Positions 1-64,000 of a DNA stretch of 64,000 bases are shown piece after piece. The DNA is from Rhodococcus sp. CH91. Lineage in GTDB: Bacteria; Actinomycetota; Actinomycetes; Mycobacteriales; Mycobacteriaceae. Position numbers and translations under genes: made by a program. The notes below the pieces were generated by a model that saw nothing but the letters and a program-made list of their open reading frames with translations, did no database searches and had not been told where the DNA came from. How positions within the stretch are numbered: position 1 is the stretch's first letter; the number at the start of each line of letters is the position of its first letter. The stretch is taken from positions 96,914 through 160,913 of the forward strand of contig NZ_JAKFYR010000007.1 in NCBI RefSeq assembly GCF_022554085.1, in the 5' to 3' direction.

Positions 1-503
1 AGCATCGGTTCGTCGCCGGAACGATCGACGGTCAGTGCGCGGATGTCGTCCTCCGACCCGAGGACCGGCAGTGCGATACGTCCGTCGGCCCCGTTGTCGG
101 GCTCGAGATCGAGGTCGAAGAAGGAGGCGAACCGCGATCGCTGCCCGTGCTTCAGCACATCCCACCACCAGGCGTTCTGACACGGGTCGGCCACCCCCAC
201 ATGATTGGGGACGATGTCGACGACCAGGCCGATGCCGCGCGCACGGGCCTCCCGCGACAATGTCTCCAGTCCGGCACGTCCCCCGAGCGCCTCGGAGACC
301 GTGCCGGGATCGACCACGTCGTAACCGTGTGTGGATCCGACGGTGGCCGTCAGGACGGGGGAGAGATAGACGTGCGAGACGCCGAGAGCGTCGAGATAGT
401 CGAGCAGGGCCACGGCGTCGGCGAAAGTGCACTCGTCGCCGCGCATCTGGAGTCGGTAGGTGGACAGCACCGCAGCAGGGTTCCCCCGGTCGCCGTGCGT
501 CAC
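1..503 (-). CDS. treY: Maltooligosyl trehalose synthase TreY, N-terminal part (cut by window edge)
   Basis: Makes maltooligosyl trehalose by turning the reducing-end alpha-1,4 bond of a maltodextrin into an alpha-1,1 bond, the first step of the TreY-TreZ trehalose route. About 167 N-terminal residues are visible, of roughly 750-800 in the family. The start of the GH13 barrel shows: STYRLQM near the N-terminus, then LDYLDALGVSHVYLSPV, GSTHGYDVVDP and DIVPNHVGV, all typical of TreY. The GTG start at 503 follows a GGTGGAG ribosome site and lies 27 bases after the glgX stop, so the two genes form an operon. The same treX-treY order occurs in mycobacteria. The 3' end lies outside the window. Confidence 0.93.
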   Translation of the reverse strand, partial: MTHGDRGNPAAVLSTYRLQMRGDECTFADAVALLDYLDALGVSHVYLSPVLTATVGSTHGYDVVDPGTVSEALGGRAGLETLSREARARGIGLVVDIVPNHVGVADPCQNAWWWDVLKHGQRSRFASFFDLDLEPDNGADGRIALPVLGSEDDIRALTVDRSGDEPM

Positions 504-529
504 ACCTGATGTCTCCACCCTGCCCGCCG

Positions 530-2788
530 TCACCGGGTTCGCCGGAGCACCAGCACGGATCGCGCCTCCACCCGCACCGGTTTACCGGCGACGACCGTCT
601 CCTCGCGCAATCCTTGCGGAATGTCGGTGTCGAGCGCGACCGTCCACTCCTCGGCGTGCGGACCGTCGGGGGTGACGAAATCGAGCGGCTCGTGATGCGC
701 GTTGAAACACATCAGGAACGAGTCGTCGACGACACGCTGCCCACGCTGGTCCGGTTCGGGGATGCTCGATCCGTTGAGGAAGACCGCCAGGGACTTACCG
801 AATCCGCTGTCCCAGTCCTCAGGGGTCATCTCGTCGCCACTCGGCGTTCTCCACGCGATGTCGCGGGACTGGTCGCCGCTGCGGATCGGCCGACCTTCGA
901 AGAACCTCCGCCGCCGGAAGACCGGGTGCTCGGCCCGCAGCGCGATCACGTTGCGCGTGAACGCGAGCAGATCGGCGTTCGTCTCGGCGAGCGACCAGTC
1001 CATCCACGACAGCTCGTTGTCCTGGCAGTAGACGTTGTTGTTGCCCTGCTGCGTGCGGCCCAGTTCGTCACCGTGCGCGAGCATCGGCGTGCCTTGCGAC
1101 AGGATCAGCGTCGCGAGCATGTTCCGCTGCTGGCGGGCGCGCAGTGTCAGGACCTCGGGGTCGTCCGTCGGGCCTTCCACGCCGCAGTTCCACGACCGGT
1201 TGTGCGACTCGCCGTCGCGATTGTCCTCACCGTTGGCGTCGTTGTGTTTCTCGTTGTAGGACACCAGGTCCGCGAGCGTGAAGCCGTCGTGGGCCGTGAC
1301 GAAGTTGATCGACGCGCCCGGCCTGCGACCGGTGTCCTCGTAGAGATCGGACGAGCCGGTCAGTCGCGAGGCGAACTCGCCAAGAGTCGACGGTTCGCCA
1401 CGCCAGTAGTCGCGGACCGTGTCGCGGTACTTGCCGTTCCACTCGGTCCACTGCGCGGGGAAGTTACCGACCTGGTACCCGCCTTCGCCGACATCCCACG
1501 GCTCGGCGATGAGCTTGACCTGCGAGACCACCGGGTCCTGCTGGACGAGATCGAAGAAGGCCGACAAGCGGTCGACGTCGTGCAGTTCGCGCGCCAGGGT
1601 CGAGGCGAGGTCGAAGCGGAACCCGTCGACGTGCATCTCGGTGACCCAGTACCGGAGCGAATCCATGATCAGCTGCAGGGTGTGCGGGTGACGGGCGTTG
1701 AGGCTGTTGCCCGTTCCCGTGTAGTCCATGTAGTAGGCCTTGTCGTCGTCGACGAGCCGGTAGTAGGCGGCGTTGTCGATGCCGCGGAAACTGATGGTGG
1801 GACCGAGATGGTTGCCCTCGGCGGTGTGGTTGTAGACCACATCGAGGATGACCTCGATACCCGCTTCGTGGAACGCGCGCACCATCGCCTTGAACTCGGC
1901 GACCACCGCACTCGGCTTGTTCGACGACGAATAGTCCGCGTGCGGCGCGAAGAAGCCGAAGGTGTTGTACCCCCAGTAGTTCCGCAGCCCTTGATCGATC
2001 AGCACCTGGTCGTGCATGAACTGGTGCACGGGCATCAGTTCGATCGCCGTGACGCCGAGATCGAGTAGGTGGTCGATGATCGCCGGATGGGCGAGCCCGG
2101 CGTAGGTTCCCCGCATGTGCTCGGGGACGTCCGGATGCGTCGCCGTCATGCCCTTGACGTGGGCCTCGTAGATGACCGTCTCGTTGTAGGGCCGCCGGGG
2201 ATGGCGATCCATCGCCCAGTCGAAATAGGGATTGATCACCACGGTGGTCATGGTGTGTCCGAGCGAATCCAGCGCCGGCAGATCGGCGGCGGATCCGGAA
2301 GCCTGGCCGGTCGCGATCCTCTCGGGCTCGTCGCCGTCGGGTGCCGTATCGGCCGGCTCGGCGTCCTCCGGAGCGTTCTCCGCCTCGGCTTCGCTACCGG
2401 GCAAGGGATAGGAGAACAGCGACGGGTCACCGTCGAACGAACCGTCGAACGCCTTGCCGTACGGATCGAGGAGAAGCTTGCTCGGGTCGCAACGGTGGCC
2501 GTTCTCCGGATCGAACGGCCCGTGCACGCGGTAGCCGTAACGCTGGCCGGGGGTGACCGTGGGGAGGTAGGCGTGCCAGACGTAGCCGTCGACCTCGTCC
2601 AGAGGTATGCGTGTCTCGACACCCTCGCGTGAGATGAGACACAGTTCGACCTTCTCGGCGATCTCGGAGAACAGTGCGAAGTTCGTTCCGGCCCCGTCGT
2701 AGGTCGCGCCCAGGGGGTACGGCGATCCCGGCCACACTTCCAGCGTTTCGGGCAGATCCTCGGTGGTGCTCGCTCCGGTGGGCTCCAT
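530..2788 (-). CDS. glgX: Glycogen debranching enzyme GlgX/TreX
   Basis: Cytoplasmic GH13 isoamylase-type enzyme that cleaves alpha-1,6 branches of glycogen and feeds maltodextrins to TreY/TreZ. The 752 residues begin with a CBM48-like domain (about 20-110), then the catalytic barrel. The motifs are DVVYNH, DGFRFD with nucleophile D393, IAEPWD with acid/base E429, and VTAHDG with D501. Residues about 131-178 are an acidic Ala/Glu/Asp/Pro-rich insertion between the first domain and the barrel, which makes the protein longer than typical family members (about 700-720). The ATG at 2788 has no ribosome site but does have a -10-like box 8 bases upstream. It is co-directional with treY. Confidence 0.95.
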
Positions 2789-2796
2789 GACCGCCC

Positions 2797-2802
2797 ACAG
2801 TA
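2797..2802 (-). promoter_or_regulatory. -10 box of glgX, leaderless start
   Basis: On the minus strand TACTGT (TANNNT) ends 8 bases before the glgX ATG. No Shine-Dalgarno sequence lies between them. This spacing puts the transcript start at or next to the start codon. Confidence 0.5.
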
Positions 2803-2837
2803 GCCGTCCGGCGGTACAGGCACTCGGAGAGTGAGCG

Positions 2838-4919
2838 TCACCACCATCCGGTGGCGGGACCGAGTTGCCTGCCGAGCTCGGGAGTCAGAGTCCGCACGTA
2901 GGTCGTGGTGAGATGGTCCTCGTCGCGATAGATGAGGATGTTGCCCTCGACGACACGGCACAGGTCCTGGCGGCAGAAACTGTCCGACAGATCGAGCAGG
3001 GACACGGTGGGCAGGTGGGCGGATGCGGCGACAGCCGGATCGACCGGGTCCAGCGCCTCCGCACGCGGCACGCCGCACGACTCCGCGGTACCACCGCCGG
3101 CGAGGCAGTCGGCGGCCCGGTAGGCGACCTCCTCGCGGAACAGCCACGGGTTGTCGCGGATCGCGACCACCGGGATCCCGTAGCCGGCGAGCGTCTCCCA
3201 CAGATCGATGTACCAGAACGGGGTGAAGTCACCGGGACCCTCGCCCTGATCCTTGGTGCGCGTCGACGTGGTGAACACGTAGTCGGGCGGATCGGCCCGC
3301 AGTTCCGCGAGGACGGCGGTGGACCAGGTGTCGCACTCGACCGTCGGTGATTCCTCCACGAGCGGTGCGATCGGATCCGACAACGGGCAGCCGACCTTGA
3401 GGTAGGTGTCGAGCCGGAAGCCGTGCTCGACGCCGAGGGCGTGGAGAGCGGCGAGCCAGTGCTCCGAATGGGATCCGCCGACGAGCGTCATCCGCCGGGT
3501 CGCGAGCGGATCACCGTAGGTGCACGTCAACGGGGTGCGGTTGGTGTGCTGGGCGATGCAGTTGTCGAGGGTGGCAGGAGGAAGATCGAGATGCGCGACC
3601 AGCAGCGGCGGCTGCACCGGCTGCGGCTCGGCGGCAACCGCGGGATCGAACGCCGCGGCACCCGGATACAGCTCCGCCGGCAGGCCGGAGGTCCGTGCCA
3701 GGGCTTCGGCGGAACGGTCGAGGTGGGTGTGCCAGGTGTTGGCGATACCGGCGAGTGCCACGGCCGCGACGGTCACGAGACCCACGAGGGTGGTCCGGGA
3801 CGGACGGCGGGGTTCGGTGCGGCGGATGGGCTCTTCGAACCATCGGGTCGATGCCTCGGCCAGAAGCAGGGACACGACGACGACGACGAGTCCGCCCATC
3901 ACGCCGGCCGAGGGCCGGCCGCTCACGACGAGATAACCGATGAGGATCGGCCAGTGCCACAGGTACAGCGAATAGGCGACCGTGCCCAGCCGCACCACAG
4001 GTGCCGACGAGAGCAGTCGTGCCGAGGGGGTGTCGTGCTGTGCGCCACCGGCACCGGCTCCCGCCACGACGAGCGCCATCGCCGCACCGACGGGAACGAG
4101 TGCCCACGGGCCGGGGAAAAGAGCATTGCCGTCGAGGACGAAACCGCACGAGAGCAGCACCACGAGCGCGACCGCTCCGAGAACGATGCGCAGTGCGCGC
4201 GGTGCCCGCAACCAGGGCAGCAGGCACACCAGCAGGCCGCCGAGGGTCAGTTCCCACGCGCGCGCGGCACTGTCGTAGTACAGCCACGACTGCGGCCGGT
4301 CGGCGAGCACCGCATAGGTCAGGGACGCTGCGGTGAGCACGGCCAACAGGATCGTCAGCGGGATACGTACCGGCACCGACATCCGGCGCAGCAGCCAGGC
4401 GAAGCCGAACACCACGAGAAGGGCGGCGAGATAGAACTGGCCCTGTACCGCGATCGACCACAGATGTTGCAGTGGGCTGACCATGGGATCCGCGGCGAGA
4501 TAGTCACTCGCGGTGCGGGCGAGATGCCAGTTCTGTACGAACAGCAGCGACGCGAAGGTCTGATCGGCGATCCGGAACCACTGCGTGGACGGAAGCAGCA
4601 CGGCCGCCGCGGCCGCGATCGCGGTGAGTACGAGGACCAGCGGGGGAAGCAGGCGTCTGCCGACCCGGCGGAGGACCGGACGTGGATCGAGCGGCGCGGA
4701 GGATTCGGCGGTGCGCAGGAGCGATCCGACGAAGAAGAAGCCCGACAGGGCCAGGAAGACGTCGACCCCACCGGAGACGCGGCCGAACCACACGTGGAAG
4801 ACCACCACCAGCGCGATCGCGAGTCCGCGGAGCCCGTCCAGATCGGCGCGACGCGTGGAGCGGGCGCCCGCTGTCTGCGCGGCACTGCCCAGTTCTCGCC
4901 CCGAAGTGTGGACGGACAT
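2838..4919 (-). CDS. Membrane O-acyltransferase (acyltransferase 3) with C-terminal SGNH domain
   Basis: OafA/YrhL-type acyltransferase, expected to O-acylate an envelope glycan or glycolipid; the substrate is unknown. The N-terminal half opens with [16 protein letters not shown], containing the conserved family His, followed by about ten membrane segments. The C-terminal third is extracytoplasmic and SGNH-hydrolase-like: the Ser motif GGSHSEHW, and a DxxH motif (DEDH) near the C-terminus. I chose the ATG at 4919 (693 aa) because GGGGG lies about 10 bases upstream and the fold begins soon after. An in-frame ATG at 5009 would add 30 unconserved-looking residues and lies inside an inverted repeat. 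Rv1565c occupies the same position in M. tuberculosis. Confidence 0.88.
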
Positions 4920-4988
4920 CGAACGGCTACCCCCGGTGTCGTGCGTCTTCGGCTGTGCTGTGGCGTCCTGTGCGAGGCGCACCGGACG

Positions 4989-5015
4989 GTTGCCGTGAGT
5001 AACGTTCACGGCAAC
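4989..5015. promoter_or_regulatory. Perfect inverted repeat between acyltransferase and bioA
   Basis: Arms GTTGCCGTGA and TCACGGCAAC are separated by 7 bases (GTAACGT). It lies 70 bases before the acyltransferase start and about 55 bases before bioA, in a divergent promoter region, so an operator is more likely than a terminator. The central 13 bases, TGAGTAACGTTCA, match the BioQ pattern TGAAC-N3-GTTCA at 8 of 10 defined positions on the same axis of symmetry. Confidence 0.55.
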
Positions 5016-5057
5016 TCGGGCAGACTACGCGGCTGCGGAGGGTGACTGCCAACCGCC

Positions 5058-5063
5058 TACAGT
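5058..5063 (+). promoter_or_regulatory. -10 box of bioA, leaderless start
   Basis: TACAGT (TANNNT) lies 6 bases before the bioA GTG. No ribosome binding site is visible, so bioA mRNA probably begins at its start codon. Confidence 0.5.
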
Positions 5064-5069
5064 CTGGGC

Positions 5070-6365
5070 GTGGGTAACTCTCCTGTCCCGCTCGAGCGGA
5101 TCCGCACTCTCGACGCCCGGCATCTCTGGCATCCCTACGGGGCGTTTCCGGCGACCACCGAAAGCCTGGTGGTCGACCGCGCGCACGGCACCCGGATCGT
5201 CCTCGCCGACGGCCGCGAGCTGATCGACGGCATGAGCTCGTGGTGGTCTGCGGTGCACGGCTACCGGCATCCTGTCCTCGATGCCGCCGTCCGCGATCAG
5301 CTCGACCGGATGAGCCATGTGATGTTCGGCGGTCTGACGCACGAGCCGGCGGCGCGACTCGCCGAGCTGCTCGTGGACATCTCCCCGGAGGGGCTGGACA
5401 CGGTCTTCCTCGCCGACTCGGGCTCGGTGTCGGTCGAGGTCGCCGTCAAGATGGCCGTGCAGTACCAGCGCGCGGTGGGCAGGCCCGGCCGTCGTCGGCT
5501 GCTCACCTGGCGCGGCGGGTATCACGGCGACACCTTCGCGCCGATGAGTGTGTGCGACCCGGAGGGGGGCATGCATGCTCTGTGGACGGACATGCTCGCG
5601 CGGCAGGTCTTCGCTCCCGCCCCACCGGCGCACTTCGATCCCGGTTATGTCACCCGGTTCGAGGCGATGGTGGCCGAGCACGCCGACGAGCTCGCCGCGA
5701 TCATCGTCGAGCCGGTGGTCCAGGGCGCCGGGGGGATGCGTTTCCACGACCCCCGCTATCTGCTCGAGTTGCGCAGGATGTGTGACGAACACGGCCTGGT
5801 GCTGATCTTCGACGAGATCGCGACGGGTTTCGGGCGTACCGGCGAGCTCTTCGCCGCCGATCACGTGCGGGTGGCCCCGGACGTGATGTGCGTGGGCAAA
5901 GCGCTGACCGGCGGTTACCTGACTCTCGCCGCGACGTTGTGCACGCGCACGATCGCGGAGGCGATCAGTGCGGGTGAGGGGGGCGGTGTGATGCACGGCC
6001 CGACCTTCATGGGGAACCCGCTCGCGTGTGCCGTCGCGGTGGCGGCGGTCGAACTGCTGCTCTCCCGCGACTGGCGTGCCGAGGTCGCCGCACTGGGTGC
6101 CGGGCTGAGTGAGGGACTCGCGCCGGCGACCGAACTGCCGGGCGTCGTCGACGTGCGGGTGCTCGGCGGTATCGGGGTGATCGAACTCGCCGGACCGGTG
6201 GACATGCGTGCGGCGACCGACGCGGCGGTGTCGGCCGGAGTGTGGCTGCGCCCCTTCCGCAACCTGATCTATGCCATGCCTCCCTACGTGAGTACCGGCG
6301 CCGATGTCGCTGCGATCGCGGCGGGGATGACGGCGGCCGCCCAGGCGGGGGCGGTCCCGGAGTAG
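5070..6365 (+). CDS. bioA: Adenosylmethionine-8-amino-7-oxononanoate aminotransferase BioA
   Basis: PLP enzyme of biotin synthesis. It transfers an amino group from S-adenosylmethionine to KAPA to make DAPA. The 431 residues match the family length. Seen: [10 protein letters not shown] at the N-terminus, [10 protein letters not shown] in the substrate region, [12 protein letters not shown] with the cofactor-binding Asp248, and the PLP lysine K277 in [10 protein letters not shown]. The GTG at 5070 is the only plausible start. It is divergent from the acyltransferase. bioF follows 4 bases after the stop region but has its own operator and -10 box, so the bio genes may be expressed both as an operon and from internal promoters. 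Confidence 0.96.
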
Positions 6366-6367
6366 CG

Positions 6368-6386
6368 ACTTGAACGGTGTTCAAGT
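6368..6386. promoter_or_regulatory. BioQ-type operator in front of bioF
   Basis: Perfect palindrome ACTTGAACGGTGTTCAAGT, 8-base arms around a 3-base centre. It matches TGAAC-N3-GTTCA, the symmetrical form of the known corynebacterial/mycobacterial BioQ site. Its last base is the first base of the bioF -10 box, so a bound repressor would cover the promoter. Two more copies lie in front of bioB. Confidence 0.82.
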
Positions 6387-6391
6387 ATGGT
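6386..6391 (+). promoter_or_regulatory. -10 box of bioF
   Basis: TATGGT (TANNNT) lies 8 bases before the bioF ATG at 6400 and abuts the BioQ-type operator. There is no ribosome binding site, so bioF is probably leaderless from this promoter. Confidence 0.5.
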
Positions 6392-6399
6392 CTCGGCTC

Positions 6400-7539
6400 A
6401 TGACCGCACATCCCGGCCTCGCGTGGCTCGACGACACTGCCGCGGCGCGGCGCGCGGCCGGCCTGCGCCGGGAACCCGTGATCCGGACGTCCGGGCGCAC
6501 ACTCGTCGATCTCGCGTCCAACGACTATCTCGGCCTGACCCGTCATCCCGAGGTGCTGGCGGGGGCGACGGCGGCACTGCGGCGGTGGGGCGCCGGCGCC
6601 ACCGGCTCGCGCCTGGTCACCGGTACCACCACCGAGCACGAGCTCCTCGAACGCGAACTGGCCGAGTTCGTGGGCGCCGACAGTGGACTGATCTTCTCGA
6701 GCGGGTACGCCGCGAATCTCGGTGCGGTCGCCGCGCTGGGCGGCAAGGACGCGCTGATCGTCTCGGACGCGGGCTCCCACGCCTCGCTCGTCGACGCGTG
6801 CCGGCTCTCGCGCTCGCGCATCGTGGTCGCCCCGCACAACGATGTCGACGCCGTCGCCCACGCCCTGGCCACGCGATCCGAACCGCGGGCGCTGTTCGTC
6901 ACCGATTCCGTGTTCAGTACCGACGGGGATCTCGCCCCGCTGCGCGAGCTGCATCGCGTCTGCCGGACGCACGGGGCATTCCTCCTCGTCGACGAAGCCC
7001 ACGGGGTGGGGGTCCGGGGTGCAGGCGGTCGCGGCCTGGTCCACGAAGTGGGTCTCGCCGGTGAACCGGACGTGATCGTCACCGCAACCCTGTCGAAATC
7101 CCTTGCCGCCCAAGGCGGCGCGGTGCTGGCCGATCGGAGTGTGCGGGAGCATCTCGTGGACACCGCGCGCACCTTCATCTTCGACACGGGCCTCGCGCCG
7201 GCGGCCGTCGGTGCCGCGCGCGGAGCCCTGGCGGTGCTGCGCGCCGAACCCGCCCGTGCGACGGCCGTTCTCGAGCAGGCCGCGCACCTCGCGCGGCTGA
7301 CAGGCGTCGACGCCCCGCCGTCCGCCGTGGTCTCGGTGATCCTCGGTGACCCGCACGTCGCGGTCGAGGCGGCCCGGCAGTGCCGTGACCGCGGAGTGCA
7401 CGTCGGCTGCTTCCGGCCCCCCTCCGTCCCGGCCGGCACCTCACGGTTGCGGCTGACCGCACGGGCGAACCTCACCCAGGGTGAACGCGCGCTCGTCGAC
7501 GAGGTGCTCACCGACGTCCTCGCACACGTCCGGTCATGA
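6400..7539 (+). CDS. bioF: 8-amino-7-oxononanoate synthase BioF
   Basis: PLP enzyme of the alpha-oxoamine synthase family that condenses pimeloyl-ACP/CoA with L-alanine to KAPA, the first committed ring-forming step of biotin synthesis. 379 residues from the ATG at 6400. Seen: SNDYLGL near residue 40, [28 protein letters not shown] with Asp198/His201 for PLP, and the Schiff-base lysine K233 in [11 protein letters not shown]. An in-frame ATG at 6370 lies inside the operator and would add 10 residues, so it is rejected. The stop overlaps bioD (ATGA). Confidence 0.96.
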
Positions 7540-8249
7540 GCGTCCTCGTCGTCACCGGAACGTCCACCGACGTCGGGAAGACCGTCGCGACCGCCGCGCT
7601 CGCCGCGCACGCTCTGGCGGCGGGCCGCCGTGTCGCGGTGTGCAAACCGGCGCAGACAGGCGTCGCCGACGACGCGCCGGGAGATCTCCACGAGATCCGC
7701 CGACTCGTGGGAGACGCCGTCCGCACGGTCGAACTCGCGCGGTATCCCGATCCGCTCGCCCCCGACACCGCGGCCCGGCGCAGCGGGCGCCGCCTGCTCG
7801 ACCTCGACGAGGTCGTCGCCGTGATCCGCCGCCTGGACGCCGAGCACGATCTCACCCTGGTGGAAGGGGCGGGTGGTCTGCTCGTCCGCCTCGGTGCGAA
7901 CGGTTTCACCCTCGCGGATGTGGCCGCCGCACTCGGTGCACCGGCGGTGATCGTCGCGGCGGCAGGCCTCGGAACCCTCAACCACACGGCACTGACCGCG
8001 GCTGCACTCCGCTCGGCAGGTGTCGTGTGCGCGGGCGTCGTCATCGGATCCTGGCCTGCTGCGCCGGATCTCGCGGCGCGGTGCAATCTCGACGACCTCC
8101 CGGACGTGGCCGGTGCACCGATTCTCGGAGCGATACCGGCCGGTAGCGGCGCCGTCGGGGCCGCCGAGTTCGCTCACGGCGCTGCCCGGTGGCTGTCCTC
8201 CTCGCTCACCACGAAACGGCCTGCGACGGGGGTTTCGGCTGTAGTGTGA
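7536..8249 (+). CDS. bioD: Dethiobiotin synthetase BioD
   Basis: ATP-dependent carboxylase that closes the ureido ring of DAPA to give dethiobiotin. 237 residues. The P-loop GTSTDVGKT is at residues 8-16, and VEGAGGLLV is the conserved family loop. Its ATG overlaps the bioF stop by four bases, so it is translationally coupled to bioF. The last codons overlap the probable promoter of the downstream succinate dehydrogenase operon. bioB, the next enzyme, is 14.7 kb away but shares the same type of operator. Confidence 0.95.
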
Positions 8250-8260
8250 TTGGTGCCACA
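8242..8260 (+). promoter_or_regulatory. Promoter of sdh operon with CRP/GlxR-like site
   Basis: TAGTGT at 8242-8247 is a candidate -10 box. The overlapping TGTGATTGGTGCCACA (8245-8260) fits the CRP-family consensus TGTGA-N6-TCACA at 9 of 10 defined positions. It lies over the expected transcript start, about 70 bases before the first gene of the operon, a position that would suit repression. Confidence 0.45.
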
Positions 8261-8327
8261 CTGCAACTGGCCTGTCCCCATCGTGTCGGCCGGCGCGACA
8301 TGCCGACCGCTCGGCCCGGAGGTACGG

Positions 8328-8615
8328 ATGTCCACCACCGAATTGCAGGAACTTCAGCGCACCGTCACTCGCCTGCGCCAGTGCGTCGGATCCCTCCGCT
8401 CGCGGTACGGCGACGCCGCCGCCGTCCGGAGGCTGACGAACGATCTCGATCGTCTCGACATCGACGTACACGACTTCGCGGAATGCCCGCCGAGCGAGGT
8501 CCCCGGCCGGTGCGGTGAGCGCATCCCGATTCCCGACACGCCCTACGACGAATCGTTGTTCCGGGGAACGGATACGGACGACGAAGGTCTCGGCGGACTG
8601 CGCGGATCGCGGTGA
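8328..8615 (+). CDS. Small conserved protein at head of sdh operon (Rv0250c-like)
   Basis: 95-residue soluble protein of unknown function. The N-terminal half is helical (MSTTELQELQRTVTRLRQ), and the C-terminal half is acidic and Pro/Gly-rich. The ATG at 8328 follows a strong GGAGG ribosome site. The GTG of the membrane anchor gene overlaps its stop (GTGA), so the two are coupled. A small protein of similar size (Rv0250c) sits at this place in the mycobacterial Sdh1 operon. I infer homology from position and size, not from a known activity. Confidence 0.75.
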   Translation: MSTTELQELQRTVTRLRQCVGSLRSRYGDAAAVRRLTNDLDRLDIDVHDFAECPPSEVPGRCGERIPIPDTPYDESLFRGTDTDDEGLGGLRGSR

Positions 8616-9448
8616 GCACCTCCGAGTCGACGTCGCCGGCACACAGTGCACCCGTCGCCGGTGCCCGTCCCGCGCCCCGGGCGAGCATCGCGGCGCGCAC
8701 GCTGCGCACCGATCGCTGGTGGCAGACACCCGCCCTCACCGTTCTCGGTCTCGGCGTGTTCGTGGTGTACGCGACGATCCGTTCTTTCGTGCGCAATGCC
8801 TATTACGTCGACGACTATCACTATCTGTCGCCGTTCTACTCACCGTGCGTGAGCGCGTCCTGCGTCGAAGGGGCGCGTCACTTCGGGACATGGGTCGGTC
8901 AACTCCCGATGTGGATTCCGCTGGCCTTCCTGTCCTTGCCGTTCCTCCTCGGATTCCGCCTGACCTGCTATTACTACCGCAAGGCCTACTATCGCTCGTT
9001 CTGGCTGTCGCCGCCCGCGTGTGCGGTCGCCGAACCGCACGCGCGCTACACCGGCGAGACCCGGCTGCCGCTGATCCTGCAGAACTCGCACCGCTACTTC
9101 TTCTACGCCGGTTTCGTGGTGTCGGTGATCAACACCTACGACGTGATCCTGGCCTTCCGCGGTCCGGGCGGTTTCGGCATCGGACTCGGCAACCTGATCC
9201 TGCTGATCAACGTGATCCTGCTCTGGGGGTACACACTGTCGTGCCACTCCTGTCGTCACGTCACCGGTGGCAGGCTCAAGCACTTCTCGAAACATCCCGT
9301 GCGGTACAGGATCTGGACGCTCGTCTCGAAGATCAACGCCCGACACATGCAGTTCGCGTGGATCACACTGGGCACCCTGATCGTCACGGATTTCTACATC
9401 ATGCTCGTGGCGAGCGGGACCATCTCGGATCTGCGGTTCGTCGGCTGA
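8612..9448 (+). CDS. Succinate dehydrogenase membrane anchor subunit
   Basis: 278-residue integral membrane protein, the single anchor of a mycobacterial Sdh1-type succinate dehydrogenase (Rv0249c-like). It would carry electrons from the SdhAB head to the quinone pool. About five membrane helices are visible, starting near residues 44, 93, 145, 180 and 243. A Tyr/Arg-rich loop (CYYYRKAYYRSFW) follows helix two, and CHSCRH follows helix four. The GTG start at 8612 overlaps the previous stop. sdhA follows after 52 bases with its own ribosome site. Confidence 0.85.
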   Translation: MSTSESTSPAHSAPVAGARPAPRASIAARTLRTDRWWQTPALTVLGLGVFVVYATIRSFVRNAYYVDDYHYLSPFYSPCVSASCVEGARHFGTWVGQLPMWIPLAFLSLPFLLGFRLTCYYYRKAYYRSFWLSPPACAVAEPHARYTGETRLPLILQNSHRYFFYAGFVVSVINTYDVILAFRGPGGFGIGLGNLILLINVILLWGYTLSCHSCRHVTGGRLKHFSKHPVRYRIWTLVSKINARHMQFAWITLGTLIVTDFYIMLVASGTISDLRFVG

Positions 9449-9500
9449 CGGATCCGCGGCGGCGAACCGGAAGGGCAGGACACCGGAACAGGGGGAACGG

Positions 9501-11417
9501 ATGGTGGATGTCGAGCGGCACAAGGTCGACGTCGTGGTCATCGGGGCAGGCGGCGCAGGTCTGCGTGCGGTCATCGAGGCGCGGCAACGGGGTTTCTCCG
9601 TCGCCGTGGTGTGCAAGTCGCTGTTCGGCAAGGCCCACACCGTCATGGCGGAAGGCGGTTGCGCTGCCGCGATGGGCAACGCGAATCCGCGCGACTCCTG
9701 GCAGGTGCACTTCCAGGACACGATGCGCGGCGGCAAATTCCTCAACAACTGGCGGATGGCCGAACTGCACGCACGGGAAGCCCCGGACCGGGTGTGGGAG
9801 CTCGAAACCTACGGCGCGCTGTTCGACCGGACCCCCGACGGGAGGATCAGTCAGCGCAATTTCGGCGGGCACACCTATCCGCGACTCGCCCACGTCGGCG
9901 ATCGCACCGGACTCGAACTCATCCGCACGATGCAGCAGAAGATCGTGTCGCTGCAGCAGGAGGACTACGCCGAGCACGGAGACTACGAGGCGCGGGTGCG
10001 CGTCTTCGCCGAATGCACGATCACCGAGCTGCTGAAGGACGAGCAGGGCCGCATCGCCGGGGCGTTCGGATACTGGCGGGAGACCGGACGATTCGTGTTG
10101 TTCGAGGCGCCGGCGGTCGTCATCGCGACCGGTGGTATCGGCAAGTCGTGGAAGGTGACGTCGAACTCGTGGGAGTACACGGGAGACGGTCACGCTCTCG
10201 CGCTGCGCGCCGGTGCCGCTCTGATCAACATGGAATTCGTCCAGTTCCACCCGACCGGGATGATCTGGCCCCCGAGCGTGAAGGGCATTCTCGTCACCGA
10301 GGGGGTGCGCGGCGACGGTGGGGTGCTGAAGAACTCCGAGGGTGAACGGTTCATGTTCTCCTACGTCCCGCCGGTGTTCAAAGGCCAGTACGCCGAGACC
10401 GAAGAGGAGGCGGACCGCTGGTACGAGGACCAGGAGAACAATCGCCGCACTCCCGACCTGCTGCCACGTGACGAGGTCGCACGCGCCATCAACTCCGAGG
10501 TCAAGGAAGGTCGCGGCACCCCGCACGGCGGTGTGTACCTCGACATCGCGTCACGTATGCCGGCCGCCGAGATCCTGCGCCGCCTGCCGTCCATGCAGCA
10601 CCAGTTCAAGGAACTCGCCGACGTCGACATCACCGCCGAGGCGATGGAGGTCGGCCCGACCTGCCATTACGTCATGGGTGGTATCGAAGTCGATCCCGAC
10701 ACCGGTGCGGCCTCGGTGCCGGGGCTGTTCGCCGCCGGAGAGTGCTCCGGTGGGATGCACGGATCGAACCGGCTCGGTGGGAACTCGCTGTCGGACCTGC
10801 TGGTCTTCGGCCGCCGCGCCGGCCTCGGCGCAGCCGACTACGTGCAGGGCCTCGCGACGCGCCCGTCGGTCGCCGACTCCGACGTCGACGCCGCGGCACG
10901 CGCTGCACTCGCGCCCTTCGAACCCGCCGACGCCGAGCGCGCCGAGAACCCGTACGGCCTGCACACCGATCTCCAGCAGGTCATGCAGGACCTCGTGGGC
11001 ATCATCCGTCGCGCGGACGAGGTCCAGCGCGCGCTCGACGAACTCGAGGTGCTGCGCGGCCGGATCCGCAACGTCGCGGTGGAAGGGCACCGGCAGTTCA
11101 ACCCCGGCTGGCATCTCGCGCTGGACCTGCGGAACATGCTGCTGGTGTGCGAATGCGTCGCCCGGGCAGCTCTGCAGCGCACCGAAAGCAGGGGAGGACA
11201 CACCCGCGACGACTACCCGTCGATGGATCCGGAATGGCGCCGCACCCTGCTCACGTGCCGTCTCGCCGGTGGCGACCGCTTCGTTCCGGATGTGTCGGTC
11301 ACCGCCGAGCGGCAGGAGCCGATGCGCCCCGACCTGCTGGAACTGTTCGACGTCGACGAGCTCGGCAAGTACTACACCGACGAGGAACTCGCGGGCCATC
11401 CCGGACGGAGGGGTTGA
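9501..11417 (+). CDS. sdhA: Succinate dehydrogenase flavoprotein subunit SdhA
   Basis: Oxidises succinate to fumarate at a covalently bound FAD, linking the TCA cycle to respiration. 638 residues. The FAD-binding motif VVIGAGGAGLRA lies near residue 12. KAHTVMAEGG carries the His expected to bind FAD covalently. [10 protein letters not shown], a HGG substrate loop and GSNRLGGNSLSDLLVFG are standard flavoprotein signatures. ATG 9501 follows an AGGGGGAA ribosome site. It belongs to the fumarate reductase/SdhA group, with the sdhB stop-start gap only one base downstream. Confidence 0.95.
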   Translation: MVDVERHKVDVVVIGAGGAGLRAVIEARQRGFSVAVVCKSLFGKAHTVMAEGGCAAAMGNANPRDSWQVHFQDTMRGGKFLNNWRMAELHAREAPDRVWELETYGALFDRTPDGRISQRNFGGHTYPRLAHVGDRTGLELIRTMQQKIVSLQQEDYAEHGDYEARVRVFAECTITELLKDEQGRIAGAFGYWRETGRFVLFEAPAVVIATGGIGKSWKVTSNSWEYTGDGHALALRAGAALINMEFVQFHPTGMIWPPSVKGILVTEGVRGDGGVLKNSEGERFMFSYVPPVFKGQYAETEEEADRWYEDQENNRRTPDLLPRDEVARAINSEVKEGRGTPHGGVYLDIASRMPAAEILRRLPSMQHQFKELADVDITAEAMEVGPTCHYVMGGIEVDPDTGAASVPGLFAAGECSGGMHGSNRLGGNSLSDLLVFGRRAGLGAADYVQGLATRPSVADSDVDAAARAALAPFEPADAERAENPYGLHTDLQQVMQDLVGIIRRADEVQRALDELEVLRGRIRNVAVEGHRQFNPGWHLALDLRNMLLVCECVARAALQRTESRGGHTRDDYPSMDPEWRRTLLTCRLAGGDRFVPDVSVTAERQEPMRPDLLELFDVDELGKYYTDEELAGHPGRRG

Positions 11418-11418
11418 G

Positions 11419-12165
11419 ATGGGATATCAGGCGTCGTTCAGGATCTGGCGGGGCGACGCCGGGGGAGGCGAACTCCGCGACTACACCGTCGAGGTCAACG
11501 AAGGGGAAGTCGTCCTCGACATCCTGCATCGCCTGCAGGCCACGCAGGCACCGGACCTCGCCGTGCGATGGAACTGCAAGGCGGGCAAGTGCGGATCCTG
11601 CTCGGCGGAGGTCGACGGTCGTCCACGCCTGACCTGCATGACCCGTATGTCGCTGTTCGACCCGGACGCGACCGTCACCGTCACCCCCATGCGAACCTTC
11701 CCGATCATCCGCGACCTCGTCACCGATGTCTCGTTCAACTACCGGAAGGCCCGTGAGGTCCCGGCATTCGCACCTCCGCCGGATCTCGCCCCGGGGGAGT
11801 ACCGGATGCAGCAGATCGACGTGCAGCGTTCCCAGGAGTTCCGCAAGTGCATCGAGTGCTTCCTGTGCCAGAACGTCTGCCATGTGGTGCGCGACCACGA
11901 GGAGAACAAGCCTGCGTTCGCCGGCCCCCGCTTCTTCATCCGGCTCGCAGAACTCGAGATGCATCCGCTCGACGTCGCCGATCGCCGGGACGCCGCGCAG
12001 GACGAGGACGGTCTCGGTCTGTGCAACATCACCAAGTGCTGTACCGAGGTGTGCCCCGAGAACATCCACATCACCGACAACGCGATCATCCCGATGAAGG
12101 AACGCGTCGCCGGTCGCCGCTACGACCCGCTCGTCTGGCTCGGCAACAAACTCTTCCGGCGCTGA
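11419..12165 (+). CDS. sdhB: Succinate dehydrogenase iron-sulfur subunit SdhB
   Basis: Carries electrons from FAD to the membrane anchor through three iron-sulfur clusters. 248 residues from ATG 11419. N-terminal ferredoxin-type [2Fe-2S] cysteines lie in WNCKAGKCGSC. The C-terminal domain has CIECFLCQNVC and CNITKCCTEVCPENI for the [4Fe-4S] and [3Fe-4S] clusters. It starts one base after the sdhA stop. A convergent lipoprotein gene ends 21 bases downstream, and I saw no strong terminator hairpin between them. Confidence 0.94.
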   Translation: MGYQASFRIWRGDAGGGELRDYTVEVNEGEVVLDILHRLQATQAPDLAVRWNCKAGKCGSCSAEVDGRPRLTCMTRMSLFDPDATVTVTPMRTFPIIRDLVTDVSFNYRKAREVPAFAPPPDLAPGEYRMQQIDVQRSQEFRKCIECFLCQNVCHVVRDHEENKPAFAGPRFFIRLAELEMHPLDVADRRDAAQDEDGLGLCNITKCCTEVCPENIHITDNAIIPMKERVAGRRYDPLVWLGNKLFRR

Positions 12166-12186
12166 GGCAGGGAAGTCCCGCCGGGG

Positions 12187-13182
12187 TCAGTTCACCCGCT
12201 CGGCGACGAGCGGAACGAGCTCGTCGAGTGCGAACGGAACAGAGAGCGCCGAGTTGGTCGAGAAGGCCGCGGAGATGTCGGAGTCGCTGTCGAGAACGAG
12301 GAAGCGTCCGTCCCGGACCGCCGGAATCTGCTGGAACACCGCGTTGTTCGTCACCTCGTCGGCCGCCACATAGATCGGGAGCACGATCAGCAGATCCGCG
12401 TCGAGCAGGTTCAGGTTCTCGTCGGAGACCGGGATGAAGAAGTTGTCCGACGCGGCGGACTGCACCTGCGGATTGTTCACGAATCCGAGCTCGGTCATGA
12501 AGTCGACACGGGAATCTCCGGCGACGTAGGCGCCCCAGCCCTCGGAGGTGTAGGCGGCTACGGTGACGGTCTTGCCCGCGAAGGCGGGGTTGTCCGCGAC
12601 GGCCTGCGCGAATTCCGCGTCGATCTGCGACAGCACTTCGGCACCCTTGTCCGGAACACCGAGAGCGGCCGCCACGGCGGTCACCTGATCGTCGAGCGAG
12701 GTGAGGTAGGCATCGCTGCCCTCGGGGCCGCTCACCGTGGTCGCGATCTTCGACAACGCCTCGTACCGGCTGAGCTCGCCGGAACTCTTGGTATCGAGGA
12801 TCAGATCGGGCGCTTGTGCCGCCAGCATCTCGTAGGACGGTTCGATCGTGCCGATCAGTTCCGGCGACGAGGCATAGAGCCCTTCCGCCCACGGGCCGAC
12901 GCCGTCGCCGCCGAACGCGAGCCAATCGCTGGCCGCCACCGGCTGCACACCGAGGGCCAGTGCGGTTTCGGCGTCCCCCCAGCCCAGTGCCGCCACCCGC
13001 TCGGGTGCGGTGTCGACGGTGACCTCCCCGAACTTCGTGGCGACGGTGGCGGGGAAGGCGCCCCCGGCCGGTGCCGAAGCGGTTTCGGTCTCGGCGTCGT
13101 TCGATCCGCACGCGGTCAATGCGATCGCGGTGGCCGCGAGCAGCACGGTGGATCGGAGCAATGTGGCAGGTCGACGTGTCAT
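12187..13182 (-). CDS. Iron-siderophore ABC transporter substrate-binding lipoprotein
   Basis: 331-residue FecB/FhuD-type periplasmic binding protein (Peripla_BP_2), expected to capture a ferric siderophore outside the membrane. Residues 1-24 form a signal peptide ending in the lipobox LTAC, with the lipidated Cys at about 25. The mature protein starts with an acidic/Thr linker. No permease or ATPase gene is adjacent, so it must work with a transporter encoded elsewhere. ATG 13182 is preceded by GAGG. An IdeR-like box 24-42 bases upstream supports iron control. Confidence 0.88.
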   Translation of the reverse strand: MTRRPATLLRSTVLLAATAIALTACGSNDAETETASAPAGGAFPATVATKFGEVTVDTAPERVAALGWGDAETALALGVQPVAASDWLAFGGDGVGPWAEGLYASSPELIGTIEPSYEMLAAQAPDLILDTKSSGELSRYEALSKIATTVSGPEGSDAYLTSLDDQVTAVAAALGVPDKGAEVLSQIDAEFAQAVADNPAFAGKTVTVAAYTSEGWGAYVAGDSRVDFMTELGFVNNPQVQSAASDNFFIPVSDENLNLLDADLLIVLPIYVAADEVTNNAVFQQIPAVRDGRFLVLDSDSDISAAFSTNSALSVPFALDELVPLVAERVN

Positions 13183-13205
13183 GGGGGCCTCGCGTCTGTC
13201 GGAAG

Positions 13206-13224
13206 GTAGGTGAGGCGATCCTAA
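13206..13224 (-). promoter_or_regulatory. IdeR/DtxR-like iron box
   Basis: Read on the minus strand, TTAGGATCGCCTCACCTAC matches the 19-base DtxR/IdeR consensus TTAGGTTAGGCTAACCTAA at about 13 positions, with the outer TTAGG and CCTA intact. It lies directly upstream of the siderophore-binding lipoprotein, the usual type of IdeR target. Confidence 0.65.
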
Positions 13225-13298
13225 CCGGGCGGGAGGATCGAGCGGGAATCCCGTCCGAAACCCCGCAGGGCATCGGGAGAGAGCGCACCATATGCTCC

Positions 13299-14885
13299 GT
13301 GACCACTGTCGACGAGGTCCGGCCCACCCGCGCGCCGCTGGTGCTGGCCTCGCTGATTCTCGTCGCCGCGGTGGCGAACCTGAACCTTGCCGTCGCGAAC
13401 GTGGCGCTGCCCGATATCGGGAAGGCCTTCGACGCGAGCCAGACCGAACTGAACCTCGTCGCGGTCGGCTACTCCGTCGGCCTCGCCGCTTCGGTGCTGT
13501 ATCTCGGCGCCGTCGGCGACCGCTACGGGCGCAAGAGGATGCTGCTGCTCGGCATGGCGTTGTCCGTCCCGGCATCGGCGATCGCGGGGTTCGCGCCGAA
13601 CGCGGAGGTACTGTTCGCGGCGCGGGTGCTCGGGGGCATATCCGCGGGCCTGGCGTTCCCCACCACGCTGGCACTGATCACCGCGTTGTGGTCGGGCGCG
13701 GGACGGACCCGCGCGATCGCGCTGTGGTCGTCGATCGGCGGCGGATTGACCGCGCTCGGCCCGCTCGTCGCCGGCGCTCTGCTCGAGAGCTTCTTCTGGG
13801 GATCGGTCTTCCTCGTGACGATCCCATTGGCACTGCTCGCCTTCGGACTGACCCGGGTGTTCGTGCCGAGTCATGTCAACGAGTCGACCGAGCCGGTCGA
13901 TCATCTCGGCGGGATCGTCTCGGTGGTTCTCGTCGGTTCGCTCGTCCTCGGAATCAACTTCGTGCCCGTCGACGGGATGCTCACCGTCGCGGTGTCCGCT
14001 CTGGTGATCGCGCTCGCCGCGACGATCGTGTTCGTGATGCGCCAGAAGCGGGCGCGCAACCCCCTGTTCGACCTGCACGTCGCCCGGCGTCGCATCTTCT
14101 GGGTCGCTGCGGTCGCGGGCATCATCGTCTTCGGCGCTTTGATGGGCACGATGTACATCAGCCAGCAGTACCTGCAGAACGTGCTCGGCTATTCGACCCT
14201 CGCGGCCGGTTCGGCGGCGCTACCCGCAGCGCTGGTGATGGTGCTGGTGGCGCCCCGCTCGGCGAAGCTCGTCGAGTCGCGCGGCTCCCGCTTCACGCTC
14301 CTGTCGGGGTACACGGCGATCGTGGCGGGGCTGGTCGCCGCGCTGACGCTGTGGGACGAGGACGCCCACTACTGGGTGATCGCCCTGGGATTCATGTGCC
14401 TGGGTGCCGGGGTGGGGCTGGCCGGCACACCCGCCTCGCACTCGCTGACCGGTTCGGTCCCGGTCGCCCGAGCCGGAATGGCCTCCGGCACAGCGGATCT
14501 GCAACGCGATCTGGGTGGGGCCATCGTCCAGTCGATCCTCGGGGCGTTGCTCACGGCCGGCTACTCGGCCTCTCTCGCCACCACGATCGCGGCGAATCCT
14601 CAGGCCTCGTCCGCCGACGAGCAGACTCGAACCGCGCTGGAGAAATCCTTCGCGGGCGCCGTGGCCGTCGGTGAACAATTCCCGCAGTACGCGCCGCAGA
14701 TCCTCGCTGCCGCGCGGGCGGCGTTCCTCTCCGGCGACACGCGCGCCTACGCGGCCGCGATCGTCATCGTGGTGGTCGGAGCAGCAGTGATCGCTGTCGG
14801 ATTCCCCTCACGCGACGCCGAGACCGCACTGCTCGCCCGGTATGCACAGGAGGACGGGAAACCGGCCGGGAATCCTCCGCGGTGA
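13299..14885 (+). CDS. MFS multidrug exporter, DHA2/EmrB type (14 TM)
   Basis: 528-residue major facilitator of the 14-helix drug:proton antiporter family. Seen: LNLAVANVALPDIGKAF (the motif after TM1), GDRYGRKRMLLLG (motif A), GGISAGLAFPTTLALITALW, and many further hydrophobic segments up to the C-terminus. I chose the GTG at 13299 because the first membrane segment starts about 13 residues later; longer in-frame upstream sequence is low-complexity Arg-rich. It is divergent from the siderophore-binding lipoprotein, so siderophore or drug export are both possible. The substrate cannot be told. Confidence 0.85.
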   Translation: MTTVDEVRPTRAPLVLASLILVAAVANLNLAVANVALPDIGKAFDASQTELNLVAVGYSVGLAASVLYLGAVGDRYGRKRMLLLGMALSVPASAIAGFAPNAEVLFAARVLGGISAGLAFPTTLALITALWSGAGRTRAIALWSSIGGGLTALGPLVAGALLESFFWGSVFLVTIPLALLAFGLTRVFVPSHVNESTEPVDHLGGIVSVVLVGSLVLGINFVPVDGMLTVAVSALVIALAATIVFVMRQKRARNPLFDLHVARRRIFWVAAVAGIIVFGALMGTMYISQQYLQNVLGYSTLAAGSAALPAALVMVLVAPRSAKLVESRGSRFTLLSGYTAIVAGLVAALTLWDEDAHYWVIALGFMCLGAGVGLAGTPASHSLTGSVPVARAGMASGTADLQRDLGGAIVQSILGALLTAGYSASLATTIAANPQASSADEQTRTALEKSFAGAVAVGEQFPQYAPQILAAARAAFLSGDTRAYAAAIVIVVVGAAVIAVGFPSRDAETALLARYAQEDGKPAGNPPR

Positions 14886-14901
14886 GAGTCGGCCGAGCCG
14901 G

Positions 14902-16053
14902 TCATACCGACTGCGCCCAGCGACCGACGTCACCACGTTCGAGCGCGACGGCGAGCAACTCCGGAAAACGGTCGGGCGTGCACGCGAAGGCCGGCACCCC
15001 CAGCTCGGCCAGAGCAGCCGCGTTGTCGCGGTCGAAGGCCGGCGCCCCGTCGTCGGCCAGGGCGAGCAACACCACGACCTGTACACCGGCGGCGAGCATC
15101 TCGCGGACCCGCGAGAGCATCTCGCTGCGGATCCCACCCTCGTACAGATCCGAGATCAACACGAACAACGAATCGGCGGGTCGCGTGATCAGCGACCTGC
15201 TGTACGCGATCGCCCGGTTGATGTCGGTGCCTCCGCCGAGCTGGGTGCCGAACAGCACCTCCACGGGATCGGCGAGCATGTCGGTGAGGTCGACGACCGA
15301 GGTGTCGAAGACGACCAGAGAGGTCCGAAGCGCCCGCATCGACGCCAGAACCGCGGCGAAGACCGACGCGTACACCACGCTCGACGCCATCGAACCGGAC
15401 TGGTCCACCGCGAGCACCACATCGCGTTTCACCGCCTGTGAACGCCGCCCGTAACCGACCAGCTTCTCGGGCACCACCGTGCGATGCTCCGGCAGGTAGT
15501 GGGCGAGATTCGCGCGGATCGTGCGATCCCAGTCGATGTCGCGCAGTTTCGGGTTCGATGTCCGCGACGATCTGTTCAGCGCACCCGTGACCGCCGCGCG
15601 GGTGTGCTGCGCGATACGTTCCTCGACCTCCCGGACGACCTTCTCCACGACCGTGCGAGCCGTCGCCTTGGTGGTCTCCGGCATCACCCGGTTCAGGCTC
15701 AGCAGCGTTCCCACGAGATGCACGTCGGGTTCCACCACCTCGAGCAACTCCGGTTCGAGGAGCAATCGGGTCAACCCCAGTCGATCCACCGCGTCGCGCT
15801 GCATCACCTGGACGACGGACGTCGGGAAATAGGTCCGGATGTCGCCGAGCCAGCGCGCGACCCGGGGAGCGGATCCACCCAGGCCCGCGGTGCGAGGGCC
15901 GCCGCCCGGACCGGCGTCGTATAGGGCGGCCAGCGCGGCGTCCATCGCGCTGTCGTCCGCGGAGGTGAGCGTGCCCGTCGATTCCTCGGCCGCCTCACCC
16001 AGAGCGAGCCGCCACCGGCGCAGACGTTCGTGCCCCTCGGGTTGCGGTGTCAT
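14902..16053 (-). CDS. VWA-domain protein (CoxE-like), last gene of MoxR cassette
   Basis: 383 residues. Residues about 210-370 are a von Willebrand A domain with a complete metal site (MIDAS): DQSGS at D217/S219/S221, T276 in GGTD and D302 in ISD. The N-terminal half is helical and unrecognised. VWA proteins of this kind act with MoxR AAA+ ATPases as adaptors that bring the ATPase to a target. The ATG overlaps the stop of the DUF5682 gene (ATGA). It is the fifth gene of an overlapping set with SWIM, DUF5691, MoxR and DUF5682 proteins. The true target is unknown. Confidence 0.85.
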   Translation of the reverse strand: MTPQPEGHERLRRWRLALGEAAEESTGTLTSADDSAMDAALAALYDAGPGGGPRTAGLGGSAPRVARWLGDIRTYFPTSVVQVMQRDAVDRLGLTRLLLEPELLEVVEPDVHLVGTLLSLNRVMPETTKATARTVVEKVVREVEERIAQHTRAAVTGALNRSSRTSNPKLRDIDWDRTIRANLAHYLPEHRTVVPEKLVGYGRRSQAVKRDVVLAVDQSGSMASSVVYASVFAAVLASMRALRTSLVVFDTSVVDLTDMLADPVEVLFGTQLGGGTDINRAIAYSRSLITRPADSLFVLISDLYEGGIRSEMLSRVREMLAAGVQVVVLLALADDGAPAFDRDNAAALAELGVPAFACTPDRFPELLAVALERGDVGRWAQSV

Positions 16054-18251
16054 ACGGTCACTCCCAGGATCGACGCGGTGGCGGTCAGAGCGATGCGGCC
16101 ACGTCCGGTGGCAGTCGGTGCGCCGGTCTGCCGGGTTCGTTCGCCCCGGACCGTCTGCCCGAGAAGACGCCGCTCGCCGAACGCGAAGGCGCCGAAGGTG
16201 CGTCGCAGCACGGGCAGGACGTCGACGAAATCCTCCTCGGTGAGGCCGCTGATCCACTCGTCGACGAGCTCGAACAGGGCGCTGTCGTGGACCAGCAGGA
16301 GCCCGCCACCGCCGAGGAAACCGTCGATCCAGCGAGCCTTCGCTGCCGCGGGTGAACCCACCGACAATGCCCGCGCGACCCGCACCGCGGCATCGTGCCC
16401 GTCGAGCCGGCCGGCGTCGCGCAGCATCCGCGTGGTGCGGCCGGTGAGCAGGCCGTCCACGTCGTCACGGTCGCTCACCCGGGCCAGACTGTCGAGCCAG
16501 CGCGCGGTCGTGATCGGGTCCTCGCGCACGGCAAGGGCGAGATGCACCTCGTCGATCGCAGTGCGCAGCGCATCGGCGGCGTCGTGGTCGAGACCGGTCA
16601 CCGCTGCCGGAAGACCGGCACAGGTGCGTGCGAGCAGGGCGTCGCAGACGTGTTCGAGGGAGGAGAGGTCGGTGCCACGCACGTCGCCGTAGCGGACCGT
16701 GCGGACGAGCGTCGGCAGGGCTCCCATCAGGTGCAGAACATCGTGATCGAGTGCGGCAGCCGCGTCGATCGCCGTCACCAGCGTCGGGACGGTGGCCCGC
16801 AGGTCCGCGAGCAGTGCCCGTTCCAGGAGGGCGGTGAGGTCGGCAAGAGTGGCGCCGGGCCGGGCCGCCCGTTCTGCCAGCCTGGCGGCCGCGGCGGATT
16901 CCACGGTCGTGCCCCATCGCGACGCCACGACGATCGCCACCGACGATTCGGGTTCCCATTTCAGCGTCCACGTCTCGCGGAAGGTGCCGGTCGAGCGCAC
17001 CTCGCTCTCCGCGGGTGTGCCCCAGTCGATGTCGAGCAAGGCCAGCCGGTGCAGCAGTCGCGACCGCGCGAGGTCGATGTCCCTGCGCAGGTCCAGGTCG
17101 AGATTCTTCGCTTCGGCGGACCGCTTGAGCCGTAACGACTTCGACTGCTTCTGCAGGTCGGTGTCGAGCGGGACGGTCGGGGTGTCGTCGGAGACGGAAC
17201 CGAGTGCCTCGCCCACCACGAGCCGGCGTGTGACGAGATCGAGCAGGACGTCGTCGCCGTCGCACAGCGCCGCGCGGGTCGCCTCGACGACCTCGTCGAG
17301 TCCGGCGACCGCGCGACCGCGCAGGGCCGCGAGCGTGTCGGCCAGCCGCGTCGCCTCGATGACATGGGCACTCGAGACCGGCAGATCCTCCTCGCGCAGA
17401 ACGCGTGCCACGCGCGTGAACCAGCGCGCGGTCGTGTCGCCGGGCCGGGTGAACAGATGGTGGTACCAACCCGGCGAGGTGATACCGGCGCCGTAGCCGG
17501 AGGACAGGGACAGCCTCGAGTGACTCCACGGCACCCAGGTGAGAGCAGTCTTCACCTTGGGCATGCCCTTGAGCAGGCGCGCGTCGGGAGCGGCGGGCCC
17601 GAGTCGGCCCGTCAGCGCAGGCGCGTGCATGGCTCCGCACACGACGGCGATCGCGCGGGCACCGGCCTTGACGGTCGCGCGCAGCACCTGCCGCATGTGC
17701 GCCTCGCGACGAGCGGTGTGCTCGTCGATCTCGATGTCCTCGCGCAATGCCCGCATCGCGTCGGTGATCTCGTCGAAGGCCTGCGCGGTGCCGTGCTCGA
17801 CCACGGCATCCCACCACTGCTCGAAGTCGGTGTGTCCGGCAGCTCGGGCGAGCGCGCCGAGCAGGTCGTCGGTGGCGCGGTCGCCGGTCTCCCGGTCGGC
17901 CGCGAGCGACATCGCCGCCGGCAGGTCGCAGAAGCGCACGTCCGCGTCGTGCAGATGGGCCCACCGCAGGGCCTGCCATTCCGGGGAGAAGGCCGCGAAC
18001 GGCCAGAAGGCCGCCCGCGCCGGCTCGTCGCGTGCGTAGGCCAACAGTGCGACGGGGGGCACCATGTCGTCGCCGGCCGCGAGGGCGAGAACCGGATCGG
18101 CGTCGGACGGTCCTTCGATGAGCACGGTGTCCGGTTCGAACTCCGTGAGTGCCTGCAGAACCGCACGTGCCGAACCCGGCCCGTGGTGCCGGATCCCGAA
18201 GACCCGGATCTCGGCGGGAGTATCCGTGCGGCCGAAGAGAGCGTCGGTCAC
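16050..18251 (-). CDS. DUF5682 family protein of MoxR cassette
   Basis: 733 residues, cytoplasmic, no membrane segments. N-terminal motifs FGIRHHGPGSAR (H22, H23), VLIEGPSDAD (E46) and VVCGAMHAPAL (H209) resemble the spaced His/Glu motifs of TraB/ChaN/EreA-like metal-dependent folds. That resemblance is my inference. The C-terminal 450 residues are mostly helical with many Arg and Asp. The GTG start overlaps the MoxR stop (GTGA) and its stop overlaps the VWA start, so the genes are translationally coupled. The activity is unknown; hydrolase or scaffold are both possible. Confidence 0.8.
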   Translation of the reverse strand: MTDALFGRTDTPAEIRVFGIRHHGPGSARAVLQALTEFEPDTVLIEGPSDADPVLALAAGDDMVPPVALLAYARDEPARAAFWPFAAFSPEWQALRWAHLHDADVRFCDLPAAMSLAADRETGDRATDDLLGALARAAGHTDFEQWWDAVVEHGTAQAFDEITDAMRALREDIEIDEHTARREAHMRQVLRATVKAGARAIAVVCGAMHAPALTGRLGPAAPDARLLKGMPKVKTALTWVPWSHSRLSLSSGYGAGITSPGWYHHLFTRPGDTTARWFTRVARVLREEDLPVSSAHVIEATRLADTLAALRGRAVAGLDEVVEATRAALCDGDDVLLDLVTRRLVVGEALGSVSDDTPTVPLDTDLQKQSKSLRLKRSAEAKNLDLDLRRDIDLARSRLLHRLALLDIDWGTPAESEVRSTGTFRETWTLKWEPESSVAIVVASRWGTTVESAAAARLAERAARPGATLADLTALLERALLADLRATVPTLVTAIDAAAALDHDVLHLMGALPTLVRTVRYGDVRGTDLSSLEHVCDALLARTCAGLPAAVTGLDHDAADALRTAIDEVHLALAVREDPITTARWLDSLARVSDRDDVDGLLTGRTTRMLRDAGRLDGHDAAVRVARALSVGSPAAAKARWIDGFLGGGGLLLVHDSALFELVDEWISGLTEEDFVDVLPVLRRTFGAFAFGERRLLGQTVRGERTRQTGAPTATGRGRIALTATASILGVTV

Positions 18252-19393
18252 CCGGTGATCTCCCGGCACGCCCGGTAGAAGTCGGACCAGTCGCCTCGTT
18301 CACGCACGACGGCTTCGAGATATTCGTTCCACACCACGCGGTCGGACACCGGGTCCTTCACCACCGATCCCAGGATGCCCGCAGCCACATCGGATGAACG
18401 CAGCACACCGTCGCCGAAGTGCGCCGACAGGGCCAGCCCGCCCGTGACGACCGAGATCGCCTCGGCGGTGGACAACGTTCCCGAGGGCGACTTGAGCTTG
18501 GTCCGGCCGTCGGTGGTCACGCCGCTGCGCAGCTCACGGAAGACGGTGACGACGCGGCGGATCTCCTCGGCTGCCGCCGGCACCGCGGGCAGTTCGAGTG
18601 CGGCGCCGAGCTGTTCGACACGGCGGGTCACGATCGCGACCTCGTCCTCCTCGTCGGCCGGAAGCGGCAGCACTACGGTGTTGAACCGCCGGCGCAGCGC
18701 CGAGGACAGATCGTTGACTCCGCGGTCGCGGTCGTTCGCGGTGGCGATCACATTGAAACCCTTCGCCGCCTGCACCTCGATGCCGAGTTCGGGGACCGGG
18801 AGGGTCTTCTCGGACAGGATGGTGATCAACGCGTCCTGCACGTCGGCGGGGATACGGGTGAGTTCCTCGATCCGGGCGACGGCGCCCTCGTGCATCGCCT
18901 TCATGACCGGAGAGGCGACCAGGGCGTCGGGACTCGGTCCCTCCGCAAGCAGGCGCGCATAGTTCCAGCCGTAGCGCACGGCGTCCTCGCTCGTCCCCGC
19001 CGTCCCTTGCACGAGCCGGGTGGACGAACCGCTGATCGCGGCGGCGAGATGCTCGGAGACCCACGTCTTCGCAGTGCCGGGAACGCCGAGCAGGAGCAGA
19101 GCGCGATCGGTCGCCAGCGTGGCGACGGCCACCTCCATCAGTCGACGCGGTCCCACATACTTCGGGGTGATCACCGTGCCGTCCGACAGGTCGCCGCCGA
19201 GCAGATAGGTCACCACGGCCCACGGCGACAGCCGCCACGACGGTGGGCGGGGCCGGTCGTCGAGTCGGGCGAGCGCGGCGAGCTCGTGCGCGTACTGCTG
19301 CTCGGCGTGCGGGCGCAGCAGGGCGGTGCCGGATTCGGTGGGCCCGGATGCGGTGGGCCCGGACACGGCGGGGGACGACTCGGCGTCGGTCAA
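18248..19393 (-). CDS. MoxR-type AAA+ ATPase of the cassette
   Basis: 381 residues. The AAA+ core has Walker A GVPGTAKT (G103-T110), sensor-1 N220 in IATAND, and an arginine-rich SALRRRFN after it. The Walker B position reads ARIEEL (E176-E177) instead of the usual DE, an Asp-to-Glu change that may slow or alter hydrolysis. MoxR ATPases work with VWA partners to remodel protein or metalloenzyme complexes. I chose the TTG at 19393: it follows GAGGAG and overlaps the upstream stop (TTGA). Upstream in-frame sequence is the shadow of the DUF5691 gene. Confidence 0.88.
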   Translation of the reverse strand: MTDAESSPAVSGPTASGPTESGTALLRPHAEQQYAHELAALARLDDRPRPPSWRLSPWAVVTYLLGGDLSDGTVITPKYVGPRRLMEVAVATLATDRALLLLGVPGTAKTWVSEHLAAAISGSSTRLVQGTAGTSEDAVRYGWNYARLLAEGPSPDALVASPVMKAMHEGAVARIEELTRIPADVQDALITILSEKTLPVPELGIEVQAAKGFNVIATANDRDRGVNDLSSALRRRFNTVVLPLPADEEDEVAIVTRRVEQLGAALELPAVPAAAEEIRRVVTVFRELRSGVTTDGRTKLKSPSGTLSTAEAISVVTGGLALSAHFGDGVLRSSDVAAGILGSVVKDPVSDRVVWNEYLEAVVRERGDWSDFYRACREITG

Positions 19394-20802
19394 CTCAGCT
19401 CCTCGTGGATCGTCTTGCGGAGAGTCAGGATGTCGGCTGCGCTTGCGAACAGGTGCAGGCGCCCGAGATCGTCGGTGCGGTTCGCGGCGTCGGCGAGCAG
19501 ATCGGCGAGATCGAAGGGCGCCCGGTGCGCGAGCAGAGCCAGGACATCGCGGACGACGGGGGTCGTCGTCAGTGTCGTGTACAGCGCGGTGAGCACCTTC
19601 TCGGCGACGTCGTGCGGCCACGGCGCCGGGAGAGCGGCGAGCAGACCGCCGTCGAGCATCCTGGCGGCGGGTGCCTGTCGAAGATGCGTCAGCAGGACCT
19701 CGCGGGGCAGCACCCGTGCGACCGAGACGTCGACGGCGCTGGTGCAGCGCAGCAACGCCGCAGCCCATTCGCCGTCGTGCTGCCGGGCGGTCGCCACGCC
19801 CCAGGCTTCCGTCAGAGCCGCCCGCAACCGCTCGTCGATGTCGAGTTCGAGGGGTGCGCTGCCGCCTCCCGGACGGGGCCACAGCGACAGCGGCGCCGCG
19901 GAGACCGCCGCAGCGACCAGATCTTCCGCCCGGTGAGCCCGAGCGTCGCCGAGACCGTCGCGCAAGGCGTCCGGATCCAGGCGATCCGGTACCTCGACGG
20001 TGAGGCTGGACCCGTCGATGCGCACCCACTGCTGCGCACGCACCCCCATGCGATACGCGAACCCCGAGGCGGGCAGACGGGGGAGAAGGTCGAGTGCCAC
20101 GGCACGGACCTTGCTGCTGCGGTCGTCGAGAGCGTGCTCGAGCAGTTCTTCGTCGTACGGGCCGAGACCGACCTCGAGCAGTGCCAGCAACTCGGCGCGC
20201 CGGCCCGCGGTGTGCGAACTCCACGAGGCCGCGAGCATCGCCGTGGCGGCCGCCGGATCGTGCGCCCGCGACGCCTCGAACCATCGGCGGCGGCGAGCGG
20301 GCGGACCGTCGTGCCAGGCTGTCTCGTCGTTCGGATCCGGAGGCAGCAGATCCACCCACTCCGGGTTGCGTGAGGCCACCCAGCGTCCCCGCGTCCCGGT
20401 CAGGGCGACGAGCCGGTCGCGGTGTACCGCGTCGGTGGCCGCCACGGCCAGCAGGTCGACCACGATGTCGTGCGACGCCCGGAATCGCGCGGCCACCTCG
20501 AACCACTCGTCGAGCAGGGGGGAGCGCACCGCGAGCAGTGCACGCAGACGTTCGGCCGCAGCGCCCGGAAGGACGGGACGGTCGTCGTCCGGAGCGGGTG
20601 CGGGCAGGTCGCGGACGACGGGCACGGTCGCCGCGGTGAGGAAGGCCGATTCCAGGGCCACAGCCGCGAGCAGGGCCGAAGCGTGGTCGCCGGCGAGATC
20701 GGCGGCGGCCTCGGCGGTGTGCAGCGAGGCGAAATCCGGCGTCGATCGCGCAGTTCCGAGAAGTGCTGCTGTGGTGAGCGATTCGGGGACTGTTCCGGTC
20801 AC
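19390..20802 (-). CDS. DUF5691 family protein of MoxR cassette
   Basis: 470 residues, no signal or membrane segment. It is rich in Ala, Leu, Arg and Asp and looks like a helical repeat protein: SSKVRAVALDLLPRLP is HEAT-repeat-like. The conserved-looking N-terminus is LTTAALLGTAR. The GTG at 20802 is preceded by GAGG six bases upstream and overlaps the SWIM gene stop (GTGA). An ATG at 20817 would add five residues. The partner genes suggest a scaffold or substrate-recognition part of the ATPase system, but no activity is known to me. Confidence 0.8.
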   Translation of the reverse strand: MTGTVPESLTTAALLGTARSTPDFASLHTAEAAADLAGDHASALLAAVALESAFLTAATVPVVRDLPAPAPDDDRPVLPGAAAERLRALLAVRSPLLDEWFEVAARFRASHDIVVDLLAVAATDAVHRDRLVALTGTRGRWVASRNPEWVDLLPPDPNDETAWHDGPPARRRRWFEASRAHDPAAATAMLAASWSSHTAGRRAELLALLEVGLGPYDEELLEHALDDRSSKVRAVALDLLPRLPASGFAYRMGVRAQQWVRIDGSSLTVEVPDRLDPDALRDGLGDARAHRAEDLVAAAVSAAPLSLWPRPGGGSAPLELDIDERLRAALTEAWGVATARQHDGEWAAALLRCTSAVDVSVARVLPREVLLTHLRQAPAARMLDGGLLAALPAPWPHDVAEKVLTALYTTLTTTPVVRDVLALLAHRAPFDLADLLADAANRTDDLGRLHLFASAADILTLRKTIHEELS

Positions 20803-22091
20803 CAGGTCCTCACGCATCCTTCGGTGAACAGTGACACCGGGGTGAGCGACACCCCGTCCCAGTCGCCGCAGACGGTGACCGGATGCCCGCCTGCGACGGC
20901 ATGCAGCCGCCATCGGCCGTCGTCGTCGCCGGTGATGGGCACGGCGCGTCCGGACCGGTCGACGACGAACCAGCCGTCGTCGGTGTCGACGGGCACGACG
21001 GAGCCGAGCAGAACCGGCCATGCGCGCAGCCACGGATCTGCTCCCCGCATGCGCGCGTACTCGTCCAGTGCGGTGTCCAGATCGGTCGCCGGGAGTGTCG
21101 TGAACGGCTCCGGATCCGAGTGCCGGCGACCCGGCACCGCACGTAGAGGGGCGGACGCGGGGTAGAAGTGCAGGTCTGCGTCGATCGACGAACCCGGGGC
21201 AGGCATCGAGGTGGTGAACCGTGCCGTGCCGTGCGCGAAGTCGAGGAGAAGTGCCCACCGGCCGGTAGCACGTCCTCGCAACCAGATCCTGCGGGTGAAC
21301 ATGCGGCTCTCCTCGGTGATGCGCGTCGCGAGGACCTGCCAGCGGTCGCGCACCGCGGGTTCGGCGCGCACCTCCTCGACGCGGACACCGAACCCGAGGT
21401 GAGTACGGAGCGACCGCACGAGCGGACCGGGCAGTTCGTTGCGCTGCCGGTACGCGACGACCATCAGATGCAGACGTGCATATTCGGTGAGCAGGCGGGC
21501 GGGCCAGTCCTCGTCGCGCTCGACCACCGACGCCAGCGTGCGCAGGCTCGAGGCCACGCCGGGCGCCTGGGCGTCCACCATGCGGGCGGCGATCTCCTCG
21601 TAGGTGTCGTAACCGTGATCGACCGAACCGAGACCGTGCCGGATGCGGTCGGTGAGCCACCGGTCGAGGTCCTCGAGTCCTGCCGCGACCCGTTCGGCGC
21701 GGCGCTGGGCGGCCGCCGGATCGGGCACCTTCACCGGTTCGTCGGCCGGCGGGTCCGGGATCGTGGCGGCAGCGGCCCGGGCCGAGAGCCATTCGACGAC
21801 GAAGGCGGGCGGATCACCCGCGGCCAGCGCGCCTTCGGACCACCGCACGAGCAGCGACAAGGCGTGCTTGCAGGGCACCTTCCGGCTCGGGCACGAGCAG
21901 AGGAAGGCGGGCGCGTTCGGATCGATCGCGGTGCGGTAGGGCGTCGTGCCGCGTCCGCGGCACAGTCCCCACAGCACCGCACCGTCGTGGCCGGTCTCGG
22001 CCCACGCCGCAGCCACGCCGCGCGCCGCCGTCATCGAGGACGGATCGGGCGCGACGGCGTTGATCTGCTGGAGGGTCCAGGGCGTGGTCAC
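20799..22091 (-). CDS. SWIM zinc-finger protein, first gene of MoxR cassette
   Basis: 430 residues. A SWIM zinc finger, CxCx6CxH, lies at C65, C67, C74 and H76 (FLCSCPSRKVPCKHALSLL). SWIM domains bind DNA or protein. The rest is mixed alpha/beta and unrecognised, with several Trp residues in the C-terminal half. The start is GTG 22091, with TACCTT 8 bases upstream and no ribosome site, so it is probably leaderless from its own promoter. It lies 42 bases downstream of bioQ on the same strand and could also be reached by readthrough from there. Confidence 0.85.
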   Translation of the reverse strand: MTTPWTLQQINAVAPDPSSMTAARGVAAAWAETGHDGAVLWGLCRGRGTTPYRTAIDPNAPAFLCSCPSRKVPCKHALSLLVRWSEGALAAGDPPAFVVEWLSARAAAATIPDPPADEPVKVPDPAAAQRRAERVAAGLEDLDRWLTDRIRHGLGSVDHGYDTYEEIAARMVDAQAPGVASSLRTLASVVERDEDWPARLLTEYARLHLMVVAYRQRNELPGPLVRSLRTHLGFGVRVEEVRAEPAVRDRWQVLATRITEESRMFTRRIWLRGRATGRWALLLDFAHGTARFTTSMPAPGSSIDADLHFYPASAPLRAVPGRRHSDPEPFTTLPATDLDTALDEYARMRGADPWLRAWPVLLGSVVPVDTDDGWFVVDRSGRAVPITGDDDGRWRLHAVAGGHPVTVCGDWDGVSLTPVSLFTEGCVRTW

Positions 22092-22099
22092 GAGCGTCG

Positions 22100-22105
22100 A
22101 AGGTA
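22100..22105 (-). promoter_or_regulatory. -10 box of the SWIM-MoxR-VWA cassette
   Basis: TACCTT on the minus strand ends 8 bases before the GTG of the SWIM gene. No ribosome binding site intervenes. No clear -35 box is seen. Confidence 0.4.
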
Positions 22106-22133
22106 GGGGAGTGGTCCGACAGGTGCGGGGCGA

Positions 22134-22760
22134 TCAGGACGTCGCACGGCTCGCCAGGCGAGCGCGGACGCCGTCGATCAGCAAGCGCAGGCCGAACTCG
22201 AATCGTACGGCCGGGTCGCCGTCGAGCAGGTCGGCGTCGGCGCCGGCCGGTTGCGCGGTGGCGACATCGGGGGAAAGGGGCGCGTGCGTGAGCGCGCCGA
22301 GCTCGGCCAGCTGCGCCCGGGACTGTTCGTCGACCGTGTGGCCGAGGACGTAGTGGAGCAGTGCGTAACCGGTGAGTTCGGCGTAGGCCCGCGACAGACC
22401 GGCGCGTTCCGCGGTGGCGACGAAGGCGTCACGTGCTCGTGAGGTGGTGAGACGGGAGGCATAGGTCGAGGCGACGAGTTCCGCGCCGTCGCGGTGGGCG
22501 AGCAACGCGCCCCGGAAACGATGGGCGAGTTCGGCGATCGCGTCGTCCCAGCTCTCGCTCGTGGAGGGTTCGTCGGCGCCGTCGAGGATACGGTCGGCCA
22601 TGGCGCCGAGCAGGGTCTGCTTGTTGGGGAAGTGCCAGTACAGTGCGCCGGGCTGGACGCCGAGCGACGACGCGAGCTTGCGCATCGTCAGGTCGCCGAG
22701 TCCGTACTCGTCGAGGATCGCCATGGCGCCGTCGAGGACGTCGCCGCGTCGCAACTGCAC
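22134..22760 (-). CDS. bioQ: TetR-family repressor, probable biotin regulator BioQ
   Basis: 208 residues from GTG 22760. The N-terminal TetR helix-turn-helix shows LTMRKLASSLGVQPGALYWHFPNKQTLL, with the C-terminal ligand/dimer domain after it. It is divergent from bioB with two BioQ-type palindromes between them, and a third copy lies at bioF, so repression of biotin genes and of itself is the natural reading. BioQ in Corynebacterium and Mycobacterium acts without its own biotin-ligase domain; it responds to biotin status through other factors. In-frame sequence up to 22892 runs through the operator and is not used. A ribosome-like AGGAG lies 13 bases upstream. Confidence 0.85.
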   Translation of the reverse strand: MQLRRGDVLDGAMAILDEYGLGDLTMRKLASSLGVQPGALYWHFPNKQTLLGAMADRILDGADEPSTSESWDDAIAELAHRFRGALLAHRDGAELVASTYASRLTTSRARDAFVATAERAGLSRAYAELTGYALLHYVLGHTVDEQSRAQLAELGALTHAPLSPDVATAQPAGADADLLDGDPAVRFEFGLRLLIDGVRARLASRATS

Positions 22761-22834
22761 TGCTTCTTCGCTCCTGCTTCTCCCGGGCCGACGGTGGTGA
22801 TCCGCCGTGAATCCGCGCCGGCGGATCCGTGCCT

Positions 22835-22864
22835 TTGACAGTATCGGACGGCTCGCCCTAACCT
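22835..22864 (+). promoter_or_regulatory. bioB promoter
   Basis: TTGACA (22835-22840), an 18-base spacer, then TAACCT (22859-22864). The two BioQ-type palindromes begin at the last base of the -10 box and cover the expected transcript start, the right place for repression. Confidence 0.65.
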
Positions 22865-22893
22865 GAACGCCGTTCAATTGAACGATGTTCAAT
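22864..22893. promoter_or_regulatory. Two adjacent BioQ-type operators between bioQ and bioB
   Basis: TGAACGCCGTTCA (22864-22876) and ATTGAACGATGTTCAAT (22877-22893) are both perfect palindromes of the form TGAAC-N3-GTTCA. Their centres are 15 bases apart. They lie downstream of the bioB -10 box and upstream of bioQ, so one element can control both genes. Confidence 0.85.
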
Positions 22894-22917
22894 TCCTCGT
22901 CACATCAGGAGACGGCA

Positions 22918-23931
22918 GTGACCCAGGCACCCGCACGCACCGACATCCTCGACACCGCTCGCGACCAGGTGCTCGGTCGCGGAATCGGATTCGATCGTGA
23001 TCAGACCCTCGCGGTGCTGCAGCTGCCGGACGAGCACATCGACGACCTGCTGGCAGTCGCACACGAGGTGCGTATGGCCTGGTGTGGGCCGGAGGTGGAA
23101 GTCGAGGGAATCATCAGTCTCAAGACCGGTGGCTGCCCCGAGGACTGCCACTTCTGCTCACAGTCCGGACTGTTCGCCTCCCCGGTGCGTGCCGCGCGGC
23201 TCGACATCCCGTCGCTCGTGGAGGCCGCGAAGCAGACCGCGAAGACCGGCGCCACCGAATTCTGCATCGTGGCCGCTGTGCGCGGTCCCGACGACCGGCT
23301 CCTCGCCCAGGTCGCCGCGGGCATCGAGGCGATCCGCAACGAGGTCGACATCCAGATCGCCTGCTCGCTCGGCATGCTCACCCAGGAACAGGTCGACCGT
23401 CTCGTCGCGATGGGTGTGCACCGCTACAACCACAACCTCGAGACCGCACGGTCGCACTTCCCGAAGGTCGTCACCACCCACACCTGGGAGGAACGCTTCG
23501 AGACCCTGCGCATGGTGCGCGAGGCGGGCATGGAGGTGTGCTGCGGCGGCATCCTCGGGATGGGTGAAAGTGTCGAGCAGCGGGCGGAGTTCGCGGCGGA
23601 GCTGGCCGCTCTCGAACCCGACGAGGTGCCGCTGAACTTCCTGAATCCCCGTCCCGGCACTCCCTTCGGGGACCTCGAGGTGCTGCCCGCGACCGAGGCG
23701 CTCAAGGCCGTGGCGGCGTTCCGGCTGGCGCTGCCGCGCACGATCCTCCGCTTCGCCGGCGGCAGGGAGATCACCCTCGGCGACCTCGGTGCCCGGAAGG
23801 GCATCCTGGGCGGCATCAATGCCGTCATCGTCGGCAACTACCTCACGACGCTCGGCCGTCCCGCCGAAACGGATCTCGACCTGCTCGGCGAGCTGAAGAT
23901 GCCGCTCAAGGCCCTCGGCGAGACGATCTGA
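22918..23931 (+). CDS. bioB: Biotin synthase BioB
   Basis: Radical SAM enzyme that inserts sulfur into dethiobiotin. 337 residues from GTG 22918, which follows CAGGAG. The radical-SAM cluster cysteines are C73, C77 and C80 in [10 protein letters not shown] (CX3CX2C). [12 protein letters not shown] and [12 protein letters not shown] are standard BioB motifs, and [11 protein letters not shown] lies near the C-terminus. It is separated from bioA-F-D by 14 kb but has the same operator. The next gene, bsaP, overlaps its stop by one base. Confidence 0.97.
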
Positions 23932-24131
23932 TGTTCGACCCGTTCACCGGCGAGACGATCGTCGACGGCGCGTGTCGTACTCCCTCCGCCGCAGTGCGAC
24001 TCGGGCTCGAACCGCCCCGCTTCTGCACGCAGTGCGGTCGGCGGATGATCGTGCAGGTCGCGCCGGACGGATGGTGGGCGCGGTGCTCGCGGCACGGGAC
24101 CGTCGACTCGTTCGCGATCGAACAGCGCTGA
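23931..24131 (+). CDS. bsaP: Biotin synthase auxiliary protein BsaP
   Basis: 66-residue protein with four cysteines (C15, C32, C35, C52); FCTQCGRR and RCSRHG look like a small metal- or cluster-binding fold. The ATG overlaps the bioB TGA by one base, so the two are made together. It matches Rv1590, the mycobacterial accessory protein reported to be needed for BioB function through its iron-sulfur cluster. The role here is taken from that family and the bioB coupling. Confidence 0.85.
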
Positions 24132-24178
24132 GACCCCGTCTTCCGTCCGGTCGGGTCGCTGCAAGGGTGGGTCTGCCG

Positions 24179-24195
24179 GCCGGCCGATGGCCGGC
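24179..24195 (+). terminator. Hairpin after bsaP
   Basis: GCCGGCC-GAT-GGCCGGC, a 7-bp GC stem with a 3-base loop, lies 48 bases after the bsaP stop. There is no T-tract, which is common for actinobacterial terminators. Confidence 0.4.
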
Positions 24196-24258
24196 GGGAT
24201 GTGACAACCCGGCGAACGGCTCGTATATCTGGAGTCAGGCGTACGACGGGAGGCCGTG

Positions 24259-24882
24259 ATGCGGGTGATGTCGATGGTCGGCGACACGGCGAAAGGGCTG
24301 GGCTCGCTGGTGGGAATCCGCACCGGTACGGAAGAGCCTCGGTATGCGACCGAGGACAGGACCCACGGCCTCGAGATCCGTCGATACGGTCCACGCATCG
24401 CCGCCGAGACGGTCGTGCCGGCCGGTCCGGGAAGTGCCCGCGACACGGGTTTCCGGCGATTGGCCGGGTACATCTTCGGCGGCAACACCGGCAACTCGAA
24501 GATCGCGATGACCGCACCGGTCTCCGAGGCCGCCGAGCCGGACGACTCGCGCCGCATCCGGTTCTTCATGCCGTCGGAGCGGACGATGGACGCCCTGCCC
24601 ACTCCGGAGAACCGGGAGGTGAGGCTGGTCGAACTCCCCGGCGAGACGGTCGCGGTACTGCGTTTCAGCGGTGACCGCGACGCCGCCGCGGTCACCGCGC
24701 ACACCGCCGACCTGCGACGTGCGCTCGCGGACACCGAGTGGGCCCCGACGGGGGAACCCGTCGCCTGGTTCTACGACCCGCCCTGGACCCTCCCGTTCCG
24801 CCGCCGCAACGAGGTGGTCGTCCCGGTGGAGCGGCGCCCCGGGCCGGGTGACCGGCCGGGCTCCGGATCCGCCGCGGGATAG
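24259..24882 (+). CDS. SOUL-family heme-binding protein
   Basis: 207 residues. Features of the SOUL/HEBP family: EEPRYATEDRTHGLEIRRYGP at the N-terminus (read in parts EEPRY and LEIRRYGP), FRRLAGYIFGGN, SKIAMTAPV, and a C-terminal WFYDPPWTLPFRRRNEV, which is the most conserved part. The family binds heme or related porphyrins; the physiological role in bacteria is unclear. ATG 24259 is 5 bases after GGGAGG. GTG 24256 is the alternative. The last 112 bases overlap the 3' end of the convergent DUF488 gene. Confidence 0.85.
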   Translation: MRVMSMVGDTAKGLGSLVGIRTGTEEPRYATEDRTHGLEIRRYGPRIAAETVVPAGPGSARDTGFRRLAGYIFGGNTGNSKIAMTAPVSEAAEPDDSRRIRFFMPSERTMDALPTPENREVRLVELPGETVAVLRFSGDRDAAAVTAHTADLRRALADTEWAPTGEPVAWFYDPPWTLPFRRRNEVVVPVERRPGPGDRPGSGSAAG

Positions 24883-25418
24883 GTCACGACACCCTCGGGG
24901 CCGACGGTCGGCTTCGCGCCCCACAGCCCCAGCTCGTGGAGTCTCGGCTTCGCGCCGTTCATCAGGTGCACGACGGTCCATCCACGGGCGGTGAGCGTGT
25001 TCGCGATCAGCGATCGGTGGCAGCGCCAGGGCATCGGCTCACCGCACAGGATCGCGACCCGCTGCGCCGACGCGAGGGCGGTGAGTTCTGCGAGACCGTC
25101 CTCGAACTCGCCGGTGAGGGTGTAGTCGGCATAGTTCTTGAAACTCGCGTTCTGCCAGCCCGCGTTGATCGCCGGATCGATGTCCCGCTGCCGTGGCCGC
25201 CTGCCCCCGAGTTTCTCGAAGTGCCGATACCCGATGCCGGCGCTGTCGAGCCAGGAGGGCATCGCGTCGGCATCGAACTGCGGGCTGCGGCGCGAGCCGG
25301 GCATCTTGCGGACGTCGACGACCGTCTCGATGTCCGCCGACGCGAGGGTGTCGAGCACGACCTCCTTCGGGCACGTCCAGTGGCCGATCGTCCACAGTTC
25401 ACTCGAGGTGGTGCCCAT
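24771..25418 (-). CDS. DUF488 family protein
   Basis: 215 residues. DUF488 signatures: LWTIGHWTCPKEVV at the N-terminus, VVDVRKMPGSRRSPQF, and CGEPMPWRCHRSLIA with the Cys/Cys-His-Arg motif. The function of this family is unknown. ATG 25418 has GAGAAT 6 bases upstream and no ribosome site, so it may be leaderless. The final 37 or so codons run antisense to the SOUL gene and encode a Gly/Arg/Thr-rich tail that does not look conserved. Family proteins usually end around GVVTYP. Confidence 0.85.
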   Translation of the reverse strand: MGTTSSELWTIGHWTCPKEVVLDTLASADIETVVDVRKMPGSRRSPQFDADAMPSWLDSAGIGYRHFEKLGGRRPRQRDIDPAINAGWQNASFKNYADYTLTGEFEDGLAELTALASAQRVAILCGEPMPWRCHRSLIANTLTARGWTVVHLMNGAKPRLHELGLWGAKPTVGPEGVVTYPAADPEPGRSPGPGRRSTGTTTSLRRRNGRVQGGS

Positions 25419-25531
25419 ACGGTCATTCTCCCCGCCCGGGGCGGTCTCGACACGACAGTCGGTCTGTAACGATCGAACCCCCTTGTCCGACAATCCCGTC
25501 GAACCGTATGACGAGCAAGGGGAGGGTGGGC

Positions 25532-25672
25532 ATGGGCTCGGTCGATGTTCTCGAATGGATCCGTGAAGGTTATCTGGCCGGAGATCCGGTGCGATCCGCG
25601 ATCTTCGTCGGATCGATGTACCTGACGATGCCGCTGCAACTGCTCGCGGTGATCCTGGGAAGGCCCTTCTGA
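25532..25672 (+). CDS. Small membrane protein, 46 residues
   Basis: Begins MGSVDVLEWIREGYL and ends in a single hydrophobic segment (about residues 24-41, FVGSMYLTMPLQLLAVIL) and GRPF. ATG 25532 has an excellent ribosome site (GGAGG, 6 bases). It lies between DUF488 and nrtR and ends at a hairpin shared with nrtR. I do not recognise it. Good start signals, one clear membrane helix and no competing gene support it. An in-frame ATG at 25508 is less likely. Confidence 0.6.
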   Translation: MGSVDVLEWIREGYLAGDPVRSAIFVGSMYLTMPLQLLAVILGRPF

Positions 25673-25689
25673 TCCCGTTTCCCGGGATC
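25671..25689. terminator. Bidirectional hairpin terminator between small membrane protein and nrtR
   Basis: GATCCCG-TTTCC-CGGGATC, a perfect 7-bp stem with a 5-base loop. It includes the stop codon region of the plus-strand small gene and touches the nrtR stop on the other strand. Confidence 0.6.
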
Positions 25690-26399
25690 TACACCGGCGG
25701 CCGCAGGGCGGCGAACTCGTCGGTCACACGCAGCTGCGAATCGGTGAATCGGTAGAGCGCCGGCGGCCGTCCTCCGGTCTTGCCGGAGGGCGCCGTGTTG
25801 CCGGTCCGGGTGAGTACCCCGCGGCGGGCGAGTACGCGCTGGAGGTTGGTCGCGTCGACTTCGTATCCCAGTGCAGCGCAGTAGATGTCGCGAAGCGTCG
25901 ACATCGAGAACTCGGCGGGGGCCAATCCGAACGCGATGTTCGTGTACGACAGCTTCGCGGCCAGGCGCGCGTGGGCGTTCGCGACCATCACCCCGTGGTC
26001 GAAGGACATCTCCGGAAGCTGTGACACGGGATGCCAGGCGGTGTCGGGTGGCAGTTGCGGGTCCGAGGTGAGGGGAATGAGCCCGAGATAGGTCGACGCG
26101 ATGGTGCGGGGGCCGGGCACCCGGTGCGGGTCGGAGAAGACCGACAGCTGCTCGAGGTGCGCGACCTTGCGGACGTCGACCTTCTCGGCCAGCTGCCGCC
26201 GCGCCGAGGCCGTGAGGTCCTCGTCGTTCCGGAGTTGCCCGCCGGGGAGCGACCATGTGCCGGCCTGCGGGTCGAGAGCGCGCTGCCACAGCAACACCCC
26301 GAGTTCGGGCTCGTCCCGACGTCTTCCGGAGCCGTCCTCGAAGTGGCGAACCTGGAACACGGCGATGAGCACTTCGTGACGGGTGTTACTATGTGACAT
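25689..26399 (-). CDS. nrtR: NrtR-type NAD synthesis regulator (Nudix-related)
   Basis: 236 residues. The N-terminal Nudix-like domain (about 8-140) has a broken Nudix box: after GGQLRNDE the core reads RQLAEKVDV instead of REUxEExGU (Q69, K73 and D75 replace E, E and G), so hydrolysis is probably lost. The C-terminal winged-helix domain ends in [10 protein letters not shown]. NrtR represses NAD synthesis genes and is released by ADP-ribose-type ligands. It is divergent from nadA-nadB-nadC with a palindrome between. ATG 26399 is 7 bases after TAGGAT with no ribosome site. Confidence 0.9.
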
Positions 26400-26422
26400 G
26401 TTTTCGATCCTAAGTCGAAAAC
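26387..26422. promoter_or_regulatory. NrtR operator and divergent nrtR/nadA promoters
   Basis: A perfect inverted repeat with arms GTTTTCGA and TCGAAAAC and a 7-base centre TCCTAAG lies at 26400-26422. On the minus strand the nrtR -10 box TAGGAT (26412-26407) lies in its centre. On the plus strand TACTAT (26387-26392) is the likely nadA -10 box, placing the nadA start at the edge of the repeat. One bound NrtR dimer would block both genes. Confidence 0.75.
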
Positions 26423-26484
26423 CTCGAACACGGAAATCCTGGTGCAGCCCGCCGGGACGACACACCCCTCGAAGGAGCAAGGCC

Positions 26485-27516
26485 ATGACCACGACCGAGT
26501 GGGCGGGAGCCGCCACCATCGTCGACGGCCCCGGCGGTTACACGGGCGTCGAGGCGACGCCGGAGTGGGCCGAGGAGGTCCGTCGGCTGGCCCGTGAGCG
26601 CAACGCCACGTTGCTCGCGCACAACTACCAGCTTCCCGCGATCCAGGACGTCGCCGACCACGTCGGCGACTCGCTCGCACTCTCGCGCATCGCCGCCGAG
26701 GCCGAGGAGGGCACCATCGTCTTCTGCGGCGTCCACTTCATGGCCGAGACCGCGAAGATCCTCAGCCCGAACAAGACCGTGCTCATCCCGGACGAACGCG
26801 CCGGTTGCTCTCTGGCCGACTCGATCACCGCCGACCAGCTGCGCGAGTGGAAGGCCGACCATCCCGACGCCGTCGTCGTCTCCTACGTCAACACCACCGC
26901 CGAGGTCAAAGGCCTGACCGACATCTGCTGCACGTCGTCCAACGCCGTCGACGTGGTCGCCTCCATCGACCCCGACCGTGAGGTGCTGTTCCTTCCCGAC
27001 CAGTTCCTCGGCGCCCACGTCAAGCGCGTCACCGGCCGCGAGAACATGCACATCTGGGCCGGGGAATGCCACGTGCACGCCGGCATCAACGGCGACGAAC
27101 TCGCCGCCCAGGCCAAGGCCCACCCGGAGGCGGACCTGTTCGTCCACCCGGAATGCGGTTGCGCGACCTCGGCGCTCTACCTCGCCGGCGAAGGCTTCGT
27201 GCCCGACGACAAGGTCAAGATCCTCTCCACCGGCGGCATGATCGACGCCGCCCGCGAGACGGGCGCGAAGCAGGTCCTCGTCGCCACCGAGGTCGGCATG
27301 CTCCACCAGCTCCGCAAGGCCGCTCCGGGCATCGACTTCCAGCCGGTCAACGACCGCGCGTCGTGCCCCTACATGAAGATGATCACCCCCGCGGCGTTGC
27401 TGCGCTGCCTGCAGGAAGGGCGCGACGAGGTCCACGTGGACCCGGCGGTGGCCGAGCGTGCCCGGCTGTCCGTGCAGCGCATGATCGCCATCGGTAACCC
27501 GGGCAGCGGCGAGTGA
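26485..27516 (+). CDS. nadA: Quinolinate synthase NadA
   Basis: [4Fe-4S] enzyme that condenses iminoaspartate with dihydroxyacetone phosphate to quinolinate in de novo NAD synthesis. 343 residues from ATG 26485, after a GAAGGAG ribosome site. Seen: [21 protein letters not shown] at the N-terminus (read LLAHNYQ), the cluster cysteines in [18 protein letters not shown] and ASCPYMKM, and the repeated triple-domain pattern of the family. It is the first gene of nadA-nadB-nadC under the NrtR operator. nadB overlaps its stop. Confidence 0.97.
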
Positions 27517-29084
27517 CGACGTCCGTCACCGTCGCCTGGGAGGACCACGCGGATCTCGTGGTCGTCGGAGGCGGGGTCGCCGGGCTCACGGCGGCCCGCG
27601 CCGCCTCCCGCCGCGGAGGACGGGTGCTCACCGTCAGCAAGGGCGGACCCACCGACACCGCCACCCAGTACGCCCAGGGCGGCATCGCCGTGGTCGCCCC
27701 GGTCGGTGACAGTGTCGACGCCCACGTCGCCGACACCCTCGCCGCCGGCGGCGGATTGTGCGACGAGGACGCCGTGCGCTCGGTCGTCTCCGCCGGCCCG
27801 GACGCGGTGGCAGCCCTGCGTGATCTCGGGGCCGTCTTCGACACCGCCGGCGACGGAGATATCGCCCGCACCCGCGAAGGCGGTCACAGCACCCGGCGCA
27901 TCATCCATGCCGGTGGTGACGCGACCGGCGCCGAGGTGCAGCGAGCACTCGGAGCGGCCGGTCTGCCCGTCCTGTTCGGTGCCACCGCCGCACGGGTCCT
28001 CACCGGCTCCCGCGGAGTGACCGGACTGCTGGTCCTCGACTCCCGCGGATTCGGGGTCGTCCATGCCCCCGCGGTCCTGCTCGCGACCGGTGGTCTCGGC
28101 CAGCTGTACGCGTGCAGCACGAACCCGCCCGGTGCCACGGCGGACGGAATCGCACTCGCACTTGCCGCCGGGGCCGGCGTCGCCGACCTCGAGTTCGTCC
28201 AGTTCCACCCCACTGTGCTGTTCACCGAGGGCGGGACGGGAAGACGACCGCTCGTCAGCGAGGCGGTGCGGGGGGAAGGGGCGCGGCTGCTCGACTCCCG
28301 CGGCCGGTCGATCACCGAGGGCGTGCACCCGCTCGGCGACCTCGCACCCCGCGACGTCGTCTCGCGGGCGATCGCCGACCGAATGCGGGAACTCGACGAG
28401 AGCCACGTCTACCTCGACGCGCGTCACCTCACCGGATTCGCCGCCCGGTTTCCCACCATCACCGCGATGTGCGCCGAGGCGGGACTCGATCCCGGCCGGG
28501 ATCTGCTCCCCGTCGCTCCCGCCGCGCACTATTCGTGCGGCGGCGTCGTCACCGACGTGCACGGCCGCACCCGCATCCCCGGCCTGTACGCGGCCGGCGA
28601 AGTGGCGCGCACAGGCCTGCACGGCGCGAACCGGCTCGCCTCCAACAGCCTTCTCGAGGGGCTCGTCCTCGGCGAACGAGCCGGAACGGCCGCGGCGCTC
28701 GAGCGGGCCGGGATCCCCAGCGAAGCCACCGAGATCCCCGACCTCGACCCGGTCTCCTGTGATCGCGCGAGAGTGCAGCAGGTCATGACACGACACGCGC
28801 TCGTCGTGCGGAACGGCGACGGGCTGGCCACCGCCACAACCGACCTCGACGACGCGACGAGCGGGGATCGGCCCATCGACGCGGTTCGCCTCGAGGATGC
28901 GGCGCTCACCGTCACCGCGAGGGCGCTGCTGCTCGCCGCGCAGCGCCGCACCGAGTCGCGCGGATGCCACACCCGCAGCGACCACCGGGACACCGACCCC
29001 GCGCAGGCGCGCAGTGCGGAACTGCGACTCGACGCCGCTGGCGCACCGATCTTCACCACACCGGAACTGACAGGAGCCAACTGA
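27513..29084 (+). CDS. nadB: L-aspartate oxidase NadB
   Basis: FAD enzyme that oxidises L-aspartate to iminoaspartate, the substrate of NadA. 523 residues. [16 protein letters not shown] near residue 12 is the FAD-binding motif. [36 protein letters not shown] and [15 protein letters not shown] are standard NadB motifs. The GTG start overlaps the nadA stop (GTGA). It shares the SdhA fold, but the C-terminal part and operon identify it as NadB. Confidence 0.96.
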
Positions 29085-29085
29085 G

Positions 29086-29952
29086 ATGACCACCGCGCTG
29101 CCCGCCGGGCTCGACCTCGACGAGACCCGTGCACTGGTCCGCCGGGCGCTCGACGAGGACCTGCAGTACGGGCCGGACGTCACCACCGAGGCCACCGTGC
29201 CCGCCGACGCCGTCGCCACCGCCTCGGTGGTCGCGCGACAGGCCGGCACCGTCGCCGGTATCGACGTCGCTCTGCTCGTGCTCGACGAGGTGGTGGGGTC
29301 CGAGCACTATCGCGTGCTCGACCGCGTCGCCGACGGCGTGCGGGTGTCGCCGGGCGACGCCGTCCTGACCGTCGAGGCGCCGACCCGCGGGCTGCTCACC
29401 GCCGAGCGCACCATGCTCAACCTGCTGTGCCACCTGTCGGGAATCGCGACGGCCACCTCGCACTGGGTCGACGCCGTGGCCGGGACCGACGCGAAGATCC
29501 GCGACAGCCGCAAGACCCTGCCGGGGATGCGCGCGCTGCAGAAGTACGCGGTGCGGACGGGGGGTGGCGTCAACCACCGGATGGGACTCGGCGACGAGGC
29601 CCTCATCAAGGACAACCACGTCGCGGCGGCGGGATCGGTCGTCGCCGCGCTGCGCGCAGTACGCGAGCACGCCCCGGACGTCGCGTGCGAGGTCGAGGTC
29701 GACACTCTCGAACAGTTCGACGAGGTGCTCGCCGAGAACGTCGAGCTGATCCTGCTCGACAACTTCCCGCTGTGGCAGACGCAGATCGCGGTGCAGCGCC
29801 GCAACACCCGCGCGCCGCAGACGCGTCTCGAGTCGTCGGGCGGCCTGTCCCTGGACGTCGCGGCCGACTACGCGCGCACGGGCGTGGACTATCTCGCGGT
29901 GGGCGCACTCACCCACTCGGTGACCGTGCTCGACTTCGGCCTCGACATGTGA
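29086..29952 (+). CDS. nadC: Nicotinate-nucleotide pyrophosphorylase NadC
   Basis: Converts quinolinate and PRPP to nicotinate mononucleotide with loss of CO2, the last step of the operon. 288 residues. Seen: LDEDLQYGPDVTTEATV at the N-terminus, DSRKTLPGMRALQKYAV with the substrate-binding Arg/Lys residues, GGGVNHRMGLGD, and VDYLAVGALTHS near the C-terminus. ATG 29086 is one base after the nadB stop. An imperfect GC hairpin lies in the 45-base gap before the convergent lycopene cyclase gene. Confidence 0.96.
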   Translation: MTTALPAGLDLDETRALVRRALDEDLQYGPDVTTEATVPADAVATASVVARQAGTVAGIDVALLVLDEVVGSEHYRVLDRVADGVRVSPGDAVLTVEAPTRGLLTAERTMLNLLCHLSGIATATSHWVDAVAGTDAKIRDSRKTLPGMRALQKYAVRTGGGVNHRMGLGDEALIKDNHVAAAGSVVAALRAVREHAPDVACEVEVDTLEQFDEVLAENVELILLDNFPLWQTQIAVQRRNTRAPQTRLESSGGLSLDVAADYARTGVDYLAVGALTHSVTVLDFGLDM

Positions 29953-29997
29953 GATCCCGCGGCGCCGAGCGCCCCAACGCACCCGGCGCCCGCGAGC

Positions 29998-31158
29998 TCA
30001 GCGGTGCGCCATCGCGCGGATCAGCGGCCCGGCCGGCAGGGAGGCGAACAGGGTCGCCTCATCGCGGACCGAGGAGTCCTCGTCGAGGAAACGCAGGACA
30101 GGGGCAGCCGAGTCCCGCGCGAAGAGTTTCGCGAACATCTCCTCGAGGAAGTTCGGATGCTCGACGATCACCCGCAGCAGCGCGCGGTTGTAACGCGTGA
30201 ACCGGGCGGCACGCTTCGGTAGATCACAGGGATGGCCGTGCAGGGCGAACGAGCGGGCGATCGCTTCGCTGTCCCGCTGGATCCGTTCGTAGGCGTATCC
30301 GCTCGACGCCTCGAGCAACCCGGCCGCCGCACCGACCCGCACGACACGGCCCTGTACCCGGTCCGGTGGGTGTGTGGTCAGCGGAAGCCTGCCCCCTTCG
30401 GCGGGTTCGGCGTCGACGCTGCCGCCGTCGAGGCCGAGGACGTCGGTGAGATAGGTACACACCGCATCACGATGGGCCGCGAACTCGATCGCGGGGCCGG
30501 TGGCATCGGTGAAACAGGTGTGCTCGACGAGGGCGTGCTGGGCATCGGTGGGCAACACGTACAGGAACGATGCGGCCGTCTGCTCGGTCCGGAAGTCGAA
30601 CAGCACGGGCACGTGCGGGTCGAACACCGGGCTACGCGATCGGACGCGGAAGCCGAGAAAATCGAGTGCGGCGTCGGCGCCGGCCGTGGAGGACGCGGGG
30701 CCCCGGGCGTCGAACACCCAGTGGGGACGCAGCTCGCGTCCGTCGCCGAGAAGCACGCACGGACCCGATCCGGACTCCACGATCTCCGTGACGTGCCCGG
30801 TCACCGAGCCCACGTCGGCGACCGGGTCGGTGTGCCGCCGGACTTCGGCGAGCAGGTGTGCGCCGTGCACCACGCGATAGCGGTACTCGTCGAGAGACAG
30901 TTCCCGATCGCGGCCCCCGGCACGAACACGGATGCGCGCGAACGATTCCGAGGCGGCAGGATCGAGCAGACCCGGCCGCCGCGTCCACGACGCCCATGCG
31001 GCCCGGGCGATGTCGTTGCGTCCGTCGTCGAGCAGCACGATCGGGCCGGGGCGCGCATCCGCCGCGGCGAGATGGGCGACCAGCGACAGCCCGCTGAGTC
31101 CGCCCCCGAGGACGGCGATTCCTCCCGACGTCGGTCCGTTCCACGGTCGGAGAACCAC
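29998..31158 (-). CDS. Lycopene cyclase (CrtL/CrtY family)
   Basis: 386-residue flavoprotein of the lycopene beta-cyclase family, forming the ionone rings of carotenoids. The N-terminal nucleotide-binding motif is VLGGGLSGLSLVAHL. WVFDARGP and the C-terminal ASSGYAYERIQRDSEAIA are typical. The GTG start has GGGAGG 6 bases upstream. No other carotenoid gene is adjacent, so it works with enzymes made elsewhere. Rhodococci make gamma- or beta-carotene-type pigments with enzymes of this kind. Mono- versus bicyclic activity cannot be judged. Confidence 0.88.
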   Translation of the reverse strand: MVLRPWNGPTSGGIAVLGGGLSGLSLVAHLAAADARPGPIVLLDDGRNDIARAAWASWTRRPGLLDPAASESFARIRVRAGGRDRELSLDEYRYRVVHGAHLLAEVRRHTDPVADVGSVTGHVTEIVESGSGPCVLLGDGRELRPHWVFDARGPASSTAGADAALDFLGFRVRSRSPVFDPHVPVLFDFRTEQTAASFLYVLPTDAQHALVEHTCFTDATGPAIEFAAHRDAVCTYLTDVLGLDGGSVDAEPAEGGRLPLTTHPPDRVQGRVVRVGAAAGLLEASSGYAYERIQRDSEAIARSFALHGHPCDLPKRAARFTRYNRALLRVIVEHPNFLEEMFAKLFARDSAAPVLRFLDEDSSVRDEATLFASLPAGPLIRAMAHR

Positions 31159-31357
31159 GGTGCCTCCCGGTCGGCTGCGAAGGTATCCGGCGGGCGGATC
31201 GTCGTCCGCTGCGATACCGGAACACGCGTCGGACCAGACGGTACCCGCGGCCGCGCCTTCTGCGGTAGAACTGACAGCACATCGACGCAGCAGGATCGGT
31301 CACGGCAGTCGGGGGTCGCTCGTGACGGATGCTCGGCAGGGGAGGAAGTCAGGCACG

Positions 31358-32842
31358 ATGCGGTTACCGATGTCGCCGACCGACTCGATGTTCCTGCTCG
31401 GCGAGTCGCGCGATCACCCCATGCATGTCGGTGGTCTCCTGCTGCTCCAGCCTCCGGAGGGGCACAAGGCGATCGATCTGCGGGCGATGTTCGCCGAGGC
31501 GCTCGCCCGCGAGGAGCCGGCCGGGGCCTTGTGGCGCAAGCGGCCCACCCGCTCACTGTTCACTCTCGGGCAGTGGGCGTGGGAGGACGATCCACGCTTC
31601 TCGATCGACTACCACGTCCGGTTCAACGCACTGCCGGCGCCCGGCACGATGGACGACCTGTGGGAGCTCGTCTCCCGCCTGCACGCATCCCTGCTCGACC
31701 GAACCCGCCCGCTGTGGGAGATGCATCTGATCGAGGGTCTCGCCGACGGTCGCTACGCCCTGTACGTGAAGATCCACCACGCGCTCGCCGACGGGGTGGG
31801 AGCGATGCGTCTGCTACGACGCGCGTTGACCACCGATCCGGAACGGACCGGCATGTCCGCCCCGTGGGCGGTCGCGGAGGCACCGTCCGCGACCCGCTCG
31901 CCGATGGGCACCGCGATCGGATTCCCCGGTGCCGTCGTCCGGGCGGCCACCGGCACGGTGAACGAGGCCGTGCAGGTGGTGTCCGAGGCCGCGGCGCTCG
32001 TGCCGGCGCTCGTGGGCACCGTCGACCGCGCCCTGCACAACCGCGGTGGTTCGCTCTCGCTCGGCGCGCCACGCACCATCCTGAACCGTCAGATCTCCGG
32101 ATCGCGCAGGTTCGCGGCCCGTTCCTGGCCGCTCGAACGGCTCCGCATGGTGGCCAAGGCCGCGGACGCGACCGTCAACGACGTGGTGCTCGAACTGTCG
32201 GGCGGAGCGCTGAGGGAATTCCTTGCCGAACACGATGCGTTGCCGGACGATTCGCTGGTCGCGATGGTTCCGGTGTCGCTGCGCAAGGAGCGGGAGTCGG
32301 CGGGCAACGAGATCGGCGTCCTCATGTGCACGCTCGGCACACACTGTGCCGACCCGGTGGAACGTCTTGCGTCCGTGCGGACGTCGATGATCGAGGGCAA
32401 ACACGCGATGCACTCGATGTCGAGACTCGGCCGCCTCGCGACGAGCGCGGTGGGCATCGCGCCGCTTGCCGTCGGGGTGCTCACCGGGAACCGGGCGCTG
32501 CCGTGGCCGCCCTTCAACGTGATCGTCTCGAACGTGCCGGGTCCCGAGACTCCGCTGTACTGGAACGGTGCACGTGTCGACGCGGTGTATCCGCTCTCGG
32601 TGCCCGTCGACGGGCAGGCACTGAACATCACGTGCACGAGCACCGACGACGAGATCGCCTTCGGGCTCACCGCGTGCGGTCGCACGGTGCCGGATCTCGT
32701 CCGGCTGCTCGATCATGTCGACGCCGAACTCGAGGCACTGGAGTCCGCGCTCGGTGTCCGTGTGCACCACGACGATGCCCGCGTCCGTGTGCACCACGAC
32801 GATGCCCGCGTGCCCGGGGAGGGCGACACCGGATCCGGGTGA
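31358..32842 (+). CDS. Wax ester synthase/diacylglycerol acyltransferase (WS/DGAT)
   Basis: 494 residues. Catalyses acyl transfer from acyl-CoA to diacylglycerol or a long alcohol at the inner membrane face, making storage lipid. The active-site motif HHALADG is at residues 140-146, preceded by RTRPLWE (PLW motif). NVIVSNVPGP lies in the C-terminal half. ATG 31358 lies 12 bases after GGAGG; ATG 31370 is possible. The extreme C-terminus contains a duplicated 9-residue unit from a 27-base tandem repeat, then a short acidic tail. The gene is convergent with the MFS exporter gene. Confidence 0.93.
   Translation: MRLPMSPTDSMFLLGESRDHPMHVGGLLLLQPPEGHKAIDLRAMFAEALAREEPAGALWRKRPTRSLFTLGQWAWEDDPRFSIDYHVRFNALPAPGTMDDLWELVSRLHASLLDRTRPLWEMHLIEGLADGRYALYVKIHHALADGVGAMRLLRRALTTDPERTGMSAPWAVAEAPSATRSPMGTAIGFPGAVVRAATGTVNEAVQVVSEAAALVPALVGTVDRALHNRGGSLSLGAPRTILNRQISGSRRFAARSWPLERLRMVAKAADATVNDVVLELSGGALREFLAEHDALPDDSLVAMVPVSLRKERESAGNEIGVLMCTLGTHCADPVERLASVRTSMIEGKHAMHSMSRLGRLATSAVGIAPLAVGVLTGNRALPWPPFNVIVSNVPGPETPLYWNGARVDAVYPLSVPVDGQALNITCTSTDDEIAFGLTACGRTVPDLVRLLDHVDAELEALESALGVRVHHDDARVRVHHDDARVPGEGDTGSG
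32756..32809 (+). repeat. 27-base perfect tandem duplication in WS/DGAT 3' end
   Basis: Two identical 27-base units, 32756-32782 and 32783-32809, in frame, giving VRVHHDDAR twice near the C-terminus. Exact identity suggests a recent slippage event. The unit repeats a His-His-Asp-Asp sequence. Confidence 0.95.
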
Positions 32843-32862
32843 CCGGCCGGTCGCCGCGACGC

Positions 32863-32898
32863 CGGTGCCGGCGGGGACGCCGCTCCCGGCCGGCACCG
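32863..32898. terminator. Hairpin between convergent WS/DGAT and MFS genes
   Basis: Perfect 10-bp arms CGGTGCCGGC and GCCGGCACCG around a 16-base loop, in the 62-base gap between the two stop codons. No T-tract. A likely shared terminator. Confidence 0.55.
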
Positions 32899-32904
32899 AC
32901 GTGA

Positions 32905-34380
32905 TCATGCGTCGACGGGTTCGGGTGTCGAACGATCTCCCGGGGCACGGACGAACGGTGCCAGGACGACAGCGACGAGCGCGATGCATCCGCCGACCAC
33001 GAAGGCGGTCTGCATGCCGGACGCGAGCGCTCCGGCCTCGCTCGGGGCGCCCGCCTTCTCGGCGCCGATCGTCATGGCGGCGACGAGCACCGCGATGCCC
33101 GCGGCACCGGCGAGCTGCTGGAGCGTGTTCATGATGGCGCTGCCGTGGCCGTACAGGCGGGGAGGCAGCGAACCGAGCGAAAGCGTCATGAGCGGGGTCA
33201 TCAGCATCGCCATGCCGATGCAGAACATCACGTGCATCGCGACGACGAGACCGACGGCGGTATCGGTGCCGATCTGCGTCAGCGACCACTGCCCGCCGGC
33301 GAGCAGGAGCGCGCCGGGGACGAGGAGCGGCCGCGGGCCGACCCTGTCGTACAGGCTGCCGACGATCGGGGAGATCACGCCCTGTACGAGTCCACCGGGC
33401 AGGAGCAGCAGGCCGGTGGTGAGGACCGAGAGGCCGAGGACCGACTGGAAATAGATCGGCAACACGATCACGGTGCCGAGCATCGTCGCCATGCAGGCGA
33501 CCACGATGCCCACCGAGACCCGGAAGGTGGGGGAAGTGAACGGTTTCAGGTCCAGCAGCGCGGAACCGTTCTGTGCCAGCTTCTGCTGCCGCGTGACGAA
33601 CAGTGCGAGCGCGAGGATGCCGACGATCAGCGAGACCACCGGGGTGAGGGCACCCTCGGAGACGAGCGTGCCGATGTTCGCGAGGCCGTAGACCACGCCG
33701 CCGAAGGCGAACACCGAGATCACGATGGAGGGCACGTCCAGTGGGGCGTTACGGGTGAGGCTGCGGATCCGGACGAAGAAGAAGCCCGCGCCGAACACGA
33801 GCACGCCCAGGACGAGCATGATGCCGAACAGCCACCGCCAGCTGAGGGCGTCGACGACGATACCGGCGAGCGTCGGCCCGACGGCGGGTGCCACCGAGAT
33901 GACGACGGAGTTCAGCCCCATGACGGTGCCCCGGTGCTGTACGGGCACCTCCGAGATCGTCGTGGTCATGAGCAACGGCAGGACGACGGCTGTGCCGGCG
34001 GCCTGGACGATGCGTGCGAGCAGCATGATCGCGAAGGTCGGCGCGACCACGGCGAGCGCGGTACCCACCAGGAACAACGTGATCGCGACCAGAAACAGGG
34101 TGCGGGTCGTGAACCGCTGCAGCATGAAGCCGGTGGTAGGGATGACCACGGCCATGGTGAGCATGAAACCGGTGGTCAGCCATTGGGCGGTGGATGCGGT
34201 GACCGAGAAGTCCTGCATCAGCTGCGGTAACGCGACGCTGAGCACGGTCTCGTTGAGGATCATGAGCAGTGCGGCGAATACCAGCACGCCGATCACGGTG
34301 GTCAGTGTCCGGGTCGAGGTGGTGCCCTCGCCCGAAGCGTCACCGGCCGGGAGGTCTTCCCGTTGTCGGACGTCAGTCAT
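32905..34380 (-). CDS. MFS drug exporter, DHA2 type
   Basis: 491 residues, about 14 membrane helices. Seen: LNETVLSVALPQLMQDF after TM1, STAQWLTTGFMLTMAVVIPT, and the TM5-type signature GTVMGLNSVVISVAPAVGPTLAG. Closest in style to LmrB/EmrB multidrug exporters. ATG 34380 is preceded by GAGAAAGG. It is divergent from a TetR regulator with two palindromes in the gap, the usual arrangement for a drug-inducible pump. Substrates unknown. Longer in-frame upstream sequence is the shadow of the tetR gene. Confidence 0.88.
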   Translation of the reverse strand: MTDVRQREDLPAGDASGEGTTSTRTLTTVIGVLVFAALLMILNETVLSVALPQLMQDFSVTASTAQWLTTGFMLTMAVVIPTTGFMLQRFTTRTLFLVAITLFLVGTALAVVAPTFAIMLLARIVQAAGTAVVLPLLMTTTISEVPVQHRGTVMGLNSVVISVAPAVGPTLAGIVVDALSWRWLFGIMLVLGVLVFGAGFFFVRIRSLTRNAPLDVPSIVISVFAFGGVVYGLANIGTLVSEGALTPVVSLIVGILALALFVTRQQKLAQNGSALLDLKPFTSPTFRVSVGIVVACMATMLGTVIVLPIYFQSVLGLSVLTTGLLLLPGGLVQGVISPIVGSLYDRVGPRPLLVPGALLLAGGQWSLTQIGTDTAVGLVVAMHVMFCIGMAMLMTPLMTLSLGSLPPRLYGHGSAIMNTLQQLAGAAGIAVLVAAMTIGAEKAGAPSEAGALASGMQTAFVVGGCIALVAVVLAPFVRAPGDRSTPEPVDA

Positions 34381-34415
34381 CGGAACCTTTCTCGCGGATG
34401 GACGAGCCCGCACTG

Positions 34416-34450
34416 TGTCACATTGTGACAATTTGTCGTAAGCTGACAAA
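34416..34450. promoter_or_regulatory. Two palindromic operators and divergent promoters of MFS/tetR pair
   Basis: TGTCACATTGTGACA (34416-34430, 7-base arms, 1-base centre) and TTTGTC-N7-GACAAA (34432-34450). On the minus strand TTGTCA-N16-CACAAT, a plausible MFS promoter, overlaps both. On the plus strand TAAGCT (34439-34444) is a candidate tetR -10 box within the second repeat. Confidence 0.65.
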
Positions 34451-34491
34451 CAACCGATGTGTGCGAGATCGCATCGACCGAAGGGGTGCCG

Positions 34492-35106
34492 ATGACCGCG
34501 ACCGACGACGACCTGCCCCGCGATCTCCGCGCGCGCCGACGCCTCGACACCCGTTACGAAATTCACCGCGCCGCACTGGATCTGTTCGAGGAGCGCGGGG
34601 TGCGGGAGACCACGGTCGCGCAGATCGCCGACCGTGCGGGAGTGTCCTCCCGGACCTTCTTCCGTTACTTCACCTCGAAGGAGCAGGCCGCCCTGCCGGG
34701 GCAGCGACGCCTGTTCTCGATGATCGAGCGGCTCGATGTCACCGGTGCCGAACCGGCCGAGATTCTTCACGCGATCGAACGCGCCACCGAGAAGGTCGTG
34801 GGCCGCGGCAGCGATCCCGAACTCGAGGAGCACAGACGGGTGGCGCTCCTGCTCGCGGCTCATCCGGAGTTGCAGGCCCTGGCCGCCGCTCAGGAGAAGG
34901 CGCTCGCCGGCCGGCTGCGGGAACGTATCGCGGAGCAGGCGGCGGAGGCGGATCCCACGATGGTGCGTCTGCTCGCCGAACTGGCGGTCACCGTGTGGCG
35001 TACGACCTGGGACAGGTGGGGGGAATTCGCAGTCGCCGGCATCGACCGGGATCCCGTCGACGTGTATCGCGAATGCCGGGAGTCGTTGCGTCGCATCGTC
35101 GGATGA
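34492..35106 (+). CDS. TetR-family repressor of the adjacent exporter
   Basis: 204 residues. The N-terminal helix-turn-helix shows VAQIADRAGVSSRTFFRYFTSKEQ; the C-terminal domain is helical and presumably binds a drug-like ligand. ATG 34492 is preceded by AAGGGG. An upstream in-frame ATG would add 11 residues and lacks a ribosome site. It is divergent from the MFS exporter with operators between, so it probably controls the pump and itself. Confidence 0.88.
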   Translation: MTATDDDLPRDLRARRRLDTRYEIHRAALDLFEERGVRETTVAQIADRAGVSSRTFFRYFTSKEQAALPGQRRLFSMIERLDVTGAEPAEILHAIERATEKVVGRGSDPELEEHRRVALLLAAHPELQALAAAQEKALAGRLRERIAEQAAEADPTMVRLLAELAVTVWRTTWDRWGEFAVAGIDRDPVDVYRECRESLRRIVG

Positions 35107-35158
35107 CGGGCCTGCACGGAGTCCGGGACCGAACGCGGTGCCGGGCGCCGGTGATGGC

Positions 35159-35164
35159 TAGGCT
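35159..35164 (+). promoter_or_regulatory. -10 box of DUF2470 gene, leaderless start
   Basis: TAGGCT (TANNNT) lies 8 bases before the GTG at 35173. No ribosome binding site is present. Confidence 0.45.
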
Positions 35165-35172
35165 GGGCGGCC

Positions 35173-35499
35173 GTGACCGACTTCGACAGCCACGTCGTGG
35201 CGGCTGTGACCGCCCACATGAACGACGATCATGCCGCCGACAGCCTGCTCATCGTGCGCGCCTTCGCGGAACCCCGCGCGACCGGGGCGCGCATGACGGG
35301 CGTGGATCGCCGGGCAGGGGAGTGGAGCGTGGTCGTCGACGGTCGCGACCAGGCGGTGCGGATCCCGTGGATCGAGCCCGTCACCGATCGGGCGGGGCTC
35401 CGCGCGGCCGTCGTCGACCTCTACAAGGCCGCGGGCGCCCGTCTCGGGGTCGGCACCGGCGACCGATCGCCCGAAGAGCCCGGCCACGGCCCGGTGTGA
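35173..35499 (+). CDS. DUF2470 domain protein
   Basis: 108 residues. The N-terminal [25 protein letters not shown] is the DUF2470 signature (conserved AHMNDDH). The same domain is found at the C-terminus of heme-utilisation (HugZ-type) and FMN-binding split-barrel proteins, but here it stands alone. The C-terminal tail is Gly/Pro-rich. GTG 35173 is probably leaderless. The function is unknown; a role in heme handling is only a family-level guess. Confidence 0.8.
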
Positions 35500-35537
35500 C
35501 AATGCTCACTACCGTCCGGGTCGTGCTCGGCGAGCAC
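35495..35537. promoter_or_regulatory. CRP-like site and palindrome in the hisD upstream region
   Basis: TGTGACAATGCTCACT (35495-35510) matches TGTGA-N6-TCACA at 9 of 10 positions. Thirteen bases on, GTGCTCGGCGAGCAC (35523-35537) is a perfect 7-base-arm palindrome that could be an operator or a short terminator for the DUF2470 gene. The remainder of the 271-base gap to hisD is GC-rich without a gene. Confidence 0.35.
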
Positions 35538-35728
35538 CTCCGCCGCGCACCGGCCACCTCGTGGACGCCTCGTGCATCCCGCTCCGGCGAATACCGGTGG
35601 GCGTCGGGCCGGCCGGGGCCCCGCGGAGGGGGCGCGTAGCCTGCCGACGGTCCCGCCCCGTAGGTCGGCCGACGGTGGTTCGAGGGCCCGTCGAGGGAGT
35701 GCGCGACGAGACTCGGACGGTCATCGCG

Positions 35729-38834
<3,106 letters not shown>

Positions 38835-38837
38835 TCC

Positions 38838-38993
38838 GTGGACGTCGTCATCACCTATCTGTGTTTCATCGTCGCCGGAATCGCAGCAGGCGGAACCTGG
38901 TCGATGTGGAAGGCGCGCAACACGCTGTTCGCGGGCGTCCTGCTGGCACTGACCGTGCTCGCAGGCATCGCCGGCATCGTTCGGCTGCTCTGA
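38838..38993 (+). CDS. Small two-helix membrane protein in his operon
   Basis: 51 residues, almost all hydrophobic: one membrane helix at about 5-19, a WSMWKARN loop, and a second at about 29-49. The GTG is 3 bases after the hisB stop, and the next gene starts one base after its stop, so it is clearly embedded in the operon. I do not recognise it. No usual his enzyme has this form. Confidence 0.6.
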   Translation: MDVVITYLCFIVAGIAAGGTWSMWKARNTLFAGVLLALTVLAGIAGIVRLL

Positions 38994-38994
38994 C

Positions 38995-40152
38995 GTGGGG
39001 GAACGGCAAGGACTGTTCGCTGTCCGCGGACTGATTCCCGCATGGTCGACATCCGCCGCGGCCTTCGGCGGTTTCTCGCTGTTGTTGCCGGTCGTGCCCT
39101 GGGCGATCGCCGAGGAGGGCGGCAGCGACACGCTCGCGGGGTCCGTCACGGCGGTGTTCATGTTCACCACCGTCCTCACCCAGCTCGCGATGCCGCGGCT
39201 GCTGCGGGCGTTCGGTCACCGCGCGACCCTCGTGACGGGATGCCTGTTCCTCGGCCCACCCTCGCTGTTGTTCCTCGCATCCATTGCTCCGGCGGCGGTG
39301 CTCGGAACCTCTGCGCTCCGGGGCATCGGCTTCGGCATGATCACCGTCGCCTCCGCGGCGCTGGTCGGTGAACTGGCCCCGTCCCGGCTGCTCGGGCGGG
39401 CCACCGGCATGCTGGGAATCGCGATCGCCGCATCGCAGACCGTCGGACTGCCCGCGGGCCTGGCGATCGCCGAGCGGTTCTCCACCACGCCGGTCTTCGT
39501 CCTCGGTGCTCTCGTCTCGTCCGCCGGGCTCTTCGCGGCGATCCGCCTTCCACGACTGTCGGCCAAGCAGGCACGGAGCGGGCCGAAGGTGCCACCGCTC
39601 GTGATGCTGTTCCCGCTGGCGGCGGTCGGTGCCGGTGCGATCGCCTACGGCGGGCTCACCTCGCTGCTGAGTATCGCGGTCGCCGATCTGCCGGTGGCGG
39701 CCGCCCTGGCCGTGCTGAGTGCGTCCTCGCTGGTCGGCCGGTACGCGGCGGGATCGGTGGCCGACCGGATCGGTGCCGGCAAGATGTTGCCGGTCGGTCT
39801 CGGATCTGCCGCGCTGGCCATGGTTCCCTTCGCGCTCGTCGCCGACGGCAGAGGGGGAGCGGCCCTCCTGATCGGTGCCGCGCTGTGCTTCGGTCTCGGT
39901 TTCGGTGTCGTGCAGAACGAGGCACTGCTCGTGGCCTTCCGCCGAGCCGGGGCAGGGAACGCCGGATCGGCGAGTGCCGCCTGGAACATCGGCTTCGACG
40001 CCGGTACCGGTGCCGGCTCCTTCGCCCTCGGCGCCGTGGCTGCGGCCTCCGGATATCCGACGGCCTTCGCCGTCGCCGCCGTCCTGGTGCCGACCCTGCC
40101 GCTGCTCGCCCGACTGGCCGGCCCGTCGGAACGTCCACGTCCCACCGCATAG
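38995..40152 (+). CDS. MFS transporter within the his operon
   Basis: 385 residues, about 12 membrane helices. Seen: [18 protein letters not shown] in TM1, [13 protein letters not shown] in the first loop, and [20 protein letters not shown] in the second half. The substrate is unknown; its place between hisB and hisH suggests export or import of an amino acid or pathway-linked compound, but this is only positional. GTG 38995 is one base after the small membrane protein. The last codons contain the hisH -10 box. Confidence 0.85.
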
Positions 40153-40155
40153 AAT
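40150..40155 (+). promoter_or_regulatory. -10 box of hisH, leaderless start
   Basis: TAGAAT lies 7 bases before the hisH ATG and overlaps the MFS stop codon. No ribosome binding site is present. It would allow hisH to be expressed apart from hisDCB. Confidence 0.55.
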
Positions 40156-40162
40156 CGAGATC

Positions 40163-40798
40163 ATGAGCGCAACCACGGTCGCCGTCCTGGACTACGGCTC
40201 GGGCAATCTGCATTCCGCGACCCGGGCGATCGCCCGTACCGGCGTCCACGTGGAGGTCACTGCGGATCCGAAGATCGCGCTCGCCGCCGACGGGCTCGTC
40301 GTGCCCGGGGTCGGCGCGTTCGACGCGTGCATGAAGGGCCTGCGCGGTGTCGGCGGCGAGAAGATCATCGGAACGCGGCTGGCCGGTGGCCGGCCCGTGC
40401 TCGGTATCTGCGTGGGCATGCAGATCCTGTTCGAACGTGGCGTCGAGCACGGCATCGAGACCGAGGGCTGCGGGGAGTGGCCGGGCACGGTCGAGCGTCT
40501 GGACGCGCCGGTGCTGCCGCACATGGGCTGGAACACCGTCGAAGCCGCCGCCGATTCGGTCCTGTTCGCCGGGATGGACGCCGACACCCGCTTCTACTTC
40601 GTCCACACCTATGCCGCCCGCACGTGGGAGCTCGACGATCCGGAGCGGCTCGCACCGCCGAAGGTGACCTGGGCCGAGCACGGCAGCCGGTTCGTCGCTG
40701 CCGTCGAGAACGGTCCGCTCTCGGCCACCCAGTTCCACCCGGAGAAGTCCGGCGACGCCGGCGCACAGCTGCTGCAGAACTGGGTCAACTCGTTGTGA
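40163..40798 (+). CDS. hisH: Imidazole glycerol phosphate synthase glutaminase subunit HisH
   Basis: Class-I glutamine amidotransferase that feeds ammonia to HisF. 211 residues from ATG 40163. [11 protein letters not shown] at the N-terminus, the nucleophile Cys in [12 protein letters not shown], and the catalytic His-Glu in TQFHPEKSG. In most relatives the next gene is hisA; here a small membrane protein and an 8 kb segment intervene before priA, although the HisF partner is still in the same locus. Confidence 0.96.
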
Positions 40799-41049
40799 CA
40801 GCCCCGCGGCGCGGCCGGCCGAGCAAGGAGTTCTCCTTCGGCCGTCACGCGCTGATGTCCGTCGGCGCCGCGACCGTCGTGCTGCTCGTCACCGCGATCG
40901 TCGTGGTGGCGGTCCGGCCGACGCCGGTCGTCGGGCTCGTCATCGCACTCGTCGGCATCGTGGCGGCGGTCGTGGCCATGGGCGTGGTGTCGACGCGATC
41001 GGCCCGCCGCGCCTTCGGTCCCGCCGAGGGCGACCGTCCCGGAACCTGA
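40795..41049 (+). CDS. Small two-helix membrane protein after hisH
   Basis: 84 residues: a basic N-terminus ([14 protein letters not shown]), two membrane helices (about 22-41 and 45-63), and a charged C-terminal tail. The GTG overlaps the hisH stop (GTGA), so it is coupled to hisH. I do not recognise it. Its tail ends 105 bases before the oxygenase gene. Confidence 0.7.
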
Positions 41050-41153
41050 CGCGCCGAACCGAGCTCGCCCCGCGTGTGCCGTAACGCAGCCGGTACGGAA
41101 TCGGACAAACCGGTTACCTGTAGTTAATCTACGCAACAATATTCGTCATCGAC

Positions 41154-42251
41154 GTGCCCAACGATGAACGAGTGACGAAAGCCAGCCCCACCTCCGCATC
41201 CGTCGTCGACTCCCCGGTCCTCCTCGACGGATACATCCCCCGGATCGACCTGTCGCAAGCCCTCACAGGAGACCCCGAGGCTCGCGCCGCCGTCGGCCGT
41301 GCCCTCGACAAGGCTTGCCGCACCTCGGGGTTCTTCGTGCTCTCCGGTCACGGGATCGACCGTGGCCTCATCGATCGGGTCCTCGATGCCACCCGTCGCT
41401 TCTTCCATGTGCCCCTCGAGCAGCGCCGTCACCTCGCCGCACCTCCCGGCGACGTGACCCTGCGCGGCCTGCGCCTGTTCCACGAGGGCCGCGTCAGCAC
41501 GAAGGGACGCGACGGTGCCAGCGCCGACGGTCTCGCGACCGGCCTCGACTCGCCGCCGGACCTGTGCGAGCTGTTCACCATGAACCGAGCGGGGGAGCCC
41601 GGCGTGGCCGACACCGCCGAACTCGCCGAAGGCGCCGAGGTGTGGACGCGACCCAACCGCTGGCCCGACCTCGCCGGCCTCGAGGACTTCCGCCCGGCCT
41701 GGCTCGAGTACTACGGCGAACTCGAACACCTCGCCCTCGAGGTCATGCGCTTCTTCGCGCTCGGCCTCGAACTCGACGAGCACTACTTCGACGGACTGTT
41801 CGACAACCACCTCACCAACCTGTGCGCCAACTACTACCCGCCCCTCACCACGCCCCCGGTGGAAGGGCAGTTCCGCAAGTTTCCGCACACCGACTCCGGC
41901 ACCCTCACGATCCTGTACCAGGACGAGGAGGGCGGCCTGCAGGTCGTCGACCGGTCCACCGGCGAGTGGGTGGACGTGCCGTTCATCGAGAACTCGTTCG
42001 TCGTGAACATCGGTGACCTCATGGCGATCTGGACCAACAACCGCTGGGTCTCCACCCACCACCGGATCCTGCCCCCGCCGCCGGAGAAGTGGGACCGCGA
42101 ACGCATCTCGATGCCGTTCTTCCACACCCCCAACTGGTCCGCGGTCATCGAGTGCCTGCCCTCGTGCACCGACGCCGTCACCCCACCCGCCCACGAACCG
42201 GTGCACTCCGGTGAGTATCTCGAGTACAAGGTCGTCGGTCTCACCGCCTGA
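41154..42251 (+). CDS. 2-oxoglutarate/Fe(II)-dependent oxygenase (isopenicillin N synthase family)
   Basis: 365 residues. The N-terminal DIOX_N part has SGFFVLSGHGID; the jelly-roll core has the iron triad H245 and D247 (FPHTDSG) and H303 (STHHRIL), plus R317-x-S319 (ERISMPFF) for 2-oxoglutarate. It is complete, so active hydroxylation is expected; the substrate is unknown. GTG 41154 or 41172 may be the start; neither has a strong ribosome site. The ABC importer genes follow, which suggests it modifies the imported compound. Confidence 0.85.
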   Translation: MPNDERVTKASPTSASVVDSPVLLDGYIPRIDLSQALTGDPEARAAVGRALDKACRTSGFFVLSGHGIDRGLIDRVLDATRRFFHVPLEQRRHLAAPPGDVTLRGLRLFHEGRVSTKGRDGASADGLATGLDSPPDLCELFTMNRAGEPGVADTAELAEGAEVWTRPNRWPDLAGLEDFRPAWLEYYGELEHLALEVMRFFALGLELDEHYFDGLFDNHLTNLCANYYPPLTTPPVEGQFRKFPHTDSGTLTILYQDEEGGLQVVDRSTGEWVDVPFIENSFVVNIGDLMAIWTNNRWVSTHHRILPPPPEKWDRERISMPFFHTPNWSAVIECLPSCTDAVTPPAHEPVHSGEYLEYKVVGLTA

Positions 42252-42332
42252 GATGTCCCCGCCCCACCCCCGCCCCACCCCCGTCCCACCGCCGGTCGCC
42301 CCGCCCGGCGGTTCTCCCCAGGAGTCCATCCC

Positions 42333-43418
42333 GTGACGACCATGCCCCGACGTGCGTTCCTTGCCCGCTCCCTCGGCGGACTGATTCTGCTCGGCGCCGG
42401 ATCCACGCTGCTCACCGCCTGCTCCGGCGGCGGCAGCAGCGCCGCCGGCAGCGCGGGATCCGTCGCGTTCCGGCTGTCCTACACCCACTCGGTGTCCTTC
42501 GCCGGCACCTACCTCGCGATAACCGACGGCTTCTACGCCGCTCAGGGCATCGAGCGGGTGGAGCTGATCGAAGGCGGCCCGACCGCGACACCCACACCCC
42601 TCGACGTCGGGGTCGGCAAGGCACTGCTCGGTGTCGCCTCGACACCGGACCAGGTCGCCACCGCCCGGCTCAACGGGGGAGCGGCGGTGAAGATCGTCGG
42701 CGCGCTGTACCAGAAGAACCCGTACGCCGTGACGTCCCTGGCGAGCGCACCGATCCGGACTCCGCAGGATCTCGTCGGCCGCACCATCGGCGTGCAGGCC
42801 GTCAACGAGACCGTGTGGACGGCCTTCCTCGAAGGAGCCGGCATCGATCCGGCATCGGTGACCACCGTGCCCGTCCAGTTCGATCCCTCGCCGCTGACCC
42901 AGGGGGAGGTCGACGGGTGGTTCTCCTTCGTCACCAACGAGCCTGTCACGCTCGCCGCCGCCGGCTACGACGTCGAGACGCTGCTCCTCGCCGACAACGG
43001 CTACCCGCTCGTCGCACAGGTGTACGTCGCCGACGAATCGACCCTGTCGGGAGAGCGGCGTGCCGACCTCGTCAAGTGCCTCACCGCCGAGATCGAAGGA
43101 TGGATCGCGGCGATCACCGACCCCGAACGTGCCGCATCGATCACCGTCGACTCCTACGCCCCCGATCTCGGCCTCGACCTCGCCGTCCAGACAGACATCG
43201 CCCGCATCCAGAACGGCCTGATCGTCGCCGGCGACACCCGCAGCTCCGGCCTGATGACCGTCACCGACGATCTCGTCGCCCAGAACCTCGCGACCCTCGC
43301 CGCTTCCGGCCTCGACATCTCCGCCGACGACCTGTTCGACCTGTCGGTGCTGGCCGAGGTCTACGACGCGCGACCCGACCTCGCGACGGCGCTCGCCGAC
43401 GTCGCGATCGACGGATGA
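42333..43418 (+). CDS. ABC substrate-binding lipoprotein, NMT1/THI5-SsuA type
   Basis: 361 residues. A Tat-like N-terminus (PRRAFLARSLGG) is followed by a hydrophobic segment and the lipobox LTAC. The mature domain (YLAITDGFYAAQGI, then LVGRTIGVQ) is of the NMT1/THI5/SsuA family, which binds thiamin-pyrimidine precursors, riboflavin, nitrate or sulfonates. CAGGAG precedes the GTG at 42333; ATG 42342 is an alternative. The permease start overlaps its stop (ATGA). Confidence 0.88.
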   Translation: MTTMPRRAFLARSLGGLILLGAGSTLLTACSGGGSSAAGSAGSVAFRLSYTHSVSFAGTYLAITDGFYAAQGIERVELIEGGPTATPTPLDVGVGKALLGVASTPDQVATARLNGGAAVKIVGALYQKNPYAVTSLASAPIRTPQDLVGRTIGVQAVNETVWTAFLEGAGIDPASVTTVPVQFDPSPLTQGEVDGWFSFVTNEPVTLAAAGYDVETLLLADNGYPLVAQVYVADESTLSGERRADLVKCLTAEIEGWIAAITDPERAASITVDSYAPDLGLDLAVQTDIARIQNGLIVAGDTRSSGLMTVTDDLVAQNLATLAASGLDISADDLFDLSVLAEVYDARPDLATALADVAIDG

Positions 43419-45046
43419 ACACCGTCGCCGCCGGTCCGGTGACACCGGCGCGTCTCCCGAGCGCGCCACCCGTCCGGCGAGCTATCCGCTTCCGGCCGGA
43501 CCGCCGGCTCGTGTCCGGCGCACTCGGCTTCGCGGGACTGCTGCTCGTGTGGACCCTGCTCGCCGTGGCCCGTCCGGCCCTGATCCCGACCCCGGCCGCC
43601 GTGCTCGGCTCCGTCGTCGACCACGGTGATCTCATCGCGGCGAACACCCTGTCGACCACACGCGTCGCCGCGCTCGGCTGGCTCGCCGGCAACGCGATCG
43701 CGGTGGCGCTCGGGGTGTTCGTGCTCCTCGTGCCGCGACTCGAGGCGTCCGTCCTGAGGCTGGCCGCCGTCGTGTCGTTCCTGCCCGCTCTCGCGATCGG
43801 GCCGGTGCTGTACGTCCTCCTCGACGGCGACACCCCGAAGATTGTGATCTCCGCACTCGGGGTCGTCCTCACCACCGTCGTGGGCACGGTCGTCGGTCTG
43901 CGCGCGGTGAGCCCGACGGTGCTCGACGTCGTGCGCGCGACCGGCGGCGGGCTCGGCGCCGAACTGCGTTTCGCCCGCATCCGCGCCGGCCTGCCGAGCC
44001 TGCTCGCAGGCCTGCGCATCGCCGGCCCCGCGGCCGTTCTGGGCGCGATCATCGGCGAATATCTCGGCGGCTCCGAAGGTCTCGGCCCCGCCATGATGAC
44101 CGCCCAGCAGCAGCTGAACGTGCCGCTGACGTGGGCGCTGGCGCTCGCCGCGACCGCCGTGGCCGGCATCGCCTACGCCGTTCCGGCATCGGTGAACCGG
44201 TGGACCTCACCGTGGGCCGCCACCGTGTCCACCGCCTCGGTCACCTTCGGCCCGGCCGCCCGGACCGTGCCCGGATGGCGACGCCTCCTCGGAGTGGTCG
44301 GGGGACTCGCCGCCGCCGTGACGGTGACCTTCGCGGTGTGGTGGGCGGCCGTCGAGCTGCTGCAACCGAGTCCGATGGTGGCCAAGACACCCGCGGACGT
44401 CGCCGAGTTCCTCGTCACCGGCGACCGCGCCGCGGAACACCGTGCCGTGGTGTTCGACGCGCTCGGGCAGACCCTCTCGTTCGCGGCGGTCGGATACCTC
44501 GCCGGCACCGCCGCGGCATTGCTGCTGGTCGCGGTGCTGGTGCGCTTCCCGGCCCTCGAATACGTGGCGATGCCCCCGGCGATCGTGCTGCAGTCGGTGC
44601 CCCTCGGAGTCTTCACCCCGATCTTCATGATCGTCTTCGGGCGAGGGCTGTTCACGGCCGCGGCGATCTGCGGCGCGGTCACCTTCTTCCCGACGCTCGT
44701 CATGACGCTGGCCGCTGTGCGGGCGGTGCCGAGCAGCGTCACCGACGTGTTCGCCGCGAGCGGCGCGAGCGCGACCCGCACCTTCCTGTGCGCCCAGGTC
44801 CCCGCCGCGTTGCCCGCGCTGCTCGCCGCCGCGCGGATCGCGGTTCCGGCCGCGGTCGTCGGTGCCCTGCTCGTCGAATGGCTCGCCACCGGAACCGGTC
44901 TCGGTTACCTGATGCTGCGCTCGACCACCACCTTCGCCTACGACCAGCTGTGGGCGGCGGTCGTGGTGTGCACCCTGACGATGATCGCCGCCTACACGAT
45001 CGTGACCGCCCTGGAGTCCTGGGTGTTGGCACGGATGGGAGATTGA
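43415..45046 (+). CDS. Fused double ABC permease (SsuC/ThiP-like)
   Basis: 543 residues holding two permease domains in one chain: about 30-265 and 300-540. Each has the EAA-type loop facing the ATPase, seen as [20 protein letters not shown] in the first and [20 protein letters not shown] in the second. Most SsuC-type permeases are single-domain homodimers, so this is a fusion of two copies that have drifted apart. ATG 43415 overlaps the binding-protein stop. The ATPase follows one base after its stop. Confidence 0.9.
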
Positions 45047-45047
45047 C

Positions 45048-45836
45048 ATGCAGAGCACCCCGGGCATCTCCGTCTCGGCGGTCCACAAGTTCTTCGACGG
45101 CCGTACCGGTCCCGTCGAGGCCCTCACCGACATCTCGTTCGACGCCCCGCCCGGTTCGTTCACCGCGGTCGTCGGGCCGTCCGGCTGCGGCAAGTCCACT
45201 CTGCTGCGCATGCTCGCCGGCCTCGACGCCCCCACCGCCGGGAGCGTGAGGGTCGCAGGGGAGGACCCCGACGTCGTGCGCCGCCGTCACGGTGTCGGTA
45301 TCGCCTTCCAGGACCCGGCCCTGTTGCCGTGGCGGTCGGTCGCCGCGAACGTCGCGTTGCCCCTCGCGGCGGCCGGCCGCTCGGACCCCGAGCTCGTCAC
45401 CGAACTCGTCCGGCTCGTCGAGCTCGGTGACTTCGCCGACGCGCGTCCCGCCCACCTCTCGGGCGGTATGCGTCAGCGCGCCTCCATCGCCCGGGCATTG
45501 GTGTCCGAACCGGACATCCTGCTGCTCGACGAGCCGTTCGGTGCGCTCGACGACATGACCCGGCAGAACCTCAACGGGTTGCTGCAGGAGATCTGGACCC
45601 GCCGCGCGACGACGACGCTGCTCATCACGCACTCGATCGAGGAGGCCGTCTTCCTCGCCGACCGGGTGTTGCTGATGTCGGCGCGGCCGGGCCGCATCCG
45701 CGCGGACTTCGAGATCGACCTGCCACGCCCGCGCCTGCCGGAGATCAAGCGCACCCCGCAATTCCATCGCCTGTGCGACGAGATCTCGGACGCGTTGTTC
45801 TCGTCCGACGATCTTCTCGTACCGGCCGTGCCCTGA
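45048..45836 (+). CDS. ABC transporter ATPase of the NMT1/SsuA-type importer
   Basis: 262 residues. Walker [10 protein letters not shown] near residue 43, Q-loop [15 protein letters not shown], signature [15 protein letters not shown], Walker [14 protein letters not shown] and H-loop [14 protein letters not shown]; complete and typical of the SsuB/TauB group. It ends one base before the convergent WYL regulator stop, with no room for a terminator hairpin. Confidence 0.93.
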
Positions 45837-45837
45837 T

Positions 45838-46824
45838 TCACCTCGCGCCGTCCTCGGAGAGGACGACGGTGTTCTCCGCTGCGTCGCGCAGACGGTCGGC
45901 GAACACCGCGCAGGCTCGGACGACCTCCGGGTCCGCGAGCATCCGGACATCGGCGTCGAGGGTGGCGAGCACCAGGACGAGCCACTGCCACGACTCCACC
46001 GCGAGGTGCACCTCGGTCCGGTCGTCACCCGCCGGGCGGATCTCGGCGTCCTGGTACTTCAGCGCGTCGGCCACCCGGGCGGCCGGGGCCGCCACGTTCA
46101 GGTGCACCGGTGTCCGGCCCTGCCGGAGTCCCCGGCGCAGGTATTCCGTGGCGGACCCGGCGGGAAGCGAGCGGGGCGTGAAACGCCGGCCGGTGCGGAG
46201 CAGGTCCCGCACGCGGTCGAGACGGAAGACCCGCCAGTCCTCGCGGTCGGCGTCCCATCCGAGGAGATACCACCGCAACAGGTGGTGGACCTGCCGGTAC
46301 GGCTCGACCCGGCGAGAGGTCGGCGAGCCCTGCGCGTCGACGTAGTCGAAGGTGAGCGTGTCGCACCGCGCGATCGCCTCCGCCACGGTGCCGAGCAGCT
46401 CTGCCGACACGCTGGGAGCCTGCAGCGCACTCGTCTCCACCGCACTGCGGACGGCCGCGACCCGCGGGCGCAGCCGCGCAGGCAGGAACTGGTCGAGCTT
46501 GCCGTAGGCGCGGGTCGCGGCGTCGTCCAGTCCTCCTTCGGCTGGTCCGGCCGCGGCGAGAGTGCCGAGCCCCAGCAGCACCGCGACGGCCTCGTCGTCG
46601 TCGAGCACCAGCGGCGGCATCGAGCGTCCCGATCCGAGACGGTAGAAACCACCGGGCCCGGAACGGGTTTCGACGGGATATCCGTAGCCGCGCAGACGGT
46701 CGACGTCGCGCCGGAGCGTCCGGCGACTCACCTGCAGCCGCCGGGCCAGCTCGTCCCCGCCGATCGCGCGTCCGGTCTGCAGGATCGACAACAACGCGAG
46801 CATCCGCTCGGTGACGTCCGCCAT
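45838..46824 (-). CDS. WYL-domain transcriptional regulator (YafY type)
   Basis: 328 residues. The N-terminal winged HTH (ELARRLQVSRRTLRRDVDRLRGYGYPVE) is of the HTH_11/DeoR type. The WYL domain has VEPYRQVHHLLRWYLLGWD and the C-terminal extension typical of the family. WYL domains sense nucleotides or nucleic acid ligands. ATG 46824 has GGAGG upstream. It is divergent from the UvrA-like gene with a long inverted repeat between, so it probably controls that gene and itself. Confidence 0.9.
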   Translation of the reverse strand: MADVTERMLALLSILQTGRAIGGDELARRLQVSRRTLRRDVDRLRGYGYPVETRSGPGGFYRLGSGRSMPPLVLDDDEAVAVLLGLGTLAAAGPAEGGLDDAATRAYGKLDQFLPARLRPRVAAVRSAVETSALQAPSVSAELLGTVAEAIARCDTLTFDYVDAQGSPTSRRVEPYRQVHHLLRWYLLGWDADREDWRVFRLDRVRDLLRTGRRFTPRSLPAGSATEYLRRGLRQGRTPVHLNVAAPAARVADALKYQDAEIRPAGDDRTEVHLAVESWQWLVLVLATLDADVRMLADPEVVRACAVFADRLRDAAENTVVLSEDGAR

Positions 46825-46838
46825 GCCGCCATCCTCCC

Positions 46839-46871
46839 ACCGGTTGCGGTCAGGATCCGGCCGCAACCGGT
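46839..46871. promoter_or_regulatory. Inverted repeat between WYL regulator and UvrA-like gene
   Basis: Arms ACCGGTTGCGG and CCGCAACCGGT, 11 bases each, with an 11-base centre. The arm centres are 22 bases apart, about two helical turns, so both lie on the same DNA face. It ends 2 bases before the -10 box TAGCGT (46874-46879) of the UvrA-like gene, 7 bases before its ATG. Confidence 0.75.
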
Positions 46872-46886
46872 CGTAGCGTCGCACTC

Positions 46887-49196
46887 ATGACCACCACCGT
46901 CACGACAACCGAGGCGACGGTGCGAGGCCGCGCCATCACGATCCGCCGCGCCCGCACCCACAATCTGGCCGACATCGATCTGACCGTCCCGCGCAACCGG
47001 CTCGTGGTGATCGTCGGGGTGTCCGGCTCCGGCAAGTCGTCGCTGGTCTTCGACACGATCGCAGCGGAGGCCGGCTACCAGCTCAACGAGACGTACCCGC
47101 CGTTCACGCGCAACCGCCTGCCGAAATGGACACGACCCGACGTCGACCACATCGACGGTCTGACGCCGGTGATCGTCGTCGACCAACGCCGGCTCGGCGG
47201 CAACGCCCGCTCGACGGTCGGCACCATCACCGATACCTGGACCTATCTGCGGCTGCTGTACTCCCGGGTGGGCACGCCCGTTCTCGGGGAGTCGAACCGC
47301 TTCTCGTTCAACGACCCCACGGGAATGTGCCCGGCCTGCTCCGGGCTCGGCGAGATCGTCGTCAGCGCTGTCGAGAGGTTCCTCGATCTCGACAGGTCCC
47401 TCGCCGAGGGCGCGATCCTGGTGCCCGGATTCGGCAACGGCGGGTACTGGTACTCCCAGTACGCCGACATCGGCTCCTTCGACGCGGACACCCCCCTGCG
47501 CGAGTGGAGCCCCGCCGAACGGAAGGCGCTGCTCTACGGCGGCGAGGCCGCGGCGGCGCTGAGCCACAGACCGCCCGAGGGCTACGAGGGCGTCGTCGAG
47601 AGGTTCGAGCGCATCCACCTGCATACCTCCGACAACCTCTCCGAACGCAAACAGGAGGTCATCCGGCGCTTCACCCGCGCCGAGACGTGCCCGGACTGCG
47701 GCGGGGAACGGCTGAACGCGGCCGCGCGGGCGGTCACCCTTCGCGGCCGCACGATCGGGGAGCTGTCCCGCCTCGAGATCACCGAATTGCTCGAGGTCGT
47801 GCGCACGATCGACGACGAGCGCGCCGCGCCGGTGGTGTCCGCGCTGGTGGGCCGGCTCGAGGCGATGGTGACGATCGGCCTCGGCTATCTCGCGCTCGCC
47901 CGGCCGACCACCACACTGTCGGGCGGCGAGTCGCAACGGATCAAGATGGTCCGGCACCTCGGATCGAGCCTGACGGAGATGACCTACGTCGTCGACGAGC
48001 CGACGGTCGGTCTGCATCCCGCCGACGTGGAGTCGATGATCGGGCTTCTCGAACGGCTCCGCGACAGCGGCAACACCGTGCTCGTCGTCGAACACGATCC
48101 GGCCGTGATGGCCCGCGCCGACCAGGTGATCGAGATCGGTCCCGGTGCAGGTTCGTCGGGTGGCCGTCCGGTCTTCCAGGGCACCTTCGACCGGTTGCGG
48201 AAGGCCGACACCCCCACGGGCCGATCGCTGCGGCGCGACGTCGACCCCGGTCGCCGCGCCCGTGAGGCGACCGGTCGTCTCACGATCGCCGATGCGTGCC
48301 GCAACAACCTCCGGAACGTCACGGTGCGGATCCCCACCGGCGTCCTCACGGTGTTCACCGGCGTGGCAGGATCGGGAAAGTCCAGTCTTGCAGCCGAACT
48401 CGTCGACCAGCACGACGCCACGGTGATCGACCAGCGGCCGGTGAGCGCCAACCGCCGCTCCACCCCGATCACCTACACCGGCATCGCACCCGCCCTGCGG
48501 CGGATGTTCGCCGAACACAACGGTGTGCCGGCTAGCCTGTTCAGCGCGAACTCGGCGGGTGCGTGCCCGGCGTGCAGGGGAGCCGGCGTCGTGCACATCG
48601 ACCTCGCGTTCATGGACGGCCACGAGGTCGTCTGCGGCACCTGCCACGGCCGTCGCTTCACGGCGGAGGTCCTCGGCTACACGGTGAACGGGTTGTCGAT
48701 TGCGGACGTCGACGACCTCACGGTCGGCCGGGCCCTCGAGAAGCTGGCGCATCCGGACATCGTGCGGGTGCTGGGCACACTCGCCGGCGTCGGTCTGGAC
48801 CATCTGCGTCTCGGCCGGTCGCTCGACACGCTCTCGGGGGGTGAATCCCAGCGGGTGAAGATCGCGAGGGAACTCGGACGGGCGGACGGACCGGCCCTGT
48901 ACGTGCTCGACGAGCCGACCACAGGGCTGCACGCGAACGACATCAGGGTGCTGCTGCGGGTGCTCGACGATCTCGTCGAACGCGGGCACACGGTCGTCGT
49001 CATCGAGCATCACACCGATGTGATCCGGCACGCCGACCACATCGTCGACCTGGGTCCCGGTCCCGGGCGACGGGGCGGCACCGTGCTCTACGAGGGGAGC
49101 GTCGACGGCTACAGAGGTCACGACACCGCGACCTCCCGCGCTCTCGACGCCATCCCCCCGCGTTTGGCGTCGTCACCGGGCCAGGCATTAATGTAG
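46887..49196 (+). CDS. UvrA-like ABC ATPase (short UvrA paralog)
   Basis: 769 residues, about 180-200 fewer than UvrA. Two ABC modules: Walker [10 protein letters not shown] (44-52) and GVAGSGKSS, signatures [10 protein letters not shown] and [10 protein letters not shown], and two DEPT Walker B motifs. Zinc-finger pairs [18 protein letters not shown] and CPACRG...CGTCHG are present. The length suggests the UvrB-binding region is missing. Such paralogs (UvrA2/DrrC-like) are linked to resistance to DNA-binding drugs, not classic excision repair. ATG 46887 is probably leaderless. The stop overlaps the priA promoter. Confidence 0.85.
49189..49194 (+). promoter_or_regulatory. -10 box of priA, leaderless start
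   Basis: TAATGT lies 7 bases before the priA GTG and inside the last codons of the UvrA-like gene. It gives the second his block its own start. Confidence 0.55.
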
Positions 49197-49201
49197 GCGC
49201 A

Positions 49202-49936
49202 GTGAGCCTGGTCCTTTTGCCTGCAGTCGATGTCGCCAACGGTGAAGCAGTTCGCCTCGTTCAGGGAGAGGCGGGCAGCGAGACCGGTTACGGCTCGCCC
49301 CGCGACGCCGCCCTCGAATGGCAGAACGCCGGAGCCGAATGGGTCCACCTGGTCGACCTCGACGCGGCGTTCGGACGTGGCGACAATCGTGATCTCCTCG
49401 CCGGTGTCATCGGCGAACTCGACGTGAAGGTCGAACTGTCGGGCGGGATCCGCGACGACGCGACCCTGGCCGCGGCCCTCGCGACCGGTTGCGCCCGCGT
49501 GAATCTCGGCACCGCGGCCATCGAGAACCCCGAGTGGTGCTCGCGCGTCATCGGCGAACACGGCGACCGGATCGCCGTGGGTCTCGACGTGAAACTCCTC
49601 GACGGCCAGTGGCGGCTGCGTGGTCGCGGCTGGGTTTCCGACGGCGGCGATCTGTGGGAGGTGCTCGAGCGTCTCGAACGCGACGGCTGCTCGCGGTACG
49701 TCGTCACCGACGTCACCAAGGACGGCACCCTCACCGGCCCGAATCTCGACCTGCTCCGGGAGGTGTGCGCTGCGACCGACGCGCCGGTCGTCGCATCCGG
49801 AGGCGTCTCGACGATCGACGACCTGCGTGCCATCGCGACGCTCGTCGACGAGGGCGTGGAAGGGGCGATCATCGGCAAGGCGCTGTATGCCGGGCGATTC
49901 ACGCTGACCGAGGCGCTCGACGCCGTCTCCCGCTGA
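49202..49936 (+). CDS. priA: Phosphoribosyl isomerase PriA (HisA/TrpF)
   Basis: Beta/alpha-barrel isomerase that in actinobacteria serves both histidine (ProFAR isomerase) and tryptophan (PRA isomerase) synthesis. 244 residues from GTG 49202. The first catalytic Asp is D10 in [10 protein letters not shown]; the second lies in [14 protein letters not shown]; phosphate loops VELSGGIRD and VVASGGVST are present. No trpF occurs in the trp genes 5 kb downstream, which fits the dual role. Confidence 0.95.
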
Positions 49937-49939
49937 CCC

Positions 49940-50782
49940 ATGGCCGATCCCGCAGACCTGACCAGACTGCTCGCCGTCGCGAGTGGTGTTCTCGACGAGG
50001 TCTCGGATCGTTTCGTCGCCGGCCACGGAGCGCCACGGTCCGTCGACAAGGGGCCGAACGACTTCGCGACCGACCTCGACCTCGAACTCGAACGGCGCAT
50101 CTCCGGTGCTCTGACCGAGCGCACCGGCATCGCGGTGCACGGCGAGGAGTTCGGCGGCCCGTCCGCGGACGAAGGCACCGTCTGGTTGCTCGACCCGATC
50201 GACGGGACGATCAACTACTCCGCCGGATTGCCGATGGCCGGTATCCTGCTCGCGCTCGTCGAGAACGGTGAACCCGTCCTCGGGCTGACCTGGCTGCCGT
50301 TGACGAATCAGCGCTTCGCCGGGATCGCTGCCGGACCCCTGCTCGTCGACGGTGAACCCGCCGAGCCGCTGCGGCCCGCCCGGCTCGAGGACGTGATGAT
50401 CGCTGTGGGCAGCTTCGACATCGACAGCCGCGGCCGCGTCCCCGGCACCCGGCGTCTGGCCGTGATCACCGAGCTGAGCCGGCGGGTCGCGCGCCTGCGG
50501 ATGCACGGTTCGACGGGTGCCGACCTCGCATACACCGCGGCAGGTGCGATCGGCGGTGCCGTGGTGTTCGGCCACCATCCCTGGGACAATGCGGCGGGTG
50601 TGGCGCTCGTGCGGGCTGCCGGGGGAATCGCCACCGATTTCGGGGGTGAGCCGTGGCGGATCGGTTCCGGATCGGTGGTCGCTGCGGCCCCGGGAGTGCA
50701 CCGCGAGATACTGGAGATCGTGCAATCGGCGACAGAGCAGTCCGTCGCCGAACAGTTGGGTTCCGAAGGAGATCGAACATGA
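49940..50782 (+). CDS. impA: Inositol monophosphatase-family phosphatase (ImpA)
   Basis: 280-residue Mg-dependent phosphatase. VHGEEFGG with the metal-binding Glu, [12 protein letters not shown] (DPIDGT motif) and [16 protein letters not shown] (second metal motif). It lies between hisA and hisF as in mycobacteria and corynebacteria, where it is called impA. It could be the missing histidinol-phosphate phosphatase (HisN-type), since hisB lacks that domain, or an inositol phosphatase; sequence alone does not decide. ATG 49940 is 3 bases after the priA stop. Confidence 0.85.
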
Positions 50783-51552
50783 CACTGGCCGTGCGGGTCA
50801 TCCCGTGCCTCGACGTCGACGCGGGGCGGGTGGTCAAGGGTGTCAACTTCGAGAACCTGCGTGATGCGGGTGATCCGGTCGAACTCGCCGCCCTCTACAA
50901 CGAGCAGGGCGCCGACGAACTGACCTTCCTCGACGTGACGGCCTCGAGCGGTGACCGCGGCACGATGCTCGACGTCGTGACCCGCACCGCCGAGCAGGTC
51001 TTCATCCCGCTCACGGTCGGGGGCGGCGTGCGCACGGTCGAGGACGTGGATCGGTTGCTGCGTGCCGGCGCCGACAAGGTCTCGGTCAACACCGCCGCCA
51101 TCGCCCGGCCCGACGTGCTGCGCGAGATGTCCGAGCGGTTCGGATCGCAGTGCATCGTGCTGTCCGTCGATGCGCGCACCGTTCCCGCCGGTCAGGAACC
51201 GACCGCGAGCGGCTGGGAGGTCACCACCCACGGAGGTCGCCGCGGCACCGGGATCGACGCGGTCGAGTGGGCTCGTCGTGGCGAGGAGCTCGGGGTGGGG
51301 GAGATCCTGCTCAATTCCATGGATGCGGACGGCACCAAGGCCGGTTTCGATCTGAAGATGATCGCCGCGGTCCGTGAGGCCGTGCACGTGCCCGTGATCG
51401 CCTCCGGTGGCGCCGGGGCCGTCGAACACTTCGCTCCTGCCGTGCAGGCGGGTGCGGATGCCGTCCTCGCGGCCAGCGTGTTCCATTTCCGTGAACTGAC
51501 GATTCCGCAGGTCAAGGACGCGATGCGCGCGGAAGGAATCACGGTCCGATGA
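50779..51552 (+). CDS. hisF: Imidazole glycerol phosphate synthase cyclase subunit HisF
   Basis: Uses HisH-derived ammonia to close the imidazole ring. 257 residues from ATG 50779 (ATGA overlap with impA). [16 protein letters not shown] has the catalytic Asp11-type residue, IVLSVDART the second Asp, and GGGVRTVED and [10 protein letters not shown] bind phosphate. hisI overlaps its stop. Confidence 0.96.
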
Positions 51553-51911
51553 GCGCGCTTCTCGATCCGGCGATCGCCGAACGTCTCGAGCGCAACGACG
51601 ACGGCCTGTTCGCGGCCGTCGTGCAGGAGCGGTCCACCGGTGCGGTCCTCATGATGGCGTGGATGGACGACGAGGCGCTCGCCCGCACTCTCGCGACCCG
51701 CAAGGCCACCTACTACTCCCGGTCGCGGCAGCAGTACTGGGTCAAGGGGGAGACCTCCGGGCACACGCAGTACGTGCACGAGGTGCGTCTCGACTGCGAC
51801 GGCGACACGGTCCTGCTGGTGGTCGATCAGGTGGGTGCGGCATGCCACACCGGCACGCACACCTGCTTCGACACCGACGTCCTGCTCGCCGCGCAGCCGA
51901 GCGCCGAGTAG
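51549..51911 (+). CDS. hisI: Phosphoribosyl-AMP cyclohydrolase HisI
   Basis: Zinc enzyme that opens the adenine ring of PR-AMP. 120 residues, the monofunctional form without a HisE domain. [34 protein letters not shown], the metal motif DCDGDTVLL and [11 protein letters not shown] are all standard. ATG 51549 overlaps the hisF stop (ATGA). It ends the second his block. Confidence 0.96.
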
Positions 51912-51937
51912 TCGCGGCGGGCTGCGACAATGCCCGC

Positions 51938-52117
51938 ATGCCTCTGATCCAGATCAGCCAGACTCCCGGCCTCACCGACGAACAGAAGTCCGAGGTGATC
52001 GCTGCCGTGACGCGTGCCTATGCGGAGGCCGCGGGCCGTAATCCGTCGTCCGTGTGGGTGACGATCACCGAGATCCCCCGGGAGAACTGGGGTGTCGGCG
52101 GCACTCCACTGGGCTGA
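51938..52117 (+). CDS. 4-oxalocrotonate tautomerase-family protein
   Basis: 59 residues with the catalytic N-terminal proline exposed after Met removal (MPLIQISQTPGLTDEQK). The C-terminal half (PSSVWVTITEIPRENWGVGG) is typical of the 4-OT family. It forms hexamers or related assemblies and interconverts enol and keto forms; the substrate here is unknown. GACAAT lies 6 bases before ATG 51938 without a ribosome site, so it may be leaderless. Confidence 0.85.
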   Translation: MPLIQISQTPGLTDEQKSEVIAAVTRAYAEAAGRNPSSVWVTITEIPRENWGVGGTPLG

Positions 52118-52150
52118 GTCCCCACCGCGTCACCACCACCGGACCGAAGA

Positions 52151-52224
52151 ATACCCTTTCGCATTTTTCGAGAATAGTGTTCTCTGTATTGAGAGCCACA
52201 TCTCGGCCGCACGCGAAAGGGTAT
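52151..52224. promoter_or_regulatory. Paired 12-base inverted repeat and palindrome controlling acyl-CoA dehydrogenase genes
   Basis: ATACCCTTTCGC (52151-52162) and its exact complement GCGAAAGGGTAT (52213-52224) lie 50 bases apart. The second copy contains the GAAAGG ribosome site. Between them GAGAATAGTGTTCTC (52170-52184) is a palindrome holding a possible -10 box TAGTGT (52175-52180). Confidence 0.6.
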
Positions 52225-52226
52225 GC

Positions 52227-53363
52227 ATGCTGCTCGATCCGAGTCCCGATCAGGCCTTCCTTCGAGAGACCACCGCGCGCTTCCTCGACGAGCGGATTCC
52301 TGTCGAAGAAGTCCGCAGGTTACGAGACGATCCCGCAGGCTTCCGACCCGAATACTGGCGCGCGGGTGCCGAACTCGGATGGACCGGTCTACTCGTGGAC
52401 GAGGCGCTCGGCGGGGGCTCGCTGAGCGAGTTCGGACTCGTCGACCTCACCTTGCTCGCCTACGAATTCGGCCGGCACGCCGCTCCCGGACCGCTCGGGC
52501 CCACCAATGTCGTCGCCGAACTGCTCGGACGTCATCCGGACGGACACCAGGACGCGCTCGACGCGCTGATCGCAGGCACGTCGACCGCGGCCTGGTGCTT
52601 CGCGGAGACCAGACCCGGAAGTCGCGCGGCGTCTCCTCCGGTCGAGATCCGGGTGGACGGAGCGGACCTCGTCCTCGACGGCACCGCACGGCCGGTCGAA
52701 GCCGCGGTCTCTGCGGATCTGCTCCTCGTCACCGGCCGCACCGGGGACGCGAGGACCAACCTCCTGCTGCCCCGCGACACGCCGGGTGTCCTGGTGACGC
52801 CCCTGAACTCCATCGACGTCACGCGCCGGTACGCGACGGTCGAGTTCCGTGAGGTCCGGGTTCCCGCTGCGGCCGCCCTGGGTGGAGTGGCAGAGGGCGC
52901 GCGAGACGCCGAACACGCCCTGCGCACCGCTCTCGTCGTCTCCTGTGCAGAGACCGTCGGTGCGCTGCAGGCGGCCTTCGATCTCACACTCGACTGGGCG
53001 TTCGACCGCTACGCCTTCGGCCGGCCCCTGGCGTCCTATCAGGAGATCAAGCACCGCTTCGCCGACATGAAGTCGTGGCTCGAGGGCGCGCACGCCATCG
53101 CCGACCGCGCTGCCGAGGCAGTGGCCCGCGACAGCGCCGACGCTGCCGAACTCGTCTCGGCCGCGAAAGCGTTCGTCGGAGATTACGGCGGGGAACTGAT
53201 CCAGGACTGCGTGCAGATCCACGGCGGGATCGGTGTGACCTACGAACACGACCTGCACCTGTTCGCCCGCCGCGCCGCTGCCGGCCGTGCGAATCACGGA
53301 ACGCCGGCCGAGCATCGGTCGCGGCTCGCCGGCATCGTCGAACTCCAGGAGGCCACCCGATGA
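52227..53363 (+). CDS. Acyl-CoA dehydrogenase, subunit 1 (smaller)
   Basis: 378 residues. N-terminal helical domain with FLRETTARFLDERIP and GLLVDEALGGGSLSEFGL, a beta middle domain, and a C-terminal helical domain with RYAFGRPLASYQEIKHRFADM and QIHGGIGVTYEHDLHLFARR. The pair with the next gene resembles heteromeric FadE enzymes (two FAD-dependent subunits) of the steroid/fatty-acid type. ATG 52227 follows GAAAGG. Its substrate is not evident; the gap upstream holds inverted repeats that suggest dedicated control. Confidence 0.88.
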   Translation: MLLDPSPDQAFLRETTARFLDERIPVEEVRRLRDDPAGFRPEYWRAGAELGWTGLLVDEALGGGSLSEFGLVDLTLLAYEFGRHAAPGPLGPTNVVAELLGRHPDGHQDALDALIAGTSTAAWCFAETRPGSRAASPPVEIRVDGADLVLDGTARPVEAAVSADLLLVTGRTGDARTNLLLPRDTPGVLVTPLNSIDVTRRYATVEFREVRVPAAAALGGVAEGARDAEHALRTALVVSCAETVGALQAAFDLTLDWAFDRYAFGRPLASYQEIKHRFADMKSWLEGAHAIADRAAEAVARDSADAAELVSAAKAFVGDYGGELIQDCVQIHGGIGVTYEHDLHLFARRAAAGRANHGTPAEHRSRLAGIVELQEATR

Positions 53364-54640
53364 CGGTCGCAGCATCCCCCGAGCGGGACATCGAGTCCGT
53401 GGAGGAATTCCGGCTCCGGGCCCGCGCATGGATCCACTCCACACTCGAACGCTCCGATCCCGCCGTCGGCGTCGGGGTACTGCGCGCAGAAGCCTCCGAC
53501 GAGGAGGAACTCGCCGCCGTGCAGCGGGAACGCGACATCCAGCGCGCGATGTTCGACGCCGGTCTCGCGGGCATCCGTATCCCCACCGAGTACGGGGGCC
53601 GGGGCCTGACGCGCGCCCACCAGCGGGCGCTCGACGAGGAACTCGCCGGCTACGAATATCCCTCCCGGTTGCAGGTGCCCACCTTCGTGCCGTGCGCAGC
53701 GGTGCTGCTCGAATTCGGTACCGAGGAGCAGAAGCGCGCACACATCCCGGCCATTCTCCGCGGCGAGGAATTGTGGATGCAGATGCTGTCCGAACCGAGC
53801 GGAGGTTCCGATGTCGCCGGGGCGGTGACCACAGCCGTGCGGGACGGGGACGACTGGATCCTCAACGGATCGAAGATCTGGACGACCGGAGCGTGGTGGT
53901 CCGACTGGGCGTTGTGCCTGGCCCGCACCAACTGGGACGTGCCGAAGAATCGGGGACTGACGGTCTTCATGGTTCCGTTGCGGCAGGTGGGTGTCGAAGT
54001 GCACCGCATCGAGATGCTCAGCGGCTCGAAGGAGTTCTGCCAGGAATTCCTCACCGAGGTGCGGATCCCCGACTCCTACCGGATCGGCGAGGTCGACGAC
54101 GGCTGGACCGTGGGTACGCGCTGGATGTTCCACGAGCGCATGTATCTGAATTCGCCGTACACGACCATTCCCGCGGGAACGGCCCGCGGCGGATCCCGTA
54201 TGCCCGAACTGTTCGCGGTCGCACGCGACGCGGGCAGGCTCGACGATCCCGTCGCCCGCGACCTGCTGGGTGAAGCGCGGATGCTCGAGCTCGTCAAGAA
54301 CGCTGTGGGAGAGCGTATCTCGTCCGGAATCGCTGCGCGCACCCTGTCGGATCAGACAGCCGGTATCGCGCGGCTGATGTCCGGGATCGTCGAGAGCCGG
54401 CTGGTCACCATCGCCTACGAGTTCACCGACGCCAACGGGGCCGCCTGGGACGACGCCGACGGCGCGGTCGCCGAGCGTGGTGTCGACCAGTTGATGCGTC
54501 AGGTGTGGTGTATCGCCGGAGGCACGACGGAGATGGCGCGCAACGCCATCAGCGAGCGCGTCCTGGGCATGCCCCGTGAATACGGTCACGACCCCGGCAC
54601 CCCGTTTCGGGACGTACCGAGGAGTCGCCCTGCCCGGTGA
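53360..54640 (+). CDS. Acyl-CoA dehydrogenase, subunit 2 (larger)
   Basis: 426 residues. [44 protein letters not shown], and the C-terminal [24 protein letters not shown], which is the strong FAD/active-site signature. The first subunit lacks this GGTTE motif, so the active site is probably supplied mainly by this subunit. ATG 53360 overlaps the upstream stop, so the two are coupled and likely form one complex. Substrate unknown. Confidence 0.9.
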
Positions 54641-54720
54641 CAGGGCCGATGAGAGGCAGGTGCGCTCACGCACCCGACCGCGCCTGCATCGTCGGCCACG
54701 CCCCCTGGGATGATGGGTGC

Positions 54721-56304
54721 ATGTCCGGCGAGCCCACCACCATTCCCGCAGCCACCACCGATTCCTCGGGTGGCGACAGGCCCGATTCGACAACCACCCG
54801 CGAGCAGTTCCGTCAGCTCGCGGCCGAGCACCGTGTGGTTCCCGTGACCCGCAAGGTGCTCGCCGACGCCGAGACCCCGCTGTCGGCCTATCGCAAGCTC
54901 GCGGCCGACCGGCCGGGAACATTCCTGCTCGAGTCGGCCGAGAACGGCCGGTCGTGGTCGCGGTGGTCGTTCATCGGCGCCGGAAGCCCGGCGGCGCTGA
55001 CCGTCACCGACGGCGACGCCACCTGGTACGGGCACGTCCCCGCCGGGGCTCCTACCGGCGGCAATCCCCTCGAGGTGCTCGACGAGACACTGCGGTTGCT
55101 CCACACCGACCGCATCCACGGTTTGCCTCCGCTCACCAGCGGAATGGTGGGTTATCTCGGCTACGACGTCGTCCGGTATCTCGAGAAGCTGCCGACGCTC
55201 GCCGAGGACGACCTGCGCATCCCCGAGATGGTGATGCTGCTCGCCACCGACCTCGCGGCCGTCGACCACCACGAGGGCATGATCTGGCTCATCGCCAACG
55301 CCGTGAACTGGGACGGCTCCGACGAGCGTGTCGACGAGGCCTACGACGACGCCGTCGCCCGGCTCGACCGCATGACCGAGGCTCTCGCCGCGCCGGCGCC
55401 CGCCACCGTCGCGACCTTCGCCCGTCCCGAGCCCGACTACCGCCGCCAGCGCACCACCGAGTCCTTCTGCACCGACGTCCGCAAGCTCATCGGTGACATC
55501 GAAGCGGGTGAGGCCTTCCAGGTGGTGCTCTCGCAGCGATTCGAGATCGACTGCCCCGCAGCACCGATCGACGTCTACCGGATGCTGCGCGCCTCCAACC
55601 CCAGCCCGTACATGTTCCTGCTCCACATCCCGGGCCCCGAGGGGGAGACCGCCTTCTCGATCGTCGGATCGAGCCCCGAGGCACTCGTGACGGTCTCCGA
55701 CGGGGTGGCCACCACCCATCCCATCGCCGGCACCCGCTGGCGCGGCGCGGACGAGGAAGAGGATCTCCTGCTCGAGAAGGACCTCGTCCACGACGAGAAG
55801 GAGAACGCCGAGCATCTGATGCTCGTCGACCTCGGCCGCAACGACCTCGGCAGGGTGTGCGCGCCCGGCACGGTGGAGGTGCACGACTACCGCCACATCG
55901 AGCGCTACAGCCACGTGATGCACCTCGTCTCGACCGTCACCGGCCGCCTGGCCGACGGCAAGCACGCCCTCGATGCCGTCACGGCGTGTTTCCCCGCCGG
56001 AACCCTGTCCGGGGCGCCCAAGGTGCGGGCGATGGAACTGATCGAGGAACTCGAACCCACCCGACGTGGCATCTACGGCGGCATCGTCGGCTATCTCGAC
56101 TTCGCCGGCGACGCCGACACCGCCATCGCGATCCGTTCGGCCCTCGTCAAGGACGGCGTCGCCTACGTCCAGGCAGGAGCGGGTATCGTCGCCGACTCCG
56201 ATCCGGAGGCCGAGGACACCGAAGCCCGCAACAAGGCGATGTCCGCCCTCGCGGCCGTCGCCGCGGCATCCACGCTCACCACCTACGGCGGTGACGCGCG
56301 GTGA
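54721..56304 (+). CDS. trpE: Anthranilate synthase component I TrpE
   Basis: Makes anthranilate from chorismate with the TrpG glutaminase, whose gene is not in the window. 527 residues from ATG 54721. [20 protein letters not shown] holds the Leu/Ser/Trp feedback region. C-terminal chorismate motifs: [32 protein letters not shown] and [24 protein letters not shown] lies 6 bases upstream and no leader peptide is seen, so attenuation is not evident here. Confidence 0.96.
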
Positions 56305-56966
56305 CCGGCGAGACACAGCAGGCCGCCGGGTCCGGCGGACGGCGGCGCCGGCCGACCGTGATCGCCGCCCTGCTGCTCGCGCTCGGCGCGGCCTTGCTGT
56401 GGGGATCGAGCCGCATGACCTGGGTCACCGCGGTCTCATCCGACGGTCTCGGTCTCGACCGGGTCGACGATCTCGAAGGCGGTCGCTGGGCTGCGGCCCT
56501 GACCCCGCTCGCTCTCGTACTGATCGCCGCCGTCGCGGCGGTCTTCGCCGTGCGCGGACTCGCGCTGCGCCTCGTTTCGCTCGTCGTGGCGGCGGTCGCC
56601 GTCGCGGTAGCGGTCCCGGCCGTGAACCTGCTGGCGGGCGGCGCCGATCCGGACGTCGCGGCCGGTGTCGCCGAGCTCCCGGACAGGGCGAGCGTCACTG
56701 CGGTCGACGTGCACCCGCTCCCGGCCGTCCTCGTGCTCGTCGGTGCGGTCGTGGTGCTCGCCGCGGCGGTGACGCTCTGGCGCACGCCACGCGAGCAGGC
56801 GGGATTGTCGTCGAAGTACGACGCTCCGGCAGCGCGCCGGGAAGCGGCGACCCGCCGTGCGGAGAACGACGAACCCCTGTCCGAACGCGGTCTGTGGGAT
56901 GCGCTGGACGCGGGCGAGGACCCCACCGACGACGACGGCAAGGGTGATTCCGGCACCCGGCGGTGA
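56301..56966 (+). CDS. Trp biosynthesis-associated membrane protein (Rv1610-like)
   Basis: 221 residues, four membrane helices: about 15-35, 62-82, 88-112 and 140-158. A cytoplasmic charged C-terminal tail follows. It is the conserved membrane protein found between trpE and trpC in actinobacteria (family TIGR02234, as in Rv1610). The function is unknown. GTG 56301 overlaps the trpE stop (GTGA), so it is coupled to trpE. Confidence 0.88.
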
Positions 56967-56991
56967 CCGCTGTAAACCAGTTCACTACTCT
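56963..56991 (+). promoter_or_regulatory. trpC promoter
   Basis: GTGACC (56963-56968), 17 bases, then TACTCT (56986-56991). It begins at the stop of the membrane protein and gives a leader of about 60 bases for trpC. No Trp-rich leader peptide was seen. Confidence 0.4.
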
Positions 56992-57057
56992 CTAAGTCAG
57001 ATCCGATGAGCTTGATCACATCGGGATTGAGCAGGGTGGGAAAGGACTCGAGCCACG

Positions 57058-57867
57058 ATGACAGTTCTCGATTCGATTCTCGACGGAGTACGAGCCGACG
57101 TCGCCGCCCGCGAGGCGGTCCTCGATCTCGCCTCCGTCAAGGCTGCCGCTGCGAGTGCGCCCCCACCGATCGATGCCAAGGCCGCGCTGCGTGAGCCGGG
57201 CATCGCGGTCATCGCGGAGGTCAAGCGTGCCAGCCCGTCGAAGGGTGCGCTCGCCGACATCGCCGATCCCGCCGAGCTCGCGGCCGCCTACGAGTCCGGC
57301 GGCGCCCGGGCCATCAGCGTGCTCACCGAGGAACGCCGATTCAACGGAAGTCTCGCCGATCTGGACGCGGTGCGACGCGCCGTCCGGATCCCCGTGTTGC
57401 GCAAGGACTTCATCGTCGGGCCCTATCAGATCCACGAGGCCCGCGCGCACGGTGCGGATCTCGTCCTGCTCATCGTGGCCGCGCTCGAGCAGACTGTGCT
57501 GACCGCCCTGATCGACAGGGTCGAGTCGCTGGGGATGACAGCTCTGGTCGAAGCCCACACCGAGGAGGAGGCGGACCGTGCCCTCGAGGCGGGCGCGACC
57601 GTCATCGGGATCAACGCCCGCAACCTCAAGACCCTCGAGGTCGACAAGACGACGTTCTCCCGCATCGCGCCCGGACTGCCCAGCAACGTGCTCAAGATCG
57701 CCGAGTCCGGTGTCCGGGGTCCGGCGGACCTGCTCGCATACGCGGGAGCGGGTGCCGACGCCGTGCTCGTGGGCGAAGGCCTGGTGACCAGTGGGGATCC
57801 GCGTCAGGCCGTCGCCGAACTGGTGACGGTGGGCACGCATCCGTCGTGCCCGAAGCCGGCCCGCTGA
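57058..57867 (+). CDS. trpC: Indole-3-glycerol phosphate synthase TrpC
   Basis: Closes the indole ring from CdRP. 269 residues. [13 protein letters not shown] near residue 51 with the catalytic Lys, [34 protein letters not shown] and [12 protein letters not shown]. Monofunctional, with no fused TrpF. ATG 57058 has a GGAAAGGA ribosome region. trpB follows after 62 bases with its own -10 box. Confidence 0.96.
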
Positions 57868-57929
57868 CCCGTCCGCGAGGGTTCGGACCCGGCGGTGATC
57901 CATCCCACCGGGTGGGGCAGACTGGACGG

Positions 57930-59243
57930 GTGACTGCAGACGATTCCGTACTTTCCGCCAAGGGCCGCGGTCTTCCCTCGATGAGTGAAGCCCTGGTCGC
58001 TCCGACCGCACACGAACCCGACGTACGCGGCCATTTCGGGGTCTTCGGCGGACGGTACGTACCCGAGGCGCTCATGGCGGTGATCGAGGAGGTCACGGCG
58101 GCCTACGAGAAGGAACGCGTCGACCCGGGCTTCCTCGCCGAACTCGACCGCTTGCAGCGCGACTACACGGGTCGTCCGTCGCCGGTCTACGAGGCGACAC
58201 GGCTCGGTGAGCACGCGGGGGGCGCACGGATCTTCCTCAAGCGGGAAGATCTCAACCACACCGGCTCTCACAAGATCAACAACGTGCTCGGGCAGGTGCT
58301 GCTCGCCAAGCGCATGGGCAAGAAGCGCGTGATCGCGGAGACGGGCGCCGGCCAGCACGGTGTCGCCACCGCCACCGCGTGCGCCCTGTTCGGCCTCGAA
58401 TGCCGCGTGTACATGGGCGAGGTCGACATGGATCGGCAGGCACTCAACGTCGCCCGGATGCGTCTGCTCGGTGCGGAGGTCGTCGCGGCGCGGACCGGTT
58501 CGCGAACCCTCAAGGACGCGATCAACGAGGCGATGCGCGACTGGGTCACCAACGCCGACACCACCTACTACTGCTTCGGTACCGCGGCGGGCCCGCATCC
58601 CTTCCCGGCCATGGTCCGCGACTTCCAGCGCATCATCGGACTCGAAGCGCGCGCTCAGGTCCGGGCACTGACCGGCCGCCTGCCCGACGCCGTCGTCGCG
58701 TGCGTGGGCGGAGGGTCCAACGCGATCGGCATCTTCCATCCGTTCATCGACGACCCCTCCGTCAAGCTCGTCGGATGCGAGGCCGGGGGAGACGGTGTCG
58801 AAACGGGGCGGCACGCCGCCACCATCGGCGGGGGAACCCACGGCGCGCTGCACGGCGCCTTCTCGTATCTGTTGCAGAACGAGGACGGGCAGACCATCGA
58901 ATCGCATTCGATCTCGGCCGGTCTCGACTATCCCGGTGTCGGACCCGAACACGCCTGGCTCGCCGATACCGGCCGCGCCGAATACCGTGCCGTCACCGAC
59001 AGCGAGGCCATGGATGCCTTCGCCCTGCTGTGTCGCACCGAGGGGATCATCCCCGCGATCGAATCGGCGCACGCGGTCGCCGGGGCCGTGAAACTCGGCC
59101 CCGAACTCGGTGAGGGCGCCATCGTCCTCGTCAGCCTCTCCGGGCGCGGAGACAAGGACGTCGACACTGCGGCGAAGTGGTTCGGTTACCTGCCGGCCGA
59201 CGAGTCCGCCGACAAGACCGGTACCGAAGGAGCAGCCCAGTGA
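57930..59243 (+). CDS. trpB: Tryptophan synthase beta chain TrpB
   Basis: PLP enzyme joining indole and serine. 437 residues from GTG 57930. [16 protein letters not shown] at the N-terminus, the PLP lysine in [27 protein letters not shown], and [12 protein letters not shown] near 240. CAGACT lies 6 bases before the GTG and no ribosome site is present. trpA overlaps its stop (GTGA). Confidence 0.96.
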
Positions 59244-60043
59244 GCGCCCCGCACGAACGCCTGACGCAGATCTTCGAGACCTGCCGCGCCGAGAACCGCG
59301 CCGCACTCGTGGGTTACCTGCCGGTCGGTTATCCGACCGTCGAGCGCTCTATCGAAGCCATGACGACGCTCGTCGAGGGCGGCTGCGACCTCGTCGAGGT
59401 CGGTATCCCGTACAGCGACCCCGTCATGGACGGCACGACCATCCAGGACGCGGCGTTCGAGGCGATCGCCAACGGTGTCCGGGTGCGCGACGTGTTCCCC
59501 GCCGTCGAAGCGATCACCGCGGCAGGTGGCGCTGCGGTCGTGATGACCTACTGGAATCTCGTGCTCAAGTACGGCGTGGAGAACTTCGCGCGCGACCTCG
59601 CTGCTGCCGGGGGACTCGGCATCATCACGCCGGATCTCATCCCGGACGAGGCGGACGAGTGGAACGCGGCTGCGGAGCAGTACGGTCTGGGCAAGATCTT
59701 CCTGGTCGCGCCGTCGTCGACCAACGAACGCCTCGCGACCACCCTCGAGCAGTGCCGGGGCTTCGTCTACGCGACCTCCACCATGGGGGTCACCGGCGCA
59801 CGCGATTCCGTCGACAACCGGGCGCCGGAGATCGTCGCGCGTGTGCGCACGCACTCGAACATCCCGGTCGGTGTCGGACTCGGCGTCCGCAACGGGGCGC
59901 AGGCAGCGGAGATCGCGGGTTACGCCGACGGGGTGATCGTGGGTTCGGCGCTGGTCAGTGCCCTCGCCGAGGGCCGCGACGCGCTGCTCGCCCTGACGCA
60001 GGATCTCGCGAAGGGTGTTCGCTCCGCTAACGTGCACTCGTGA
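59240..60043 (+). CDS. trpA: Tryptophan synthase alpha chain TrpA
   Basis: Releases indole from indole glycerol phosphate and channels it to TrpB. 267 residues. [30 protein letters not shown] with the catalytic Glu/Asp, [14 protein letters not shown], and [26 protein letters not shown] (read [14 protein letters not shown]). The GTG overlaps the trpB stop. lgt overlaps its own stop. Confidence 0.96.
60028..60033 (+). promoter_or_regulatory. -10 box of lgt inside trpA 3' end
   Basis: TAACGT lies 6 bases before the lgt GTG, within the last trpA codons. It may allow lgt, an essential-type function, to be expressed when trp genes are off. Confidence 0.45.
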
Positions 60044-61026
60044 CCTCCACTGCGTCTGTTCTGGCTTATCTTCCGAGTCCGCCGCAGGGCGTCTGGTATC
60101 TGGGGCCGTTCGCCCTCCGTGCCTACGCCCTGTGCATCATCGTCGGGATCGTCGTGGCGATCTGGTGGGGGGACCGCCGCTGGGTCGCCCGAGGCGGACA
60201 GCCGGGCACCGTCCTCGACATCGCCGTGTGGGCGGTGCCTTTCGGCCTGATCGGTGGGCGCCTCTACCACGTCGCCACCGACTGGCAGAAATACTTCGGG
60301 GAGGGAGCGGATCCCGTCGACGCCCTCAAGATCTGGGAGGGTGGTCTCGGCATCTGGGGAGCCGTCGCACTCGGTGCGGTGGGCGCATGGATCGGTTGTC
60401 GTCGTCGCGGGATCCCGCTTCCGGCCTTCGGGGACGCGCTGGCTCCGGCGATCCTGCTGGCCCAGGCCATCGGGCGGCTCGGAAACTGGTTCAACCAGGA
60501 ACTCTACGGTCGCGAGACCACCCTCCCGTGGGGACTCGAGATCTACGAGCGGCGCAACGACGCGGGGCAGGTCGCGCCCGGGCTCGTGGACGGTGTGTCC
60601 ACCGGTGAGGTGGCCTTCGTGGTGCACCCGACCTTCCTCTACGAGTTGCTGTGGAATCTCGGTGTCGTGGTGCTGCTGGTTCTCGTCGATCGGAAGTTCG
60701 CTATCGGCCACGGGCGGCTGTTCGCTCTCTACGTCGCCGGATACTGCGCAGGACGGTTCTGGATCGAACTCATGCGCACGGACGCGGCCACCGAGATCGC
60801 CGGTCTCCGGATCAACACGTTCACCTCGGCGATCGTGTTCGTACTCGCGGTCGCGTACATCGTTCTCGCGCCCAAGGGGCGGGAGGAGCCGGCGACCTTG
60901 AACCCCGCGTCCACGGAGACCGCGCCGGTCACCGGGACGCGCGCTGCCGACACCACCGGGACGTCACCGTCCGCCGGTAGAGTCGACGACGCGACGTCCG
61001 GAGAGAGCAAGGGGGACAATTCGTGA
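60040..61026 (+). CDS. lgt: Prolipoprotein diacylglyceryl transferase Lgt
   Basis: Membrane enzyme that adds diacylglycerol to the lipobox Cys of prolipoproteins. 328 residues, about seven helices. [35 protein letters not shown] (the Lgt signature, read [13 protein letters not shown]), [12 protein letters not shown] and [11 protein letters not shown]. The C-terminal 50 residues are a Thr/Ala/Ser-rich tail typical of actinobacteria. GTG 60040 overlaps trpA (GTGA). It serves lipoproteins such as those at 12187 and 42333. Confidence 0.96.
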
Positions 61027-61874
61027 CCACACAGGAGCCGGGAGCCTCGGAAACGCCCGATTCGGAGTCCGCCAAGCCGGACTTCACGAAGCGTGACGAG
61101 TCCGCATCCCGGCCGGACACCGCGGATCAGGCGCCGGATCGAAGCCACACTCCGCCCCCCGATCTAGGGCGTGCCTTCGACTACGACGCCACTGCGCAGG
61201 CATCGCTCTCGGCGCAGCCCCCCACCGTCGAGTCCCTCGGCGGCGCTGCCGGGACGCCGGGCCCCGGATGGGACACCTATTCGGGTGTGGGCAACGGGCC
61301 GGGCTGGGGCACCACGCCCAGTTACCCGCCGCCGCCCGAGCACCAGTCGGACTATCCGCCCCCGGGCGACTATCCCTACGGCGACCACGCGGGCCGGCAG
61401 GACGGAGGACCTGGGCCGGTCTACGGGGCGCCCGATCCGCACTATCCGATCGGCTCCCCGCCGCAGAATTCCTCGCAGTCCGCCGGGCCGACTCCGGCGA
61501 CGTCCTCCTACGGTCCTCCGCCGTACGGCGGCTCGGGATACGGGCCGCCGCCCGGATACGGGGCGCCTGCCGTCCCCGGCTACGCCGGTCAGCCGAATCC
61601 CTACGGACGGGATCTCGAGGCGCCGTACGGCCGTGATCCCTACACGGGCGCACCCTATTCGGACAAGAGCAAGGTCACGGCGGGTGTCCTGGGAATCCTC
61701 CTCGGTGGCTTCGGTGCCGGGCGCTTCTATCTCGACCAGCCCGGTGTGGCGGTCGCACAGATCGCGGTCACCTGGCTCACCTGTGGGATCGGTGGCATCT
61801 GGCCGTTGGTCGACGGCATTCTCATGCTCACCGGCAAGGTGCAGGACAAGAACGGGCGCCCGCTTCGCCCGTGA
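61023..61874 (+). CDS. TM2-domain membrane protein with Pro/Gly/Tyr-rich N-terminus (Rv1615-like)
   Basis: 283 residues. The first ~210 are low-complexity, rich in Pro, Gly, Tyr and Asp with repeated PPPYG-type units. The last ~65 form a TM2 domain: [21 protein letters not shown], then [27 protein letters not shown] (two membrane segments). TM2 proteins are of unknown function. The GTG overlaps the lgt stop. The same neighbour occurs after lgt in mycobacteria. Confidence 0.85.
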
Positions 61875-61953
61875 TGCCGCGGTACTTCCGTTTCCGCGAT
61901 GCCCCGGCGACACGCGCCGGGGTGCTGAGATGGAGGGGGCGGGCGACGGGGAC

Positions 61954-61959
61954 TAGGCT
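61954..61959 (+). promoter_or_regulatory. -10 box of pyk, leaderless start
   Basis: TAGGCT (TANNNT) lies 6 bases before the pyk GTG. The same hexamer precedes the DUF2470 gene. No ribosome site is visible. Confidence 0.55.
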
Positions 61960-61965
61960 CGAACC

Positions 61966-63387
61966 GTGACCCGACGCACCAAGATCGTTTGCACTATGGG
62001 GCCGGCCACCGCCGACCCCGATGTCCTGAGGAAACTCGTCGACGCCGGAATGGACGTCGCCCGCCTGAACTTCAGTCACGGAGAGCACGCCGACCACGAG
62101 GGCCACTACAACCGTGTCCGCGCCGCATCGGAGGACTCCGGCCACGCGGTCGGCATCCTCGCCGATCTGCAAGGCCCGAAGATCCGCCTGGGCCGTTTTG
62201 CCGAGGGCCGCACGGTGTGGGAGAACGGGGAGGTCGTCCGCATCACCGTCGACGACGTCGTCGGCCACCACGACCGTGTCTCGACCACCTACAAGGAACT
62301 CGCTCAGGACGCCGTCGCAGGCGACCGTCTGCTCGTAGACGACGGCAAGGTCGGGCTGGTCGTCGAGTCGGTCGAGGGCAACGACGTCGTCTGCCGGGTC
62401 ACCGAGGGTGGACCGGTCAGCAACAACAAGGGCGTCTCCCTGCCGGGAATGAACGTCTCCGTTCCGGCTATGTCGGAGAAGGACATCGAGGACCTCGAGT
62501 TCGCGCTGCGCCTCGGTGTCGACTTCATCGCGCTGTCGTTCGTACGGTCCCCCGCGGACGTCGAACTCGTTCACGAGGTGATGGACCGCGTCGGCCGGCG
62601 TGTCCCGGTGATCGCCAAACTCGAGAAGCCCGAGGCCGTCGAGAACCTCGAAGCGGTGGTCCTCGCGTTCGATGCGGTGATGGTGGCACGCGGTGACCTC
62701 GGCGTCGAGCTTCCCCTCGAGGAAGTGCCGCTGGTGCAGAAGCGCGCGATCCAGATCGCCCGCGAGAACGCCAAGCCCGTCATCGTCGCGACGCAGATGC
62801 TCGAATCGATGATCGAGAACTCGCGCCCGACCCGGGCCGAGGCCTCCGATGTGGCCAACGCGGTGCTCGACGGTACCGATGCCGTGATGCTCTCGGGGGA
62901 GACCTCCGTCGGCAAGTTCCCGGTCGAAACGGTCCGCACGATGGCGCGCATCATCACCGCGGTCGAATCCGATTCGACGGAAGTGCCTGCGCTGACGCAT
63001 GTTCCGCGTACCAAGCGCGGTGTCATCTCCTATGCCGCCCGCGACATCGGTGAGCGTCTCGACGCGAAGGCGCTCGTGGCCTTCACCCAGACCGGCGACA
63101 CCGTGCGCCGTCTCGCGCGTCTGCACACGCCGCTGCCCTTGCTCGCTTTCACGCCCGTCCCGCACATCCGCAACCAGCTGGCGCTCACCTGGGGGACCGA
63201 GACGTTCTCGGTCGAGCCGGTGGACACCACCGATCAGATGGTCGAGCAGGTCGACGCCGCGCTGCTGTCCCTGGGGCGCTACCAGCGTGGCGACCTCGTG
63301 GTGATCGTCGCCGGAGCGCCCCCGGGGCGTTCGGGGTCGACCAACCTCATCCACGTTCATCGTCTGGGTGAGAAAGACAGTCGGTGA
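61966..63387 (+). CDS. pyk: Pyruvate kinase Pyk
   Basis: Final ATP-forming step of glycolysis, PEP to pyruvate. 473 residues from GTG 61966. GMDVARLNFSHGEH near residue 30, LADLQGPKIRLG, VIAKLEKPEAVENL, and VMVARGDLGVELPLEEVPLVQK (read MVARGDLGVEL) with metal and substrate residues. TQMLESMI and the C-terminal effector domain follow. The length is typical. tesB overlaps its stop, as in mycobacteria (pykA-tesB1). Confidence 0.96.
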   Translation: MTRRTKIVCTMGPATADPDVLRKLVDAGMDVARLNFSHGEHADHEGHYNRVRAASEDSGHAVGILADLQGPKIRLGRFAEGRTVWENGEVVRITVDDVVGHHDRVSTTYKELAQDAVAGDRLLVDDGKVGLVVESVEGNDVVCRVTEGGPVSNNKGVSLPGMNVSVPAMSEKDIEDLEFALRLGVDFIALSFVRSPADVELVHEVMDRVGRRVPVIAKLEKPEAVENLEAVVLAFDAVMVARGDLGVELPLEEVPLVQKRAIQIARENAKPVIVATQMLESMIENSRPTRAEASDVANAVLDGTDAVMLSGETSVGKFPVETVRTMARIITAVESDSTEVPALTHVPRTKRGVISYAARDIGERLDAKALVAFTQTGDTVRRLARLHTPLPLLAFTPVPHIRNQLALTWGTETFSVEPVDTTDQMVEQVDAALLSLGRYQRGDLVVIVAGAPPGRSGSTNLIHVHRLGEKDSR

Positions 63388-64000
63388 CGCACGCCGACAC
63401 GACCGATCTCGATGTTCTCCTCGATCTGCTGGATCTGCAGCAGATCGGGGAGAACGTCTTCCGCGGCGAGCACCCGGCGCAGGTCGGCAGCCGGACCTTC
63501 GGTGGGCAGCTCGTCGCTCAGGCGCTCGTCGCTGCAGGTCGCACTGTGGGTGATCGTCCCGTGCACGCGCTCAACGCCCACTTCATCCGGGGCGGTGATG
63601 TCAAGCGGCCCATCGACTATCACGTCGTCACCCACCGCGACGGCCGCGATTTTGCGAACCGGATGGTCACCGCCTGCCAGGACGGGCAGGAACTGTTCGT
63701 CATGCTCACCGCATTCCAGCGGTGGGGCCGGGGCCTCGAGCATTCGGTGACCGTCCCCGACGTCCCGCTGCCCGATGCGCTGCCGCCGATCGGGGAGCGG
63801 CTGCGCGGCTTCGAGGAACAACTGCCGCATTTCGTCGGAGCGCTCAAACCGATCGACATGCGGTATGCCAACGACCCGGCCTGGATCCTCCGCGGGACCG
63901 GTGAGAAGCTCGGCCACAACCGGGTCTGGATGCGCGCGGACGGGCAACTCCCGGGCGACGACCCGCTTCTCCACGTCGCCACGCTGGCCTACGCGTCGGA
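63384..64000 (+). CDS. tesB: Acyl-CoA thioesterase II TesB, N-terminal part (cut by window edge)
   Basis: Hydrolyses medium- and long-chain acyl-CoA. 205 residues seen of about 280-300. The double hot-dog fold shows VFRGEHPAQVGSRTFGGQLVAQAL, ALNAHFIRGGDVKRPIDYHV, and later ANDPAWILRGTGEKLGHNRVWMRA (read NDPAWILRG), DPLLHVATLAYAS. The GTG overlaps the pyk stop (GTGA). The 3' end lies outside the window. Confidence 0.92.
   Translation, partial: MTHADTTDLDVLLDLLDLQQIGENVFRGEHPAQVGSRTFGGQLVAQALVAAGRTVGDRPVHALNAHFIRGGDVKRPIDYHVVTHRDGRDFANRMVTACQDGQELFVMLTAFQRWGRGLEHSVTVPDVPLPDALPPIGERLRGFEEQLPHFVGALKPIDMRYANDPAWILRGTGEKLGHNRVWMRADGQLPGDDPLLHVATLAYAS

Follow-up and report, generated by a model that had tools for sequence, protein, structure and literature searches.

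Analyzing a 64-kb window of Rhodococcus DNA (i.e., the whole stretch of 64,000 nucleotides), we identified a five-gene set on the minus strand at 14902..22091 which encodes, in order of transcription, SWIM, DUF5691, MoxR, DUF5682 and VWA proteins (Table 1), and which is co-inherited across several phyla, E. coli K-12 having a cousin of four genes, yehLMPQ (MoxR-DUF5682-VWA-SWIM). We tentatively propose, as a reading whose chances fall somewhat short of even, that this cassette specifies a YehL-type remodelling machine that is cytoplasmic and powered by ATP, with DUF5682 as a TraB/ChaN/Tiki-type hydrolase core, and with SWIM and HEAT-like DUF5691 (DUF4132 in other loci) as target readers.

Table 1. 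Features of the cassette and its upstream neighbour in the window
Feature	Position	Strand	Details
SWIM zinc-finger protein	20799..22091	-	430 aa, first gene; Pfam PF04434, 19.8 bits
SWIM zinc site, CxC...CxH	21864..21899	-	Residues 65-76; from sequence
DUF5691 protein	19390..20802	-	470 aa, slot before moxR; Pfam PF18944, E 6.6e-88
MoxR AAA+ ATPase, YehL type by sequence	18248..19393	-	381 aa; AAA_5, E 5.9e-37
MoxR Walker A, GVPGTAKT	19064..19087	-	Residues 103-110; from sequence
DUF5682 protein, TraB/ChaN-like N-terminal domain	16050..18251	-	733 aa; PF18934, E 2e-258; HHalign
DUF5682 first GxxH, GIRHHGP	18177..18197	-	Residues 19-25; first His invariant in 118 non-redundant sequences
DUF5682 Glu46 of IEGP motif	18114..18116	-	Invariant in 118 non-redundant sequences
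DUF5682 second GxxH, GAMH	17625..17636	-	Residues 206-209; Gly and His invariant in 118 non-redundant sequences
VWA (CoxE-like) protein	14902..16053	-	383 aa; PF05762 (VWA_CoxE), E 2.3e-54
VWA MIDAS, DQSGS	15391..15405	-	Residues 217-221; DxSxS in 131 of 131 family frames
TetR regulator	22134..22892	-	42 bp upstream of SWIM gene; PF00440/PF02909

The five genes and the four 4-base overlaps of the original prediction are all present in the window sequence, i.e., GTGA at SWIM/DUF5691 (20799-20802), TTGA at DUF5691/MoxR (19390-19393), GTGA at MoxR/DUF5682 (18248-18251) and ATGA at DUF5682/VWA (16050-16053). These overlaps had been taken to fix the ratio of the proteins, which is not shown, since they recur across loci but not everywhere (NTGA overlaps are possible in 46 of 98, 62 of 99, 58 of 132 and 73 of 130 cases for the four junctions, with fused and divergent pairs included in n), and since DUF5691 is divergent from moxR in 13 loci; coupling of the cassette genes is plausible. 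Comparison with Rhodococcus gordoniae demonstrated purifying selection on the cassette genes, with dN/dS of 0.05 for MoxR, 0.08 for VWA, 0.12 for DUF5682 and 0.27-0.28 for SWIM and DUF5691, i.e., the motor is under strong constraint and the putative reader subunits less so. Over four comparisons with Rhodococcus and Prescottella loci, SWIM and DUF5691 gave 0.27-0.52 vs 0.05-0.14 for MoxR, all below 1. On the Kyte-Doolittle scale, no 19-residue stretch of the five proteins exceeds 1.82.

The cassette had been described as interrupting a conserved bio-to-nad gene order, but the window has bioB to nadA unbroken, with the cassette adjoining it. Among 14 informative contigs from Rhodococcus congeners (15 were fetched, one being too short), 12 have the cassette adjoining TetR-bioB, and for 10 of these 12 the stretch shows MFS or SDH flanking the cassette on the opposite side; in the remaining 2 the TetR gene is directly beside SDH and the cassette is absent. 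The TetR gene is thus found beside the cassette and beside the empty site, and we class it as a neighbour in Rhodococcus, with membership in the system not shown. Conserved flanking genes were rejected as partners of loci of this architecture (type A, with DUF5691 before moxR), as the commonest flank family occurs in 11 of 80 loci, ten from Nocardia and one from Antrihabitans.

Our search of gene neighbourhoods across genomes showed that the five genes do occur together elsewhere: among 80 loci retrieved by similarity to DUF5682, 61 preserve order and strand. In a second sample of 60 regions, the MoxR-DUF5682-VWA triad is together in 54 and all five families in 27. This upholds the earlier view of a conserved unit, in which a MoxR-VWA pair has further steady partners, and no published function for this exact gene set was found among the papers listed by our literature searches. 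Distance matrices agree, with r of 0.76-0.90 across all five families (96 loci that have them all) and 0.97 within the triad (127 loci), and single open frames join DUF5682 to VWA in 7 loci and SWIM to DUF5691 in 18. The cassette is also annotated in the same order and strand on Deinococcus and Rhizobium plasmids, the Deinococcus copy having an extra small gene ahead of DUF5682. Exceptions to the full set, which weigh against the machine proposed here, include DUF5682 genes with no partner in the stretch examined (L146, L148 and L149), a locus with no VWA downstream of DUF5682 and its upstream side cut by the contig end (L080), a stretch without SWIM and DUF5691 (L153), and four loci with no DUF5691 match at the threshold used (L157-L160).

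E. coli K-12 has two MoxR ATPases, RavA and YehL, according to part of PMC3893208, and a YehL subfamily is named there and in PMC11432383; the portions of these two papers covered here mention neither a YehL function nor DUF5682, DUF5691, DUF4132 or SWIM partners. No published function of YehL was found in the literature searched, whereas RavA has been studied. Of these two, the window MoxR is nearer YehL (40% identity, 226 bits) than the remote RavA (22 bits), and is by sequence of the YehL type; the VWA gene two genes downstream of moxR supplies the VWA partner of the subfamily, and its product likewise matches YehP (41% identity, 258 bits), with ViaA remote (29 bits). The Walker A pattern occurs in all 133 MoxR family frames, with Walker B in 118 in a loose form and in 84 in the strict form, and in 131 VWA family frames the MIDAS is present as DxSxS in 131, with the Thr pattern in 126 and the strict Asp pattern in 111. 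At the limits used, VWA had no sequence match to a solved structure in the PDB. The E. coli locus, yehI-yehK-yehL-yehM-yehP-yehQ, a cousin which the original prediction did not mention, shares with the cassette MoxR, DUF5682, VWA and SWIM genes adjacent on one strand, and differs in placing SWIM at the end (YehQ, 614 aa, two finger-like motifs), in lacking DUF5691, and in having DUF4132 (YehI) upstream with yehK in between.

Examination of DUF5682, predicted earlier to be a large protein with spaced His/Glu motifs, demonstrated that its N-terminus keeps the order GxxH, Glu, GxxH, with both His and the Glu invariant across 118 non-redundant sequences. This region gave HHalign matches to ChaN (55.6%, E 1.2e-4, 180 columns), in which the motifs GxxH, E, DLP, RExxM and GxxH line up, and to TraB (77.4%, E 2e-5, 88 columns, confined to the first part); the positive control, ChaN-TraB, gave 85.2% and the other cassette proteins at most 1.2%. 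Scores vary with the alignment used (TraB 41-82%, ChaN 4-56%, EreA 0.7-1.0%), and alignment A2 lowers the matches to 41.4% for TraB and 3.9% for ChaN. The erythromycin-esterase profile was rejected as a match for DUF5682, and known kin score little better on it (ChaN-EreA 9.6%, TraB-EreA 0.1%). On the strength of these profiles, the DUF5682 N-terminus resembles the TraB/ChaN/Tiki/erythromycin-esterase superfamily, a likeness for which no report was found in the literature searched, and the invariant His/Glu/His would probably be its active site. The Tiki superfamily site is 2His/2Glu, as given in part of PMC6254334, and a Glu two residues ahead of the first His is present in ChaN but absent from DUF5682. 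DUF5682 differs further from this superfamily in being large and tied to an AAA+ motor, and no PDB chain matches it by sequence at the limits used.

The SWIM assignment lies barely above the Pfam threshold (19.8 vs 19.6 bits), and C65, C67, C74 and H76 are invariant in the 38 rows of SWIM alignment A4, with the zinc-site pattern in 96 of 102 SWIM-family frames. Beyond the finger, HHalign (90.7%) shows homology between this protein and E. coli YehQ; the SWIM protein had no sequence match to solved structures at the limits used. DUF5691 is weakly HEAT-like, with HEAT_2 in 3 of 44 relatives and alphaRep/HEAT chains in the PDB at E 0.008-0.3. The slot before moxR is exchangeable, with HEAT-like DUF5691 in type A and mostly DUF4132 in type B, an exchange for which we found no report in the literature searched. 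For example, DUF4132 is carried by all 8 Pseudomonadota genomes with a type-B DUF5682 and by 0 of 5 with type A only, and WGR accompanies DUF4132 in this slot in L138 and L187. Common ancestry of DUF5691 and DUF4132 was rejected at the HHalign sensitivity used (0.2%). In the machine we propose, a MoxR hexamer and, through its metal site, VWA would be the motor and adaptor, and DUF5682 a permanent core subunit; the SWIM and DUF5691 proteins would recognize the target, which ATP hydrolysis would present or pull to DUF5682 for cleavage or modification at its putative His/Glu/His site.

CbbQO and CoxDE are, along with NorQD and RavA-ViaA, MoxR-VWA pairs that share with the cassette a motor and a VWA adaptor with a MIDAS. 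They differ from it in being two-gene pairs that serve a client. Passages of PMC3893208 and PMC13036017 describe client enzymes served by MoxR-VWA pairs, and metal insertion by NorQD. By analogy with NorQD and nitric oxide reductase, MoxR-VWA might be a chaperone that loads metal into, or activates, DUF5682 as its client enzyme, a maturation role, of the kind named among others in the original prediction, which we consider conceivable but on the unlikely side: the invariant His/Glu residues and the CoxE-like VWA fit it, but the SWIM and HEAT/DUF4132 proteins are left without a role, and a fixed subunit is favoured over a client because DUF5682 is fused to VWA in 7 loci. Less likely is a damage-related machine, which would act on protein-DNA or protein-RNA assemblies and remodel them once damage has occurred, its nucleic-acid readers being WGR/DUF4132, HEAT and SWIM subunits. 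DUF4132 ahead of moxR in many type-B loci, with the two WGR loci, argues for this, as does midasin (E 1.3e-18) outranking NorQ (E 2.6e-8) among the best PDB relatives of MoxR. Excerpts of the literature also record induction of the E. coli WGR gene yehF in an SOS time course (PMC11002266), molR as LexA-regulated (PMC11039860), and a rise of the D. radiodurans DUF4132 and WGR genes upon DdrO depletion (PMC8533742), but irradiated irrE-deleted cells did not show that rise, and the part of PMC8533742 covered makes no mention of MoxR. The regulated gene, moreover, is yehF and not yehL, and the LexA-like site before it is at chance level, because it is one of 10 one-mismatch sites in 19.5 kb; of 8 type-B Pseudomonadota regions, 1 has a perfect site. 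For type A, we rejected SOS control, having found a Gram-positive SOS box (at most 1 mismatch) upstream of 1 of 74 SWIM genes. A bolder combination, in which DUF5682 would be an AAA+-coupled hydrolase with a TraB/Tiki-type site, directed by interchangeable readers of nucleic acid or protein (SWIM with HEAT/DUF5691, or SWIM with WGR/DUF4132) and serving the E. coli DNA-damage response, is a speculation we regard as unlikely. The molR locus beside yehI was reportedly named for molybdate use in a 1990 paper, but a role in molybdate handling is very improbable, with no molybdenum gene among the flank Pfam families listed (25 of 69) and no flank family commoner than 11 of 80 loci. Nor did molybdate genes respond alongside the DUF4132/WGR genes, in the part of PMC8533742 consulted.

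The original prediction had also named a conflict system among the roles that would fit, and this conflict or defence reading is not supported; we consider such a role improbable. The cassette shares MoxR, VWA and a third constant component with the MoxR-vWA ternary conflict systems, as outlined in part of PMC7159879, but its third component is DUF5682 and not VMAP or iSTAND, no displaced or variable effectors were seen on its VWA, the variable part being the slot before moxR, and the bpMoxR model falls below cut-off in the Pfam search (21.4 vs 27 bits). The swapping of that slot between loci would suit a conflict role, as would the faster evolution of SWIM and DUF5691 than of other subunits, a Methylosinus plasmid copy amid transposase and toxin-antitoxin genes, and a patchy spread across four phylum samples, in which DUF5682 is above cut-off in 21 of 296, 13 of 349, 10 of 194 and 18 of 149 genomes. 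Against this role, yehLMPQ is near-complete in E. coli and belongs to its core chromosome (5162 of 5426 genomes have 80% or more of it covered, with 5320 chromosomal vs 2 plasmid placements), and flanks show no excess of defence models, with PADLOC matches to 3 families over 82 proteins vs 7 over 83 in control regions (a small sample of 14 type-A loci and 14 controls). Relatives occur in 31 of 72,556 plasmid records, a number of which are as large as chromosomes, and in 1 of 50,697 phage records, and a scan of viral contigs found none; PADLOC gave nothing better than E 0.008 for the five proteins, its only match being IetA to the ATPase (E 0.008 and 0.015).

A cassette kept across several phyla, with an E. 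coli cousin and no published function found, is a real and testable gap and not a one-off oddity. For the YehL system, these findings provide a parts list, in two main architectures, and a fold hypothesis for its largest subunit. If the bolder combination above is true, E. coli K-12 would contain an unrecognized remodelling machine coupled to a hydrolase, of a class distinct from those of ClpP, FtsH and Lon, and, if the hydrolase reading is true, DUF5682 would represent a new AAA+-coupled enzyme class, present from E. coli to Rhodococcus, cyanobacteria, planctomycetes, Deinococcus and Bacteroidota.

Our analysis confirmed the originally predicted five minus-strand genes in place, each of the four junctions overlapping by 4 bases, and Pfam assigns their proteins, in order, to SWIM, DUF5691, AAA_5/MoxR, DUF5682 and VWA_CoxE, the SWIM match scoring 19.8 bits against a cut-off of 19.6. 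None of the five comes close to a cut-off in NCBIfam, and their best PADLOC match has an E of 0.008. The genome contains a single DUF5682 copy, whose nearest relative in our genome-collection scan (best 80 of 576 relatives) is that of Rhodococcus gordoniae, with 89% identity. Against this species, dN/dS is 0.27 for SWIM, 0.28 for DUF5691, 0.05 for MoxR, 0.12 for DUF5682 and 0.08 for VWA, which indicates that all five genes are maintained; selection is much tighter on the putative motor genes (MoxR, DUF5682 and VWA) than on SWIM and DUF5691.

A single search of the genome collection using a DUF5682 alignment gave 576 confirmed relatives, and in the best 80 of these we called genes using profiles grown from the window proteins. 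In this sample, which is skewed to Actinomycetota and also holds cyanobacteria (L069, L085), a Phycisphaerales bacterium (L081), an Obscuribacterales bacterium (L091) and Thiofilum (L102), 60 of 80 loci carry SWIM-DUF5691-MoxR-DUF5682-VWA in order on one strand, and one further locus has the identical order with DUF5691 split in two pieces. The five genes recur together as a set, with order and strand kept in 61 of these best 80 loci. SWIM-DUF5691 lies on the opposite strand in 8 of 80 (seven Streptomyces, one Streptantibioticus), 11 of 80 have fewer genes and are all close to a contig end, and one of these 11 (L080) shows no VWA gene downstream despite room there. All five genes are also annotated on plasmids of Deinococcus taeanensis and Rhizobium etli, and four of the five on a Methylosinus plasmid with an incomplete gene table; a Hymenobacter plasmid carries one long DUF5691 gene, AAA, DUF5682 and VWA, and no separate SWIM gene.

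DUF5682 exceeded the cut-off in 21/296 (the window's phylum), 13/349, 10/194 and 18/149 genomes of four phylum samples. DUF5691 did so in 18 of the 296, all of them among the 21 with DUF5682 (Fisher p 5e-26, ignoring relatedness). From the DUF5682 matches of these four samples we chose 60 regions, of which 54 contain the MoxR-DUF5682-VWA triad together and 27 all five families. The six without the triad comprise two at a contig end (L140, L156), one where no VWA was seen (L142), and three with a lone DUF5682 (L146, L148, L149). These three, with L080, whose upstream side ends at a contig end, are cyanobacterial DUF5682 genes for which MoxR/VWA partners were not found within the stretch read. 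Their existence speaks against a machine that always needs all five parts.

Loci of type A follow the window order, and those of type B, the E. coli type (yehLMPQ), the order MoxR-DUF5682-VWA-SWIM with a YehQ-like SWIM protein; outside the finger, the type-A SWIM protein matches YehQ with an HHalign score of 90.7% (E 1.3e-6). In type B, the slot directly before moxR is occupied by DUF4132 in L135-L139, L141, L163, L165, L167 and L187, and in E. coli by yehI, with yehK intervening; in L142 a pair of DUF4132 genes lies downstream instead, and none was seen at the L140 and L161 loci. The slot in L183-L186 and L168, which are second copies in large actinobacterial genomes, and in L162 holds a family of 1,600-1,900 aa, whose L162 member has a DUF4132 domain and whose L183 and L168 members have no Pfam match. 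HEAT_2 proteins fill it in L164, as they do in L159, a planctomycete locus of type A. Some DUF4132 members carry extra domains (WGR in L138 and L187, HEAT_2 in L139), and DUF5691 shows a weak HEAT likeness of its own, with 3 of 44 members matching HEAT_2. Kinship between DUF5691 and DUF4132 was undetectable (HHalign 0.2%).

Among 349 genomes of Pseudomonadota, the phylum of Thiofilum, DUF4132 is present in 10, including 8 of 8 with a type-B DUF5682 and 0 of 5 with type A only; the other 2 of the 10 are without DUF5682. It adjoins moxR in 6 of the 8 type-B genomes, the remaining two being G453 (L142), where it lies downstream, and G469 (L140), where it is on another contig; L140 and L142, where neither VWA nor SWIM was seen, were typed by MoxR and DUF5682 scores, not gene order. 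A third, divergent arrangement, VWA-MoxR-DUF5682 (type C), was observed in L166, L169, L188 and L189, with no SWIM-family gene found beside it.

A core tree of 127 loci, for which the B and C labels were fixed before tree building and all else was labelled A even without a DUF5691 match, united all 104 A-labelled loci as a clade (support 1.0) and gave the four type C loci a clade of their own (support 1.0); the 19 B-labelled loci were not set apart from C, the smallest group containing them numbering 23. Type A loci group by phylum, with several switches between phyla, since phylum labels within type A change 10 times versus 21 or more across 200 shuffles. Distances agree among the five proteins (r 0.76-0.90, 96 loci) and within the triad (0.97, 127 loci), with no r value reached in any of 500 permutations, and shared ancestry by itself also yields high r. 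Of 133 MoxR members, 84 match a strict Walker B pattern, and most of these have Glu-Glu (e.g., IARVEEL) at the site where Asp-Glu is usual; Glu-Glu may be a mark of the YehL subfamily.

The original prediction had the cassette interrupting a bio-to-nad gene order. The order in the window is MFS gene, cassette, TetR, bioB, nadA, nadB-like flavoprotein gene and nadC, so bioB and nadA are not split by it. A BioB search of 25 genomes led to 15 fetched Rhodococcus contigs, 14 of them informative. The cassette adjoins TetR-bioB in 12 of the 14, one of which (L257) ends inside DUF5682, and in 10 of these 12 the opposite flank has an MFS or SDH gene inside the stretch. It is missing from the remaining two (L255, L256), where TetR directly adjoins the SDH gene in an apparent empty site. 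This distribution points to an inherited Rhodococcus locus that is missing in some species, and, because TetR remains next to bioB even in the two congeners without the cassette, the regulator is more likely bioB's than the cassette's.

Candidate regulatory features near the window cassette and the E. coli K-12 yeh region (L190)
Feature	Location	Position relative to gene
TetR regulator	22134-22892 of window	42 bp upstream of SWIM gene
LexA-like site	L190 11450-11465	25 bp before E. coli yehF

Upstream of yehI lies yehF, a WGR gene by Pfam number, which we take to be the same gene as molR. In the passages available, yehF roughly doubles over an SOS time course (PMC11002266), a list of LexA-regulated genes includes molR (PMC11039860), and a molR deletion shows a synthetic-sick interaction with lepA (PMC4245954). 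D. radiodurans genes for DUF4132 and WGR likewise rise on DdrO depletion, a rise absent in irradiated irrE-deleted cells according to the part of PMC8533742 available. These observations, which offer a lead towards DNA damage, bear on neighbours or partners, not on YehLMPQ. The LexA-like site before yehF is weak alone, since the 19.5 kb contains 10 sites with one mismatch, this one included, and an SOS box was found upstream of type-A loci in 1 of 74 regions.

DUF5682 is named only as a DUF family, and no PDB relatives were found by sequence. Residues that never vary across 118 non-redundant sequences (filtered from 141) are the first His in GxRHH, Glu in IEGP, Asp in DLP, Arg in RExxM, and both Gly and His in GAxH. 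HHalign matched DUF5682 to ChaN (55.6%, E 1.2e-4, 180 columns, invariant motifs aligned with one another) and to TraB (77.4%, E 2e-5, 88 columns, spanning the first GxxH and Glu and excluding the second GxxH), with scores that depend on the input alignment (A1, 13 sequences: TraB 81.9%, ChaN 34.9%; A2: TraB 41.4%, ChaN 3.9%). An EreA-type profile gave 0.7-1.0% with every alignment, and no value above 1.2% was obtained for DUF5691, SWIM, VWA or the remainder of DUF5682; in controls, ChaN-TraB scored 85.2% (positive), ChaN-EreA 9.6% and TraB-EreA 0.1%. The N-terminal part of DUF5682 thus likely, albeit unproven, belongs to the TraB/ChaN/Tiki superfamily, for which a 2His/2Glu active site is described in the available part of PMC6254334.

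The literature searched, in which coverage was partial, held no published function for this gene set. Neither DUF5682 nor DUF5691 appears there by name (few subscription journals were covered), the yehLMPQ terms occur in one paper, for the subfamily name alone, and of three papers with DUF4132 the passages available from two make no tie to MoxR; the 2006 and 2012 MoxR reviews, outside this literature, may describe YehL gene context. The YehL subfamily is already named, and most MoxR subfamilies, YehL among them, are reported to be linked to VWA proteins, in the portions available of PMC3893208 and PMC11432383. A conflict or defence role, one of those originally proposed, is not borne out. Conflict systems are marked by displaced effectors, variable segments and presence/absence among close relatives (PMC7159879, in part); unlike MoxR-vWA conflict systems, the cassette loci have no effector seen to vary, and their variability is moderate. 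Moreover, 5162 of 5426 E. coli genomes carry an almost full yehLMPQ, with very few copies off the chromosome, 82 flanking proteins of 14 type-A loci matched three PADLOC families (one protein each) versus seven families for 83 control proteins, 1 of 50,697 phage records has a relative, and none of 13 pattern matches in a viral-contig scan was confirmed as one. From the passages at hand, a stretch that includes yehI-yehQ is deleted in the viable reduced E. coli strain DGF-298 (PMC10652928), and is thus dispensable in that background, and in one ST131 sublineage a resistance transposon sits in the chromosome at the metG/DUF4132/yeh region (PMC9334617).

MoxR-VWA pairs are described in the available parts of PMC13036017 and PMC3893208 as acting in target remodelling or metal insertion, with target binding attributed tentatively to the MIDAS metal. 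One open frame joins DUF5682 and VWA in seven loci (L183-L186, L168, L156 and L162, each over 1,100 codons) and SWIM and DUF5691 in 18, which suggests two physical pairs. MoxR, VWA and DUF5682 would form the motor side, and SWIM with a HEAT or DUF4132 protein the reader side. A precedent for a hydrolase on such a motor is reported from a jumbo phage, in which the vWA of a MoxR-vWA pair carries a fused metallopeptidase (PMC7824862, in part). A maturation role in place of target feeding is nearly as easy to fit. Based on the fusion pairs, this precedent and the known MoxR-VWA roles, we favor a reading in which the motor would deliver its target to DUF5682, a putative hydrolase.
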